DNA from: an uncultured Candidatus Actinomarina sp.
GTDB lineage: Bacteria; Actinomycetota; Acidimicrobiia; Actinomarinales; Actinomarinaceae
Direction of reading: 5' to 3'
Assembly: GCA_902596545.1 (NCBI GenBank)
Contig: CACJUH010000005.1
Coordinates: forward strand, 1 to 64,000
DNA length: 64,000 nt
Shown here: piece by piece, positions 1-64,000 of the stretch
Numbering within the stretch: the first letter of the stretch is position 1
Layout: each line of letters starts with the position of its first letter
The notes under the pieces: model-generated
Database searches by the model: none
What the model was told of the DNA's origin: nothing
Seen by the model: only the letters and a program-made list of their open reading frames with translations
Position numbers and translations under genes: made by a program

Positions 1-279
1 TGTCCAGCCTACAAATATTATTACAAATAATCCTCCGCCAGCCAAAAATCTAAAAAAAGCAACAACTCCATATGCAAGAGTGCCTAACAAATAAAGAGGA
101 GTAAGAAATATTAAACCAACTATTTTTAATTTACTTTTCTTTTTAAAACTTGGTTGTGTTTCAAGGCAGATTTCACACTCAAAGATTTCAACTGAGTGTT
201 CACAAATTGGAACTACGCAAGGAGAAAGTCCCGGACCACCAAAAGGCTCATCAATAGGCCAGTCGTTAGACACCTGCAT
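1..279 (-). CDS. partial CDS, hypothetical membrane protein (continues beyond window start)
   Basis: Open minus frame from ATG at 279 to position 1: MQVSNDWPIDEPFGGPGLSPCVVPICEHSVEIFECEICLETQPSFKKKSKLKIVGLIFLTPLYLLGTLAYGVVAFFRFLAGGGLFVIIFVGWT. Hydrophobic C-terminal part; start abuts the stop of the next ORF at 280. Confidence 0.6.
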   Translation of the reverse strand, partial: MQVSNDWPIDEPFGGPGLSPCVVPICEHSVEIFECEICLETQPSFKKKSKLKIVGLIFLTPLYLLGTLAYGVVAFFRFLAGGGLFVIIFVGWT

Positions 280-489
280 TTATTCCTCCTCCAACATAGC
301 TAAATCTTCCATCTCATCAGCACAGCTAACACAAAAAGCAAAAGTAGGATTATCTGAGAATATATGATTATTACAAGTCAAACATCTTGTATTTTGAGTA
401 GATTCAATTTGTTCCCTAAATGCTGTAGTCAAGATATGAATAGTCATATAGTGATTTACCATATGCTCTTCGAAACTTCGCTCTTCCAT
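280..489 (-). CDS. small zinc-ribbon-like hypothetical protein
   Basis: 69-aa ORF with CLTCNNH...FCVSC Cys pairs; tightly packed in operon. Confidence 0.6.
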   Translation of the reverse strand: MEERSFEEHMVNHYMTIHILTTAFREQIESTQNTRCLTCNNHIFSDNPTFAFCVSCADEMEDLAMLEEE

Positions 490-492
490 AGC

Positions 493-1143
493 TTATTTGT
501 TTAGATCTCTGCCATAAAAAATTACTTCTTGTATGGCGCATCTGGACTCTTGATTATCAATATTTTGTGGATAATTTTTAACAATTTTTAGGGTTAAATC
601 GTAAAGTATTTCTGAATTTATATCTATCCACTGTGAAGTGTTGTCGTGCTCTAATTCTTTACTTACAAAATATTTTGACTCATTGTCACTAGTTATACCT
701 AAGGTTGCGACAATGATGCTCTCTTCAAATACAGTTGTTGATTCTGGATTCTGAAAAACCATAAATTCAAGAAAGATTGGCTCTTTGAAAGTAAATGTAA
801 TTGTTTCGTCTTGGCATATATTGCTGCTACTTCGCCAAACAGTATCAAGGTTATCAAATAAATTTGAACAAGAATATTCTCCAGATAGAGACGAAGTCGA
901 ATCGCATCCTGATGGGTATTTCTTTTCTAATGCGATGAAATCTTCAGATGGTTTCTCCTCATTTTCATTTGTTTCATCTTTGATGTCTCTCATAAATTTT
1001 GTGCCGTTGACATCGACTACTTCTTTTCCATATGGTGGATATTGGTTTGGTCTAGTTTCATAAAGTGCAATAAAGTCCTCACTAATGTAGCCCATGAAAA
1101 AAATAAAACTTGCGAGAACAATATACAGTAAATTCTTTATCAT
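493..1143 (-). CDS. hypothetical membrane-anchored/secreted protein
   Basis: 216-aa ORF with N-terminal hydrophobic segment (NLLYIVLASFIFFMGYI); in operon. Confidence 0.65.
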   Translation of the reverse strand: MIKNLLYIVLASFIFFMGYISEDFIALYETRPNQYPPYGKEVVDVNGTKFMRDIKDETNENEEKPSEDFIALEKKYPSGCDSTSSLSGEYSCSNLFDNLDTVWRSSSNICQDETITFTFKEPIFLEFMVFQNPESTTVFEESIIVATLGITSDNESKYFVSKELEHDNTSQWIDINSEILYDLTLKIVKNYPQNIDNQESRCAIQEVIFYGRDLNK

Positions 1144-1144
1144 C

Positions 1145-2629
1145 CTACTTATTACCTCCTTGTAGTATTTGATCCACAGTTATATCCCCTTTCTGGAAAC
1201 GTATTAGGTCTTCCCAACCTGATTGTTTAGCACCACACATGGCACCTTTATCGTTTCTATATTCCTTGTATTGAACAGTGTCTATATCTAAATTTGTAGC
1301 CATATGTGATGATGAGAAAAAATAAGATATCTTTGGATCATATAAAATTCTCAGTTGCATCAAATCAAGAGGTGTAAAATACCCCATATAGTCTGCATGG
1401 TCTGCATAAGACATAACTGAATCTGTACAAAGATTGTGACCTAAACCTAAAGCGTGTCCAATTTCATGCACAAGAACATGTTTTCTGAAATCACTTGTAT
1501 ATCTAGAATCCACCCATATCCAGCCAAATTCGCTTTTTGAGTAACTATATTTTGCTGGATAATAAGATCCTGCTATTTTATCTTTGCAATCATTAACTAA
1601 ATCTGAAAATAAATTGTCACAATTTGAAAAGTGTATCGGTAGATTGACATAAGCTGGGTTGTCAGAATAGGAAATATCTAAATCAGGAGCAACAATATTT
1701 AGTGTACGCAATATTGTATTAACAGTTTCTAAATCTTCTACTAGTACATTTCCAAATAACCCAAGAACAACTTTGCCCTCTAAACGATCTCTATGGTGTA
1801 ATGGTCTCTCTATATAGTCTTCATCTTTTGACAGGGTGAAGTCTAACAGAGCCAATCCTGCTCCGTGAGGTTTCGGAAGTTGGTTGTGCACCTTCCTGAG
1901 GTTTTGGGATTGGAAAAACTCATTTAAATAAGTTTCTTCTCCAATACTTCTTACATCGTAATTAAGTTCAAAAGTTGGATTTATGATATTTTCTTTATAA
2001 AAAACTTCTAAATCATTTATATTCTCGTAGTTTAAATTTGTAAGCTCAAAAAATGTTTGTTCATGACATTTTTCTTCCTCATAGGAGGATACAGTTAGTT
2101 GTACCTTCCAGGTATTTACATTACGAGTATATTTGGTATCTAGTCCATTTAGTAAAAGCAGACTTATTTTATGTGATGAATCATTAAGATTAAGTCTTAC
2201 TTCGTTAATTGAATGCATATGAAAAGCATTTGAAAACGATTCATACACATAAGTGTTAGAGGGGATTGCTTTTATATATGCGGTTTTTACTCCCTCATTT
2301 TTTAGATTGTTCGGAAATGACACAACTATATTTTTTCTTTCAGGTCCAATTTCTGCTTCAACTGAATTCCAGAATTCATCATTGAAACAAATATCCTTTC
2401 GTGCAGAATGCCCCGGATTCTCTTTGATATTACTAGAATGCTCTTCTGAAGAATAATGATTAGAATCTATTGTAATTTCTTTCTCAGCATTTTCACTAAT
2501 AGCGGTTACAGTTCTGTTTTCGGAATTTCCAATAACTATATACTGATAGGTCGTGGTCAGCTGACTAACGGCGAATATTGACCAGTAAAATATCCAGGCC
2601 ATTGCGAAACCTAACAGTTTATCTGACAC
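1145..2629 (-). CDS. matrixin-like zinc metalloprotease
   Basis: HEIGHALGLGHN matches HExxHxxGxxH followed by a downstream Met (SVMSY, Met-turn like); N-terminal hydrophobic segment. Confidence 0.8.
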   Translation of the reverse strand: MSDKLLGFAMAWIFYWSIFAVSQLTTTYQYIVIGNSENRTVTAISENAEKEITIDSNHYSSEEHSSNIKENPGHSARKDICFNDEFWNSVEAEIGPERKNIVVSFPNNLKNEGVKTAYIKAIPSNTYVYESFSNAFHMHSINEVRLNLNDSSHKISLLLLNGLDTKYTRNVNTWKVQLTVSSYEEEKCHEQTFFELTNLNYENINDLEVFYKENIINPTFELNYDVRSIGEETYLNEFFQSQNLRKVHNQLPKPHGAGLALLDFTLSKDEDYIERPLHHRDRLEGKVVLGLFGNVLVEDLETVNTILRTLNIVAPDLDISYSDNPAYVNLPIHFSNCDNLFSDLVNDCKDKIAGSYYPAKYSYSKSEFGWIWVDSRYTSDFRKHVLVHEIGHALGLGHNLCTDSVMSYADHADYMGYFTPLDLMQLRILYDPKISYFFSSSHMATNLDIDTVQYKEYRNDKGAMCGAKQSGWEDLIRFQKGDITVDQILQGGNK

Positions 2630-3243
2630 TATTTATTCACCCACTCCAAAATTTCTTTTGATAATTTTTTACCTCCAATATGAGATGGCTCTATAGGGTT
2701 TGCATAATCGTCAGGAGTTGTAAAAATATTTCGCAATTCCAAGACATCAGCCTTGAATGAGGAGCCTGTATTAAATACAATGTCGTTAAACATCGAAACC
2801 ATTGCCTTTGAGGCAAATGCAACATCTGAGTAGAACGAATCTCCTACTAAATTGCCTTCGTATACTGTGCACAACAAAAGATTAGGGTTTTGCTGAGACA
2901 GATTTTTGACAATGGTTCGATATCTATTTTTAATTGGTGCCAGCAACACAACTGCTTGTTCTAATATCTCAATAGCAGTGAGTTCAATGTTGTTTTTTAG
3001 AAATCCTAAATGACCTAATAAATCATTGCCACCAATGGAAAGTACATTGTGTGTAGTAAGTTTGTTGTTTACTTTATCAAGCTGATGTTCTATAACGTCA
3101 CTTGTTGTATGTCCATCAACTGCTAATTGATTAAAAACATACCCAGACTGATCTTCAAGGTGTTCTTTAACACTGAACTCTCCTGGGTGAACGTAAATCT
3201 TATTGTCGATAATGCTGTCACCTAACAAACTCACATACGACAT
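2629..3243 (-). CDS. SGNH/GDSL-family hydrolase
   Basis: GDSI block near N-terminus, GGNDLLG block, C-terminal EPSHIGG (Asp/His block). Confidence 0.75.
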   Translation of the reverse strand: MSYVSLLGDSIIDNKIYVHPGEFSVKEHLEDQSGYVFNQLAVDGHTTSDVIEHQLDKVNNKLTTHNVLSIGGNDLLGHLGFLKNNIELTAIEILEQAVVLLAPIKNRYRTIVKNLSQQNPNLLLCTVYEGNLVGDSFYSDVAFASKAMVSMFNDIVFNTGSSFKADVLELRNIFTTPDDYANPIEPSHIGGKKLSKEILEWVNK

Positions 3244-3245
3244 AT

Positions 3246-3341
3246 TTATACTTTTTCCTTTTCTTTTTCTGGAATTGGGGCAGTTTCAGGTTCTGGAACT
3301 GGAACGGCCTCAATTATTCTTAACGGTTTTCCTATTTCCAT
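3246..3341 (-). CDS. 31-aa Pro/Glu-rich microprotein
   Basis: MEIGKPLRIIEAVPVPEPETAPIPEKEKEKV; SD-like AGAAAGGA just upstream of ATG; stop lies 2 nt before the SGNH hydrolase start. Below the ORF-track cutoff. Confidence 0.6.
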   Translation of the reverse strand: MEIGKPLRIIEAVPVPEPETAPIPEKEKEKV

Positions 3342-3344
3342 TTC

Positions 3345-4712
3345 TTATCCTTTCTCTTGTAGTCTTTGGTAATCTGTTTTTTTATGATTTAAAAGTGGAA
3401 ACCATTTTTGAGGGTCTAAACTCTCTTTGCTTTGATAGTTGTCTAAAAACAATTTATATCGAAAACCGAAAATCTCCGAAAAGTCTGAATTGATAATTTC
3501 TTTATAATTATTTTTGTTATTAATAAGATTTAAGTACAAAATTCCGAAGGCAAGTATTTTTTCTTGGTATCTTTGAAAATTATCAAGAGCTCCCCCTTGA
3601 TGGTATCTTTTTTGTCTTAATATTCTTGAAAAATTTATATCAGTTTTTGGTAATGTTCTAAAAGTTTTTCCTATTCCATACTTATGCATTTGAACAGGAT
3701 CCAAATCTTTAATGTATTCTTTTTCAAAATGAGTTATTTCCTCTAGGTCGGAGAAAGGTTGTTTCTTAAGAATTTTATTTGATATCAAAACAGTATCTGC
3801 AATGCCTCTCAATCTTTGATTGATGTATAAATCGTGTTCAAAAGATAAGTAACCACTATCGTTTACAGTTCTTCTTGAGTATTCGGCTCTTGACATAATT
3901 TCAGAATCTATTGGATTATTTTTATTAACTTTTACTAATAATTCAAAATCGCACCCTAAATTATTTGCGATTCCTTTAAGATATTTGTTCAAGAAATCAA
4001 TCCATACAATTGTTGAGTTTATCGCTTCTGCAGGATCTTTATTAATGTAACTACCAAGTTCTTCAGACAATACGTTGAGGTCAAAAAAATTCACTAATAA
4101 ATAAAATTTTCTTGGTTGTATTTTTTCTGATCTATAACCCTTTTCGCATTCAATAACTTTTCCTGTAAGTGATACTTCGCTTAATATCTTAAAATTGTCA
4201 ATTTCAAGAGTCTTCAATAATGGGCTATGGAAAAACAAGTTTGCAAAACTTATCTGTTGTTTTTTGGATAATTTATTTTGTAACGTATAAATGACATTTG
4301 TGCTGAATCGTGAAACTATTTCTTTTGTACTGTCGTGAGAAAAGTGACTGCCAATGACTCCAAAATTTTTCACAGAGTAATATCCGCAACTACAATAAGG
4401 GTCAGGTGCTATATGATTGTTGTAAACACAAATTGCAGGAGGTTGCCAAGGTTGACTGGCACTATGTAAGTCACCAGCAATGACGCCGGGAGGTGGAGAT
4501 GAGTTGAAATCATTCCAAGATTGAATTCTTCCATTACCTCGTGCAATAAAGCCGGACTCAACACTGAAATTCCATGTTCTATAGGCTTTAATTTCTTCAG
4601 GAACAAATAATGGCTCTATAAGTGCAGGGTTACATGTAGTACATATAATTCCGTGATGATGTCTTTTCCGCGAGTTTTGATCGCTACAATTACAGAGATT
4701 AACATTATCCAT
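3345..4712 (-). CDS. hypothetical Cys-containing protein
   Basis: ORF track starts at 4754, but ATG at 4712 overlaps the upstream stop (TAATG) and has a GGGAG SD. N-terminal Cys/His cluster; C.CGYYS and GKVIECEKGYRSEKIQP motifs. Confidence 0.7.
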   Translation of the reverse strand: MDNVNLCNCSDQNSRKRHHHGIICTTCNPALIEPLFVPEEIKAYRTWNFSVESGFIARGNGRIQSWNDFNSSPPPGVIAGDLHSASQPWQPPAICVYNNHIAPDPYCSCGYYSVKNFGVIGSHFSHDSTKEIVSRFSTNVIYTLQNKLSKKQQISFANLFFHSPLLKTLEIDNFKILSEVSLTGKVIECEKGYRSEKIQPRKFYLLVNFFDLNVLSEELGSYINKDPAEAINSTIVWIDFLNKYLKGIANNLGCDFELLVKVNKNNPIDSEIMSRAEYSRRTVNDSGYLSFEHDLYINQRLRGIADTVLISNKILKKQPFSDLEEITHFEKEYIKDLDPVQMHKYGIGKTFRTLPKTDINFSRILRQKRYHQGGALDNFQRYQEKILAFGILYLNLINNKNNYKEIINSDFSEIFGFRYKLFLDNYQSKESLDPQKWFPLLNHKKTDYQRLQEKG

Positions 4713-4945
4713 TAATAATTTCTCCCTACATGACCTATATGGAATAATCCACAAAATCTGCAGTGATACTCACTAATTAATGTATCCGTTCGCTTTGTTG
4801 CACGATATGCTTTAGTTTTAGCAATCTCTTTTGTGTGATACTTCATTTTTCTTCTACAACTCCAACACTGATAACAAAGACAGGTAGATCCATTTACCAT
4901 AGACCAACACAGCGCTGGTCTATTGGAAGTACGCGTTTTCATCAC
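4712..4945 (-). CDS. small Cys-rich (Zn-binding) hypothetical protein
   Basis: 77 aa with CLCYQCWSC and YHCRFCGLFHIGH; first gene of the minus operon. Confidence 0.6.
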   Translation of the reverse strand: MMKTRTSNRPALCWSMVNGSTCLCYQCWSCRRKMKYHTKEIAKTKAYRATKRTDTLISEYHCRFCGLFHIGHVGRNY

Positions 4946-4960
4946 TGCAGCCCTTCTTTT

Positions 4961-5009
4961 TAGTGATTTTGACTAATATTGTATATGTTTTTGGTGATTA
5001 TGACAAATA
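4961..5009. promoter_or_regulatory. candidate operator: 18-bp imperfect direct repeats, 31-bp spacing
   Basis: tagtgattttgactaata (4961-4978) and tggtgattatgacaaata (4992-5009), 15/18 identical, in the divergent intergenic region. Confidence 0.45.
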
Positions 5010-5064
5010 AAAATATCTTTTTTTTGTATTTTCCACTAATAATAAGATTCTTTATAATTGTGTT

Positions 5065-5892
5065 ATGGGTGTGAGCGAGAGATTTCCAGTTTCTCTAAAT
5101 GCAGTGAACATTGTCTGTTTTAAGATTGACTGGGAGGAAAGAGCGTTAAATGTTCTTCTATTAAAGAGGAGTATTTCTCCACAAAAGAATAAATGGTCAC
5201 TTCCTGGTGGTTTTGTCCAAGGACATGAAACCTTAGAAGAGGCTGCAAGAAGAATCTTTGTTGATGAGACCGGTATCTCCCCTGCGTATTTAAGTCAGTT
5301 TAGGTCCTATAGCAATATCAAAAGAGATAACCGTGTTATCAATCAACGGTCTGGTCAGAAAGCTCGAGTAGTTACTACTGCGTTTACTGCTATTTACACA
5401 AGTGATGAAGAATTGCAGTTAGATAATGAGAGTCAGGATATTAGATGGTTTAAGATTCCAAGGCGGTATTTGAGTAGATATATACCAGAAGATTTCGCTT
5501 TTGATCATTATGAAATTTTAGTAGATACTTCAAACAGATTGAGGGCAACGCTTGAATATAGTGGTTTAGCAACCCGTTTTTTACCTGAGTTTTTTACATT
5601 AGGACAAATTCAAGATATATACGAAATACTGTGGGAAGTTGAATTAGATCCTGCAAACTTCAGAGAGAAGTTAACAAACGTTGATGGATGGATTAGGGAA
5701 GTAAAAAAAGTGCCTGAAAATGTAAAATCAAGAAGAGGTAAGCCACCAACGTGGTACAAGGAAGAAAGTCTTACAAATTTTGAGAGAATGATTTCTAACC
5801 CAGAGGGTGAAAAAATAAGAGAAAAAGAAGTTGAGTATCAAAGAAATATTGAGTCTTCAACTGAAGAGATTAAAATTCTCAAAAAAAAATAG
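5065..5892 (+). CDS. Nudix-domain protein with C-terminal extension, NrtR-like regulator candidate
   Basis: GGFVQGHETLEEAARRIFVDETGIS is Nudix-box-like but degenerate at REUxEE; ~275 aa with wHTH-like C-terminal half. Confidence 0.75.
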   Translation: MGVSERFPVSLNAVNIVCFKIDWEERALNVLLLKRSISPQKNKWSLPGGFVQGHETLEEAARRIFVDETGISPAYLSQFRSYSNIKRDNRVINQRSGQKARVVTTAFTAIYTSDEELQLDNESQDIRWFKIPRRYLSRYIPEDFAFDHYEILVDTSNRLRATLEYSGLATRFLPEFFTLGQIQDIYEILWEVELDPANFREKLTNVDGWIREVKKVPENVKSRRGKPPTWYKEESLTNFERMISNPEGEKIREKEVEYQRNIESSTEEIKILKKK

Positions 5893-5897
5893 TCAAT

Positions 5898-7871
5898 ATG
5901 TACAGCATTTATCTAGCAAATAAAGAGGAAGCTGAATTAAAAAACCTAATTGATGATTTTATTTCTACAACGGCCAAAGAATTTAGATTTTTAATAATTG
6001 AAGGTCCTGCTGGATCAGGTAAAACTGAGACTGTCAGATACCTTAAAAACAATAGCAAAGAAAAGAAAATTGCTTACAGTGCACCTACTCGTCAGGCAGC
6101 TTCAAACTTGAGATTAAGAAAAATAAATTATGCTAGAACTACACAAAAATATATTTCAGACTTCAAATCAGGGAATTTAAACCCATCTGAGTTCAACATT
6201 TTTGTTGTAGATGAAGCTTCGTTATTAACAAAACAACTCATCAATGAATTATTTGATGCTACAAAACTAAACCTGAATTTAAAATTTCTTTTCTTGGGAG
6301 ATTCTGGTCAAAATCTTCCATGGGATTCTAGATCTGGTATACAACAAAAATTTTATGGACTAGAAATTAAGGAAATAATAGAAATATATAAAAATTTTTG
6401 GCTTAAATTTAATAACCGCAGTATTGGAAATGATGAATTTAGGAAAATAAATCTAAGATCTAATTGGAGACTATTAAATAAATCATCCTCAACATCTAAG
6501 GAATATGTAGAGTTATTAACAAATTTACGACAAGGAAGTTTTGAAGGCGATTTTGATGACTTGCTTGAAGTGAATGAGATTAACGAATTTAGAGAAAAAG
6601 ACTATATATCTCATCTAATTAATACCAATCATGAAGGGCTACCAAATTCACTTCATAAAATTATAACTAGAAGTAAATTGGCTGATGACACAAAAATTCA
6701 ACGATGCATTGAAGAAATTCAAGATTCTGTATTTTGGAAAGATAACAAAAAACTTTCATTTGAAGATGTTTTCAGTGAAGATGAGCTTCGTAAAACAGTA
6801 ATCAAAAGGTTTGATTTAAAACACAGTAGGCCACAAATGGGAGAAATTTATAATCAATTCTTTAGTACAAAAAAAAATAATGTTACAAATGTAATTAGCT
6901 TGTTTAGATCAAATAGAAGTGTTCATCAAGCTAACTTAGAGATCAGACAACATTTGAAACATTTTGAAGACATGAGACCAAAATTAAAAAGTCTTATGGA
7001 TAATGAACTTATAAGTTCATCTTTAAAAGACTCCATTCCAGTAAAAGGAGATTTTTTATTTGTTGCGGGTGATGACGAAGGCTTTAATGAAAGCTTAAAT
7101 TTAAAAGATAAAACACAAGAATCTATCTATCCAGGCGATTTGGTTCTAGCAAGTAGTAATTTAAGAAGATCTGAAAAGGCAAAATACATAATGGATGAAC
7201 TTTTTCAAGATGAAAACTATTTTTTTGAAATCGAAATAGAACCACTAATTTATCTTCCTGAGAATTTTCGCCAAAAAGCTGTTCAATATATCTATAAACA
7301 AAAAAGGCTTGTTCTTGTATGGATTGGAGGAATGGTCATAGAAGACAGAAAAGAAGCTTACAAACTTTTCAGAGAGCAGGTAAAGAAAATAGAGGAATAT
7401 ATTTCAATTGAAAAATCAGATTTACAAAAAGAAGATAGTAAAGTTCTCCAGCAGGTATTAAAGGATTTAGATCTAACTCTTGATGATTACAACAATATGA
7501 CCGGAGGATATTCAGACAAAATTAAAACTGGAACTCCAAAGTACCCGTGGGAGTCAAGATCGGAAAGAAAATTTGCACGACCAAAATCAATTAATGGGCA
7601 AACTATTCAAAGCATAAATAAACAGGTTGAAAAAATTAAATCTAAAAACAAAGAAAATAAATATGATGCACTGAAGGAGCTGGAGTTAATATCAAATAAT
7701 TCAATTCTCATTTACTATGCTTATGCATTGACCCATAGAACTGCTCAGGGAGGAGAGTGGAAAAATGTTATTATTGAGTCAGCTGATATATGGAAACAAG
7801 ATCAAAATAGATTTCTTTATACAGCTTTGACAAGATCTTTGAATAAAATCTACTTGTCTTACATTAAATAA
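5898..7871 (+). CDS. SF1 (RecD/UvrD_C_2-like) DNA helicase/ATPase
   Basis: Walker A GPAGSGKT, Walker B FVVDEAS, motif III FLGDSGQ, C-terminal LTHRTAQGGEWKNVII and YTALTRSLNKIYL. Confidence 0.75.
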   Translation: MYSIYLANKEEAELKNLIDDFISTTAKEFRFLIIEGPAGSGKTETVRYLKNNSKEKKIAYSAPTRQAASNLRLRKINYARTTQKYISDFKSGNLNPSEFNIFVVDEASLLTKQLINELFDATKLNLNLKFLFLGDSGQNLPWDSRSGIQQKFYGLEIKEIIEIYKNFWLKFNNRSIGNDEFRKINLRSNWRLLNKSSSTSKEYVELLTNLRQGSFEGDFDDLLEVNEINEFREKDYISHLINTNHEGLPNSLHKIITRSKLADDTKIQRCIEEIQDSVFWKDNKKLSFEDVFSEDELRKTVIKRFDLKHSRPQMGEIYNQFFSTKKNNVTNVISLFRSNRSVHQANLEIRQHLKHFEDMRPKLKSLMDNELISSSLKDSIPVKGDFLFVAGDDEGFNESLNLKDKTQESIYPGDLVLASSNLRRSEKAKYIMDELFQDENYFFEIEIEPLIYLPENFRQKAVQYIYKQKRLVLVWIGGMVIEDRKEAYKLFREQVKKIEEYISIEKSDLQKEDSKVLQQVLKDLDLTLDDYNNMTGGYSDKIKTGTPKYPWESRSERKFARPKSINGQTIQSINKQVEKIKSKNKENKYDALKELELISNNSILIYYAYALTHRTAQGGEWKNVIIESADIWKQDQNRFLYTALTRSLNKIYLSYIK

Positions 7872-9813
7872 CTAAATTTTTAGTTTGAATTAGTCCTAGG
7901 CTTCTGTCTTCTTGGGTGCCTACAACTACTCCTCTATCCAAGAATGAATTCCTATGTTCACAACTAGTTTCTGGAAGTAAGGCACATGAATGACAAGCTC
8001 CTAAATTTTTATTAAAAGGACCTTGTGGATCACCTTGATTGCAAATTGGATCAGTAGAGCACCATCTAGAATTTGTTATTGTATCTATAAACAGTTTGTT
8101 GAAAATTTCAGGATCTACAAGCCTTGCAAGTCCACCAAGAGTACCCTCCTCATCACCAGAAGATGTATATATCAATAAACCACACATGTTATCTTCATTT
8201 TGTTGATTTACATAAAGCCTTTCGGTGATCGATGCTGCATTGTATCCAGCATATGTTGTCATTTCATTTATAAACAAGTGAGAAAAAGTATGAACAAATA
8301 AAAGATCTAAATTTGGTACATAATTTGAAAAAATGTTTTCGTCATCATCATTTTCTAATATTGAAAGCCTATGCTTAACATTATCTTTTTTTGAATGATT
8401 TTTAATTTTTTCATAGTCAAATTCAATAAAAATACCTTCTCCATTATTTTGTACACCTGGAAGCCATCGCCTTCCTTTCTTTTGAGGTGTTTTCCAAAGT
8501 TTTGTATTTGAAATATCATCTAAATCAACCTCACCTTTAGATCTCGTAAAGTCATAAAGCACTTTAGTTTCAATTAGACTATCCACAACGACTAATTTTT
8601 TTAAGTAACTATTAACTTCTTGCGAGTATCCTTTGATATCTAAAATTCTTGTCTTTAAAAGTTGGCTATTGTTTTCTTTTAACAATGTTTTATATTCAGC
8701 TTTTTTATATTCTTCTGGAGTTTTAGGATTTTCTTGTTCAATATCCAAAGTAGAGTTATCACCAGACAATAAAGAATTCAAAACTGCCTCAACTTCTTCA
8801 GGCTTATAAGCTTGGTCTTCATAAAATTCATCAATAATAAATTCTGACTCTTCTTTTATTCTTTGTGGTCTTTCATCTTCATTGATTCGCAATAATTTTC
8901 TCCGAAGTAATTTACTTTCATTTTTTAATTTATGATTTTTCATAAAATCTTCATATATTATTTTTATATTTTCATTTTGAGTATCTAAAGGTATAAATAG
9001 AGAAGTAAAAATAATTGGTTTATAAACACTTGAGCCAGACCTGTAAATCGCTTTTGGAAACTGGTCACACTCTTCTCTTTGGTCAGACCCAAACCATGGA
9101 GTATTTCCAGTACAAAAATAATTTGGAATTTTTGTTCTTAAATTATAAAAACAATCTTCAAGTGTATTTTTTTTATTGCATTTATCATTTCCACAAATGA
9201 CTTGCTGCGTTGCAATTCCATTGCTTACAATTTGTTTAAAAATTAAATTATCTTCAGAACATTGATCTTTGATGTAATCTATTTCATAGCTGTCTGTATC
9301 CTCATTTTTTATTGAATGGGCCCATTCAAACCATGGAAAATCATCAATATGACCGTTGTCGCATATAGTAATAATATTTGCTTGTCTCAACGGTGCTTTT
9401 AATTCGCATTCGTCACAATTAATTCCATTGTCTATTTCCTCTTGGTCGAGGGTGATTGGTTTTCTTTTCAATTTTCCACAAGAAATATTTGAGCAAAACA
9501 TATATCTCGGAAAAAGAAAATACGGAATTATTATTTCTGCATTTACAAGAGTTGATCCTCTTTCGGGTTGCTTCCTGTATTGTGGCGGATAATTAAAATA
9601 ATCAACTTCAAGAAAACTTCTCAACCTTGGTTCATCGAAACTCCACTCATCGTCTTGGTACTTATCTTCTCCTGATTTACGATTTTGTTTAGTAATTTTA
9701 TGTAGCCATAAGTCTAAACTTCCGCACATCATTGAAGTACCTCCAACCATGATTCTTAAAGAACCAACTCCAAACACACCAGTTAGCTGTGATCTTCGTA
9801 TGTCATCAACCAT
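7864..9813 (-). CDS. drmB: DUF1998-containing protein, DISARM DrmB-like
   Basis: N-terminal RRSQLTGVFGVGSL, Cys-rich central region, C-terminal GGLARLVDPE...CHSCALLPETSCEHRNSFLDRGVVVGT typical of DUF1998; next to a DrmA-like helicase. Confidence 0.8.
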   Translation of the reverse strand: MVDDIRRSQLTGVFGVGSLRIMVGGTSMMCGSLDLWLHKITKQNRKSGEDKYQDDEWSFDEPRLRSFLEVDYFNYPPQYRKQPERGSTLVNAEIIIPYFLFPRYMFCSNISCGKLKRKPITLDQEEIDNGINCDECELKAPLRQANIITICDNGHIDDFPWFEWAHSIKNEDTDSYEIDYIKDQCSEDNLIFKQIVSNGIATQQVICGNDKCNKKNTLEDCFYNLRTKIPNYFCTGNTPWFGSDQREECDQFPKAIYRSGSSVYKPIIFTSLFIPLDTQNENIKIIYEDFMKNHKLKNESKLLRRKLLRINEDERPQRIKEESEFIIDEFYEDQAYKPEEVEAVLNSLLSGDNSTLDIEQENPKTPEEYKKAEYKTLLKENNSQLLKTRILDIKGYSQEVNSYLKKLVVVDSLIETKVLYDFTRSKGEVDLDDISNTKLWKTPQKKGRRWLPGVQNNGEGIFIEFDYEKIKNHSKKDNVKHRLSILENDDDENIFSNYVPNLDLLFVHTFSHLFINEMTTYAGYNAASITERLYVNQQNEDNMCGLLIYTSSGDEEGTLGGLARLVDPEIFNKLFIDTITNSRWCSTDPICNQGDPQGPFNKNLGACHSCALLPETSCEHRNSFLDRGVVVGTQEDRSLGLIQTKNLVI

Positions 9814-9815
9814 TG

Positions 9816-12800
9816 TTATTCTCCAATAACTCTATCATTCACTATTTTTGGCCTGGATGTTTGCTCAACAGACCGCATTGATGTAGGAACTTTGAAGGAT
9901 TCCTCAAAATGAGTTGCTGTAAATGTACCTTGTTCAGTAGTCAATGGAGGTTGGATTAAGTCATGATTGTTTACACTCCATCTTCGTGCATTGGTTTTTT
10001 TCCATCGATTTTCTAATTTATCAAATTGGCTAGATAAAAACTCTATCTCATGTTGTTTTGCTCCAATTAATTTAGCTTTATTTACGAATAATTCTTTCAG
10101 ATTGTTCGCAAAAGTATTGGGGAACTGTTCAAGGTTTGGATCAATACTAAATACACTTTTAGGCATATACATTCTCAAATACATGAAAAATACTCCATCT
10201 AAAAATCTTTCTACTGCAGGTAATGAAAATGGTGTTACAGAAGTGGGCTCAACAGACGAATATAGTCTTTGATGAAATGACTTAAATTTTTCGTAATGTG
10301 AAATATCTCTTGGTCGACCTGCACCAAATATTGTAAGTACTAATCCAGCCGCTTTTGATCTCCCAACTCTTCCTGCAACCTGTATATATTGAGAAGTATT
10401 TTTTGGTTGGCCCAATATAGTTAACAAAGAAAGTCTCTGAACATCTACTCCAACTTCAACAATACTCGTTGCAAGAATAGCCCTAAGAGGTCTTTGGGAA
10501 CTAGTAGTTGATACTTCCATTTTTTTCATAGAATCAACAACTTCAGTACTTGATATTCGAGAGGTTAACTCAACAATTTCACTATCAAATGGTTTAAAAT
10601 TTCCTTTTTGACCAAATAAATTAAATCTTGAAGATAATAGCTTAAGCCTTCTTTGTACATCTTCATGGTAAATTGACCAAGTTGTTCCAAGCTCTCTAAT
10701 GGAATGGAAGTAGTTTAAATTTGTCCACCAAGGATCTCTTTCTTCTTCAGTCAGAAAATTTGGACTTCTTAAAAAATTTGTTAAAACTCTTGCTTGTGCT
10801 TCTTGTGATGAAAATGTTGGAAATGAAATACCAGTATACAATTTACCATCTCTGTTTTTGTCTTCTTTTGCAAAAAAAGAATCGGATATATCGATACCTG
10901 CAGGTGGAAAAAGTGTCATATTTGTTCTACCAAACAAGCCTAAAATTTGAGCGCTTGAGTTCTTAATAGTTGCTGTAGAGCAAATAATCTTTGGTTTTAC
11001 CATTTCTCCTGATGCAGTTTTATATGTACAAAGTTCATCAATTAATGTCTCAAAAAATCCAAAAGCAGAGCCAAGAGCATTTGAAATTAAATGTAGCTCA
11101 TCTTGAATGATTAAAGTGGGTGGATTAGTTTGTCTTTCTCCTTCATCATTTAACCCAAAAATACTTCTAGCATTCTCATTCCAAATTAAGTTTGCAAATT
11201 TATCTACAGTAGAAATAATGAGTGAAGGTCTGTTGTTGTATATATCCTCGTCTACACAATAAATTGGAAGTGCTTTATTAAATTCACATAATTTATCTGG
11301 GCAGTGCAATTTTATTCCTTTTTCACCTTTATGAACTCCTAAAATTCTCAAAGGCCTATTACTTTTGTCGAGAAAAAGCATATTTTGTTTAGCTTGTTGA
11401 TAGCTAATTGGGCCTATTTGTGCTCTACAAAATGGACACGCTTGAAGAAGAAATTTATATTTCGAAGGATCAGCATTGTGATACAACATATCATCATAAG
11501 ATTCTTTAGCTTTGTTGATAGTGTTTGGAGTTACATCTTTTCCAACCCAAATGCCTATACTAAATTCTTTAATGCCAAATTTCTCACTATTTTTGGCCCG
11601 GATATTTTCCATACAAACAATTAACTTAGATGCTCTTTCAAATTGCTGAGCCGTTAAAAGTCTTAATGTGTAACGCATTAAAGCTTGTACTCCATCATTA
11701 CTGGAGTCTTTAAGTCTGTTGTAGAAAAGTGTAAATGCGGTAACCCCTAGGTATGCTTCGGTCTTACCACCTCCGGTGGGAAACCATAGCAAGTCTACAT
11801 TGTCTTTAAAATTTGAACTTTTATTAACTATAGATTCAATGACCAGCAATATAAATCCTATTTGAAAAGCTCTCCAATTTCCTTTTTCAAAACTATTGTC
11901 TTTTAAGGAATTTACCCAATCTTCTTTATTTTCAAAACTAACCTTTGGCTTTACAGGGTCAATAATAACTTCACGTATTTGATTTGGAATGTTCTGCTGA
12001 AGATACAGGGCTTCATTCATATATTTAAAGGCTTCTAATATATCCTTATCTTGCTTTTCTATGATGAATTGATATCCAGTTTGCATTCTTTTCAATGCTT
12101 CTTGACAAAGAAGAATATTGTTATTAAAAATTTCTCTATATTTACTACCTATTGTATTTTCTCTGGACTTTAAGCTATCTATCCAAGATTCATAATCTTC
12201 TAAGAGCAACTTAATAATGTCTAAATTTTCTCCCTTTGAAAATTTTTTCATAGAAAGCTCATACTTTTTTCCACTTTTTAATTCAACTATGTCAGGTGTT
12301 AATGGCTGTATTTCGTGTTCGGGAATGAATTCGGTAGAAACACTTTTAACTGTAGAGCCATTACCTTCAGTGATCCAATCAACAGATGTGCCATGACCGA
12401 TAGCAAAAGTAGACATTTTATTATATATAAATTCAAATGAATTTTGTTCATTTGGTTCTAGTACTCCATCTAATAAATCTGAACCTTCTGGGTAAGGTAG
12501 TATTTTTGATCCTTGATCCTCGTCAAATACACTAACTTCTAATTTTGATTGAAATAATGAGTTTAAATTCGAACTATTACCTTCTGACTTATTTAGTAAA
12601 GTAACAGTTGCAATAAACGAATTTTCGTATCTTCTGATAAATGTTTTTACAATGAATAAATTATTCAAAAATTTAATTTGTTTGTCTTGTAAAAATCCTT
12701 CATCATCGATTGACTCAAAATCTGAAGAAGAATAGGTAAATTTTTCTAATAAATTATTTCTTTTGTAAAAAGTTTTAAAAATTGGATAGCCTTCTTTTGA

Positions 12801-13409
12801 CTTCTTTCCTTTTTCGTCATTAAATTGGATTAAGTCACCATTTTTATTTTTTTTATTCCACTTTCTAAATGTCGGAAAACTTGTGTAGATCCCGCCTGAA
12901 ACAGTAATCTCAAAAGACGTTATTTCACTTAAAGTAAACCTAAAACTAATTCCCATAGCAGATGGTTTTCTAGCATGAGTCAATTTAACAATATCTGGTT
13001 GATTTTCATCGTCTTTATAAAGTGATCTATTTTTGTGTTTTTTTTGATCTTTTATATATTGGTTATTTTCAGTTATGTCATCTTCAGTTGTAAAATCTTC
13101 TAAATTAGAAATATCTATTTCTTTAACATCTTCTTCTGTAAGCTCATCATCTTCGGTAACTTCAGTTCCTTGTGGATAAAGTATTCCAATGCAGTATGTT
13201 CTTGATGGGAGAGTTTGAATTATTTCCTCTTGAGTTGTTAAGTCTAAAAAACAATTTCTACAATCTTCTTCTGATTCAAAAAGTACTTCTTCAACATCTG
13301 TGTCTAAATCATGAAACTCAATAAATTTACTTAAGTTAGCTGGACCCAGCATGTCTGCTCTTAAAAAGCTTAAAATTTCCTTACGATTTTCGCTATGTAT
13401 GTTACTCAC
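9816..13409 (-). CDS. drmA: DISARM-type helicase DrmA
   Basis: 1197 aa; Walker A LLWFPTGGGKTEAYLG, DELHLI (DExH), SATI, helicase C region ATSIVEVGVDVQRL / QVAGRVGRS. Confidence 0.82.
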   Translation of the reverse strand: MSNIHSENRKEILSFLRADMLGPANLSKFIEFHDLDTDVEEVLFESEEDCRNCFLDLTTQEEIIQTLPSRTYCIGILYPQGTEVTEDDELTEEDVKEIDISNLEDFTTEDDITENNQYIKDQKKHKNRSLYKDDENQPDIVKLTHARKPSAMGISFRFTLSEITSFEITVSGGIYTSFPTFRKWNKKNKNGDLIQFNDEKGKKSKEGYPIFKTFYKRNNLLEKFTYSSSDFESIDDEGFLQDKQIKFLNNLFIVKTFIRRYENSFIATVTLLNKSEGNSSNLNSLFQSKLEVSVFDEDQGSKILPYPEGSDLLDGVLEPNEQNSFEFIYNKMSTFAIGHGTSVDWITEGNGSTVKSVSTEFIPEHEIQPLTPDIVELKSGKKYELSMKKFSKGENLDIIKLLLEDYESWIDSLKSRENTIGSKYREIFNNNILLCQEALKRMQTGYQFIIEKQDKDILEAFKYMNEALYLQQNIPNQIREVIIDPVKPKVSFENKEDWVNSLKDNSFEKGNWRAFQIGFILLVIESIVNKSSNFKDNVDLLWFPTGGGKTEAYLGVTAFTLFYNRLKDSSNDGVQALMRYTLRLLTAQQFERASKLIVCMENIRAKNSEKFGIKEFSIGIWVGKDVTPNTINKAKESYDDMLYHNADPSKYKFLLQACPFCRAQIGPISYQQAKQNMLFLDKSNRPLRILGVHKGEKGIKLHCPDKLCEFNKALPIYCVDEDIYNNRPSLIISTVDKFANLIWNENARSIFGLNDEGERQTNPPTLIIQDELHLISNALGSAFGFFETLIDELCTYKTASGEMVKPKIICSTATIKNSSAQILGLFGRTNMTLFPPAGIDISDSFFAKEDKNRDGKLYTGISFPTFSSQEAQARVLTNFLRSPNFLTEEERDPWWTNLNYFHSIRELGTTWSIYHEDVQRRLKLLSSRFNLFGQKGNFKPFDSEIVELTSRISSTEVVDSMKKMEVSTTSSQRPLRAILATSIVEVGVDVQRLSLLTILGQPKNTSQYIQVAGRVGRSKAAGLVLTIFGAGRPRDISHYEKFKSFHQRLYSSVEPTSVTPFSLPAVERFLDGVFFMYLRMYMPKSVFSIDPNLEQFPNTFANNLKELFVNKAKLIGAKQHEIEFLSSQFDKLENRWKKTNARRWSVNNHDLIQPPLTTEQGTFTATHFEESFKVPTSMRSVEQTSRPKIVNDRVIGE

Positions 13410-15217
13410 TATATCAATCCGGCATCTAGTAATTTTTTATCAATATGCATTACAAAGGTTTCAAGAGATCTTGTAAGTCCTGTGTATATCAAAGCAATTA
13501 ATTCTTCATTAACACTTGAGAAATGTGTGTGAGAGCTTATGTCCGTTAAAATTATTACATTAAACTCTAAGCCTTTATGTTTATAAATTGTAGAAAAATA
13601 AGGTCCTGATTCGTCTTGAATATTTTTTTCATAATTATATTCGTAAAGTTTATACTTTAATTTTTTTTCATTAGACCTTCTTGATACTGAATCTTTTGAA
13701 AGAGGGGATAAAATTAAAATTTCACTTTTATCATATCCAAGTTCAATTAACTCATCTATAGATTCTTGAAGATTTCTTAGCTGTTCGTCTTCATCTGAGT
13801 AACTAATATATAAAGGTTCAACAATACCATTAGACCTAATAAATGGTCTTTGATAAACAGGGTCTAGTTTTACATAAGTTTCAATTTCTTCTGCAACATC
13901 GGGTGTGTTTCTACAATTCCTTCTTAGGGTTAATTCAAAATGATTGTATCCAATATCTTTTAATATATCTTTACTTGATAGATTATGTTGAAATAGATTC
14001 TGCTTTTCGAAATCCCCAAAAAAATACCATCTACCCGATGAAAACCCCCCGGTTAATAGCCTGTCAAAAAAATACATGTTTTTTTCTATTGCAAGATCTT
14101 GAAATTCATCTATCACCACTACATCGTATTTTGTATTTGAAACTAGCAAACTTTCCATTGCAGATTCATAAAGGTTTTCATAAAAAGACTCGTCTAAATC
14201 TTTAATGGGTAGAATATTTTCATTTGAAGATAGATTATGCATAAACCCATAAAAAGTTTGAATTTCAAATTTGCTGTTTTGAAACTTATTATTTAAATGC
14301 AACATCAAACCACGATTAAAACATAGATAAAGTACTTTTAAGTCGGAATTTTGTGAAAATATATTACATATTTCAGTTGCTAATAATGTCTTTCCCGACC
14401 CAGCAGGTCCTGTAACCAAAAAATTATTGTTATTAGAAGCCCACTCAAGAACATTTTCTTGTTCAGGTGTAAGTGTTTCTATTTCTTTATTAATTCTTTC
14501 AATTCGCTGTTCTGTAGATTCTTGTACGCTATCAATATTTGGACGTAATATTTTTATAATTTTTTCAATATCACTAGATGGAAATGTAATATTGTTATGA
14601 ATCTTTGATCTTTTGTTTTGATATCTTTTCTTGTCTTGTTCTGAGACAGCTGTGCCTATTCTCTCCATTGTCAAATTATCACTATTTTCAATTTCAATTT
14701 GTGATAGTAATGCACTCGAAATTAATTCTGGTAGTGGTTTTTTATTCAACTTATCTGCATCAATAATTTGCCAGTCAAACCACTCAGGAGAATCATAATT
14801 AAATTTTGAGAAAGGAAAAATGCAAATATGCGTCCATGGTATTTTTATAAAACCTGGAGGTTTTTTGTCACTTTTTTTGATTAAATCTATCATTGACCAC
14901 ATGTTTTCCTTAGATTGAGTCAATGGACTCTTTTTTTCTGGATCTGTATTGTTGTTAAAATACCAATGTCCATTGGTGTACTTGATATCTCTATGGCCTT
15001 TAACTTCTATAGTAACGACGCCCAAAGATGGTATTAGTACTAAAAAATCTACCTCTCCTTCTTTTTGCACAACATGATCAACTATGTGGTAGCTATGTAA
15101 AATCCACCAATCGTCTATAGTTTTATCATTTAAAAATCGATCAAAAATCTCTTCTTCAGCGTCAGATGGGCTATTTGTAGATTCAGGAAAATATCTAGTA
15201 GGTAAAATTCTAGGCAT
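13409..15217 (-). CDS. NERD nuclease-domain / SF1 helicase fusion
   Basis: N-terminal EGEVDFLVLIPSLGVVTIEVKG (NERD, D...ExK); GPAGSGKTLLA, VVIDEFQDL, C-terminal IYTGLTRSLETFVMHI. Confidence 0.8.
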   Translation of the reverse strand: MPRILPTRYFPESTNSPSDAEEEIFDRFLNDKTIDDWWILHSYHIVDHVVQKEGEVDFLVLIPSLGVVTIEVKGHRDIKYTNGHWYFNNNTDPEKKSPLTQSKENMWSMIDLIKKSDKKPPGFIKIPWTHICIFPFSKFNYDSPEWFDWQIIDADKLNKKPLPELISSALLSQIEIENSDNLTMERIGTAVSEQDKKRYQNKRSKIHNNITFPSSDIEKIIKILRPNIDSVQESTEQRIERINKEIETLTPEQENVLEWASNNNNFLVTGPAGSGKTLLATEICNIFSQNSDLKVLYLCFNRGLMLHLNNKFQNSKFEIQTFYGFMHNLSSNENILPIKDLDESFYENLYESAMESLLVSNTKYDVVVIDEFQDLAIEKNMYFFDRLLTGGFSSGRWYFFGDFEKQNLFQHNLSSKDILKDIGYNHFELTLRRNCRNTPDVAEEIETYVKLDPVYQRPFIRSNGIVEPLYISYSDEDEQLRNLQESIDELIELGYDKSEILILSPLSKDSVSRRSNEKKLKYKLYEYNYEKNIQDESGPYFSTIYKHKGLEFNVIILTDISSHTHFSSVNEELIALIYTGLTRSLETFVMHIDKKLLDAGLI

Positions 15218-16769
15218 TGGTGATCTCCTTTATTCCCCAGCCACCCCAGCTCTTTGGTACTTTAACAAGACTGTTTAATTTTGCTTCAATTCTAAAGGCT
15301 GAAAGTGTTCCCATATTTTCTCCAAGCAAATCAAAATCAATCTGAACTTTTCCTGAAAAGTTTTTTACATCAAGATTGTTAATCTTTTCTCTAAGTAGTC
15401 TATCAAGTTTTTGACCAGCCTCAATATGTGCAGAATGTATCTTGTCCATTGAAGAGACAATCTCTGGGATTTGTTGATCAAAATCTAAATACTTAAGAAG
15501 AATATTAAAGTGAACACTGCTTTTTGGTTTTATAGCATTTGTAGTCCATCTTTTTATAGTGTCTTTATTTACATAACTTATCCCTAGTGACTTTAAATCA
15601 GAAATTACTTTTTCTTCTGAAATTTCTTGGGTTTTTTCTTTTAAAGAATTTCTCCAGTTCTTTTGATGTTGCCTAGCAACAGTCATAGATTCCCCTAGTA
15701 TTGAGTTTGCAATCTCCTCAAGAACATCTCTATCTGCTCCTTCCATTCTTTTTAAAATATACATACCTTCACCAACCTGGCTTGGATGAACTTTTTCAAT
15801 ATCTAATGTTCCATCTTCATCAAAATCATCAACTACTGTTGCTTTTTCATCGTGTAAAACATAAGCAGCATAATTTTTATTACTTTCCTCTTTACTTAAG
15901 ACATAACAGTGAGCTTCTTCTATATTTTCTACATTATCAATATTTTCAATAGAAACTAATTTATTAATACTTTCTAAATATTTTTGCTCATTAACCTGAG
16001 GTACCAAACTTTCATCTTTAAATATCGACCTTGAAGTGTCCTTCATATTCAAAAACATTGACTCGTTATAGTTAATTGCCTTTGTTTCGGGCAAAGAGCC
16101 CACGAGGGAAATTTCAGGTTCTACAGCAATTGATGTCCACTTATAATGAGACCAATATATTTTTTTTGCTCGTGGTGAAGTTAGTAAAAACTCAACAGAC
16201 TTATCAGCAAAACCTCTTCTTTTTATCAATTTTGTAGCTTGTCCAAAAATTACAATTGCATCGTAAAATACATCTCCCCTGATTTGTGAAGGGCTTTTTA
16301 CAACCCATTTTCTATTTTGCCTGGTATAGTTTTCTAGCCAAGACAACGATGAAGGGTCTGTCTGAATAAAGCAAATACTGTGTGTTGGTTCAAGATGAGA
16401 TTTCATTTCGTCATACAGGGGGGAATCGTTGCTGTTTGATATAGTCTTGATGTTGTGCGTAATCTTATCAAGAAATACTGAGTCAAATATATTACTGTTT
16501 TTGATTTTTTCAAATGTGTTTGAAATATTTTCAATTTTTTCATCGATATATGAATCTTCAGTATTGAATGGAGCTACGGAGTTGAGCCAACTCCATCTTA
16601 ATAATATTAAATCTTCAATGCATTTCTCCCATATAGAAAAATTTGAAATAACTTCTTGATGGCTCTTTAGATTATTTATCTGAACAGATAGCTCTTCTAG
16701 GGTAGGGTATTCAATCCTTCTATTAACGAACTCTGGGGTGTGGCTTAACCAAATTTTTTCAATACTCAT
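15210..16769 (-). CDS. hypothetical protein in DISARM-like operon (candidate C-terminal half of split DrmE)
   Basis: 519-aa ORF overlapping the downstream gene by 8 nt; no catalytic motif recognised; HTH-like segment SDLKSLGISYVNKDTIKRWTTNAIKP. Confidence 0.65.
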   Translation of the reverse strand: MSIEKIWLSHTPEFVNRRIEYPTLEELSVQINNLKSHQEVISNFSIWEKCIEDLILLRWSWLNSVAPFNTEDSYIDEKIENISNTFEKIKNSNIFDSVFLDKITHNIKTISNSNDSPLYDEMKSHLEPTHSICFIQTDPSSLSWLENYTRQNRKWVVKSPSQIRGDVFYDAIVIFGQATKLIKRRGFADKSVEFLLTSPRAKKIYWSHYKWTSIAVEPEISLVGSLPETKAINYNESMFLNMKDTSRSIFKDESLVPQVNEQKYLESINKLVSIENIDNVENIEEAHCYVLSKEESNKNYAAYVLHDEKATVVDDFDEDGTLDIEKVHPSQVGEGMYILKRMEGADRDVLEEIANSILGESMTVARQHQKNWRNSLKEKTQEISEEKVISDLKSLGISYVNKDTIKRWTTNAIKPKSSVHFNILLKYLDFDQQIPEIVSSMDKIHSAHIEAGQKLDRLLREKINNLDVKNFSGKVQIDFDLLGENMGTLSAFRIEAKLNSLVKVPKSWGGWGIKEITNA

Positions 16770-16771
16770 AT

Positions 16772-17740
16772 TTACACTTGGTACGCCATAATTTCACAAC
16801 CTCTAGGGATATAATCTGGATAAAGTTCTAATTCTTCTTCATTCTCTCTAAATAAATATTCTTTATTGTATAAATCAACTAATGTCGGAGCGTTTCTAGA
16901 TGTTTTTGGAATCAAAATAATTTGTGTTTTACCATTTTCCCATTCAAAAATACTTTCAAGATTTGTGTTTGGATTTTGAACAAATATGGATAATTCTGAT
17001 TCTTCGATCAACTTGTCTTCATTGCTGCTTAATATATTTGTTAAAAACATTTCTTTTTTTGATCTATTTAATAAAAGTAAGTCAGCAAATGAATATTTAA
17101 TTTCTTGGTTGATCTGAAACTGTGTATTTGATTGTCCTATTAACTCTTTTTTATTACCTGCAATTTGTATCATATTTTTTGGAAGACCAAAAAGACCAAG
17201 TACGTCCACATTCTTATAGTAAGCAGGAAAGTTTGACATATCTACGTTAGAAACCTGTTCAATTGGTTTATCAGGAATAACAAAAGGTTTGTTTGTTATT
17301 GAGACCAAATATCTATCATTATCTAAGGGAAATGCAGGATTGGCATACTTAATATCATTTGAGCTAATTTTTAACCAAAATACTGATCGTTCTATATCTA
17401 TACTATCTAAAGCTCCTACAACTGGTTTTAAAGTTTCTAATTCTTTATCTACAACAGATACTTCAACGCCTTTTTCTGATGACAATAATTTTTCCTTTGC
17501 TTCGGTTGCAGATATAAAACCAGTAGTGAGAGAAGATTGTAAAAAACCGCTTATTGCACCCGTAGCAATAATGTGTGGGGTAAAAGACGCTGTTGGAATA
17601 AGTAATACATATTTTAAATTCTCATATTTTGCAGTTGCAGCACTCTCGCCTAGTTGAAATAAAAAATCAAACCAGTCTCCAAATAAATTCCCCAATTTAT
17701 CATCAACAAATTTTCTATTCACAAAAACCTTCCTGAACAA
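16772..17740 (-). CDS. hypothetical protein in DISARM-like operon (candidate N-terminal half of split DrmE)
   Basis: 322-aa ORF, 2 nt from the next gene in the operon; no recognised motif. Confidence 0.65.
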   Translation of the reverse strand: MFRKVFVNRKFVDDKLGNLFGDWFDFLFQLGESAATAKYENLKYVLLIPTASFTPHIIATGAISGFLQSSLTTGFISATEAKEKLLSSEKGVEVSVVDKELETLKPVVGALDSIDIERSVFWLKISSNDIKYANPAFPLDNDRYLVSITNKPFVIPDKPIEQVSNVDMSNFPAYYKNVDVLGLFGLPKNMIQIAGNKKELIGQSNTQFQINQEIKYSFADLLLLNRSKKEMFLTNILSSNEDKLIEESELSIFVQNPNTNLESIFEWENGKTQIILIPKTSRNAPTLVDLYNKEYLFRENEEELELYPDYIPRGCEIMAYQV

Positions 17741-17892
17741 AGTTTAAAAATAATTTTATTCATTTTCAAAAAATCTTAAGGCTCGATATCCTTGTTCACT
17801 GCTTTCATCAAAAATAAATAAAAATAGCTCTTTTTGATCAAAATTTTCATTATTTAAATCTTTTTTTTCAGGTTGAAAAATATTATTTATTG

Positions 17893-18198
17893 CTACTCCT
17901 CCTCAGCCTCTCTGTCTGCTTCATCCATCATTCTCTCTAATATAAGAAGGCCCAGTAATTTATTAGATTCAACTCTTAGCCTTGAGTAAAATGAAGCAAA
18001 TTTTGAAATTATTTTTATAAAGTCTTCTAGCTCCTCTTCTTGCATATCGCTTAAATTTTTATTTATAAAAGATGAAATAAAATCATCTACATAAACTTCT
18101 TCCTCATTATCAATAAGACTTAACAAATAAGATTTCTCAATAAATTTCTCAGGAATGGTGTAAATATCAAAATTAAACACACTCACCATCCTCTTCAT
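17893..18198 (-). CDS. small acidic hypothetical protein
   Basis: 101-aa ORF overlapping the upstream ORF by 26 nt within the operon. Confidence 0.55.
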   Translation of the reverse strand: MKRMVSVFNFDIYTIPEKFIEKSYLLSLIDNEEEVYVDDFISSFINKNLSDMQEEELEDFIKIISKFASFYSRLRVESNKLLGLLILERMMDEADREAEEE

Positions 18199-18571
18199 CT
18201 CTTACGGTGAGTTCTGTAATACCTAGCGAGTTTTTCATAAGAAAAATATGTTTTCCTAGTGATACGCTTTCAAAAGCCTTTGCATAGGTTTTCAATTCCT
18301 CATTCTTAATCACATGTGACGCTTTGTGGCCTGTTTGGTTTATATACAAACTTATACAAGTCATTAAAAGAGAGGCTAATTCATCTTTTGTCTCTTTATG
18401 AAAAAAGGAAACTCCAGACTCTTCAAAAAATACTTGTTCGTCATTAAATTGTGGGGTAGAAACTAAATCACTGTAAATCTTTTCTAAGTGTTCGATGAAA
18501 CTCTCAGATGACTTTGATGTCTTAAGAGATGTTCTTTTTATAGTTTTATTAAATTCTTTATATTTTTTCAT
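18173..18571 (-). CDS. hypothetical protein
   Basis: 132-aa ORF in operon order. Confidence 0.55.
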   Translation of the reverse strand: MKKYKEFNKTIKRTSLKTSKSSESFIEHLEKIYSDLVSTPQFNDEQVFFEESGVSFFHKETKDELASLLMTCISLYINQTGHKASHVIKNEELKTYAKAFESVSLGKHIFLMKNSLGITELTVRDEEDGECV

Positions 18572-18575
18572 TAAC

Positions 18576-18656
18576 CTAAAACCCTGGTGATAACTTCCAT
18601 TTTCTAATATGTCTTTTTATGGTTTCTCTCCATATATCTTTTAATCTTTTCAACAT
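18576..18656 (-). CDS. 26-aa basic putative microprotein
   Basis: MLKRLKDIWRETIKRHIRKWKLSPGF; sits between two operon ORFs with 4-nt gaps each side; no strong SD. Confidence 0.35.
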   Translation of the reverse strand: MLKRLKDIWRETIKRHIRKWKLSPGF

Positions 18657-18660
18657 CTAT

Positions 18661-18897
18661 TCAAAACCCTGTACTATTTTTTTGATTACTTTCATTGCTT
18701 TCTGAATCTAAATAAGAAAGAAGATGTCTGCAAAATACTCTCACTTCTGAAAGGTATGGGATTTGCTTAATATTGGATGCTTTTAGAAATGCTTCGACCT
18801 CAGCTGAGTTTATTTGCAAGATCTCAGCAATTTGATCTATGTTTAGAACAATTGGTAAATTGTCAAAGTGATTAATATCTTTAGTCTCTGAGGACAT
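18661..18897 (-). CDS. small HTH/excisionase-like DNA-binding protein
   Basis: 78 aa; LNIDQIAEILQINSAEVEAFLKASNIKQIPY resembles a helix-turn-helix; first gene of the operon. Confidence 0.5.
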   Translation of the reverse strand: MSSETKDINHFDNLPIVLNIDQIAEILQINSAEVEAFLKASNIKQIPYLSEVRVFCRHLLSYLDSESNESNQKNSTGF

Positions 18898-18913
18898 AAA
18901 AAAACCTCCGCGT

Positions 18914-19037
18914 TATTCGTTGAACGTTATTTATATTAGAAGTCTTCCAATTAAATGCAAATCAAATATTTAATTTTTTACGAATAATAATTATTGAGTT
19001 ATATTTATAAGTGAATGCCTTCGGGTATTCGTTGAAC
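18914..19037. repeat. 12-bp direct repeat tattcgttgaac flanking the divergent promoter region
   Basis: Perfect copies at 18914-18925 and 19026-19037; the first lies in the pseudo-palindrome CGTTgAACG. Confidence 0.6.
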
Positions 19038-19074
19038 AATATAAAGTAGCGGTCTATGTACCGCTACTTTTTTT
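19013..19074 (+). ncRNA. candidate small structured RNA (UUCG hairpin plus intrinsic terminator)
   Basis: gaatgcc-ttcg-ggtattc hairpin (19013-19030), then 11-bp stem aaagtagcggt-ctatgt-accgctacttt with a T-run (19043-19074). Confidence 0.45.
19043..19074 (+). terminator. intrinsic terminator
   Basis: 11-bp perfect stem, 6-nt loop, run of T's. Confidence 0.75.
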
Positions 19075-19147
19075 ATCTAAATGTCGTATCTCAAAATTAA
19101 AATAAGACCTGGATTTTTATTAAATATTTAATTATGATTACAAAGAA

Positions 19148-20392
19148 ATGAAAAAGCTAACAGTTGTCGATTTATTTGCAGGGTGTGGAGGGCTCTCTTT
19201 AGGATTGGAACAGGCAGGATTTCAATCTGTATATGTTAATGAACTAAACAATGATGCGATGGAGTCGTACTTAATTAATCGAGATCTTGAAAACCCTTAC
19301 TTAAGAGAAAGATTTCACTCTAACGATGTTAAGTCAATGATTCTAGATAAAAAATATATTCCAAACCTATCAAAAGATCTTAAAAACACTTATAACTTAG
19401 ACGTTAAGAGTGGGGAATTAGATTTAATAGTAGGGGGGCCCCCTTGCCAAGGATATTCAGGGATTGGTCACAGAAGATCATATTCTGTAAACAAAGAGCA
19501 GATTCCATCAAATTTTCTTTATCAAGACATGGCTTACTTAATCAGTAAGTTGCAACCAAAAATATTTTTATTTGAAAATGTAAGAGGGCTTCTCTCAGGT
19601 CGTTGGAAAAGCGGTGGAGAAAAGGGAGAAATTTGGAGCGATGTGTTAGAAACCTTTAATTCACTTAAGGATTATCAATCATCGTGGAAACTAGTAAAAG
19701 CAAAAGATTATGGTGTACCACAAAACAGACCAAGAGTACTTTTAGTTGGAGTAAGAAATGATATTAGATTAAAAAACATAAAATCTAAAACAGCAGATGG
19801 TTTTTTACCAGATCCTTCAGGAACACCACCAGATCCAGTAGATATTTTTTCAGACCTTATAGACCCAAACTATAAGAAAAAATATTTTAATGAAAAATAT
19901 TTAAAAGATCCAAGGAGTGATTATCAAAAAAGCTTAAGAACAAAAAATAGAGTCTTATTAAAAAAAGGAAGCGAATTGACTGAGCAAGAGTACTCAAGCC
20001 ATAGTGAAAAAATTGAAAAAAAATTTCAGTTTATGATTGATAACAACGGCAATATCCCAGAAGAAATGAGAACTAAAAAATTTTCTCAAAGATTGATTCC
20101 TAAAAGATGGGATGAAAGTGGTCCAAACATTACAGCAACATCCTTACCTGATGATTATGTACATTACGCTCAACCAAGAATTTTAACTGTAAGAGAATGG
20201 GCAAGACTTCAAATGTTTCCAGATTGGTATAAGTTTGCTGGAAAGAGAACCACTGGTGGATCAAGAAGAGCTGGAAATCCAAGAGATAACAATTTCGATA
20301 GAGAGCTGCCAAAATATACTCAGATAGGAAATGCGGTACCAGTTGGTCTTGCAAAAAAAATAGGTTCTCATTTTGTAAACATCTTAAAATAA
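19148..20392 (+). CDS. DNA (cytosine-5-)-methyltransferase (DrmMII-like or type II RM methylase)
   Basis: Motif I DLFAGCGGLSLG, GGPPCQGYSG (PCQ), FENVRGL (ENV), QNRPRVLLVG (QxRxR), GNAVPVGLAKKIG motif X. Confidence 0.9.
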   Translation: MKKLTVVDLFAGCGGLSLGLEQAGFQSVYVNELNNDAMESYLINRDLENPYLRERFHSNDVKSMILDKKYIPNLSKDLKNTYNLDVKSGELDLIVGGPPCQGYSGIGHRRSYSVNKEQIPSNFLYQDMAYLISKLQPKIFLFENVRGLLSGRWKSGGEKGEIWSDVLETFNSLKDYQSSWKLVKAKDYGVPQNRPRVLLVGVRNDIRLKNIKSKTADGFLPDPSGTPPDPVDIFSDLIDPNYKKKYFNEKYLKDPRSDYQKSLRTKNRVLLKKGSELTEQEYSSHSEKIEKKFQFMIDNNGNIPEEMRTKKFSQRLIPKRWDESGPNITATSLPDDYVHYAQPRILTVREWARLQMFPDWYKFAGKRTTGGSRRAGNPRDNNFDRELPKYTQIGNAVPVGLAKKIGSHFVNILK

Positions 20393-20432
20393 TTCGTTTT
20401 ACATCAACTAATAAATAGTTATCCTAAAAATT

Positions 20433-21353
20433 GTGACAGACATTAAAGAGTTGATTGAAAAGCTAAATCAAGAATATTGGTTAGTTTATGTTGAGGAAAT
20501 ATCTAAAAAATTAAAACCAAAAATTCAAAAAAATGGTGTTCTGAAATTAATTAGAGAGAAAGTGGATGAAGATTATAAGGAAAAGATAAATTCTTTACAT
20601 TCTGAGTTTATATCAGACAAATCAATTATTAATTTAGACGATCAGGTTAAAAATTTAACTGACGAAATATTAAAAATCAATAATATTAAGAACAATTCAA
20701 TCTATTACGAATTTTTCAAACATTTAAAACACATTGAAAATCGCAACAATGAATTTGATGAATTAATTCTTATAGCAAATTTAATCGATGATACAAATAT
20801 CAATATTTCTACAAAAATGAAGCTGAATAATATTGTAAGTAAAATAATAAATCAATCAATTAATCAATCAAATAAATCAAATGCAGGTGCTGCAGGTGAA
20901 ACAATTACAGAATCTATTCTTAAAAAAATAGGTTTCTCTGAGGGTACTCAATACAAAAAACAGTTTAAATCCAGCGAAGGTAGTGACACAGATTTTGTCT
21001 ACCCATACGTTGATGATTTTGATGATATTAATGTTCAAATATTTATGGCAGTTCAATTTTCTACTAATGATAGAGCTAGATTAACAAGCAGCGAGTTAAA
21101 AACTGGTGGAGAGAAGATAGCTTTAACATATAACGATTTTCCCTCTTCGACAAAAAAATTAAAAGATATTGGTGATCAAATTGTTGGAGATTATAAGAAA
21201 GAGCGAGTAAGGATCGTTGCGTATTCTGAAGGGATTAAAAAAGAAATTATAAGGTGTGAAAAGTATTCAAAAATTGAGCGTGCTGAATATTTTCAAAATT
21301 ATGCATCAAGTTTTGAAGAATATTTTGGACAATTGAAAAATCGATTTTCCTAA
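20433..21353 (+). CDS. probable PD-(D/E)XK-type restriction endonuclease
   Basis: GTG start 41 nt after the methylase; coiled N-terminal half, then GAAGETITESILKKIGF...GSDTDFVYPYV...VQFSTNDR. Confidence 0.5.
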   Translation: MTDIKELIEKLNQEYWLVYVEEISKKLKPKIQKNGVLKLIREKVDEDYKEKINSLHSEFISDKSIINLDDQVKNLTDEILKINNIKNNSIYYEFFKHLKHIENRNNEFDELILIANLIDDTNINISTKMKLNNIVSKIINQSINQSNKSNAGAAGETITESILKKIGFSEGTQYKKQFKSSEGSDTDFVYPYVDDFDDINVQIFMAVQFSTNDRARLTSSELKTGGEKIALTYNDFPSSTKKLKDIGDQIVGDYKKERVRIVAYSEGIKKEIIRCEKYSKIERAEYFQNYASSFEEYFGQLKNRFS

Positions 21354-22618
21354 ATATCATTAATAAATGTATCTTGAAAGCTCTGTCTATTTACTAACTC
21401 AACCACACCACTACTAGTTACTGCAACAACTCCAGATTTAGGGACTCGGTTATAGTTGCTTGCCATAGCAAAGGTATACGCACCAGTAGAAGTAGACATT
21501 AAAATATCTCCAGACAGAGTATCACTTGGCAACATAGCATCTTTGACTAATAGATCTCCACTTTCACAGTGTCTACCAGAGACTGCATGCACTACATCTT
21601 TTCCAGCTTTGCCACCAGAGATATTAAAAAGCTTATGTTCACTTCCATACAGTGCTGGCCTTGGATTATCAGACATACCTCCATCCACCAAGATATATGG
21701 TTTCTCTCCACGATCATCTTTAATAGCTCCGGCAGTATATAAAATAACTCCTGGATTGTTCACTAATGCTCTTCCAGGTTCAATCATGACTTTATAGGAT
21801 CCACTCCAGTGTTCTTTAATCCCTTCATGAATTGCATCAGCATAGACTTTCAACTCATGGTCAACTTCATCACCAGCGTAAGGTGAAAAGAATCCACCAC
21901 CAGCATCAAAAACTATCTCTCTTTCTACACTTGCTGGATGAGCATTAAGAAAATCTGCACACTCGCTCATTGCTTTTTTATAACGATCTGGGTCTTTGAT
22001 CTGGCTTCCAATATGTACATGGACTCCAGAAAACAGTAAATGCTCAGAGTTATAGATCTGTTGTAATGCCTCTTCAGCAAACCCAATAGAGATACCAAAC
22101 TGTTGATCGTATCCTGAAGTTAACACCATTGGATGTGTTTCGGCTCCAACATCTAAATTTATACGCATAATCACTGGTTGTTTTCTATCTAATTTTGCTG
22201 CAACCTCCTCTAACATTGGAATCTCAAAACGATTATCAACTGAGATATGGCCACCATTATGTTGCATGAAGAACTCAATCTCATCTTTATGCTTAAAGGT
22301 TCCATTAAATAGTGAATTTTCTAAGGTTCCAGTAACAGCTTGGACAGTTGCCATCTCTCCACCTGAGACAACATCTACTCCCCAACCTTTGTCATCTAGT
22401 TCTTTGACTAAGGCTTTGCAGATAAAAGCTTTTGCTGCATATCTAAAATAGGTCTCTTCTCCAAAAGCATTCGTAAAGTAATCTATATTATCTCGTAGGT
22501 GTTCCCAGTCATAGACATACAGGGGAGTTCCATACTCTTTGGCTACATCAAGTAGTGAGGTCTCTCCAATAAAGGCGACCCCATCTCTGAATTCAAGGTT
22601 AGATGGTAAATAGTTCAT
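21350..22618 (-). CDS. lysA: diaminopimelate decarboxylase
   Basis: PLP motif FRYAAKAF, HVHIGSQI, EPGRALV, CESGDLL. Confidence 0.92.
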   Translation of the reverse strand: MNYLPSNLEFRDGVAFIGETSLLDVAKEYGTPLYVYDWEHLRDNIDYFTNAFGEETYFRYAAKAFICKALVKELDDKGWGVDVVSGGEMATVQAVTGTLENSLFNGTFKHKDEIEFFMQHNGGHISVDNRFEIPMLEEVAAKLDRKQPVIMRINLDVGAETHPMVLTSGYDQQFGISIGFAEEALQQIYNSEHLLFSGVHVHIGSQIKDPDRYKKAMSECADFLNAHPASVEREIVFDAGGGFFSPYAGDEVDHELKVYADAIHEGIKEHWSGSYKVMIEPGRALVNNPGVILYTAGAIKDDRGEKPYILVDGGMSDNPRPALYGSEHKLFNISGGKAGKDVVHAVSGRHCESGDLLVKDAMLPSDTLSGDILMSTSTGAYTFAMASNYNRVPKSGVVAVTSSGVVELVNRQSFQDTFINDI

Positions 22619-23382
22619 TTCTTTAAGCGACGTTTAATCCACGCAATGTCTTTCTTTTGCGCTTCTAGTCCTCCAGGAGTTTCTACAACAATATCTGTTT
22701 TACAGTTTTTAATAACATATTCAAGTTCAGCTTTTGGAATCTGTCCTTTACCCAAGTTCTCATGGCGATCTCTTGAGCTTTCAAAGCCATCTTTTGAGTC
22801 ATTGAAATGAACAAGATCTATCTTTTTAACAAGTTTTTTAAATCCCTTTACTGCTTTCTCTGTAGGAATGCCGCCAGCCCATGTATGACATGTATCGAGA
22901 CAGAGACCAACGTTTAAATGTCCAATTACTTCCCAAAGTCTCTCAATGGAGTCCATATACCTGGCAACTGAGTTTTTTCCACCAGCAGTATTTTCTACTA
23001 GTACTCGCATACCAGTATCTTCAACATGTTCTATAGCTTTTCTCCAGTTGTCATAACCAACACCGATGTCTCCACCTTCTCCAACAGATCCTCCATGAAC
23101 TATGACTCCTTTGGCGCCAAAACTTGCAGCGACTTTACATGTGTCTTTTAATAATTTTCTGCTTGGATGGCGTACCTTATTGTTTGGAGTAGCAACATTT
23201 ATTAAGTATGGTGCGTGGACATATATTGGTCCGTCATAATCCTGTAAAACATCAACATCTTCTCGAGGTTTTGGGCTTTTCCACATTTGTGGACTGGATA
23301 TAAATATCTGAAAAGTATCACCTTTTCGGAGTTTTATCTCTTCAATTGCGTTTTTTGAGGGTATATGAGCGCCAATATTCAT
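22615..23382 (-). CDS. nfo: endonuclease IV (AP endonuclease)
   Basis: NIGAHIPS, CLDTCHTWAGG, LVHFNDSKDGFESSRDRHENLGKG signatures. Confidence 0.9.
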   Translation of the reverse strand: MNIGAHIPSKNAIEEIKLRKGDTFQIFISSPQMWKSPKPREDVDVLQDYDGPIYVHAPYLINVATPNNKVRHPSRKLLKDTCKVAASFGAKGVIVHGGSVGEGGDIGVGYDNWRKAIEHVEDTGMRVLVENTAGGKNSVARYMDSIERLWEVIGHLNVGLCLDTCHTWAGGIPTEKAVKGFKKLVKKIDLVHFNDSKDGFESSRDRHENLGKGQIPKAELEYVIKNCKTDIVVETPGGLEAQKKDIAWIKRRLKK

Positions 23383-23561
23383 GAATTTAAGTATAAATCA
23401 TCCTAATTTTTGCCCAAATGATAAAAATAAACGGTAAAACACTAAAATAAGAGTAAGACTTCCTTTCGTGCTTTGAGCCACTTCAAAAGGGCGATAAAAC
23501 AAAAAATTACAGCCACAGGGAGTCTTTTTGCGTTTTTTGAAAAAAATAGTCCTATAAAGTG

Positions 23562-23598
23562 AAAATCCCGATTGATCTTGCGACCCTTCGGGATTTTC
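23562..23598. repeat. 37-bp perfect repeat copy 1 with 9-bp hairpin arms
   Basis: aaaatcccgattgatcttgcgacccttcgggattttc; arms aaaatcccg/cgggatttt. Confidence 0.85.
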
Positions 23599-23744
23599 GA
23601 ACTATCTTCTATTAGGTCTTGCGACTTCATTTCTGATAGTTATATAAAACTAGTGTATATTTGCTATTTTGGCAAGAAATTTGAGTTTGTTTTTTTCGCG
23701 AACTTTTATACATAAATTTTATAAATATTTAACTGTAGAAAGCA

Positions 23745-23781
23745 AAAATCCCGATTGATCTTGCGACCCTTCGGGATTTTC
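23745..23781. repeat. 37-bp perfect repeat copy 2 with 9-bp hairpin arms
   Basis: Identical to 23562-23598, 183 bp away; downstream flank also degenerately repeated. Confidence 0.85.
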
Positions 23782-23869
23782 TGTTCTATCTTCTTTTCTA
23801 TCTTTCGATTTCTTTTCCGATAGTGTTCTATAAATATACGTTAGTTTTTATTCTTACGCAAGATATTTA

Positions 23870-24340
23870 CTAATCTATTTTTCGCGATGTTTTATCCTCT
23901 TCTTTAATATTTAGTATTGTATATAGATCTCTAATGTCATTTGCTAGTACATCTTTAACATTTACATTGTATTGAGCATCGTCAAAACTAAATACTAAAT
24001 AACTGTTGTCTTTTATATTAAGGTTCTTGATGTCTGATACATCACGAATAACAGAAAGTGTCTTCTCTTTTGTACGTAAAACAATTTTTGTATCAATAAC
24101 TTCTATAACTGGAAGAAATAAACTCTGGAGTGATAAAAGTATCTGTAAAACACCGAGAAATAGAATAAGATAATAAAGATATTCCTCTCTTGTGTTGGTT
24201 CCAAACTCTTTTAAATCAAAATATTTTGACATATACTCACGAAGGGGGCCATTTAAAATATTGTCAATTGCAACATATGTAAGAGTTACACCAAACAAAA
24301 AAGGCCTCATTAAACTTTTCCGATCTTCGTATATCTGCAT
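23870..24340 (-). CDS. hypothetical membrane protein (two TM segments, PH-like C-terminus)
   Basis: 156-aa ORF, hydrophobic stretches followed by a beta-rich tail. Confidence 0.6.
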   Translation of the reverse strand: MQIYEDRKSLMRPFLFGVTLTYVAIDNILNGPLREYMSKYFDLKEFGTNTREEYLYYLILFLGVLQILLSLQSLFLPVIEVIDTKIVLRTKEKTLSVIRDVSDIKNLNIKDNSYLVFSFDDAQYNVNVKDVLANDIRDLYTILNIKEEDKTSRKID

Positions 24341-24390
24341 ATTTTTTCTCTTTATGTATCAGAATAACCTAATTTAGCTATTGTTTTGGT

Positions 24391-25086
24391 ATGGAAATTG
24401 TACTTATACGCCATGGACAGCCTCAATGGATGTTTAACGATGAATATACAAGAAATCCTGGCCTCACTGAACTTGGAAATACTCAATCTAAAAAATCTGC
24501 AAGCCAGTTTACAAAAGGTAGTATAGATCAACTTTGGGTATCTCCTTTGAATAGAACCAAGCAAACACTAGTACCTTTTGAAGAAAATGGGGTAGCAAAA
24601 GAAATTAAAACTTTTGAATGGCTTAAGGAAATGGAAGATAAAGACGAGGTTGCTTTATATGGAAAAAGCACTGATGAGATAATGAGTTTTTTTGAAAAGA
24701 GGAATAGTCAAACGTTTGAAGAGTGGTCTGTTAGTAACCATGGAATGTATATGCAGGATTTTGCTAAGAATATAATCACTAACCTGGAAGAGGAATTAGA
24801 AAAATTAGGAATTGTCTGTACGGATGATACCTTTGATAAGAAATTTGAAATAAAAAATGATTCTATAGAAAATTTAATGATAATTTCACACGCAGGAACA
24901 ATGTCTGTTTTACTTTCATATTTTTTAAATATGCCACTTTATGCATGGACTTGGAAAAAATTTCTACCAAGACACACCGGTCATACAAGGTTGAAATCTA
25001 CCGCAATATCAGATGGTCACTTTTTCAGGCTTAAAGAGTTTAATAATGTGTCTTTTATAGAAAATCCAGAGGAGCAAACCTACTAA
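24391..25086 (+). CDS. histidine phosphatase family protein
   Basis: LIRHGQP (RHG) motif; later ISHAGTMS. Confidence 0.8.
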   Translation: MEIVLIRHGQPQWMFNDEYTRNPGLTELGNTQSKKSASQFTKGSIDQLWVSPLNRTKQTLVPFEENGVAKEIKTFEWLKEMEDKDEVALYGKSTDEIMSFFEKRNSQTFEEWSVSNHGMYMQDFAKNIITNLEEELEKLGIVCTDDTFDKKFEIKNDSIENLMIISHAGTMSVLLSYFLNMPLYAWTWKKFLPRHTGHTRLKSTAISDGHFFRLKEFNNVSFIENPEEQTY

Positions 25087-25105
25087 AATATTAAATTAGA
25101 GGAAA

Positions 25106-25774
25106 ATGACATATACTAAAATTCTTCCAGATATATCTGTTAGCTCTCTTACCCCTCGAAAAAAAAGATTCTTCTTGAAATATCTTGCTAGATTTCTACT
25201 TCTATTTGAAAATATACGCCCTGTTGGTAGTTTTTTAGACAATAAAAGAGTCGTTCTTGTCGCAGCACCGCATCAATCGGGTAAAGATGAATACTTAATG
25301 ATTTTAATAATTCTCGCCTTGGATGTTGATGTTTGTTACATGTCTGCCAAATGGACAATGAGAAGAATACCTAATCCATTTGAGAAATCAAAAGACATTG
25401 ATGATCAAGGGATTAGATGGCCACTTGGATGGCTTCAAGAAATAATTTTTAAAAAGTTTGGAGCAATTCCAGTTGATAGAAAAGGAAATAGTGGACAGTA
25501 CGATTCTGTAATTGAAGAACTGAAAAAAAGAGATTCTTTTTTACTAATCGTTACACCAGAAGGAAGGTTTGACGCGACAAGGTTTAGAACAAGCTTTTTA
25601 TTTATTGCAAAAGAACTTAATGCAGAAGTAATGCCAGTACAGATAGATTATGAGAATGAAATATTTAACATCTTAGAATCTTTCAATATTGAAGGAGATA
25701 CAGAAAGTGTTGTTAAAAATCTGAGGCTTAAGTTTGATGGAGTTAAGGGAAAGAAAAGTAGATTTAAAGCGTAA
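25106..25774 (+). CDS. PlsC-like acyltransferase
   Basis: HQSGKD (HX4D), VTPEGRF block; adjacent to a second acyltransferase. Confidence 0.6.
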   Translation: MTYTKILPDISVSSLTPRKKRFFLKYLARFLLLFENIRPVGSFLDNKRVVLVAAPHQSGKDEYLMILIILALDVDVCYMSAKWTMRRIPNPFEKSKDIDDQGIRWPLGWLQEIIFKKFGAIPVDRKGNSGQYDSVIEELKKRDSFLLIVTPEGRFDATRFRTSFLFIAKELNAEVMPVQIDYENEIFNILESFNIEGDTESVVKNLRLKFDGVKGKKSRFKA

Positions 25775-26634
25775 TGGAAGAAAAAATTAATCATCTTATT
25801 GAAGAGCGAGCTCCATGGTTAGCTAAGAAAAATTTTATATCTTTATTAATTTTAAACTTCCTCAAAAAACTTCTTAGGTTTGATGAAACAATTTACGCAG
25901 GAGATTACATACAAGATTTATCTGGTGCTGAGGCGTTTAATTGGTTAGGAGATCAATACACTAATAACTGCTCTGTTGAGGGTTTGGAAAACATACCAAG
26001 TGATGGAAGTTGCCTTCTTGTAGCTAACCATCCTATGGGTGCGGCAGACGCTATAGCTTTGTATAGTCAATTGCATAAAGTAAGGAAGGATGCTTTTTTC
26101 TTTGCAAATGAACTCTTTGTTTATTTGCTCGGTTCATTCCATAATGTAATGGCACCTGTTGTATGGAATAAAGAAAAAGAGACACACTCTGCAACTAAGG
26201 TTACTCTCGAAAGACTTCATAGTTTTTTTAATGATGAGAGACCTGGAATAATCTTCCCTTCTGGAAGACTCTCGAAACTTACATTATTTGGATTATGGGA
26301 TAGAGAATGGGAGAAAACTCCAATAGTGCTTGCTAAAAAGAATAATTTTCCACTAATTCCTGTACATGTTGAGGGTAAAAATTCCTGGTTTTTTTATTTT
26401 GCTTCTTATACAAACAAACAATTAAGAGATGTTTCACAACTCAATGAGCTATTTAATAAAAGAGACAAACACATCTCAATCAAAATAGGAAAACCAGTAA
26501 AAGTTTCTGAACTTAGTAGTAATAATGATGTTGCTATTCAACAGTTGAGATATAAGGTTGAGAGCTTAAGAAACAAAGGCTTATTTAAAATAAATAGGTT
26601 TATTTATTTAAGAAAGTTTAAAAAAATTACCTAA
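25774..26634 (+). CDS. lysophospholipid acyltransferase-like protein
   Basis: ANHPMGAADAIAL and IIFPSGRLSK blocks. Confidence 0.7.
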   Translation: MEEKINHLIEERAPWLAKKNFISLLILNFLKKLLRFDETIYAGDYIQDLSGAEAFNWLGDQYTNNCSVEGLENIPSDGSCLLVANHPMGAADAIALYSQLHKVRKDAFFFANELFVYLLGSFHNVMAPVVWNKEKETHSATKVTLERLHSFFNDERPGIIFPSGRLSKLTLFGLWDREWEKTPIVLAKKNNFPLIPVHVEGKNSWFFYFASYTNKQLRDVSQLNELFNKRDKHISIKIGKPVKVSELSSNNDVAIQQLRYKVESLRNKGLFKINRFIYLRKFKKIT

Positions 26635-27604
26635 CTACTTCACCAGACGTTGGACTCACTCCTAAGTTTCCTAACATGTACCCAAATAAAAGTGGTGTTG
26701 TAACCAAGCCCCCTAGACCATAAAAACGCCATGAGAGGTCAACTCCATTAAGTGCAGAAAAAGCCAATAGATGTAGAACGAATACTAGGCCGTAAGAGCC
26801 AGCAACTAAGGCCGCACTTACTTGAATTTTTCTATCATGATTTGTTGTCTGATACCATTTGGTAATCTGATATATAAGTGCAGACATTATAAAACCAGAG
26901 ACACAGATTAGAATTGTTCGATTAAATTCGCCAAGGCTTGGGTTTATTGAAATATACAAAAAAGAAATTAAATAAACCAGTGACATCTGTTTTGGTGAAA
27001 CTTTAAAACGCACTACATAAACAAATATAAAACTAGCAAGCATTGCCTGCAGTATTACACTGCCAGCAGCAAGTTCATCTTCTCTTTCTATAAAAGACCA
27101 AATATTTAAAAATGGATTTATGAATAGTGTTATAAACATAACTAACCCATAACTTGTCGCTGCAGAAAATATTGATGCATTATCAAGACTCTCTTTTGCT
27201 GGCCTTGTAGTAAAAACATAATCTAACATCAGAAACGAACCAAGAAATAACATTAGATGCGATGGGGTAATGAGAGGCTCTACTCCAGTTTCAATTCCAA
27301 GGAGTGTGTGCCATATAGCATCTGATGCTCCACCTACTCCAAAAATAACTGCACCTAGAACACCCACATCAAATTTATAATCCTTCATTTTATTTTTTAT
27401 ATACATGGCTACTAAAACTGAAAAAGCATATCCTGAGTAAAGTACGCCATGCCAAGGTGTAAAGAATGTCTCAATGTCATCTATGAGATATGTATGTGCG
27501 CTTGAATCAATCCATGCTCCTGAAAAGAACCAGATCATAGAAAATATTAATAGTCTCCTATGAGTTTGATTTGTAATGGGTGTTGGTGACAATTTATTAA
27601 ACAT
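26627..27604 (-). CDS. hypothetical polytopic membrane protein
   Basis: 325 aa with multiple hydrophobic segments. Confidence 0.65.
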   Translation of the reverse strand: MFNKLSPTPITNQTHRRLLIFSMIWFFSGAWIDSSAHTYLIDDIETFFTPWHGVLYSGYAFSVLVAMYIKNKMKDYKFDVGVLGAVIFGVGGASDAIWHTLLGIETGVEPLITPSHLMLFLGSFLMLDYVFTTRPAKESLDNASIFSAATSYGLVMFITLFINPFLNIWSFIEREDELAAGSVILQAMLASFIFVYVVRFKVSPKQMSLVYLISFLYISINPSLGEFNRTILICVSGFIMSALIYQITKWYQTTNHDRKIQVSAALVAGSYGLVFVLHLLAFSALNGVDLSWRFYGLGGLVTTPLLFGYMLGNLGVSPTSGEVVR

Positions 27605-27681
27605 TTTTATCTATAACTTATTTTAAACAATTGTTTTATTTCTTATTCTTGAAATTATTAAAACTAAATTAAAATTCATTC

Positions 27682-28848
27682 ATGAAAGAAAATAATTTTT
27701 CAAGAACATTAACTAAGAGAAATTCTTTATATCTAGGTTTGAGTTCAATGATTGGTGCGGGATTATTTTATAATTTAGCTCCTACTTCAAAAATTAGTTC
27801 TTACTCATCCATTTTAGGATTATTGCTCGCAAGCACTCTTGCATTTGCAAATGCCTCATCATCTGCTCAGCTCGCATCGTTATATCCACAAACTGGTGGA
27901 ACCTACTTGTATGCAAACAAAGTGTTGGGAAAACTGCCAGGAAATATTGCTGGAATTGTATTTATATTAGGAAAGACAATTAGTTGTGTTGCTATTGCTT
28001 TAACTCTTGGAAATTACATTTCTCCAATCTATGGCAAAGAACTTGGTGTGGGTTTATCTGTAATTGTCTTTTTAATTGGATACAAAGGAATTACAAAAAC
28101 TGCAGCTTTAGCAAGGTGGTTTGTTCTTATAGTGATATTGATTTTAGCTTTTTTCTGTATTGCAATACTTATGACGCCTTCAACAAATATTGCTATTCCT
28201 TTACTTGAAGGCTTTAGTGTTAGTAATTTATTTTTATCAGCAGCTATATGGTTTTTTGCTTTTACAGGTTATTCAAGGCTTGCAACATACGGAGAAGAAG
28301 TAAAAAATCCTGAAACAATAATCCCAAGTTCAATACTTACTGGCTTAGGTGTAACAGTTGCAATTTATCTTTTTGTAAATTGGCTATCGCTAGCAATCAT
28401 AGGGCCCGAAGTTGTTGCAAACTCGAACACCCCCTTGCTTGTCGCAATGGACGTATCTGTAATGTCTGATTTTTCATTTTTAATAGTTTTTGCATCTACG
28501 ATTGCTACTGCTTCGGTGTTTCTTGCTTTACTTCCAGCGATAAGCAGAATATATGTTGCAATGTCTAGAGACGGTACTCTTCCAAATATGTTTTCAAAAA
28601 TACACAATAAGAATAACTCGGCATATGTTTCAGAATTGATTGTTTTGCTAACAGTTGTTGTAGGAATTTATACAATAAATATTACAAATGCAATAAAACT
28701 CAGTGCATTCTTTATTCTCATCTATTATTCACTTACTAATTTATGCGTGATCAATTTAGAAAAAAACCAAAGACTCTACCCAGTCTCCATTGCGTATTAT
28801 GGTCTTTTGATGTGTATGGTTCTCGGGTTTTCTCTAGTTCTCATATAA
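27682..28848 (+). CDS. APC-family amino acid permease
   Basis: SMIGAGLFYNLAPTS, YPQTGGTYLYA, FAFTGYSRLATYGEEVKNPETIIP. Confidence 0.85.
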   Translation: MKENNFSRTLTKRNSLYLGLSSMIGAGLFYNLAPTSKISSYSSILGLLLASTLAFANASSSAQLASLYPQTGGTYLYANKVLGKLPGNIAGIVFILGKTISCVAIALTLGNYISPIYGKELGVGLSVIVFLIGYKGITKTAALARWFVLIVILILAFFCIAILMTPSTNIAIPLLEGFSVSNLFLSAAIWFFAFTGYSRLATYGEEVKNPETIIPSSILTGLGVTVAIYLFVNWLSLAIIGPEVVANSNTPLLVAMDVSVMSDFSFLIVFASTIATASVFLALLPAISRIYVAMSRDGTLPNMFSKIHNKNNSAYVSELIVLLTVVVGIYTINITNAIKLSAFFILIYYSLTNLCVINLEKNQRLYPVSIAYYGLLMCMVLGFSLVLI

Positions 28849-28850
28849 AA

Positions 28851-28878
28851 AACAAACCGGACTTAAATCCGGTTTGTT
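28851..28878. terminator. hairpin terminator, T-tail on minus strand
   Basis: aacaaaccgga-cttaaa-tccggtttgtt; the run of A's before it on + gives a U-tail for minus-strand transcripts. Confidence 0.6.
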
Positions 28879-29206
28879 GAAATAACCTGTGAAAATCTTC
28901 CCCCAAAGTTTTCACGAAGTGTTGTTAGAAGATATTATCTCCCCATAAACATTATATAAAACATGATTTTGGAATGCATTAAAAAATGCATTTTCACAAG
29001 TTGTGTATTTTTGTGAAAATAAAATCACAATCTTGCAAGGTTGTGAAGAAGAAATTATACTGTATTAAAGGTCAATCACGTGTATGCGTTGAAAATCACT
29101 CAAACACACTTCCATAAGTGGTTGGCCTATGCCTAAACTAGCGGGTTTTAAATTTTACCAGTGACATATTTTTCATATTTTTATAAATATAATTTATATT
29201 TATTTT

Positions 29207-29698
29207 ATGAAAGGATTTAGTTCATCAAGTAGTCAGGTATTTTCACAGAAACCTGATCAGCTGTGGAATGTAATTTCATCAGAAAATAATTTAAACGATA
29301 CACATCCGTTTTGTAAAACAAATGAAATAATAATTTGGACTGATAATGATCGTAGAGATAAACTCGTTTATTTAAATGGCTTAACTTTTATTAGAGAGTT
29401 TTCTGAGTGGTTTGAAGGTATTGGATACAACTTATGGATTGGCACAAAACGTGGGCCTAGGTCATATGTGGAATGGAGAATAAAAGAACATACTCTTGGA
29501 TCGGAATTAACAATAACTGTATATCCTCACTTGTTAAGAAAATGGCCAAGGTTAATTTCTTTTTTACCATATTATTTGTACATAAATCCAAAATTAACTT
29601 CTTATTTAAATTCTGTTGTAGGAGGTTTTAAATGGTATTTAGATAAAGGAACAGCTGTTCCTAGGAACCACTTTGGTAAACATCCGTGGTTTTCATAA
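29207..29698 (+). CDS. SRPBCC/polyketide-cyclase-like protein
   Basis: FSSSSSQVFSQKPDQLWNVISSENNLNDTHPF N-terminus and overall size. Confidence 0.55.
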   Translation: MKGFSSSSSQVFSQKPDQLWNVISSENNLNDTHPFCKTNEIIIWTDNDRRDKLVYLNGLTFIREFSEWFEGIGYNLWIGTKRGPRSYVEWRIKEHTLGSELTITVYPHLLRKWPRLISFLPYYLYINPKLTSYLNSVVGGFKWYLDKGTAVPRNHFGKHPWFS

Positions 29699-29737
29699 AT
29701 TAATTTTCATCTTCACATCCGCATTCTGGACAAAACA

Positions 29738-30112
29738 TTACTCACCTCCTAATTCATCAAGTTGTATAATTGCCCGATTTTCATCAGGTCCTCTTAAAAA
29801 TAGTTTGGAAATTGCACCATATTTTTTCTTTATTTTATTAACTGCTTCTGTTTTTACTGCAGAATCAAGAATTAAGGTTCCTCTGACATCAATGCTCTCT
29901 GAAAGTTTTTTAGTACCACTTTGATTTGTTACATATATTGTTGCTTTTCCATTATTTCTCACTCTTTTAACTTTTCCAGCATTAAGACTTGTAGTAACAA
30001 CTAATGAATTATCATGTGGTGCAACCCATACAGGGGTTGTTACTGAAGAGCCGTCTTTTTTATAAGTTATTAGATTTATATATTCAACATCTTTGAAATC
30101 GTTAATGTTCAT
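29738..30112 (-). CDS. PPOX/pyridoxamine 5'-phosphate oxidase-like (F420 type) protein
   Basis: YINLITYKKDGSSVTTPVWVAPHDNSLVVTT...GKVKRVRNN pattern. Confidence 0.7.
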   Translation of the reverse strand: MNINDFKDVEYINLITYKKDGSSVTTPVWVAPHDNSLVVTTSLNAGKVKRVRNNGKATIYVTNQSGTKKLSESIDVRGTLILDSAVKTEAVNKIKKKYGAISKLFLRGPDENRAIIQLDELGGE

Positions 30113-30277
30113 ATAGAAATAATACGTTAAAAATAATTTAATAAAAGCTCTGGAAGCTGCCTCAGTCTGCGTGCAACATAATCATTGGAAATTAGTAAAT
30201 AAAACAAAGCTAGAATAAATAACAATTTAAAGAGCTTCTTATTTCTGTGCATAATATTATGGTAAATATTTTTGACA

Positions 30278-30310
30278 TAAAAAAAGGGATTTTTTAAAAT
30301 CCCTTTTTTT
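30278..30310. terminator. bidirectional intrinsic terminator
   Basis: aaaaaaagggatttttt-aaaatcccttttttt. Confidence 0.75.
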
Positions 30311-30341
30311 ATTGTGTATGTGTTACCTATTAATCACAAAT

Positions 30342-30956
30342 TTATGTTTTTTGTACATCTATAAAATTTTTACCAGCGTATAAATACCCAGAATAAGGTT
30401 GGGGATCCTCTGAAAAAATACCTTCAGCATTTGTGAGCTGCTCATTAAATTTTGGTACGACAGCATTAGCTGCTTCTTCTGAATCCCAAATATTCCAACT
30501 AACCGCTTCTCCATCAGAAACAAAAAAACCTGCTCCTCTTAGACCCTCCGCTTCTTCGTAAATAGGAAATATCTTTTCCTTTACAAAATTTGTTGGTGCG
30601 TCAGAATTATCTACTTTCGCAAAAACTACCCTAACAAATGCATCTTCAGTATCATTCGCAGGTCTGTCTTGGTACATTTTTCCTAAAGTAATTTCACCCT
30701 CAACTACTTTTGGAAAACTAGCAAACACATCAGCTACTTGCATAAGGTTTTTATTTCGTTCTTCAGCAAATATGTCTGCAGCTTCTTTATTTGCTAAAAA
30801 AGCCATCCCTAAGTTTGTGTTTTCATCTGGATTAAAAAATCCAATAGATATCATTCCAGGAACTTCTAAAGTTGGAAGAGCACTATTTTTAATAAACTCT
30901 TTAAGCTCGTCTATTCTTCCATCTTTAATTTGTGCTCTTAGTGATACTGCATACAT
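30342..30956 (-). CDS. hypothetical protein, ABM-like (dimeric alpha-beta barrel) fold
   Basis: Two repeated ~100-aa halves with ABM-type features; in operon with paralogues. Confidence 0.5.
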   Translation of the reverse strand: MYAVSLRAQIKDGRIDELKEFIKNSALPTLEVPGMISIGFFNPDENTNLGMAFLANKEAADIFAEERNKNLMQVADVFASFPKVVEGEITLGKMYQDRPANDTEDAFVRVVFAKVDNSDAPTNFVKEKIFPIYEEAEGLRGAGFFVSDGEAVSWNIWDSEEAANAVVPKFNEQLTNAEGIFSEDPQPYSGYLYAGKNFIDVQKT

Positions 30957-30959
30957 TTT

Positions 30960-31607
30960 TTACATTTCCTCCAATTCTTCTACTTTGTGGTTTCCTATTG
31001 CATCTCCGACTCCAATAATAAAGAGCGGGTATAGTACAACACCACCAAGAACGAACAGTCCTGCAAATGCTGGAGCTGGAATCAATCCAAAAAGCGTTAA
31101 TGCTTGAGCTGGAATTATAATTGCTGCAAAAATAGTTCCTATTGTTTGTGTTCTACTGCTTAATAAATTAGTTCTTCTTTTATCGGTTCTAACTAGCAAA
31201 TATACATACAGTCCATATAAGAAAAAGATTGTATTAGTAAATGAACCTGAAATTGCACCGACTGTATCAGTATCTAGTACAGTATCAAAAACGCTGTAAT
31301 AGTTAAAAACAGATCCCAAAGAAAACAACATTTGTACCGTCACACTTACAAATAAAATATTATGCATATGTGATAAATCAAATGTTTGCTTAACGTCAAA
31401 TACTACATAAATGCCCATTAGAACACCTGTAGTTAAAAACGCAATTACAAAGCTCAATATTGCTGTGACAGGTCCATAAGTTGGGTCATATCCGACAGAA
31501 TCGGGACCTACAACTAATGCAATAATTACAAAGTTTGCTAGAACACAAGCAGCAATTACTCTTGTAATTGCCTTTAAGTTTTTAATTTCATCTTTAAATG
31601 TTTCCAT
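30960..31607 (-). CDS. hypothetical membrane protein (paralogue of 31624-32247)
   Basis: Start at 31607 has an SD (AGAAAGGAAAAA); shares VGYxxxYG, TVLxTDxxGA, LFGLxPAxAF, GGVVLxP blocks with the neighbour. Confidence 0.65.
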   Translation of the reverse strand: METFKDEIKNLKAITRVIAACVLANFVIIALVVGPDSVGYDPTYGPVTAILSFVIAFLTTGVLMGIYVVFDVKQTFDLSHMHNILFVSVTVQMLFSLGSVFNYYSVFDTVLDTDTVGAISGSFTNTIFFLYGLYVYLLVRTDKRRTNLLSSRTQTIGTIFAAIIIPAQALTLFGLIPAPAFAGLFVLGGVVLYPLFIIGVGDAIGNHKVEELEEM

Positions 31608-31623
31608 TTTTTCCTTTCTATTT

Positions 31624-32247
31624 TTACTCGCTAGGCGAATATGATTGAAATGCAATACTTATTCCAAAAACAAATACTGGAAATAAGACTACTCCTCCAA
31701 TAATAAATACTGGAACAAAAGCAGCAGCAGGTACTAATCCAAATAGTGATCCGAACTGTACAGCAATTACAAGGTATGCTGCTCCCTGTCCAGACATTCT
31801 TGCCCATGAAGGTACAAGTTTATTTTCATCAGCACTAATAAGACACAGTGCCCAAATGCCATAAAGTATGAAAGTTACCGTTTGGCCAATGTTAGAAACT
31901 GCGCCTGCTTGATCTGTTGAAAGAACTGTTTCAAAGACAGCATTACTATTTGCTGTTGCTGACAACGTACCTGTTAATTGTATTACAGCTGCAGCAAATA
32001 AAATCCTTCCTACAATTCTAAAATAAGGGTTGTTTTCACCAAACAACTGCCTAGTTAGTTGTATGGTGAATAAAAATCCAAATATTTGAATGAATGATAC
32101 AACATCTACAATCGCACCATATTGTGAACTATATCCAACTTGGTCTGGACCAATTAATACCGCCTGAATAGCGAATATTATGATGGTCCCAATTGCAGCA
32201 ATTCTTGCCATAGTAACGCCAAGCTGAGATTCTTTTTTACTTAACAT
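31624..32247 (-). CDS. hypothetical membrane protein (paralogue of 30960-31607)
   Basis: Shared blocks as above. Confidence 0.65.
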   Translation of the reverse strand: MLSKKESQLGVTMARIAAIGTIIIFAIQAVLIGPDQVGYSSQYGAIVDVVSFIQIFGFLFTIQLTRQLFGENNPYFRIVGRILFAAAVIQLTGTLSATANSNAVFETVLSTDQAGAVSNIGQTVTFILYGIWALCLISADENKLVPSWARMSGQGAAYLVIAVQFGSLFGLVPAAAFVPVFIIGGVVLFPVFVFGISIAFQSYSPSE

Positions 32248-32265
32248 AATTACCTTTCTTTTAAA

Positions 32266-32616
32266 TTAATTACTTAACTGTATATCCATGCCTTGAAGAG
32301 ACAAATCTAATTCTTTATCTTCATCAAGCTCTTCAGAAGAAAAGCCTGTTTTTTCTTTTATAAGCTCTGACATTTTTGCCTGTTCGGCCTCAGCGTCATA
32401 ATTTGCTGTCCACGCATCTCTTGATTCTTTTGAAGGGAACATATTTACCCAAAAATAATAAACACCATCATCTTTTTCAGAGTATGACCAAATATATTTT
32501 GCACCAGTTGACTCTATAAACTCTTTTGAATATTCAGTCCATATTTCTTTCCATGCTTCGTATATTTCAGGTTTGTGTGTTTTATATTTTGTAATATTTA
32601 CTGTTACTTGTTCCAT
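32266..32616 (-). CDS. hypothetical small ABM-like protein
   Basis: 116-aa ORF in operon. Confidence 0.5.
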   Translation of the reverse strand: MEQVTVNITKYKTHKPEIYEAWKEIWTEYSKEFIESTGAKYIWSYSEKDDGVYYFWVNMFPSKESRDAWTANYDAEAEQAKMSELIKEKTGFSSEELDEDKELDLSLQGMDIQLSN

Positions 32617-32627
32617 ATTTGACCTTT

Positions 32628-33269
32628 CTACATTTTTCCTACAGGAAAATCAACATAATTTTTCCATATATTACATTGACCAGTTACTTCCTGTGGAGCT
32701 TCTTTTATTAGATTTGCAACTGCATCTGACACAATTGATGCAATAACGTCCGATGCGGCATGTGCAGCATCATGATCAGTCCAGAAATTGAAACTAAACC
32801 CTGAGTCTTCACCAACTTTACAGGCAGCAGAGGCGAATATCCCCTCCACGTTTTCATACGCTGGATAGACGGTGTTTGTCATGAATTCAGCAACATCATC
32901 ATAAGTTTTGCCTTCCTGTGTGCCTCCTCCTAAGACAAATCTTGCAAAGAATCCATCCTCGCCATCTTTGGATACAGCAATATACTGCTGACCAGCAACC
33001 ATAGGGCCTTCCATTACTTCAGGCTGACCGTCAAGCATATCTGCAGCTCCCGCTAGAGCTTGGTTGAATTGATCAATTGAAGCTGCTTTAGCCTCTTCAT
33101 TTGCCCAAGTAGACCATGCCATAAATCTTCCATCATTTGTTGCACATGCTGCTAGTCCAAGCAAGCCTGGGATTCCATCATAAGATGGCATTACTGTATT
33201 TTTTACATATTCAAGAGCATTATCTATCTCGCCCTCTTTGACATCTGCAAGTGTTAACCTTACAAACAT
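32628..33269 (-). CDS. hypothetical protein, two-repeat ABM-like
   Basis: Similar layout to the 30342-30956 product (VRLTLADVKEGEIDNALEYVKNTVMPSYDGIPG...). Confidence 0.5.
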   Translation of the reverse strand: MFVRLTLADVKEGEIDNALEYVKNTVMPSYDGIPGLLGLAACATNDGRFMAWSTWANEEAKAASIDQFNQALAGAADMLDGQPEVMEGPMVAGQQYIAVSKDGEDGFFARFVLGGGTQEGKTYDDVAEFMTNTVYPAYENVEGIFASAACKVGEDSGFSFNFWTDHDAAHAASDVIASIVSDAVANLIKEAPQEVTGQCNIWKNYVDFPVGKM

Positions 33270-33290
33270 GCTTACCTCCTATTTAATTGT

Positions 33291-33830
33291 TTATTCCTTT
33301 TTGTTCCATGCAAGAAGTGGCCCTATGCCAACACCTGCAATAAATGTTATCCAGCCAACGAACTGTATTGGATTATCCTCACCAACTAATTGATTACCTG
33401 TAATGTATTCTGCCCCAGCACTTATCATCATGAATAGTCCAGCAATTATTGCAGCATATCTCCAGACATTTCCAATAACTCCTTCTGAAGTAATTCCCAA
33501 TCCTATTATTGCAAAACCTACAATTGTCCATATACCTGAAGTGTTTAGATCTTCATTCACACTTCCTAAAATTGAGGTTACAAATACTACTGCGGCAAGC
33601 ATGGTGTAGCCTTGTCTCCAGTCTTCAGGTATTGCATCACCATGAAGGTCTTTAAATCCTAAAATAATTCCAGCAAAAGAAAAAGACCAAAATAATTGAA
33701 TTAAATTACCAAAATTACCGTAATCTAGACCAGCAACACCTCCAACAAACCATAAGACATTTGCAGCAATAAACAAATAAGCTGCTTGTTGCGAACTTTC
33801 TTTCACGTCACTTAATAAGAATTTTTTCAT
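33291..33830 (-). CDS. hypothetical membrane protein (paralogue of 33846-34412)
   Basis: MKKFL N-terminus, QxAxxFxAxNVxxxxxE/G, EDWRxxxTxLA vs EYWRFAHTILA. Confidence 0.6.
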   Translation of the reverse strand: MKKFLLSDVKESSQQAAYLFIAANVLWFVGGVAGLDYGNFGNLIQLFWSFSFAGIILGFKDLHGDAIPEDWRQGYTMLAAVVFVTSILGSVNEDLNTSGIWTIVGFAIIGLGITSEGVIGNVWRYAAIIAGLFMMISAGAEYITGNQLVGEDNPIQFVGWITFIAGVGIGPLLAWNKKE

Positions 33831-33845
33831 TTCTATCTCCTATCT

Positions 33846-34412
33846 TTATTCTGCACTTGATGACATTTTGTCACCCCAAGCAAAATAATTTCCTAAACTA
33901 AATCCAATTACTAAAAGAGACCATCCAGCAAAACCGACTAATTCAAAAGCCTCTGGAATCTCATAGCTAAAAAATAAAGTTAGAGAAGTTCCGATAGTTA
34001 GAAAAAGTGCTCCGGCTATTGTAATGTTTTCATAAATTGGTCTAAAAACACCGTTCCCTCTAAGCGTAAGGCTATAAACTAGTGAATTAAATGCCCAAAA
34101 AAAGTACATTGGTAAAAAACCACTATCAAGCTCATCTGTGATTTCAACAAATGTTCCAAGTATTATTACTGTTGCTAAAATAGTGTGTGCAAATCTCCAG
34201 TATTCCGGAACATGATCTTTAGCAAGATAGTAAGCAGCAATAATTATTGACGTAAGAGAAAAACCCCAAATAAAATTCAGAAGATCTTCTATTGCATCCA
34301 AAGCGGTAATACCAGAGAACTCTACAGCTATAAAAATAACATTTATAGCTAAAAAGACTAAAGCATTTTGCCTTGATAAATTACCAATTGGTTGAGTAAA
34401 AAATTTTTTCAT
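33846..34412 (-). CDS. hypothetical membrane protein (paralogue of 33291-33830)
   Basis: Shared blocks with the neighbour. Confidence 0.6.
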   Translation of the reverse strand: MKKFFTQPIGNLSRQNALVFLAINVIFIAVEFSGITALDAIEDLLNFIWGFSLTSIIIAAYYLAKDHVPEYWRFAHTILATVIILGTFVEITDELDSGFLPMYFFWAFNSLVYSLTLRGNGVFRPIYENITIAGALFLTIGTSLTLFFSYEIPEAFELVGFAGWSLLVIGFSLGNYFAWGDKMSSSAE

Positions 34413-34457
34413 AGGTTAACCTACCTTCCATAAGCTCCCTCTTATTCAGTTATTGAT

Positions 34458-34480
34458 GTAATTTAACTTCCTTAAATTAC
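34458..34480. promoter_or_regulatory. perfect inverted repeat, candidate operator
   Basis: gtaatttaa-cttcc-ttaaattac, 46 bp upstream of the operon start; no T-tail on the minus strand. Confidence 0.4.
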
Positions 34481-34539
34481 AAGATAAGTCTACAAAACTT
34501 TTACCGTGCTTGTATGTATATTTGTTAAATTTATGTAAA

Positions 34540-35835
34540 TTAAATGTTTTTTAAAGTTTTTACAAGACTTTCTATAAGCATTTCAATATGATCAATTTGA
34601 ACACTCTCGTTTGGAGCATGAGCATTTCCTAGTTCTTCATCTGCAGCACCAATTAAAACAAGTTCTGCATTTGGAAATTCTCTAACAAAATCATTAGCAA
34701 AAGGTATAGAGCCACCCACGCCAATATAAGCAGTTTCATTTTCCCAGGTTGAATTAAAGCTCTTAACCAATTCTGTTGTGAAAGGTTTATTTGGATCAGC
34801 TACAACTCCAGACCCTTTGGAGTTTGGAATAAATTTAACTGAAGCATTCCATGGGATATTTTTCATTACATGTTCTTCAAGCATTTTCATTGCGTGTTCT
34901 GGGTCCTCTGTTGGAGGAAGCCTCAAGCTTATTTTTGCTTGAGCTTTAGGAATAACTAAATTAACTGCGTCTTTTACTGGTGGAGCATCTATAGCTAGTA
35001 CATCTAAAGCTGGTTCTAACCAGAGTCTCTTTGAGATACTTTCAGTATCGAACAAATTAATTTCATCTGAACCAAGCATTTTTTTAAGAAATGATTCTTC
35101 AAGTTCTGTTACTTGCATGTCTGTTGGGGTTAGTCCTTCAATCATGAGATTGCCTTTTTCATCATGGAATGAAGAGATGATTCTACTCAACACCATGAAA
35201 GCATCTGGTACAACTCCTCCGCCAACACCAGAATGGATAGGCCTCATTGGCTGATCTACTTCAATTATTCCATCAACTAATCCTCGAAGTGTAGTTGTGA
35301 CCGTTGGGACGCCTATCTTTACATTTCCTGAGTCAGCTATAACGATTACATCGGCCTCTAATGCTTCTCTGTTTTGCTCTATGAATAAAGACATTGTGGG
35401 TGAACCTATTTCCTCTTCACCTTCTATAAATACTTTGATGTTTACAGGTAATTCATCTATTAATTGTTTGATGACGTTGTAATGAACTACTACTCCAGAC
35501 TTATTGTCTCCCGACCCTCTACCGAATAATCTTCCATCAATCATTTCAGGTGTAAATGGGTCTGTTTTCCAAAGATTCATATCTCCTACAGGCTGTACAT
35601 CATGATGAGCATACAAAAGCACTGTTTTCTTATCTGGATCAATTTCAGTATGTGCTACTACTGCTGGCATTCCTCCAGCAACTTTGACTACTTGGGTATT
35701 AAGACCAAGGTCTGCAAATAAATTTTCAACAAATTGAGCAGAGGCATCTACATCATCTCTGTGATCTTTATCAGAACTTATGGATGGAATTTTTACCATC
35801 TCTGATAGTAAGTTAATTATTTCTTGTTGAGACAT
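34540..35835 (-). CDS. M20 family metallopeptidase/dipeptidase
   Basis: YAHHDVQPVG, GRGSGDNKSG, EGEEEIGS motifs. Confidence 0.88.
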   Translation of the reverse strand: MSQQEIINLLSEMVKIPSISSDKDHRDDVDASAQFVENLFADLGLNTQVVKVAGGMPAVVAHTEIDPDKKTVLLYAHHDVQPVGDMNLWKTDPFTPEMIDGRLFGRGSGDNKSGVVVHYNVIKQLIDELPVNIKVFIEGEEEIGSPTMSLFIEQNREALEADVIVIADSGNVKIGVPTVTTTLRGLVDGIIEVDQPMRPIHSGVGGGVVPDAFMVLSRIISSFHDEKGNLMIEGLTPTDMQVTELEESFLKKMLGSDEINLFDTESISKRLWLEPALDVLAIDAPPVKDAVNLVIPKAQAKISLRLPPTEDPEHAMKMLEEHVMKNIPWNASVKFIPNSKGSGVVADPNKPFTTELVKSFNSTWENETAYIGVGGSIPFANDFVREFPNAELVLIGAADEELGNAHAPNESVQIDHIEMLIESLVKTLKNI

Positions 35836-35861
35836 ATATGTATTTTACGCCTTATAAGGTT

Positions 35862-38477
35862 TTACTCATAAGAGATCGCTTCAAGGATGTTTTGTCTAGA
35901 TGCTCTTATTGCTGGAAGGATTGCAGCTATTACTCCAGCGATGATTGAAATCCCAATCCATAATGCTGTTTGAGAAATAGAGACTGCAAAGACTGTAAAT
36001 CCTTCATCAGCAAGTGTTTGAATAAGACTCCAGGCAAAAAATATTCCTAAGCCTGTCCCTAATACTGCTCCAAAAATTGCAATTATCGATGACTCTATGA
36101 AAATCATTCTTCTAATTTGTTTTCTGTACGTACCTATTGCTCTCATAAGGCCTATCTCTCTTGTTCTTTCGTAAACAGAAAGTGACAACGTATTGGTAAT
36201 TCCGAATAATGCTACAAAAATAGAGATTGATAAAAATCCATATATTACATTTAAAAGTAACTGGATTTGATTGTTTGCTTCTTCAACAAGTCCATCTTCA
36301 TCCCTTACCTCAACTCCAGGATATTCGTCAACAATTGCGTTTATTTTTTCTTCTACTTCTGGAGTTTTTTTATTCACATTGAAATACAGTTCCGTATCCA
36401 GTGATTCATCAGCGAAAAAAGTATTGTTTTCAAGAAGTACAAAAAATTCAGCAGGAGGTTGAGTAGTCCAGTCAAAGATATAAGCAACAGTAAACGTTCT
36501 TTCTCCTTCTTCAGGAATTGTTAATACAACCTCATCTCCGACAAAAAGTTCTTCTCTCTCTGCAGTTTGTTTAAGTATTCCTATTGCATCTTTTTTAAGG
36601 AAATCATTTCTGTTTCCAGATATATCATCTGTTTTTACTAGATCAAACACTGTTTCATCAACAGCTCCAAGAATAAGTGGTCTTTGATTGTACCCAACAA
36701 CAGTCGCTCTTGTTCTAGAAAGTTTTGTAACTTCATCTAACTCTAAAAGTTCTTCTGACAGACCTGTAGGAATTCCTGGAGAGACAAATACATTGGAAGC
36801 ACTTACCTGGTAATCGGCAAGTATTACTTCACTAATTAATGACTCCGCCTGAGCTTTGAATGAAGTGGTTATTACATTTGCTAAAGATATCAATGTTAAT
36901 CCAATCATTAATGCTGATGCTGTTGAAGCTGTTCTTCTTGGAGTTCTTTTTGAATTCTCTGTAGCCAATTTTCCAAGAATCCCAAAAACTATGTTATATG
37001 CTTTATCAAAAAGAAAAACAAAAGGCTTTGTAATCGATGGGGTAATAACGGAAATGCCAACAAATATTACACCTGCGCCAAATCCTACTTGCTGCAAAGA
37101 AGATAGGGTCGGAAGATCTAAAAAGTCGTATAAGACACCAAACAACATACCAAACCCAGCAACAGAAATAAGAGAACCAAAAACCAAACGCATAAATAAG
37201 GATTTTCTCCTAGGAGTTGAAACACTGTCTCTAATTGCCTCCATCGGACTTACTTGAGAAGCTTTTCTTGCTGGTAGTAAAGAAGATAATATAGTTACCG
37301 TTATTCCAATAATTAAACCAGTTATTGCGGCTTCTGTAGTTAAGACTAATGGTCCATCTGGTAGTCCAAACTCAAAATACTGGAGCCCTTCTTTAACTGC
37401 TACAGCTAAACCTATTCCGAGAGCAATTCCTAAACCAGACCCGATGACAGACATAAACAAAGATTCAGAAATTACTAATCTATAAATTTGTCTCTTTGAT
37501 GTTCCTAGTGCCCTAAGTAAAGAAAGCTCTTTTGTTCTTTGAAGCAGAAGAATTCTAAATGTGTTTTGAATGATAAAAGCACCAACAAATATTGCAATTC
37601 CTGCAAAAACATTGAGTATCGTATTAAAAAAATCAAGACCTTGTTTAATAGAATCAGCTTGTTCTGCTGCAGCTTCTTGTGCGTTTATAACATTTAAATT
37701 TTCTGGATCTAAATTTGTTATTTCATTTTTTACATCATTAATATCAAAATTATTTTCAATTACTACATTAATTAAATCTACTTCTCCTCTTGAATCTAGT
37801 AATTTTTGAGCGGTTCTAAATTCAAACAGAGCAAAGGTTGCACCTCCTGGCGCACCTACATTAGCAAACTCAGCTATTCCAACAATTGTAAATGACGCAG
37901 GAGTTGCTCCTGCTAGTACTGTTACTCTGTCTCCAACAGAAAACTCATGATTTTCTGCTGTTACTACATCCATAACTACTTCTTTAGTGTTAGTAGGTGG
38001 TTCTCCTTCTACTAGTGACCACTGCTGTGCATAGGAATTAGTATCCCAAGCAGCACCAAATGTGGGAGCAAATCCATTAGATATAAGCACTGTCTCGCCA
38101 TCAACAATTTTTATAAATTGAGCAAAACCCAAAACCTCTCCCCAAGCTGCTTTTACGCTTGGAAGATTTTGAATTTCGTTAATTTTTTCATCAGGTATTT
38201 TCTTTACTTCAAAAGAAATAGGTCCTTGGCCTCCATCACCACTAAAACCCTCTGCAAAATCTTCCTGTATAGGCTGAACAACTAGATCGACTCCTTCGTA
38301 TATACCTGAAAATAGATTATCGAATGCTGATTTGTTACTTTCCGAAAATATGTTTGATGCGATGATAACAGCTACTCCAAGAATTATTGAAGATGTTGTT
38401 AGAAAGATACGGACTGGATAAGTTTTTAAATTCTTCCATGCAATTAGAAATAATGGGCGTTTTGTAAATCCAAACAT
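35862..38477 (-). CDS. FtsX-like ABC transporter permease
   Basis: 871 aa, MacB/FtsX type, tandem FtsX domains, LLRALGTSKRQI and LMRAIGTYRKQI. Confidence 0.88.
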   Translation of the reverse strand: MFGFTKRPLFLIAWKNLKTYPVRIFLTTSSIILGVAVIIASNIFSESNKSAFDNLFSGIYEGVDLVVQPIQEDFAEGFSGDGGQGPISFEVKKIPDEKINEIQNLPSVKAAWGEVLGFAQFIKIVDGETVLISNGFAPTFGAAWDTNSYAQQWSLVEGEPPTNTKEVVMDVVTAENHEFSVGDRVTVLAGATPASFTIVGIAEFANVGAPGGATFALFEFRTAQKLLDSRGEVDLINVVIENNFDINDVKNEITNLDPENLNVINAQEAAAEQADSIKQGLDFFNTILNVFAGIAIFVGAFIIQNTFRILLLQRTKELSLLRALGTSKRQIYRLVISESLFMSVIGSGLGIALGIGLAVAVKEGLQYFEFGLPDGPLVLTTEAAITGLIIGITVTILSSLLPARKASQVSPMEAIRDSVSTPRRKSLFMRLVFGSLISVAGFGMLFGVLYDFLDLPTLSSLQQVGFGAGVIFVGISVITPSITKPFVFLFDKAYNIVFGILGKLATENSKRTPRRTASTASALMIGLTLISLANVITTSFKAQAESLISEVILADYQVSASNVFVSPGIPTGLSEELLELDEVTKLSRTRATVVGYNQRPLILGAVDETVFDLVKTDDISGNRNDFLKKDAIGILKQTAEREELFVGDEVVLTIPEEGERTFTVAYIFDWTTQPPAEFFVLLENNTFFADESLDTELYFNVNKKTPEVEEKINAIVDEYPGVEVRDEDGLVEEANNQIQLLLNVIYGFLSISIFVALFGITNTLSLSVYERTREIGLMRAIGTYRKQIRRMIFIESSIIAIFGAVLGTGLGIFFAWSLIQTLADEGFTVFAVSISQTALWIGISIIAGVIAAILPAIRASRQNILEAISYE

Positions 38478-39205
38478 TAGATGTTAGTTAAAGCTGTAAC
38501 CTCTGAAACGATTTCTTCTTGGGTTGGGCCATTTAAATCACTTGCAACTTTGCCATCTTTTAACATAACAACTCTTTGTGCAAATGATGCAGCAAAGGGA
38601 TCATGGGTTACCATGATGATTGTTTGGTTTAACTCGTCAACCACTGACTTCATAAATGCGAGTAGTTCTTTACTTGATTTTGAATCCAAGTTTCCTGATG
38701 GCTCATCTGCAAATATCACCTCTGGTTTGGTTGCCATTGCTCTTGCTGCTGCAACCCTTTGTTGTTGCCCTCCCGATAGTTCATTTGGTCTATGTGTCAA
38801 CCTATCACCAATATCAACAGTTTCAACTACTGTCTTGACCCAATCCATATCAGGTTTTCTACCTGCTATGGATGCAGGCAGTGTTATGTTTTCTTCGGCT
38901 GTCAAAGTTGGAATTAAGTTAAACGCTTGGAATACAAACCCAAAGCTATCTCTTCTAATCTTTGTTAGCTGTTTGTCGTTTAATGTTGATATATCTTGAT
39001 CTCTTAAAAATATTTCACCTGATGAAGGCCTGTCTAAGCCCGCTAAGCAGTGAAGTAAAGTAGATTTACCAGAACCAGATGGGCCCATAATTGCAGTAAA
39101 TTGATTCTCTTTAAAGTCTATCGTTATGTTGTCTAACGCAGTAACGCTTGTTTCTTTTTCGCCATAAATTTTAGTTAGGTTTACTGAGTTTATTATTTTT
39201 TCCAT
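38477..39205 (-). CDS. ABC transporter ATP-binding protein (LolD/MacB type)
   Basis: GPSGSGKST, LSGGQQQRVAAARA, VIFADEPSGNLD. Confidence 0.92.
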   Translation of the reverse strand: MEKIINSVNLTKIYGEKETSVTALDNITIDFKENQFTAIMGPSGSGKSTLLHCLAGLDRPSSGEIFLRDQDISTLNDKQLTKIRRDSFGFVFQAFNLIPTLTAEENITLPASIAGRKPDMDWVKTVVETVDIGDRLTHRPNELSGGQQQRVAAARAMATKPEVIFADEPSGNLDSKSSKELLAFMKSVVDELNQTIIMVTHDPFAASFAQRVVMLKDGKVASDLNGPTQEEIVSEVTALTNI

Positions 39206-39283
39206 GCGTTCAATACTATATAGAAACTAAATATATGATATTTTATCAAAAATGCAGTTAACAAAATGTTCACATTCTTGTAT

Positions 39284-39312
39284 TTGCAATTTCAAGTTCA
39301 GCATTCTAAATT
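39284..39312 (+). promoter_or_regulatory. candidate promoter for leaderless Trp leader transcript
   Basis: TTGCAA (39284-39289), 17-bp spacer, TAAATT (39307-39312), predicted TSS at about the ATG 39320. Confidence 0.4.
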
Positions 39313-39319
39313 TATAAAT

Positions 39320-39364
39320 ATGTACAAAGTAAACAATTGGCGTTGGTGGTCACTACATAGGTAA
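39320..39364 (+). CDS. Trp-rich leader peptide MYKVNNWRWWSLHR
   Basis: 14-codon ORF with WRWW, followed by alternative hairpins and an intrinsic terminator. Confidence 0.6.
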   Translation: MYKVNNWRWWSLHR

Positions 39365-39388
39365 GTGCCCATTTGTCATTGTTTAGTT

Positions 39389-39412
39389 AAACCGGGCACC
39401 GCCCGGTTTTTT
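39389..39412 (+). terminator. intrinsic terminator of the Trp leader RNA
   Basis: 9-bp stem, 3-nt loop, T-run. Confidence 0.85.
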
Positions 39413-39476
39413 ATTTACTGTCACTGAAATTGAATCCCGGGCCAAACCCTCAAAAGTTTTACTTTATACGTTGGTA

Positions 39477-39956
39477 CTAATACAGAGATTGGGTGGTTAT
39501 CTCCTTCCACTCTGAAACCTTTGGTCCTGTCTTGTAAAGAGACAGTGTATCAAAAGAAAGTGTTATTGGGATGAGTTCATTAAGCTCCCCCAGATCAAAA
39601 GATTTGGGCAACTCATCCCCATAGCACAATGAAAGATGTGGTACCCAAAGACTTGGCCAGCCTTCTAAGTTTGCAACAGAATTAAAGAAATAAGAATTAT
39701 CAGACGATTCAAGATACAGCTTTTGAAAGTATGTATCACCATTAGAAACTTTATCAAAAACTACTGAATTTTTCTTAACTGATAATTTATCTAAAATTTT
39801 TAATGCTTTCTTTTTTGTGTTGATGTGTGAAACAAGTGTTACATGTGGAGAAAAAGAATCTTTATTTTCTTCATTTGCATACCTTTTAATAAGTTTATAA
39901 ATTTTCTCATTGTGTAAGGAATTTTCAAGCCAAATAGAGTAGGTTTCTTTATACAT
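39477..39956 (-). CDS. 2'-5' RNA ligase/cyclic phosphodiesterase-like protein
   Basis: Two HxT/S motifs: HVTL and HLSL. Confidence 0.65.
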   Translation of the reverse strand: MYKETYSIWLENSLHNEKIYKLIKRYANEENKDSFSPHVTLVSHINTKKKALKILDKLSVKKNSVVFDKVSNGDTYFQKLYLESSDNSYFFNSVANLEGWPSLWVPHLSLCYGDELPKSFDLGELNELIPITLSFDTLSLYKTGPKVSEWKEITTQSLY

Positions 39957-39968
39957 TTCTTTATGTTA

Positions 39969-40811
39969 TTAAGAAATAGTTACTGTTGCCAGAGATCCTT
40001 TTTTTCTAATTTTATTAGATAAAAAAGCTAGAACAAATATTGATGTAGCAACTAATGACATTGACGGACCTGAAGGTAGGTTAAGAAAGTATGAAAGGTA
40101 AAGTCCTGTAATAGATGAGATGACACCAAAAAGTACACTTACCTTTATAGAGTTAACAAATGTATCAGTTACAAGCTTTGCAGCAGCTGCAGGAATAATA
40201 AGCATACTAAGCACTAAAATGATTCCAACTGTCTGCAGCGAACCAACAATAGCAATTGATAAAAGAATTAAAAACAAATAATTTAGAAATGTTGTATTAA
40301 GTCCTTTTACTTCAGCACCGATTGGATCAAAAGAATAAAACAACAATTGTTTGAAGTAAATAATCACTACTAAAAATACTATTGTTAGCAAACTAACGAC
40401 GATGTATACATCAGATGTACTTACAGCAAGTATTTGGCCAAACAACAAATCCTCTAAGTTTATTGTCACATTTAGCAAGGAAATAAGAACAAAGCCTAGT
40501 GCAAAAAAAGAGGAAAAAATTATTCCAATCGCAGTATCTTCCCCAACGTTTGTGTTTTTGATAATTATTCCAAGAAAGATTGCAATTAGGATTGCTGCGG
40601 GTACTCCCAACTCAGAAATACTAAATCCTAAAAATACTCCAACAGCAATTATGGGAAGTGTTGCGTGCGCCATAGCATCAGCCATAAAACCCATGTTTCT
40701 ATTGATTGCAAAAGGTCCTAGAATCGAAAGCATAGCTCCTGAAGCAAATGCAGTTATTAACGATCTAATCATGAAATCATATCTGAAAGGATCTAGAATT
40801 AATTCAATCAC
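39969..40811 (-). CDS. znuB: metal (Zn/Mn) ABC transporter permease
   Basis: ABC-3 family pattern, MGFMADAMAHATLPIIAVG; next to ATPase and substrate-binding protein. Confidence 0.88.
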   Translation of the reverse strand: MIELILDPFRYDFMIRSLITAFASGAMLSILGPFAINRNMGFMADAMAHATLPIIAVGVFLGFSISELGVPAAILIAIFLGIIIKNTNVGEDTAIGIIFSSFFALGFVLISLLNVTINLEDLLFGQILAVSTSDVYIVVSLLTIVFLVVIIYFKQLLFYSFDPIGAEVKGLNTTFLNYLFLILLSIAIVGSLQTVGIILVLSMLIIPAAAAKLVTDTFVNSIKVSVLFGVISSITGLYLSYFLNLPSGPSMSLVATSIFVLAFLSNKIRKKGSLATVTIS

Positions 40812-41598
40812 TACTGTTGTTTTCCTCTTTTTTAAAATGAGATTTGTTCATAAACAGTTCGGTATGTGAACCATACATTTCTTCGATTACTTGAGGGGTT
40901 AATACTTCTGAAGGATCTCCATATGCACAACAGTGCTTATTTAAACATAGGACCTCATCAAATTTTTCTTCAAGATTATTTACATCATGAGTAGCAATCA
41001 ATATAGTTTTACCATCTAAATTAATACTATCTATCAATTGCATTATGTCTTCCTCAGCGCCTATATCAACAGCACTAAAAGCTTCATCTAGTAATAAAAT
41101 TTCAGAATCTTGCGCTAGCGCTCTAGCAATTAAAACCCTCTGAAGTTGTCCTCCAGATAGGCTTTTAATATTGTCATTAACTTTTTCGTATAAGCCAACA
41201 TCTTGTAATGCCTTATTAATTTTTTGGTTAATTTTCTTTCTATTAAATACGTTGAACAGTTTTCTGGAGGTAATGCCCATTTCAACAACCTGCTTTACTG
41301 AAAGTGGAAAATTCCAATTAATTAAATCTTTCTGCGGTACATAGCTGACCGTACCTCTTGCTTCATCTGGGCTCTTGCCGTCTATTGTCAAAGAGCCTTC
41401 GGTGAGTGGAATTAAACCTGCAAGTGCATTAAATAATGTAGACTTTCCGCCACCATTTGGTCCAACAACTGCTACCTTTTTTCCTTTGTTGATAGAAAAG
41501 TCAACACTTTCTAAAGCTGGAGCACTTCCGAAATGCACGCAACACCCGTCTGATATTATCAGAGGGGTGTCCACGCTATTTACTTCTTTAGTGTCCAT
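40804..41598 (-). CDS. znuC: metal ABC transporter ATP-binding protein
   Basis: GPNGGGKST, LSGGQLQRVLIARAL, LLLDEAFS. Confidence 0.9.
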   Translation of the reverse strand: MDTKEVNSVDTPLIISDGCCVHFGSAPALESVDFSINKGKKVAVVGPNGGGKSTLFNALAGLIPLTEGSLTIDGKSPDEARGTVSYVPQKDLINWNFPLSVKQVVEMGITSRKLFNVFNRKKINQKINKALQDVGLYEKVNDNIKSLSGGQLQRVLIARALAQDSEILLLDEAFSAVDIGAEEDIMQLIDSINLDGKTILIATHDVNNLEEKFDEVLCLNKHCCAYGDPSEVLTPQVIEEMYGSHTELFMNKSHFKKEENNSSD

Positions 41599-41642
41599 TT
41601 AGATGCCTCTCTTAAAGCCATCGAAAGTTATCTATAATTAAA

Positions 41643-42668
41643 CTAGTCAGTATTGCTTAAGTTCTCCACAATTAATTCAACAGCATCAAATAAAAACTCA
41701 GAATAGGATTGACCTTCTTTTAAGGTTTCAACCCATAATCCTTCTACTGCTTTTATTCCAGTTTCTGCAACAATTGTTTCCGCATACACAGAAGGTGCCT
41801 CTGTTTCAATAAAGATAACTTTTACATTGTTGTCTTCAATTACATCAATGACACCAACAAGTTGTGATGGGGATATTTCATTCGCTGAATCAAGGCTTGG
41901 AATTATTGTTGATAAAACTTCAAGTCCAAATTTGGCTTCAAGATAACCTAGAGACTCATGTGTTGTTATGAGTTTCCTGTTTTGAGAAGGTATTGTAGAA
42001 ATTAATTCAGATACTTGACCAACTAAACCTTTTAGCTCAGTAACGTAAGCTTTTCCAGCTGCCTCGTATTCAGAAGCATTACTTGGATCAAACTCAACTA
42101 ATTTGCTCTCAATATATTCAGCTGCATAGGCAACTCTATTTGGATCAAACCAAAAGTGAGGGTCATAAACTCCGTGGTCATGTCCCGCATGGTCATCATG
42201 TCCTTCTTCGTCGTGGTCATCATGTCCTTCTTCATCGTGGTCATCATGTCCTTCTTCATCGTGGTCATCATGACCACCTTCTTTAAATTCAATAGGGAAT
42301 ACACTTTCACCAACTTCTGCTAAAACTTCTGCACTACAAGCTGAGTTTTCGAGAAGCTTTATTAATGCAGCAGGTTCATATTTCAATCCTGTATAAAATA
42401 CTAAGTCTGCATCTGCTATTGTTCCTGCGTCCTGTGGAGCTGGATCATAAGTATGTGGATCTGCTTCAGCAGGCATTAAAACTGTAAGATTGATATTGTC
42501 ACCACCAACTTGACTTACGAACTCACCAATCATTGGTGTAGTCGCTACTACGTTGATTTCTCTTCCATCAATTTCTGGACAACCAGCTTCTGCGCTGCCT
42601 CCAGAACAGGCAATTAACACAATTGATAGTGCTAGTATGCCAAATTTAAATAAACGTTTTTCTTTCAA
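41643..42668 (-). CDS. znuA: zinc ABC transporter substrate-binding protein
   Basis: Lipoprotein-type signal (IACSGG), MPAEADPHTYDP, His/Asp-rich loop, HDHGVYDPHFWFDP. Confidence 0.9.
   Translation of the reverse strand: MKEKRLFKFGILALSIVLIACSGGSAEAGCPEIDGREINVVATTPMIGEFVSQVGGDNINLTVLMPAEADPHTYDPAPQDAGTIADADLVFYTGLKYEPAALIKLLENSACSAEVLAEVGESVFPIEFKEGGHDDHDEEGHDDHDEEGHDDHDEEGHDDHAGHDHGVYDPHFWFDPNRVAYAAEYIESKLVEFDPSNASEYEAAGKAYVTELKGLVGQVSELISTIPSQNRKLITTHESLGYLEAKFGLEVLSTIIPSLDSANEISPSQLVGVIDVIEDNNVKVIFIETEAPSVYAETIVAETGIKAVEGLWVETLKEGQSYSEFLFDAVELIVENLSNTD
42191..42273. repeat. 24-bp in-frame tandem repeat encoding HDDHDEEG
   Basis: ccttcttc(g/a)tcgtggtcatcatgt repeated three times. Confidence 0.85.
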
Positions 42669-42692
42669 AACTCTCCTTTAAATAATTACAAT

Positions 42693-42713
42693 AAATGAGA
42701 ATAAGTCTCATTT
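42693..42713. promoter_or_regulatory. Zur-box-like palindrome 1
   Basis: aaatgagaataagtctcattt. Confidence 0.7.
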
Positions 42714-42730
42714 ATTTTATTGTCAAGTAT

Positions 42731-42751
42731 AAATGAGAATTTATCTCATTT
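42731..42751. promoter_or_regulatory. Zur-box-like palindrome 2
   Basis: aaatgagaatttatctcattt. Confidence 0.7.
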
Positions 42752-42780
42752 TTTTGGAAGTAGTTAAGTATACTTAAATC

Positions 42781-43218
42781 ATGTCAGAGAGCTCAAGAAA
42801 AATTTTATCAGATAACAATGTTTCAATAACTAATCCGAGAATTCTTGTTCTAGAAGCACTCATGGAGAGTCAAAATCCTCAGACGATTGATGACCTTCAA
42901 AATAGGTTAGGAGATAGAGTGGCAAAGTCAACATTGTACAGAGTTTTGGGTGACCTAAAGAAAATAAATGTATTGCACGAATTTACTTCTCCTGACAACA
43001 CAACAGTTGTTGAGTTACTACTTCAAGACTCTGATCATCATCATCACCTATTCTGTAGCGATTGTGGTGAGATTATTGATGTTGGTTTAAGTAATGAGTT
43101 TGAACAACTTTTGTCTGCAGAAATTAAAAAGATTGAAAGAAAGTTTAATTTTCAAATAAATGACCATAGGGTCGAAATGTTTGGAACATGTACTGATCAG
43201 TGTTCTAACTGTAAATAA
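42781..43218 (+). CDS. zur: Fur-family regulator, probably Zur
   Basis: DSDHHHHLFCSDCGEIIDV, CTDQCSNC; divergent from znuA. Confidence 0.88.
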   Translation: MSESSRKILSDNNVSITNPRILVLEALMESQNPQTIDDLQNRLGDRVAKSTLYRVLGDLKKINVLHEFTSPDNTTVVELLLQDSDHHHHLFCSDCGEIIDVGLSNEFEQLLSAEIKKIERKFNFQINDHRVEMFGTCTDQCSNCK

Positions 43219-43220
43219 AA

Positions 43221-43400
43221 TTAAAATATTAAAGCTATTAAGTTAGCGTTCAATAGCATAGACTGAATAACCTCAAAAGAATGAATTTGCTCCGGTGTTG
43301 TTGTGAGTGGTATTGTCATGTATTCACCATCAAAGACATTTTCTACGGCTAAAGCTGTTTCAATAAATTCGTTTTGAGTAATGTTACAAACTATACACAT
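43221..43400 (-). CDS. hypothetical 59-aa protein
   Basis: MCIVCNITQNEFIETALAVENVFDGEYMTIPLTTTPEQIHSFEVIQSMLLNANLIALIF; SD AGGGA upstream. Not in the ORF track. Confidence 0.5.
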   Translation of the reverse strand: MCIVCNITQNEFIETALAVENVFDGEYMTIPLTTTPEQIHSFEVIQSMLLNANLIALIF

Positions 43401-43475
43401 AATTTTTTCCCTGTTTAATCCATATTAATTGTAGTGTGGATTTGATGGTTGAAAAACATATAATAAAGTTATCCC

Positions 43476-44711
43476 ATGTTTATTGAACCCAGCTTAAGTC
43501 ACGGAATTATAAACGTAGGTGACTTGCCTATTCCGTTTAATATAGTTCTGAATGCAGCGGTTTTAACTATAGTTCTTACTTTTGTATTTTTAAAAGTTTC
43601 TTGGAAGGAATCAATTTTAATATCTGAAGAGAGGCTTTTTTCAACAAAGCAGTCCCCGAGTGGGAAGCTTCTAGGTCTATTGGTACTAGTTTTATTAACT
43701 GTTCCTGGTTTGGTGAACAATGAAGCAGCTAAGGTTTCAATTACTCCTTTGATATTGTGGGTTTTCTTATGGATTGGAGTTCCTGTTCTTGGCCTTCTGT
43801 TTGGTGATTTATATGCAAAGTTCAATCCTTTATCAATAATTGTGAATCAAGAAGGGGATTCTAAAAATGTATATGTCGCATCCTTCTTATTTATTTGTTT
43901 AACTTGGTTTGAATTAGTTTGGACCAAACCTGGAAATCCAAGACATATAGGTATCGTGTTTATACTGTTGATTGTCGTTGTATCGCTTATTCAAAAGTTT
44001 TACAAAAAAACTATTATCGAAGTTGACCCATTGCTTGTTCTTCATCATCTTTACAGCAAAATGAGGGTGACTCATAAAGCTCCTGTTTTCAGAAATCTTT
44101 TAAATAATCTCTCCAACCTTGCTCAGCTGAAAGGAATGGAATACTTTATTCTTCTTATGATTGGAACAGTTACTTACGACGGACTGAGGGAGACAACATT
44201 TTGGTTCAATCTGTTTGGAACTAGAAGCTATGAAACATCTTTTTCAACAATTGCTTTTCTCTCAATGAATTTGATTGTCATAATTTTTTATAGATTTGCT
44301 TGTTATTTTGCAATACGCGTCAGCGGAGAAAATTATGATCTTAATGAAATCTCGCTTAAATTTGGCCACACTATGCTGCCAATTGCTTTTGCATATCATG
44401 TAACACATTACCTAGGGCTACTCTTGTTTGAGTCTCAAACATTGTTATACAGACTTAATGATCCTCTAGGTTTTGGGTGGAACTTATTTAACGCACAAGA
44501 AACTACTGTTGATTATTTTTTGGAGCCAATTGTTTTATGGACAGTTATGGTCATCGTTACCCTTGCAGGGCATATGCTAAGTGTGGTTTTAGCTCATGAT
44601 TTGTCAGTTAAAATATTTGGGCATCAAAAAAGCGATAAAACACAATATATTTTCTTATTCATAACAGTTGCGTTAACATTGCAGGCTTTGTTTGTACTGA
44701 GTGTTCCCTAA
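43476..44711 (+). CDS. polytopic membrane protein of unknown function
   Basis: 411 aa, many TM-like segments. Confidence 0.7.
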   Translation: MFIEPSLSHGIINVGDLPIPFNIVLNAAVLTIVLTFVFLKVSWKESILISEERLFSTKQSPSGKLLGLLVLVLLTVPGLVNNEAAKVSITPLILWVFLWIGVPVLGLLFGDLYAKFNPLSIIVNQEGDSKNVYVASFLFICLTWFELVWTKPGNPRHIGIVFILLIVVVSLIQKFYKKTIIEVDPLLVLHHLYSKMRVTHKAPVFRNLLNNLSNLAQLKGMEYFILLMIGTVTYDGLRETTFWFNLFGTRSYETSFSTIAFLSMNLIVIIFYRFACYFAIRVSGENYDLNEISLKFGHTMLPIAFAYHVTHYLGLLLFESQTLLYRLNDPLGFGWNLFNAQETTVDYFLEPIVLWTVMVIVTLAGHMLSVVLAHDLSVKIFGHQKSDKTQYIFLFITVALTLQALFVLSVP

Positions 44712-44755
44712 AATATTCAAGCGACGTATAATTTTTACTACTAATATTTCGGTAA

Positions 44756-47164
44756 ATGTTAAAAATAAGTAGTAAATTAATCGTTTTATTCTTGTTTTTT
44801 CTAATTGTTTCTGCCTGTTCAAGCGGTGATTCCTCTGGCCCTACATTGGTTGAGGTATCTTCTGATGAAGAAAGTGTAGATTATGAAGAAGAAAATGATG
44901 ATGAGGAGGAAGATAGCGATGAAGAAGAAAATGATGATGAAATTACAGAATTTATACCTCCTGAATTACCAGATTTACCAGACCCAGCACTAAGTTCTTC
45001 TAAGTGGAATCAAGTAAATGGACCTTTTGGTGGAACAATTACAAGTATTTTTAAAGGTTCCGATGGGTACTGGGTAACTACAACAGATAATTCTGGACTC
45101 TCAGATAGCAACCTTTATTTAGTAGACAATAAAAAATTTACATGGGAGTTAAAAAAAACCATGAGTGGAAACATGGGTGGAGTTGTGGTAAATACATCAA
45201 ATTCCAATCAGATAGCTTTTTATACCGAAGCAACAAGCAATTCGGATTCTGGTGTTTTTATTTCTAAAGATGGAGGAACAACATGGAATGAAACAAGTAT
45301 AGATGGGGGGCAATTTTCAGGCATAGCTGTCGGTAGTCAAAATACTTCTACTTTATATATAGCCGGAAGATACTTTCCGAATGGAGAAGACTGTGAAGAT
45401 GAAGAAGGTGAAGATGATTGTACTCCTGAAAAAAATTCAGCAATATTTATATCTAATGATTTTGGGGCCTCGTGGACAAAATCATCCCCTATACCAAAAG
45501 GAATTTTTAAAGAAATCGAATTAGAAGAAGGACAAGAACTAGAGGAAGAAGACATAGATAAAGTAACTGTTCTCTATGTAAGCCCATCTGATGATGACCA
45601 TATATTTGTTGGTACAAGTAATTTACTATTAAAAAGTAATGATCGAGGCTCGTCTTGGGAGTCTTTAAGTGACACTTTCCATAGATCAGATATTAAAGGT
45701 TTGGCAATTCATCCGAATAATCCAAACATAATTTATGTAAGAATTGGACTTTATACATTTTCAGATTGTTCAGATGTAGATAATGATGATCCTGATTATG
45801 AAGAAAGTGTATCCAAGTATTGTCCAGGTATTTATAAAAGTACTGATGGAGGTGAAAGCTGGAAATTACTTGAAGAAGTTACCGGAGATCCATCAGAAGG
45901 TGGTGTGTATATAAATGAATATAATGATTCAGAAATTTATTCGGTTTTCTCAAGAGAAACATTTGTGAGTAAAGATGCTGGTTTATCATCTGATATGTTC
46001 CTAAATACAAAAGAACACCCTATTATTCCCGATGTCGGTGTGGAAATAATAACTTTTGGTGAAAGTGAGTCTGAGGTATTTATGGCAGGTCTTCAAGGTG
46101 TTTATAGAACTTATGACAATGGTAAAACCTGGATTGAAACAAATACGGGTTTTGTAGGTTCTGAAGTTGTAGATCTTGTCACTGCTTTAGATGGAACTAT
46201 GTATGCAACAACTTATAATCTAGGAATTTTTAAGAGTATAGATGATGGTAAAAACTGGGGTTTTGCATCATTTGGTATCAAAAGTTGGTATGGTATGCAG
46301 CTGGCAACTCACCCAGAAGATGCTGACACCGTATTTACAACAACTAGTGGAGGGGTTTATAAATCAACAAATGCTGGGGAATCTTGGAAGCTTATTGGAG
46401 GTTCGGATCTTTGTGATGATGAAGAAGCGGGTGGAAATTGTCACTATCACGGAATCATTGTAGAGAAAGAAGCTCCTTTTAAGGTACTTGTAGGTAGTGG
46501 TGGAGATCAGTATTCAAAAGAAGGTGTGGGGTTAACTGGATCAGAGGACAACGGAGAAACTTGGAGAAATTCTGATGATGGTTTTGTAAGAGATGTTCAT
46601 GTAAGTAAATTAATAATTGATCCAAATAACAACAATATATTTTATGCAACTACTCAGGGAGCTACAGAATATACAGATAAAGTTGGTGACGGAGCAGGAG
46701 TGTTTAAAAGTACTGATCGTGGTAACAACTGGACTCAAATTAACAATGGGCTTGATAGCCTTGAAACCAATATATTAACTGTAGATCCTAATGACTCTAA
46801 GACGCTCTATCTTGGAACAGATGACGACGGAGTTTACAAAAGTACAGATGGCGGAGAAAGTTGGAAAAAATTAAATGTCTCATCTATTCCAAAATCTTTT
46901 GGTGTAGGAGATATTATTGTTGATCCACAAAATAGTAACAATATCTATATTGGGACTGTAGATTATTTTAGACTCTCAGAAAGTAGAGGCGTCTTAGGAG
47001 ATTTTGGTATATATAAAAGTACCGATGGCGGAACAACATGGGAAGAATTTAATTCAGGCCTAAAACATCTCGGTGTATTCTCTCTTGAATTGTCAGAAGA
47101 AAATAGAATCTTGTATGCCGGAACAAGAGCTGGTGGGGTTTACTGGATAAGCCTAGATAACTAA
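44756..47164 (+). CDS. lipoprotein with VPS10/BNR-type beta-propeller repeats
   Basis: Lipobox VSACSSG; acidic linker EEENDDEEEDSDEEENDD; many SxDxGxxW repeats. Confidence 0.85.
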   Translation: MLKISSKLIVLFLFFLIVSACSSGDSSGPTLVEVSSDEESVDYEEENDDEEEDSDEEENDDEITEFIPPELPDLPDPALSSSKWNQVNGPFGGTITSIFKGSDGYWVTTTDNSGLSDSNLYLVDNKKFTWELKKTMSGNMGGVVVNTSNSNQIAFYTEATSNSDSGVFISKDGGTTWNETSIDGGQFSGIAVGSQNTSTLYIAGRYFPNGEDCEDEEGEDDCTPEKNSAIFISNDFGASWTKSSPIPKGIFKEIELEEGQELEEEDIDKVTVLYVSPSDDDHIFVGTSNLLLKSNDRGSSWESLSDTFHRSDIKGLAIHPNNPNIIYVRIGLYTFSDCSDVDNDDPDYEESVSKYCPGIYKSTDGGESWKLLEEVTGDPSEGGVYINEYNDSEIYSVFSRETFVSKDAGLSSDMFLNTKEHPIIPDVGVEIITFGESESEVFMAGLQGVYRTYDNGKTWIETNTGFVGSEVVDLVTALDGTMYATTYNLGIFKSIDDGKNWGFASFGIKSWYGMQLATHPEDADTVFTTTSGGVYKSTNAGESWKLIGGSDLCDDEEAGGNCHYHGIIVEKEAPFKVLVGSGGDQYSKEGVGLTGSEDNGETWRNSDDGFVRDVHVSKLIIDPNNNNIFYATTQGATEYTDKVGDGAGVFKSTDRGNNWTQINNGLDSLETNILTVDPNDSKTLYLGTDDDGVYKSTDGGESWKKLNVSSIPKSFGVGDIIVDPQNSNNIYIGTVDYFRLSESRGVLGDFGIYKSTDGGTTWEEFNSGLKHLGVFSLELSEENRILYAGTRAGGVYWISLDN

Positions 47165-47484
47165 ATTCTAGCTATTTTTTCTCCGTCTTTGTTCGTAAAT
47201 TGTCCTGTAATAATAAGGATTAAATCTATTAATAGCCATATTCCCAAGCCTCCAAAGGTGAGAAGCATTAATATTCCAGTACCTGTTTTCCCGACATAGA
47301 ATCTGTGCGCTCCAATAACTCCCAGTAGAAATGCTAAAAGCAAAGTTACAACCCACTGAGAATCACTTTCTGATGGGCTACTTTTTTTAAGAAGTTTATC
47401 TTTTTGTGCGTCAAACTCTTCTTGAGATATAACCCTATCTCTGAGTAATTCATTTAACTTTTTAATTTCGTCTGCAGTGCTCAT
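47161..47484 (-). CDS. SHOCT/TM2-domain protein
   Basis: ITEEFD-type N-terminus (ISQEEFDAQKDKLL), then LLGVIGAHRFYVGKTGTGILMLLTFGGLGIWLLIDLILI. Confidence 0.85.
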   Translation of the reverse strand: MSTADEIKKLNELLRDRVISQEEFDAQKDKLLKKSSPSESDSQWVVTLLLAFLLGVIGAHRFYVGKTGTGILMLLTFGGLGIWLLIDLILIITGQFTNKDGEKIARI

Positions 47485-47494
47485 GTTTCTATTA

Positions 47495-48757
47495 CTATTG
47501 TAACTTATTTTCTATACTTGCGACCCTTTCAGCAATTGGAGGGTGTGAGTAATAGTAAGAACTGTAAAGCGGATCGGGAGTTAAATTAGAAGCATTATCT
47601 TTAGTGAGTTTTAATAAACCAGATATCATGTGTTCTCCGTCAGTAAATTGAAAGGAAAAATCGTCTGCCTCAAATTCTCTCTTCCTAGATAAAGCAGATG
47701 TTATAGGTTTAGTGAAGAATGTATAGGAACCAATAACTAAATAGAACATTAAAAACTTTGAATACACTGTTAAATTTTCTAATCCATGGGCTATGAAAAA
47801 ATTATCGCTCTTAAATATTTCATTTAAAATATAAAACCCTAGGAAACCAAAAACTAAAGAGCTAATTAATGTTTTACGAATATGTCCTAGTTTATAGTGA
47901 CCCAGTTCGTGCCCAAGTATTGCTTCCATTTCATCAGGGTTAATTGTTTTTAGAAGTGTATCAAAAAATACAATTCTCTTGTTCTTTCCAAAGCCTGTGA
48001 AGAATGCATTACCATGTGTGCTACGCAAGCTTGCATTCATCACAAATAAACCTTTCGATTTAAAATCGACTTTTTCTAATAATTTTTCAATTGGTTTTTT
48101 AAACTGTTCGTCATCTAATGGTTCAAATTTGTTGAATAAAGGCATAATTAATACTGGGTATAAAAAGAAAATTATGGCCTGTAAGGTAAAGACTGCAGCA
48201 AATGCATAGATCCACCATAGATCACCCGCGCTAATAATAATAAAAATTACAGTTGCATAAAGAATAGAAGATATTGCGCCAGAAATAAGGAGTCCTTTAA
48301 ATATGTCAGTAACAAATGTTTTTCTGGTTGTTTTGTTAAAACCATGTCTTTCTTCAATCACAAAAGTTGAATATATTGATATCGGAATTGAAATTATCTC
48401 TTCAACAATTATTAAAAGCAATCCAAGAAGTACTGCTCCCAAGACATTTGATGAGGTCATGTCCATAACAGCTTGAGTTAAATAATTAAGTAGGCCCCCG
48501 ATTGTAAAAATGACAAGAACAACTGAGCCAAATAAAGCAGTAAATATCTGAAATTTAATTCGATCTGTATTGTAGAGGATTGATTTTTTGTACTCTTCTT
48601 CTGTTACAACATCCTTAAATCTAGGCGGTACAGAGTCTTTGTTATTGTCAATAGATTTAAGGTTTCTTATTTTTAAATAAGTTTCTAGTAAAAACTTGAT
48701 CAATATGAGAGCAATAAAAATTTGAGTAAAATTTGTTGAATTTAGAAAATCTTGCAT
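47495..48757 (-). CDS. M48 family metallopeptidase (Ste24/CAAX type)
   Basis: HELGHYKLGH; N-terminal TM domain; EADDFSF. Confidence 0.9.
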   Translation of the reverse strand: MQDFLNSTNFTQIFIALILIKFLLETYLKIRNLKSIDNNKDSVPPRFKDVVTEEEYKKSILYNTDRIKFQIFTALFGSVVLVIFTIGGLLNYLTQAVMDMTSSNVLGAVLLGLLLIIVEEIISIPISIYSTFVIEERHGFNKTTRKTFVTDIFKGLLISGAISSILYATVIFIIISAGDLWWIYAFAAVFTLQAIIFFLYPVLIMPLFNKFEPLDDEQFKKPIEKLLEKVDFKSKGLFVMNASLRSTHGNAFFTGFGKNKRIVFFDTLLKTINPDEMEAILGHELGHYKLGHIRKTLISSLVFGFLGFYILNEIFKSDNFFIAHGLENLTVYSKFLMFYLVIGSYTFFTKPITSALSRKREFEADDFSFQFTDGEHMISGLLKLTKDNASNLTPDPLYSSYYYSHPPIAERVASIENKLQ

Positions 48758-48780
48758 GTATCGATTTTAGACTAAGTGCT

Positions 48781-49344
48781 TTATAACCTTAAAGTTTTTT
48801 CAATTGTTTCGTAAACTTTATCTTCAGTTTTTTCTAGATAGGATATTAATTTTGACTCCTTCTTTTCTTTTTCTTTCCAAAAGGGGGTCATAGCATTCCA
48901 TATCCCTTCCCCTTTTAATTTCGAATAGAAAGAAGCACCGACATGTACAGCAATAAGCACATAACTTAAAAAGGCAGAAAATTCATGTAAACCTATTGCT
49001 AATTCAATCCCTCCAGCGCCTATGGAAAATAGTCCTGCAATCAAAAGTCCAGTCAGTGGAAGCATTACAAGAGTAAAATATACAAGCGTATGTACAGATT
49101 TTGCGATGAACAAATGGCCTTTACGAATTTCAATATTTGCACCCAGCAAGGTTTCAGTGTCTTTCATGTAAAAATATCTGATGAAAACAATAACTAGAAA
49201 CGCAACGGCAAATAAGATTTCGAAATTTAACAAATCTGGATCTTCCAGCTCTGACAAATCTCCTACTTGTTTAAATATTCCATATGCATATAGAAATGAA
49301 AAACTCCAGTGAATAAATTTAGCTAAAGGTGTGTGAGATTTCAT
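48781..49344 (-). CDS. cytochrome b561-like protein
   Basis: KFIHWSFSF, HTLVYFTLVMLPLTGLL, HEFSAFLSYVLIAVHVGAS. Confidence 0.75.
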   Translation of the reverse strand: MKSHTPLAKFIHWSFSFLYAYGIFKQVGDLSELEDPDLLNFEILFAVAFLVIVFIRYFYMKDTETLLGANIEIRKGHLFIAKSVHTLVYFTLVMLPLTGLLIAGLFSIGAGGIELAIGLHEFSAFLSYVLIAVHVGASFYSKLKGEGIWNAMTPFWKEKEKKESKLISYLEKTEDKVYETIEKTLRL

Positions 49345-49353
49345 ACCAATATT

Positions 49354-50124
49354 TTACTGTCCAAATCTTCTTTCTCTTTGTGCGTACTCTCTTAAGCATC
49401 TCAAAAAATCAATCTTTCTAAATTCTGGCCAATATACATCTTGAAAAATAACTTCTGAATAAGCGCTTTGCCAAAGCAAGAAGCCAGAAAGTCTAGATTC
49501 TCCACTAGTTCTTATTATCAAATCTATATCAGGGGCTTCAGGAGAATATAGGTGTTGTCTTAACTGTTCATCAGTAACGTTTTCGATCAATCTGTCAAAA
49601 TCGTTTTCTTGATTCCTATTTTCGTCGATTAATCCTTTAATTGCATCTAAAATTTCCTGTCTACCTCCGTATCCAAGCGCAATTGTTAAAGTCTTCTGGC
49701 CACCTCCTCTGACTTCCTCAAGTTGTTCAATGGTTGTCTGTAAGAATTGTGGAAGAAGATCTGTGCTACCAATAAATTCAATTTTAAAATTATCAACAAC
49801 GTCATCAATTAATAAATCTTCAAATAGCTCATTTAGTATCTCAAAATATGGTTCTAGTTCTTCTTTAGGTCTTGCTAAATTTTCTCTAGATAACAGCCAG
49901 CTGGTTATGTAATCAATCCCTACATCATCACACCACGCTATACACTCTTTAAGTCTGGTCATTCCAATTCTATAAGATACTTCGAAACTTAAGAGGCCTT
50001 CTTTCCTTGCGTATCTTCTGTGACCATCATGAATTAGTCCTATATGTTTGGGAAGGTTTTCTTTTTTGAGTCTATTTTGTAGACGATTTTCATAGATTGA
50101 ATAAATTAATTTTGGTGATGCCAT
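49354..50124 (-). CDS. uppS: isoprenyl transferase (undecaprenyl diphosphate synthase)
   Basis: GLIHDGHRRYA, DLIIRTSGESRLSGFLLWQSAYSEVIF. Confidence 0.92.
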   Translation of the reverse strand: MASPKLIYSIYENRLQNRLKKENLPKHIGLIHDGHRRYARKEGLLSFEVSYRIGMTRLKECIAWCDDVGIDYITSWLLSRENLARPKEELEPYFEILNELFEDLLIDDVVDNFKIEFIGSTDLLPQFLQTTIEQLEEVRGGGQKTLTIALGYGGRQEILDAIKGLIDENRNQENDFDRLIENVTDEQLRQHLYSPEAPDIDLIIRTSGESRLSGFLLWQSAYSEVIFQDVYWPEFRKIDFLRCLREYAQRERRFGQ

Positions 50125-50128
50125 TTGC

Positions 50129-51550
50129 TTATGAAGTAATAGCTTCTATTTCCTCAATAGTTTTGGGAGCTTTTTCGGTCATGTTCACTGGTCCGTCATT
50201 AGTGCAGATAATATCGTCTTCTATCCTAACTCCTATACCCAGAAGTTCTTTCGGAATTTCATGCTTAATAGTTTTTGCATTGCTAATTTCTTCTTTTTCC
50301 AGAATTGTTGCTTTTTCCATACCGAGCAGTTTTCTTCTTTCTCTAATTTTTTTTGGATCTCGTTCAATTAATGGAAATTCAATTACGGGTTTTGTTGGAC
50401 GAACATAAATTCCCGGTTCAACTGTAGTCACCATTCCATCTTTGAATTGTCTAGGTTGACCGTCGACCTCTGTGCTTCCAGCATCATGTACATCAAGTCC
50501 AAGCCAGTGGCCTGTACCGTGCATAAAAAATTCAAAAAAGTGCATCATTGAAACTGTTTCATCTACTCCTAAAGGAACTAGACCTAAATTCACCATTGAT
50601 TCAGATAATGATTTTATAGTATCTTCATGGAGATTTTTCATAGAGTTGCCTACAACAACTCCCTCTATTCCTAGATTCTGAGCTTTTAATACTTCGTTAT
50701 ATATATCTTTTTGTGGTGAAGAAAATTTCTTGTGTATTGGAAATGTCCTAGTTACATCTGAGGAGTACATTCCGTACTCTGCTGCTGCATCAATTAAAAG
50801 GAGTTCTCCTTCATTAAGAATTTCTCTATTTGTTGAATAATGGAGAATACAAGAGTTATCACCGCCTGCAACAATTGATGGGTATCCTAGTCTTTCTGCT
50901 CCATTGTCATAAAATACTTTTTCCATTTCGGCCGCAATCTGATACTCGTATTTTCCTGGCTCAGTGTGTTTCATAGCTTCAATATGACCTAATACTGTTA
51001 TGTCACAGGCTGTTTTTAATAGCTCCAACTCGCCATTATTTTTAATTAATCGTAATTCTGAAATCAAGGGAGACAATGAATGTAGAGTTGCTTTACTAAA
51101 CTCAGACCCTCTCTGATCATAAGGAATAGCGTGTGCTAAGCCGTCTCTGTCATATTGTTCAAAAAATGGAGAAGAATAATCGCAATATACATCTGTTACA
51201 TCCTCAAGAAGATTTCCAAGTTCTTTTTGGTAATCATTAAATGAATAAGCTTTTGTTGCATTATATTTTTCTAATGCACCCTCCTGTCCAATTCTTTTTC
51301 CATCCCATGTTTCCATTTCTTCATTGCGATCCTGAACAAATAGATGCAGTTCGGGCGTTGAATCTTTAATTACAATAACAGCGTGAGCTTCAGGCTCAGG
51401 CCATTCAGTTAAGTAGTAGAAATTTGAATCTTGTCTGAACGGATACCAGGTATCATTATTTCTATATGTAATTTTTCCACTATGAATTAGGACTGCTCCA
51501 TTTCCAATTTGTTGTGCTAAATGTTTTCTTGCGTCGGTAGAATTATTCAT
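50129..51550 (-). CDS. pepP: Xaa-Pro aminopeptidase
   Basis: LLIDAAAEYGMYSSDVTRTFP, HGTGHWLGLDVHD, VEPGIYV. Confidence 0.92.
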   Translation of the reverse strand: MNNSTDARKHLAQQIGNGAVLIHSGKITYRNNDTWYPFRQDSNFYYLTEWPEPEAHAVIVIKDSTPELHLFVQDRNEEMETWDGKRIGQEGALEKYNATKAYSFNDYQKELGNLLEDVTDVYCDYSSPFFEQYDRDGLAHAIPYDQRGSEFSKATLHSLSPLISELRLIKNNGELELLKTACDITVLGHIEAMKHTEPGKYEYQIAAEMEKVFYDNGAERLGYPSIVAGGDNSCILHYSTNREILNEGELLLIDAAAEYGMYSSDVTRTFPIHKKFSSPQKDIYNEVLKAQNLGIEGVVVGNSMKNLHEDTIKSLSESMVNLGLVPLGVDETVSMMHFFEFFMHGTGHWLGLDVHDAGSTEVDGQPRQFKDGMVTTVEPGIYVRPTKPVIEFPLIERDPKKIRERRKLLGMEKATILEKEEISNAKTIKHEIPKELLGIGVRIEDDIICTNDGPVNMTEKAPKTIEEIEAITS

Positions 51551-51595
51551 CTATTGAATAAGAATAATGTACAACAGTCCCAAATTGCTAGTGTT

Positions 51596-52402
51596 TTATG
51601 TAGAAATCAAGAATTTATCTAATACTTGGTTCCATGAATTTTCGTTATGCTTCCCGTTTGGTAGTTGAATAAAGTTTGTCTCAATATTGTTTTCTTTGAT
51701 AGTTTCATTAATTTTTTTTACACCAGAAACGTAGAAGTCATTATTGTTAGTGTAATCTAAACCCCATTCAGCAGGTTTAATACTGTTTGCTTTATCTTCA
51801 AAAATTTCACCTTCTTCAGAACCAACTGATATATTACATATAACTTTCTTATTGAGGTTCTTTAGGTCATTTATAAAATCTGTATATCCATACCAAAATG
51901 CAGGAGAAAATGAAATAACATTATCAAAGGCGGGGTATAAAATTGATGTTTTTATTGACATTAGACCACCCATTGACGATCCCATAACAATCCTTTTAGT
52001 CGAACTAAATTCAACATCATAATCATCTAAGACTATAGGCAAGTACTGTTCAACAATTGATTGTATATGACTGATTGCATAGTTGTTGATTCTACTTGGC
52101 GGATAGGGGTTGTATTGTTTTTTTCTATTTTTATTTGATGTAACTCCCATGACGAAGTATCCGTTTTCGCTATTGTTCTCATGCTTTAAAAGCAGTTCCT
52201 CTAGGTTAAACGAGTAGCCAAATGCACTTTTTGAGTCTAAAAAAAGATTCTCTGCATCAAAAGAAAGAATAAAATGCGTTATTCTTCTGAATTTCGGAAA
52301 TCTTACGATAAAACAGTTGGAGTCTTCTATGTCGATATCAACAACAGGTTGGCTTATAAAAATATTGTCAAAAGCATTCTCATATTTTGAAAATAGGAGC
52401 AT
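51596..52402 (-). CDS. alpha/beta-hydrolase esterase-like protein
   Basis: GSSMGGLMS nucleophile elbow, C-terminal GKHNENSW. Confidence 0.65.
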   Translation of the reverse strand: MLLFSKYENAFDNIFISQPVVDIDIEDSNCFIVRFPKFRRITHFILSFDAENLFLDSKSAFGYSFNLEELLLKHENNSENGYFVMGVTSNKNRKKQYNPYPPSRINNYAISHIQSIVEQYLPIVLDDYDVEFSSTKRIVMGSSMGGLMSIKTSILYPAFDNVISFSPAFWYGYTDFINDLKNLNKKVICNISVGSEEGEIFEDKANSIKPAEWGLDYTNNNDFYVSGVKKINETIKENNIETNFIQLPNGKHNENSWNQVLDKFLIST

Positions 52403-52406
52403 TCAG

Positions 52407-52868
52407 TTAGTTTATATTGTTCTCAATAGTGTTTGCTACATCTTTAGCTATCTTTTCATTTGGAGTGATTATTAAAACTACATTGTCTCCAGCAATTGAT
52501 GCAACTATACCTTCAATGTACAAGTTATCAATTGACTCAGCGATTACTTGAGCAGCAGCAGTAGTTGTCTTAACAACAACTTGGTTAGAAACTGACTCTA
52601 TTTCTAAAACAAAGTCTTGAAGTGCTCTTTTGGCTATTTTATATTGAGCGTTGTTATCTTGATTTTTTGGTAACAAGTAAACCAACCTACCATTTTTTAA
52701 TCTTTTCTTTATAGCTCCAAGCTCATTTAAGTCTCTTGACAGAGTGGCTTGCGTAATAACTGTCCCATTCTTTTTAAGCATTCCTTTAAGTTGATTCTGT
52801 GATGAAATATTCCCAGAATCAATAAAGTCAGCAATCAGCTTTTGTCTTTGAATAGTTGCTTTTGTCAT
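52407..52868 (-). CDS. argR: arginine repressor
   Basis: ATLSRDLNELGAIK DNA-binding motif; start placed at MTKATIQRQ (52868) because the ARG-box palindrome occupies the upstream extension. Confidence 0.85.
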   Translation of the reverse strand: MTKATIQRQKLIADFIDSGNISSQNQLKGMLKKNGTVITQATLSRDLNELGAIKKRLKNGRLVYLLPKNQDNNAQYKIAKRALQDFVLEIESVSNQVVVKTTTAAAQVIAESIDNLYIEGIVASIAGDNVVLIITPNEKIAKDVANTIENNIN

Positions 52869-52871
52869 ATT

Positions 52872-52901
52872 TATAAATATACATTTGTTTGTATATTTAT
52901 A
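52872..52901. promoter_or_regulatory. ARG-box-like palindrome (argR autoregulation)
   Basis: tataaatataca-tttgtt-tgtatatttata, 12-bp arms. Confidence 0.6.
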
Positions 52902-52904
52902 CAA

Positions 52905-54278
52905 TTATAAATTTTTATATGTTTCCTCAGCAAGTTTTAAAGCATCTTCTTTGGATACCTCACCGTCGTTGATCCTTTGTTCATATAGGGCTTTCATAAT
53001 AACTCCAACTTTAGGTCCAGGTTGAATGTTGAAATGTTCCATAATCTCATCTCCTGATAAAGCTGGTCTAATTTTGGATAGCTCCTCTTTAGCTTTAACT
53101 TCTTCTATCCTTTTTTCCATTTCATCAAGATTTTCATATATCTCTTTTGCTTTTATTTTGTTCTTTGTAGTTACATCCGCTCTTACTAGTTCATTTAAAT
53201 CCTCAAGCATATGTCCAGCATCAACAATGTATCTTCTCACTGCTGAATCTGTCCATCCCATCTTGAAAGTATGGGGGCGTAAGTGCTGTTCAACAAGTAA
53301 CGCTATATCTTCAATTGTTTTGTTGTCGTACTTCAATCCCTTTAGTATTTTTTTTGTCATCCTTGCGCCAACTACTTCGTGATGCCTAAAGTGTACTTTT
53401 CCATTTTCTATTCCTTTAGTGTTTGGTTTAGCAATATCATGTAAAAGAGCACCCATTCTAAGTGTGAGTTTTGGTGGTACCCCATCTAAAACTGCTAGTG
53501 TATGTTCATAAACATCTTTGTGGTGGTGTTTTGGATCTACTTCTATTTTAAGTTCATTTATTTCTGGAATAATATATAAACTCAGACCGCTCTCAACTAA
53601 AGTTCGAATGCCCATTGATGGGCTCTTTCCAACTAAAAGTTTATTTATCTCATCTCTAATTCTTTCTTTTGTTATTATTTTTATTCTTTCTATATTTTCT
53701 TTCATTGCTATATAGGTTTTATTGTCTGGTGAAAATCCGTGTGTGCTTGCAAATCTGCATACTCTTAACATTCTTAAAGGATCGTCAGAAAATGAGATGA
53801 TTGGATCATCTGGTGTTGATATAGTTCCAGATGCAAGGTCTTTTAAGCCTGAAAATGGATCTATTAATTCATTAGTTTCTAGTGAATATGCAATGGAATT
53901 TATTGTAAAGTCTCTTCTCGATAGATCTGTAACAAGATCGGAAGCTTTTTCTATTTCAGGGTTTCTTGAATCTGTTTCATAGGTGTCTTTCCTAAAAGTA
54001 GTTATATGCACGACCCTTTCTTGGTCATAAAGTTCAATTGTCCCAAAAGCTTTGCCTACCTCAGTTGTTTTATAATTATTTTTTTTAAGCAATTCAATTG
54101 ACTCGTCTGGGGTGGCGTTAGTTGTAAAGTCAAAATCGTTTGTGGGAATGTCTAGTATTCCATCTCTTACTGCACCCCCAACAAGATATAACTCAAAACC
54201 ATTACCGTGATACAAGGAAGAAAGAGTGCTTAAAAAGCTATTATTCTCAACTAATTTTAATAGTGTAATTGGTACCAT
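52905..54278 (-). CDS. cca: CCA tRNA nucleotidyltransferase
   Basis: LVGGAVRDGILDIPTNDFDFTT, RRDFTINSIAYS, HD domain GALLHDIAKP. Confidence 0.9.
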   Translation of the reverse strand: MVPITLLKLVENNSFLSTLSSLYHGNGFELYLVGGAVRDGILDIPTNDFDFTTNATPDESIELLKKNNYKTTEVGKAFGTIELYDQERVVHITTFRKDTYETDSRNPEIEKASDLVTDLSRRDFTINSIAYSLETNELIDPFSGLKDLASGTISTPDDPIISFSDDPLRMLRVCRFASTHGFSPDNKTYIAMKENIERIKIITKERIRDEINKLLVGKSPSMGIRTLVESGLSLYIIPEINELKIEVDPKHHHKDVYEHTLAVLDGVPPKLTLRMGALLHDIAKPNTKGIENGKVHFRHHEVVGARMTKKILKGLKYDNKTIEDIALLVEQHLRPHTFKMGWTDSAVRRYIVDAGHMLEDLNELVRADVTTKNKIKAKEIYENLDEMEKRIEEVKAKEELSKIRPALSGDEIMEHFNIQPGPKVGVIMKALYEQRINDGEVSKEDALKLAEETYKNL

Positions 54279-54315
54279 ATTGATAGCTTAGAAGAACTGT
54301 GGATACAATAGAAGA

Positions 54316-54741
54316 ATGAATTCAAAAGTAGATTTTGCAGCTGGAGGAATTGTTGTAGATAACAACAAGGTTCTACTGGTTAAAAACAGAAAAAATGAAT
54401 ATGTAGACGATCCAAAATCGTTCTGGGGTTTTCCAAAAGGGCACATGGAAGAAGGTGAAACACCAAAAGATGCCGCAAAAAGAGAAGTGTCTGAGGAAAC
54501 CGGTTTTATCGTAGAACTATCTGATGAAAAGCCCTTGGCTGAATCACGCTATGAAATATCGGTTAACAATGAAAAAGTTAACAAAACAGTTTGGTTTTTC
54601 AAAATGTATGTAGTGAAAGCGTTTGATAGCGAACCTGATGATGAAATTGAGGAAGTGGCTTTAGTTGATTATGAAACGGCTGAAAATCTCCTAACACACA
54701 ATGAAGATAAGAAAATACTTAAGTATGTATTTAACAGATGA
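54316..54741 (+). CDS. Nudix hydrolase
   Basis: GFPKGHMEEGETPKDAAKREVSEETGF canonical Nudix box. Confidence 0.9.
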   Translation: MNSKVDFAAGGIVVDNNKVLLVKNRKNEYVDDPKSFWGFPKGHMEEGETPKDAAKREVSEETGFIVELSDEKPLAESRYEISVNNEKVNKTVWFFKMYVVKAFDSEPDDEIEEVALVDYETAENLLTHNEDKKILKYVFNR

Positions 54742-55423
54742 GAAAACCAAACATAGTTCTTGGGTTGGAAGTTACCAAACAAGGAAATGGAACGATATTA
54801 CTTCGATAATTTATTTTGAAAAAATTTATGGTGGGAGGAGTCTTCTAAAAAGAATAAAACTAGAAGCTGAAAATACAGGGTTTAAATTTAATTCATCAAT
54901 GATTCAAGAAAATGAAACCCATAGTTGGTTATCATCTGGATGGAATGCTGCTGAAAAATTAAATGTTCTGTCAATAAATTTAAGAAGTTTAGAATTAAAA
55001 AAAATTGAGCCATCGCATTTTGAAAATTTTACAAAAAACAATATTGATGAATTAGTTGATCTTGATAGATCTATATTTAGCCCTTATTGGCAAAATTCAA
55101 GGGCGGCATTTATAGAAACTCTTGATAGCTGTAATCAAAACTTTTTGTTCAAAGAATATAGCGGAGATAGTCTTATTGGGTATGCAATTTTGGGAGCAAC
55201 AAGAAACTTTTCATTCTTACAAAGATTTGGAATTAGTACAGAATATCAACACAATGGTCATGGATCCAAATTGCTTAATAGTGTTCTTAACTTTGCTAAA
55301 GAAAAAAAATACATAAATATACGTTTAAATACTCAAGAGAATAACGAGGCTGCTAAAGGCCTCTATACAAAACATGGTTTTGAATTTACAAAAACTAATT
55401 TCATAATCTTAAGTACTAGTTAG
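54725..55423 (+). CDS. GNAT-family N-acetyltransferase
   Basis: QRFGISTEYQHNGHGSKLLNSVLNFAKEKK, C-terminal NNEAAKGLYTKHGFE. Confidence 0.8.
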   Translation: MYLTDEKTKHSSWVGSYQTRKWNDITSIIYFEKIYGGRSLLKRIKLEAENTGFKFNSSMIQENETHSWLSSGWNAAEKLNVLSINLRSLELKKIEPSHFENFTKNNIDELVDLDRSIFSPYWQNSRAAFIETLDSCNQNFLFKEYSGDSLIGYAILGATRNFSFLQRFGISTEYQHNGHGSKLLNSVLNFAKEKKYINIRLNTQENNEAAKGLYTKHGFEFTKTNFIILSTS

Positions 55424-55470
55424 ATTTTTAGAACTACATTAATAATTTTTGAACGCTTAATATTAGATAT

Positions 55471-55752
55471 ATGGAACAAGAAGATAGTTTTGTAGAATCC
55501 GTAGAAAGCTTAATTGAAACTATTAAAAGGTTAGTTGTTAAACCTGTAAAAAGAATTGCAGGGTTTGCGTCAATGGGATTTCTGTTGGTTGTTTTGCTTT
55601 TAATGGCTTTGGGATTTCTTATTATTGGAATAATAAAAATTATGCAGGGGCTTGGGTTACTTCTTGGAATTAATCCAACAGGCTTTGCTTTTGCCTCAAT
55701 AGGACTACTCTTCTTAATTATGTCTTTAAGAAATTATTGGAGAAAAAAGTAA
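55471..55752 (+). CDS. small membrane protein
   Basis: 93 aa with two hydrophobic helices. Confidence 0.6.
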   Translation: MEQEDSFVESVESLIETIKRLVVKPVKRIAGFASMGFLLVVLLLMALGFLIIGIIKIMQGLGLLLGINPTGFAFASIGLLFLIMSLRNYWRKK

Positions 55753-56666
55753 TGGAAAGTGTAGCAATTATTGGTTCTGGTCCGGCAGGATATACTGCGG
55801 GAATTTATGCTGGAAGAGCAAGTCTCTCTCCGGTACTTTTTGAAGGTTTAGAATCTGGGGGTCAGTTGATGTTAACCACAGATGTTGAAAATTATCCAGG
55901 TTTTGTCGATGGCATTATGGGTCCTGAATTAATGCAAGTTTTTAAAGGACAAGCTGAAAGGTTTGGAACAGAAATTAAAACGGAAACAATAGATTCAATA
56001 GAAAAACTTGATAATGGTTTTAAGCTAACAAGTTCTAAGGGAGAGTACCTGTTTAAGTCAGTAATAATTGCATCTGGAGCATCAGCCAGATGGCTTGGAG
56101 TAGAAGGTGAAAAAGAATTACAGGGATATGGTGTTTCAGCATGTGCTACCTGTGATGGTTTTTTCTTTAAAGAGAAGATTGTTGCCGTTGTGGGTGGCGG
56201 TGATTCTGCAATGGAAGAGGCACTTTTTTTAACAAAGTTTGCGTCAAAAGTTTATGTAATACACAGAAGAGACCAGTTTAGAGCAAGCCAAATAATGCAA
56301 GACAGAGTACTAAATCATGAACAAATAGAAGTTGTTTGGAACAAAACTGTTGAAAAAATTAATGGTGATGGGAGCGTTTCATCAATTGAGTTGAAAGATG
56401 TAGGAAACGAAACAACGAGTGAATTAGAGCTTGATGGAGTGTTTGTTGCCATAGGTCATGATCCAAATGTAAAATTTTTAGACGAGCTTGTAGAGCTTGA
56501 TGAAAAAGGATACATAAAAACTGGGTTCACAACGGAGACAAGCACTTCAGTACCTGGTGTGTTTGCAGCTGGCGATGTAGCAGATTCTTTATACAGACAA
56601 GCAATTACTGCTGCTGGTACCGGGTGTCAAGCAGCAATGGATGTTGAGAGATGGCTTGACCACTAA
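55752..56666 (+). CDS. trxB: thioredoxin reductase
   Basis: IIGSGPAGYTAGIYAGRA, CATCDG, GGGDSAMEEA; start at 55752 overlaps the upstream stop (TAATG). Confidence 0.94.
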   Translation: MESVAIIGSGPAGYTAGIYAGRASLSPVLFEGLESGGQLMLTTDVENYPGFVDGIMGPELMQVFKGQAERFGTEIKTETIDSIEKLDNGFKLTSSKGEYLFKSVIIASGASARWLGVEGEKELQGYGVSACATCDGFFFKEKIVAVVGGGDSAMEEALFLTKFASKVYVIHRRDQFRASQIMQDRVLNHEQIEVVWNKTVEKINGDGSVSSIELKDVGNETTSELELDGVFVAIGHDPNVKFLDELVELDEKGYIKTGFTTETSTSVPGVFAAGDVADSLYRQAITAAGTGCQAAMDVERWLDH

Positions 56667-57591
56667 TTTAAACTTTACAAAGTACTTACAAGAACTTTCA
56701 AACGAAGAGTTAGATGATTTAAATATAAAACTCAATTCATGTGGTTATCCTGGTTCTAAAAACGTTGAAGAGTTAATCAATCTTGTAGAGTTGTTTATAG
56801 AAGATTACAACCTTTCAAAAACTATTTCGAAAGAGCATTTGTGGCTTGAACTCTTAAACAATGGTTATGTTTTAGGTGATAGAATTCTTTTATTATCAAA
56901 ACCAGTTTTATATGGTTCTGATATAGAAGAGCTTCAAGAATATCTTTCTAGGTTGGGTTTTTACTCTGAACCGATAAATTCTACTTTTGATAATAATGTA
57001 AGTAGATCTGTTAAGTTGTTTCAGGAAAATAGAGGATTGTCCGTTGATGGTACGGTAGGCCTAGAAACTGCAGCTGAAATTAAAAAATTACTAAGGCCAA
57101 CAATGAATACTTCTTTGAATGAAGCTGTAAAAACCTTTAAGGGAAGTTCTGGCAATCTTTCAATCTGTTTTGATATAGAAAACCGTGGAGATTATAAAGA
57201 GCAGATAGGTTTATATCAAAAAATAAAAGACTTTTGTAAAGAAAACAACTTAAATATTTCTTTTTCTTCAGAAATCACACAAGACGCTGATGAAGAAAAC
57301 AGCATCGAGTACGTAAACAAAGTTAATCCCACTTTGTTTTTGAGTTTGAGAAACTCTGTAGATTTAAAAGTAAATTTTTTCCAAGGTAAACATTCATCAA
57401 GTTCAATTGGTGAAAGAATCTCAAGAAAGATTGAATCCTCAATGGGATTTGTTGCAGAGGGCAGATCTTTGTCTGTTTTAAAAAATACCAAATCCGTCAC
57501 TTTAGTAATAAATGGTAATTTTTACCAATATGCAATAATCGATTTACTTTCTTGCGTTCTCGAAGAATTAAAAGAAATTTATAAAGATTAA
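56641..57591 (+). CDS. peptidoglycan-binding/amidase-like protein (CwlM-like)
   Basis: DIEELQEYLSRLGFY...VKLFQENRGLSVDGTVGLETAAEI PG-binding repeat; degenerate amidase-like C-terminus; located between trxB and parB. Exact start uncertain. Confidence 0.7.
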   Translation: MLRDGLTTNLNFTKYLQELSNEELDDLNIKLNSCGYPGSKNVEELINLVELFIEDYNLSKTISKEHLWLELLNNGYVLGDRILLLSKPVLYGSDIEELQEYLSRLGFYSEPINSTFDNNVSRSVKLFQENRGLSVDGTVGLETAAEIKKLLRPTMNTSLNEAVKTFKGSSGNLSICFDIENRGDYKEQIGLYQKIKDFCKENNLNISFSSEITQDADEENSIEYVNKVNPTLFLSLRNSVDLKVNFFQGKHSSSSIGERISRKIESSMGFVAEGRSLSVLKNTKSVTLVINGNFYQYAIIDLLSCVLEELKEIYKD

Positions 57592-58382
57592 GAGATTTTT
57601 TTTATAAACGAATCAAGGTCTTCTTTTGAATTTAATGTAAAACTTATTTTTGTTTTATTTTTGCTTTTTTTAAATGTGACCTTTGTTCCAAGCAGATTTT
57701 CCAACATATTTTTATAATGAAAAGACTCTTCATCTTCGTTAGTACTGTGGAGTTGACGAACTTTTTCTTCCACATCTCTACTAGAAAGATTTAATGCAAT
57801 TATATCTTTCAGCATCTTATCTTGAACGCTGTGCTCTAAAACTATAATTGGTTTGATCTGGCCAAACGAGACCTCTTCATTACTTAAAGCGTTTTGAGCA
57901 TTTGGGCTTAAGTTAGAAATTCTAAGCATGTTAGAAATATGAGGTCTACTTTTACCAACTAAAAAGCCTATTTCATCGTTAGAAAGTTCATAGTTTTCTT
58001 TTAGATTTTTATAAGCCAAAGCCTCTTCAATTGAATTTAACTGGCTTCTTTGAATATTTTCAACTATTCCAAGAACTGCTGCGTCTCTTTGACTTACGTC
58101 CTTTATAAGACAGGGAACAGATTCTAATTTAAGCATTTTAGATGCTCTCAGTCTTCTCTCGCCGGCAATCAGTTCGTATTGATTGTTTTCAAGCTTCTGA
58201 ACAATAAGTGGTTGGAGTATTCCATTTTTAGATATCGAATCTCTTAATTCCTCTAATTTTTTTTGGTCAAACTTTTTACGGGCCTGGGTTGGACTCTCCT
58301 TAATAGAGACAATATTCACATTTTTTATTACAAGATCTTTAGTATCGCTATTGGTTATTAGATCGCTTAAAGTACGTTTCAT
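57588..58382 (-). CDS. parB: chromosome partitioning protein ParB
   Basis: NPxQPRxxF equivalent SPTQARKKFDQ, LQPLIV, YELIAGERRLRA, GKSRPHISNMLR. Confidence 0.93.
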   Translation of the reverse strand: MKRTLSDLITNSDTKDLVIKNVNIVSIKESPTQARKKFDQKKLEELRDSISKNGILQPLIVQKLENNQYELIAGERRLRASKMLKLESVPCLIKDVSQRDAAVLGIVENIQRSQLNSIEEALAYKNLKENYELSNDEIGFLVGKSRPHISNMLRISNLSPNAQNALSNEEVSFGQIKPIIVLEHSVQDKMLKDIIALNLSSRDVEEKVRQLHSTNEDEESFHYKNMLENLLGTKVTFKKSKNKTKISFTLNSKEDLDSFIKKIS

Positions 58383-59134
58383 AATCCCACTTTTTCAAAA
58401 ATTTCTTCGGAAAGCTCAATAAATTCAAGCTTTGCTTTGCTATTTTCATTGAAATCAAGCACGGTCTTAGAATAGAATGGGCTGTCAGCTATTTCAGTTA
58501 ATTGGGAAATTTTTGAATTAAAAAGTTTGTCAGCCAATAAAAACCTGAGTTCGTTTTCAAAGGACTGAAAGCTTGATCTTCTAGTGTCAACTTGGTTTAA
58601 AACAACACCTAAAAATATAGGGTCCGCTTTGATAACGTTATTTATTGTTTCCTTTGCAAAATCCATTGCTTGAGAAACTCCTTCTACAGCTAAAAATTCG
58701 GGTTTTGATGGTATCAAGTAATAATCACTTATTGTTAAAGACTCTTGTGTTAAAGAACTTATCGTTGGTGGGGTATCAATCAAAATTAAGTCAAAGCCCT
58801 TTTCCTTAAAAAAGTTTTTATGTTTCATGAGTTTTGAACCACCTATAATTTTTTCATTACTGTGCTTAGTTATTGATTTATTTGAAGGAATCAAGTAAAG
58901 ACTTTCAGAAACTTTCATAATTTCTTTATCTAGCCTGTTTTCAAATAAATCTGTTGTGTTTAGGGCTTCTTTAGAGTTTTTATCAAAATTTAGGTATGTT
59001 GATACATTTCCTTGAGGATCGGTATCTATCAATAGAGTTTTGTGACCTTTGTGTGAAAGTAGTTTTCCTAAATTTACAACGAAAGTTGTTTTACCAACTC
59101 CGCCTTTTTGGCACAATATTGTAAGAACCTTCAC
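58379..59134 (-). CDS. parA: chromosome partitioning ATPase ParA
   Basis: CQKGGVGKTT, LLIDTDPQGN, LILIDTPPT. Confidence 0.94.
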   Translation of the reverse strand: MKVLTILCQKGGVGKTTFVVNLGKLLSHKGHKTLLIDTDPQGNVSTYLNFDKNSKEALNTTDLFENRLDKEIMKVSESLYLIPSNKSITKHSNEKIIGGSKLMKHKNFFKEKGFDLILIDTPPTISSLTQESLTISDYYLIPSKPEFLAVEGVSQAMDFAKETINNVIKADPIFLGVVLNQVDTRRSSFQSFENELRFLLADKLFNSKISQLTEIADSPFYSKTVLDFNENSKAKLEFIELSEEIFEKVGL

Positions 59135-59727
59135 TTAACATTTATAACATCAATGTGTCTTATGTTTGTTGAATTAATAGTGAATTTTTCTTGTTTCACG
59201 TGAAACTTTTCTTTATTTTCGTTTAAATTTTCTCCGTTTGAAGAGACTATGTATGTTACGTTTTTTAATTGTTTTATGTTTTTCAAAACATCTTTTGATG
59301 AGATAAAGCAGCGAGAAATATACGTATTGTTATTTGTTAAAACTGCATCGGCACTCTTATTAAGAACTTCAACATTTTCTAAATTTAATATATTTTTTAG
59401 CCTTTGAAGTTCAAAAGCTCTACTTTCGCTTATGTCGACAAGCGTGAATAGTTTATTTGGGTTAGTTAAAGCAATAGGAATTCCAGGAATTCCACCGCCT
59501 GTGCCTAGGTCATATATGTTTTTATCATTGTTTTTAATATTTTGCAGTATTTTTCCAAAATACAAAGAGTGGATTATGAATTCGTCCCATATGTATTGCA
59601 AGGGCTTTTCACTAATTAATCCATTGTTTATGCCTGTTTTGCACAACCAATCATGATAGCTTTTGAGCCTTTCAAGATAGTTTTTGTACTCATTACCCCA
59701 AGATGGAATTTGGGGCTCGAAGGTCAT
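59131..59727 (-). CDS. rsmG: 16S rRNA (guanine-N7) methyltransferase RsmG
   Basis: YDLGTGGGIPGIPIAL, TLVDISESRAFELQRLKNILNL. Confidence 0.9.
   Translation of the reverse strand: MTFEPQIPSWGNEYKNYLERLKSYHDWLCKTGINNGLISEKPLQYIWDEFIIHSLYFGKILQNIKNNDKNIYDLGTGGGIPGIPIALTNPNKLFTLVDISESRAFELQRLKNILNLENVEVLNKSADAVLTNNNTYISRCFISSKDVLKNIKQLKNVTYIVSSNGENLNENKEKFHVKQEKFTINSTNIRHIDVINVK
59192..59207. promoter_or_regulatory. parS site
   Basis: tgtttcacgtgaaact vs canonical TGTTTCACGTGAAACA (15/16), inside rsmG. Confidence 0.9.
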
Positions 59728-60467
59728 TCTTCTTCTTCGGGAGCAAAAACAACTGACCTATACGGTTCTCTACCTTCAGAATAAGACCTAATTCCGTCAA
59801 AAGTTGCCGCGGCGTCGTGGAGTGTTTTTCTATCAACAGAGTTCATTGGCTCTAACATAACTTCTTGTTTGTCTTCAAGAATTTGTTTACTCAATCTTTC
59901 TGCATATATTGTCAGCGCTTCTTTGCGTTTTGTTGCATAATCAGCGATATCAAGCCTAAGTCTTGTTCCGGCGCCTGTTTTTCTTTGTACTACAGTTCTT
60001 GTTAGCTCATGTATAGATCTTATAATAAAACCTTTTTCTCCAACTAATGCCTCTGTTTGTTCTCCTGTTACTTTCACAATTAGATTTTCGTCTTCTAGTG
60101 TGCCTTCAACTTTACCGTCAAGTCCAATAGACTTTACTAAACCTTCTAAAAAGTTTATAGAAACCTTCAACTGTTCCTCTTTATCGGCCTCTATGCGGGG
60201 TTTTTTAGGAGAATATTGTTTTTTGTACCCGTTTTTATTACCACTATTTCTTTTATTTTTGTTGTTGTAGTTTCTAGAACCACCGTTTCTTACAGAAATT
60301 CGCACAAGTGCTTTGGTTCCGCCCACACCAAAAACACCACCTTCTGGTTCTCTTAAAATATTTATATTTGCTTGCGTTGCGTCTTCAAGGTTTAGTTCGT
60401 TTAATCCTGCTTTAATTGCGTCATCTATAGATTTTGCTTCAACCTCTACCCATTTGTTGTTAGCCAT
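59724..60467 (-). CDS. jag: Jag/KhpB RNA-binding protein
   Basis: GGVFGVGGTKALVRI, KH-type GEKGFIIRSIHELTRTVVQRK, R3H-like C-terminus. Confidence 0.92.
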   Translation of the reverse strand: MANNKWVEVEAKSIDDAIKAGLNELNLEDATQANINILREPEGGVFGVGGTKALVRISVRNGGSRNYNNKNKRNSGNKNGYKKQYSPKKPRIEADKEEQLKVSINFLEGLVKSIGLDGKVEGTLEDENLIVKVTGEQTEALVGEKGFIIRSIHELTRTVVQRKTGAGTRLRLDIADYATKRKEALTIYAERLSKQILEDKQEVMLEPMNSVDRKTLHDAAATFDGIRSYSEGREPYRSVVFAPEEEE

Positions 60468-61279
60468 TACTTTCTCCTTCTTTTTTTGCGGTTTTTACGA
60501 GAATCTTCTTGTACAGGGTTTTGCTGTTGTTCCTCGTTTTCTTTTTTGGTTTCTTCTTTTTTATTAGTTTCTTTATCATCAAGCTTTACAATCAATGCTT
60601 GTTGCCCAATACGAAATATATTTCCTGTTAGAAAGTAGACAACTAAACCTGTCGGTAAAGTCCAAGAAATAAATCCGAAAAATATAGGCATAACTTTTCC
60701 GACCATTTGCATTTGTTGTGCTTGAGGATTGTCGCTTTTTCCAGTCTTCTTAGTTATCTGATTCTGCTGATATAAAGCAGTAAGAATAACTAATAAAATC
60801 AGTACTAAATAAGGAACTCTTTCAATCCACTCAGCTACTTCTGAGGGTGGAATTTGGAGATCCATATTAAAAAATTTAAGGCTTGTACTAACGGCAAGGC
60901 TGTTTGAAAGGCTAGAGGAACCTGGTATGAAAGCCAAAGGTTCTCTTAGAACCCTAAAAAGAGCAAACCATATAGGCATCTGAACTAAAAGCGGGAGGAT
61001 GCAACCAAGAGGGTTAATGCCTTTTTCTTTATACATTGCAGCCATTGCTTTGTTGAGCTCTTCTTTATTATCTTTGTATTGTTTTTGAAGTCGTTTTATG
61101 TCTGACTGAGCATCTTGCATTCTCTTTGTTGATCTAGTTTGTCTGAGTGTAAGTGGAAAAATAATTACGTTAATTATTATTGTTAGAATGACAATTGAAT
61201 ACCCGTATGATGCTGTGTAGTCATAAACATATGAGAGTAAAAACCCTATAGCAAGCGCAAATGGTTCTAATATTGCCAA
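60467..61279 (-). CDS. yidC: membrane protein insertase YidC
   Basis: YGYSIVILTIIINVIIFPLTLRQTRSTKRMQ, GINPLGCILPLLVQMPIWFALF. Confidence 0.94.
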   Translation of the reverse strand: MAILEPFALAIGFLLSYVYDYTASYGYSIVILTIIINVIIFPLTLRQTRSTKRMQDAQSDIKRLQKQYKDNKEELNKAMAAMYKEKGINPLGCILPLLVQMPIWFALFRVLREPLAFIPGSSSLSNSLAVSTSLKFFNMDLQIPPSEVAEWIERVPYLVLILLVILTALYQQNQITKKTGKSDNPQAQQMQMVGKVMPIFFGFISWTLPTGLVVYFLTGNIFRIGQQALIVKLDDKETNKKEETKKENEEQQQNPVQEDSRKNRKKRRRK

Positions 61280-61482
61280 TTTTTACCAAATTTCTTGTAT
61301 ATTGGGTTGCAAACGAATATTCTTCTAAAAATAACTGGAATGGTCTTAAATAAGCCATTATTTTCAAAACTATCAACGATAACATTTGTACATGATGGGT
61401 AGTACATGCAGTTGCCCCCACCTAAACCAAACAATGCAAGCAGAGACCTTGATCCTTGGAGAAAAAACCCTAATATTTTCAT
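61267..61482 (-). CDS. yidD: membrane protein insertion efficiency factor YidD
   Basis: GNCMYYPSCTNVIVDSFENNG; overlaps yidC start by 13 nt. Confidence 0.9.
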   Translation of the reverse strand: MKILGFFLQGSRSLLALFGLGGGNCMYYPSCTNVIVDSFENNGLFKTIPVIFRRIFVCNPIYKKFGKNWQY

Positions 61483-61488
61483 TCTTTT

Positions 61489-61806
61489 TTAGAGTAAGGG
61501 GTGAGACTTAAAAATCTTCAAAATTTCAGATGATGTTAGGTTTGATGAATCTTTGTTTCCAACAACTAAAATATCCAGATTTTTATTGTCTGATAGGCTC
61601 CTTACTGCTTCCCTTGTCCTTCTTTTAAACTTATTTCTGTTAACTGCATTTGCATGCTTGCTTGAAATACTTATTCCAAGTCTTGAAGAGGTTGTACCGT
61701 TTTCTTTAACAAAAACTTTTAAGCCTTTTGCGGCTATACAAAATTCTTCTTTTTTTAGGTTATCAAAATGATTTTTATTATTCAGCGAAGTGAATTTCAC
61801 ACTCAC
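61489..61806 (-). CDS. rnpA: ribonuclease P protein component
   Basis: SSRLGISISSKHANAVNRNKFKRRTREAVR. Confidence 0.92.
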   Translation of the reverse strand: MSVKFTSLNNKNHFDNLKKEEFCIAAKGLKVFVKENGTTSSRLGISISSKHANAVNRNKFKRRTREAVRSLSDNKNLDILVVGNKDSSNLTSSEILKIFKSHPLL

Positions 61807-61809
61807 TAC

Positions 61810-61944
61810 CTAGGCAGACAGAATTTTACGACCTTTTTTTCTTCTTCTTTTAAGAATTTCGCGTCCTGCTCTTGTACGCATCCTTGATCTAAAACCGTGT
61901 TTTCTGCTTCTTTTTCTGTTACTAGGTTGATATGTTCTTTTCAT
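61810..61944 (-). CDS. rpmH: 50S ribosomal protein L34
   Basis: [44 protein letters not shown] (44 aa, not in ORF track). Confidence 0.97.
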
Positions 61945-62220
61945 TTAATACCTGTTTGTAAGAATAAATGAAGAAATTAATTAAACAAAACAAAATAAAT
62001 TTTATTTTTAACTAGTTCGCGAAAAAGATTTTTAGCTCGCGAAAAACAAATTAACTAGCTTCAACAAACAACTTTATTAAAAATTAATGTGTATTACTTG
62101 TTTAGGGTTTTACTCAATGTTTATTGAGGTTTTTCAAAGTTTTAAACACTTTGTGAAATTTTAATCTGTTTTTCACACTCTATGAAAATCTTGTTTTAGT
62201 AGTTAAGTTTATATCTGGTT
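61945..62220. other. putative replication origin (oriC)
   Basis: AT-rich non-coding region between rpmH and dnaA; direct repeats agttcgcgaaaaa/agctcgcgaaaaa and ttaactag x2; no canonical TTATCCACA boxes seen. Confidence 0.65.
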
Positions 62221-62244
62221 ATGGGGAGTAGGGGAAATACTGTA

Positions 62245-63561
62245 ATGCTTGAAGAGTTTAAAGCTTTATTACAAAAATCTTTGACCAACAAGACAGATAG
62301 ATATTGGTTAGATCAGATTGGCCTTGAAATAAATGATGAGAACGATCTTTGTATTGTTGTTTCATCTGATTTTATAAAATCGGCTATTGAAAAAAAGGTT
62401 TATTCAAAAATTAAGTCAGTATATCAACTTAAATATGACAACAAGGCTGATTGTGTTTTTGTTGTTGATAAAAACTTTCAAAAAACAAGTGTGTTTGAAG
62501 GGTCAAGCGTTGAAACAACCATCGTTGAGAAAAAACAAGATGATATTGTTGCTGAGACTCATTATGATTTGTCCTTTTTTGACGAGCTTTTTGTTGGTGG
62601 TTGTAATAATCTGGCAATAACAGCAGCTAAAAACGTTGTTATATCACCTGGTAAACGATTTAATCCACTTTTTGTTTATGGTAAACCAGGTGTTGGAAAA
62701 ACCCATCTTTTGAAAACTATTGAGGCGTCAAGTAAGTCCTCTTTCTATATTGACTCGGAGTCTTTTCTTGAGTCATATATTTCTGGTATAAAAAACAATG
62801 ATATTGACAACTTTAAAAAGAGAATTAGGTCTGTAGACATTTTATTAGTAGATGATATTCAGTTTTTTGTAGGCAAAAAGGGCGTTTCTGAAGAGCTTTT
62901 TCATACAATTAACTATTTTTTAAACAATTCAAAGTCTGTGGTTTTAGCATCCGACCAAAAACCTCAAGAACTTAATGGTTTTCCGGATCGTTTGATTTCT
63001 AGAATTTTAAACGGTCTGGTAACAGATATAGAAAAACCTGATAGGGAAATTTTTTCTGAAGTGTTAAAAAAGAACAATGTTGAATTTGAAGGTTTGTTGT
63101 TTTCTAAAAATGATTTAAAAATGTTGCTTTCGTTGGACTTTCAAAGCTTTAGAGAAATAAATGGTGTTGTTAACAATCTAATTATTAACAAACAAACTGG
63201 TGTAAGTAACAACAAATACATATCTGAGCTCGTTTCAATGTATAGTAACAACAAAATAATGGAGTTAACTCCGGAGTTTATTCTAAAATACTGTTCTGAG
63301 GTTTACCAGGTTGACGAAAGGCTTGTTCTTTCAAAAAACAGAAGTGAGCCAGTAAGCAACGCTAGACATCTGTTTATTTATTTGATGAGGAAACATACTG
63401 AGTACTCCTTAAACCAAATTGGTTTATATGTGGGGAACAGATCTCACTCAACGGTTCTCTCTTCTATAAAGAAGGTGGAAAGTTCAAGTTTGTTTAAAAA
63501 AGAAGTTAACATTTTCAACAACAAAATAGACAATAATTCAACAAGGTTTGTTGGTGTTTAG
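62245..63561 (+). CDS. dnaA: chromosomal replication initiator DnaA
   Basis: VYGKPGVGKTHLL, LLVDDIQFF, domain IV LNQIGLYVGNRSHSTVLSSIKKV. SD AGGGG fits ATG at 62245 better than 62221. Confidence 0.94.
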   Translation: MLEEFKALLQKSLTNKTDRYWLDQIGLEINDENDLCIVVSSDFIKSAIEKKVYSKIKSVYQLKYDNKADCVFVVDKNFQKTSVFEGSSVETTIVEKKQDDIVAETHYDLSFFDELFVGGCNNLAITAAKNVVISPGKRFNPLFVYGKPGVGKTHLLKTIEASSKSSFYIDSESFLESYISGIKNNDIDNFKKRIRSVDILLVDDIQFFVGKKGVSEELFHTINYFLNNSKSVVLASDQKPQELNGFPDRLISRILNGLVTDIEKPDREIFSEVLKKNNVEFEGLLFSKNDLKMLLSLDFQSFREINGVVNNLIINKQTGVSNNKYISELVSMYSNNKIMELTPEFILKYCSEVYQVDERLVLSKNRSEPVSNARHLFIYLMRKHTEYSLNQIGLYVGNRSHSTVLSSIKKVESSSLFKKEVNIFNNKIDNNSTRFVGV

Positions 63562-63674
63562 AATGTTGAAAACTACTAATGTGTTTTTAAAGCCTTTTAA
63601 GGTGTTTTCTGTTTTTTTAAACACTTTAAACAGCTTTATTATTGTTATATATATAAAAGAATAAGAGGTGTTTG

Positions 63675-64000
63675 TTGAAATTTAAAACAACAACCAAGAG
63701 TATAAAAGAATATGTTTTAACAGTGTCGAAAGCTGTTGATGTTAAACCCTCTACCCCAGCGCTCCAAGGTCTTTATATAAAAATTAAAGAAAACAGTTGT
63801 GAGTTAACAGGGTCCGACCTGGACCTGGTCATAAAAGCCAGTTTTGAAGTAGAGTCTATTGTCGACGGAGAATGCCTCGTTAATGCAAGAATTTTTTCAG
63901 AAGTGGTAAGGAAACTACCCTCAGGAGAAGTTGTCTTTTCAGACATAGGGAACGAGATCAAAGTAGAAACAAAAAAAACAGAATATAGGCTTAGAAAACT
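63675..64000 (+). CDS. dnaN: DNA polymerase III beta subunit (partial, runs off window)
   Basis: TTG start with SD AGAGGTG; (M)KFKTTTKSIKEYVLTVSKAVDVKPSTPALQGLYIKIKENSCELTGSDLDLVIKAS... Confidence 0.92.
   Translation, partial: MKFKTTTKSIKEYVLTVSKAVDVKPSTPALQGLYIKIKENSCELTGSDLDLVIKASFEVESIVDGECLVNARIFSEVVRKLPSGEVVFSDIGNEIKVETKKTEYRLRK

Follow-up and report, generated by a model that had tools for sequence, protein, structure and literature searches.

At positions 7864-17740 of the window (the whole 64,000-nucleotide stretch of DNA analysed here, about 33% G+C, from a host genome of 1.1 Mb), the ORF listing gives a tight operon on the minus strand with the transcription order E1-E2-NERD-SF1 helicase-DrmA-DrmB, in which successive ORFs are separated by gaps or overlaps of no more than 8 bases. 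This agrees with the original prediction, which had described a closely packed minus-strand operon with DrmA next to DrmB/DUF1998, and the profile matches given below bear out both assignments. The features are as follows.

16772-17740, minus strand: E1, probable N-terminal part of DrmE, 322 aa; predicted degenerate RecA-like domain with a small inserted beta-barrel, without a P-loop
15210-16769, minus strand: E2, C-terminal part of DrmE, 519 aa; DrmE_C domain (PF24957) at about 15381-15800
13409-15217, minus strand: NERD-SF1 UvrD-like helicase, 602 aa; NERD domain at about 14816-15160, helicase at about 13448-14512
9816-13409, minus strand: DrmA helicase, 1197 aa; NF038325/PADLOC DrmA
7864-9813, minus strand: DrmB (DUF1998/MZB), 649 aa; NF038324, PF09369
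17893-18571, minus strand: two small overlapping ORFs upstream of E1, 132 and 101 aa; operon membership uncertain
19148-20392, plus strand: C5-cytosine DNA methyltransferase, divergent to the operon, 414 aa; PF00145
20433-21353, plus strand: putative type II restriction endonuclease, EcoRII-C-like, 306 aa; PF09019, sub-threshold

The two small ORFs between the methylase and E1 have no homologue among any of the loci compared, and are possibly regulatory or recently gained. DrmA scores 831 bits against NF038325, which is under the curated cut-off of 950; it matches the PADLOC DrmA profile at 1e-194, contains the FPTGGGKTEAYLG motif, and aligns with the solved Serratia DrmA (7s9v) with an E of 9e-118. 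DrmB scores 351 bits against NF038324, above the cut-off of 240, and also matches PF09369; the window proteins thus include both the DrmA and the DrmB (DUF1998) of DISARM type II.

The first two proteins of the operon had been taken as large unknowns in the original prediction; we read them instead as a DrmE divided over two genes. The identity of E2 with the C-terminal part of the DrmE of class 2 DISARM is well supported: E2 scores 27.8 bits against the Pfam family DrmE_C (PF24957, cut-off 27), which several of its relatives also match above cut-off, and hhalign aligns it with the C-terminal half of canonical DrmE (E 7e-9) and with fused DrmE proteins (L085, L166, L194 and others; E 1.7e-29). 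The identity of E1 with the N-terminal part is moderately supported. E1 retrieves nothing from Pfam, NCBIfam or PADLOC, and belongs to a conserved family (66 sequences aligned) whose size and position fit the N-terminal half of DrmE; it has weak collinear similarity to the N-terminal halves of fused DrmE proteins (E 0.0016 and 0.0018), a signal that appears only with several fused sequences and is not significant against canonical DrmE taken singly, so that this weak resemblance is insufficient by itself. In two relatives (L037 and L045), a lengthy additional N-terminal stretch is either joined to E1 or stands ahead of it (615 and 437+146 aa).

AlphaFold models of E1 and E2 have a pLDDT of 85 each. 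In Foldseek comparisons the fold of the E2 model matches SF2 helicases of the RIG-I/MDA5/Hef type (best E 2e-4, with low TM-scores of about 0.2-0.27), and the E1 model gives weak local matches to SF2 RecA1 and Tudor domains or barrels, none with E<1e-3; neither sequence contains a P-loop. The models suggest that E1-E2 may be a P-loop-less, catalytically dead SF2-type pseudo-helicase. A PDB profile search with E2 returned chance matches only. Because E1 and E2 together read as a split DrmE, the locus is placed in a class-2-related DISARM lineage rather than in an unrelated DrmAB system; the description of the locus as DISARM-like and DrmC-less therefore stands, and the alternative offered with it, a separate DrmAB-based system, is disfavored.

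The third protein of the operon joins a NERD domain (PF08378, 44.9 bits) to an SF1 helicase (UvrD_C_2, AAA_19). Its NERD residues E21, E55, D57 and K73 are invariant in 44 diverse homologues, with E71 kept in at least 90%, and Walker A, Walker B and R583 are invariant across the same set; given this invariance, the nuclease and the helicase activity both appear to be under selection. No HKD/PLD ORF occurs in the window, so the DrmC of DISARM type II is missing from it, and a DrmC alignment search of the 94.65%-complete genome, run without a positive control, likewise found nothing, in line with the earlier statement that there is no PLD gene here. Moreover, a PLD gene adjoining DrmB is absent from every locus that carries this NERD-helicase; the sole joint occurrence is L017, in which the PLD ORF lies several genes downstream. 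DrmC directly follows DrmB in the class 2 comparators and in many class 1-type loci, and it is this slot that a NERD-helicase occupies in three loci of a different DrmAB lineage (L162, L196 and L199), which have an SF1 helicase before DrmA. As far as gene content can tell, this mutual exclusion and the DrmC-slot pattern are consistent with one nuclease replacing another, and the mutual exclusion together with the conserved catalytic residues makes it plausible that the NERD-helicase stands in DrmC's place, as originally proposed. L196 and L199 are contigs of a viral collection. A sub-branch of 18 of 72 loci, mainly from Bacillaceae and Cyanobacteria, has E1-E2-DrmAB with neither a NERD-helicase nor an adjacent PLD gene, indicating that not every branch needs a dedicated nuclease.

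Conservation of the arrangement is evident from a survey in which a DrmA alignment (window, L008 and L006) was searched against one genome per species, 84,980 species in all, and the best 80 loci were kept; the locus frequencies are biased, since these loci were chosen by their similarity to the window DrmA. E2 lies before DrmA in 68 of the 68 loci with at least 4.6 kb of upstream DNA, and 65 of these have a separate E1, the exceptions being L085 (where the two are fused into one protein of 829 aa), L071 (where an unrecognised ORF of 295 aa takes the place of E1) and L070 (no E1 match, with an odd ORF call). Of the 72 loci with sufficient DNA, 53 have the NERD-helicase directly ahead of DrmA; L057, whose DrmA is interrupted, brings the count to about 54. 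Loci with the NERD-helicase come from 16 phyla, ranging from Actinomycetota to Verrucomicrobiota, and the core genes of the relatives mostly overlap by a few bases; the NERD-helicase and the formerly unknown ORFs are thus repeatedly co-located with drmAB, contrary to the possibility, raised at the outset, that they never are. Divergence from locus to locus follows that of DrmA, the Mantel r of pairwise distances being 0.96 for DrmB, 0.90 for the NERD-helicase and 0.89 for E1/E2.

In a FastTree phylogeny of DrmA, which has several long branches, the 80 rows of this type form one clade with a local support of 99, which excludes the class 1-type loci (L150-L161), the canonical class 2 loci (L098, L099) and those with a fused DrmE and a PLD gene (L174, L175, L177). 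The presence of the NERD-helicase on this tree takes 6 parsimony changes (L057 scored as absent), the absences clustering in Bacillaceae and Cyanobacteria. A fused DrmE combined with the NERD-helicase and DrmAB is found in L085, L166 and L194. We conclude that the operon represents a real, coherent and widespread type belonging to the DISARM family. Among 397 unselected Actinomycetota genomes, about 28 DrmA-type neighborhoods were read, most of them class 1-like or of other DrmAB types; E-type loci with a NERD-helicase are the window, L008 (genome G003), L166 and L172; in L171, E1-E2 occurs but the NERD-helicase does not. E-type loci with the NERD-helicase are thus a minority of the DISARM-like loci in Actinomycetota. 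Genome G003 holds, besides its NERD-type operon, a class 1-type DrmAB-DrmC locus (L153). The operon also occurs in single-cell assemblies of a Pelagibacteraceae member (L071) and of another alphaproteobacterium (L024), the latter with a phage-type integrase and a PD-(D/E)XK protein nearby. L194 is a viral-collection contig encoding a fused 853-aa DrmE, the NERD-helicase, DrmA and DrmB, which suggests that the operon is carried on a mobile or prophage element; a plasmid search with fused DrmE found none.

Of the systems described so far, DISARM class 2 (DrmE-DrmA-DrmB-DrmC-DrmMII; comparators L098 and L099) is close in sharing DrmA, DrmB, a DrmE-family protein before DrmA and a nearby C5 methylase. 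Unlike it, the window has DrmE in two genes, a NERD-SF1 helicase between DrmE and DrmA, no PLD-type DrmC, a DrmA from a different clade, and a divergent, type-II-like methylase accompanied by a putative restriction enzyme. The PADLOC rule for DISARM type II requires DrmA, DrmB, DrmC, DrmE and DrmMII (PMC9252829); with no DrmC, and with DrmE recognizable only by remote homology, E1-E2-NERD-DrmAB falls outside that formal definition, and the PADLOC profiles and rules that we checked, by demanding DrmC and the DrmE profile, miss the arrangement. On the Rhodococcus opacus plasmid pROB02, RefSeq labels the same genes as hypothetical, NERD domain-containing, helicase-related and DUF1998 proteins. 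DISARM class 1 (DrmD, DrmMI, DrmA, DrmB, DrmC) has the DrmAB core in common with the window, which lacks DrmC and has E1-E2 and the NERD-helicase instead; DrmD and DrmMI have no match among the scanned window proteins.

Nuclease-linked helicases are known from other systems as well. TALON (PMC12458937) pairs a YprA-family helicase with a NERD-type nuclease, as the window does, but its YprA is ARMADA-like and has TPR-CSD and TBP partners, neither of which is matched among the scanned window proteins, whereas the window has separate DrmA and DrmB proteins that match DISARM profiles best. The best PADLOC match of the NERD-helicase (6e-37) is the DRT-associated RTasNERD-Hel, which has the same NERD and SF1 architecture; the window protein differs in sitting inside a DrmAB operon, and no reverse transcriptase is matched among the scanned neighbors. 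ArmD of ARMADA type II, a GajB-like helicase with an RNase domain, is likewise a nuclease-fused SF1 helicase beside a YprA helicase, but the window has a NERD rather than a RelE-like domain and no BrxHII or PglX genes. DISARM typically carries a PLD nuclease, NERD being mentioned only for TALON, and many uncharacterised DISARM-like classes exist (Bell et al. 2025, PMC12458937); within the open-licence literature, which leaves out most subscription papers and supplements, we found no description of a class 3 or NERD-containing DISARM.

Taken together, the locus is probably a DISARM-family anti-phage operon of a separate and widespread lineage (provisionally 'NERD-DISARM') with the NERD-helicase as its own nuclease. 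The SF2 motor DrmAB of Serratia engages DNA at exposed ssDNA or 5'-overhang ends (PMC9142583); by analogy, the window DrmAB would load onto such sites in incoming or replicating phage DNA. E1-E2, apparently without ATPase motifs, could serve as a non-catalytic nucleic-acid-binding or regulatory subunit, and the NERD-SF1 helicase would unwind and cut the engaged DNA, a task otherwise ascribed to DrmC, the PLD nuclease. The neighboring methylase would mark self DNA in a protective role, and with the putative restriction enzyme may form an exchangeable restriction-modification module that is found in association with the core. In a bolder form, which we hold only tentatively, this would be a third DISARM class in at least 16 phyla, in which the NERD-SF1 protein is an obligate effector replacing PLD, a two-subunit, RIG-I/MDA5-like DrmE pseudo-helicase senses nucleic acid, and a swappable type II restriction-modification pair provides self-recognition. 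Conserved through a large lineage, a nuclease-helicase in the core operon is a clean and testable candidate for the missing nuclease of DISARM; the split DrmE, in addition, lets its two halves be handled separately.

The divergent methylase named in the original prediction is confirmed (PF00145, 205 bits), and it matches a generic type II methylase profile (7e-74) better than the DrmMII profile (6e-49); the nuclease-like ORF of 306 aa is present too, its match to EcoRII-C (PF09019) being weak at 24.4 bits against a cut-off of 25, and a search of solved structures with it gave nothing useful. A rather unlikely alternative for these two genes is that they form a type II restriction-modification system unrelated to the DrmAB-type system, the two merely sharing a defense hotspot; it bears on no other gene and is compatible with the preferred reading of the five core genes. 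In keeping with it, methylase distances track those of DrmA poorly overall (r 0.45), and a congener (L006/G140) that carries this operon at the corresponding lysA site has a D12 N6-adenine methylase (Dam) and PDDEXK_11 instead. Against it, 39 of 68 loci have a C5 methylase no more than 2.6 kb from the operon, and methylases about 56-58% identical to that of the window stand beside the operons of L024 and L034, single-cell assemblies of uncultured Alphaproteobacteria, in another phylum, that are also the nearest relatives of the window by DrmA, a match suggesting that core and methylase moved horizontally. The other flanking proteins, 137 in number, include 10 Vsr, 5 NaeI, 3 AspBHI-type, 2 NgoMIV and 3 D12 methylases; MvaI/BcnI is found near the operon in L034, SinI and an AspBHI-type enzyme in L071, and on Rhodococcus opacus pROB02 the operon adjoins NaeI, Vsr and a C5 methylase. 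Enzymes of the EcoRII and MvaI/BcnI types are specific for CCNGG-type sites, from which one may guess a CCNGG-type target for the window methylase. We also considered the 306-aa ORF as a Shield-type ShdA, an RmuC-domain protein found in DISARM-like operons (PMC10270631); its RmuC match is sub-threshold (21.1 against 26).

Turning to the core genes, it is unlikely that the locus is an ordinary class 2 DISARM from which drmC has been lost or relocated, with the NERD-helicase as an accessory repair or processing protein rather than an effector. DrmC is reported to be dispensable and often missing, with the way in which DISARM degrades DNA unresolved (Bravo et al. 2022, PMC9142583), and the NERD-less Bacillaceae and Cyanobacteria branches point the same way; yet DrmC was not found in the genome in the search made without a positive control, the NERD-helicase diverges in step with DrmA and keeps an invariant nuclease site, and the separate DrmA clade and the split DrmE set the lineage apart, the latter as a nearly fixed difference. 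It is improbable that E1-E2-NERD-DrmAB is a defense system of its own that shares only DrmAB with DISARM, the DrmE_C resemblance being incidental: the DrmE models of PADLOC and NCBIfam do miss E2, and across the 397 Actinomycetota genomes neither the canonical DrmE profile (PDLC02636) nor a profile built from two canonical DrmE sequences found any match, but the PF24957 scores of E2 and its relatives, the hhalign match to canonical DrmE and the intermediate fused-DrmE forms with NERD all speak against this reading. A decayed, functionless remnant is very improbable, for despite the rarity of E2 in the genus (of the congeners searched, a single one has it besides this genome) the five ORFs are full length and the DrmA helicase, NERD and SF1 motifs are intact.

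The operon lies in a variable setting. Across the genus, most of the gene content beyond lysA is conserved, but the stretch beside lysA is hypervariable among 12 congeners, and the island on this side (window position 21350, the lysA end; L178-L189) holds differing gene sets in congeners, among them other candidate defense genes such as Z1 with GHKL and TIR-DUF4420 (L185) and AAA_15; the stretch looks like a defense hotspot. The 469-aa protein encoded at 3345-4754 of the window matches neither Pfam nor NCBIfam and has no relative among the loci compared. At 5065-7871, an NrtR-type Nudix regulator is followed by a 657-aa SF1 (RecD2-like) helicase, a pair that is convergent with drmB, overlaps its end by a few bases, and may be a separate defense cassette; L185 and L188 have relatives of the Nudix protein at this lysA hotspot too.
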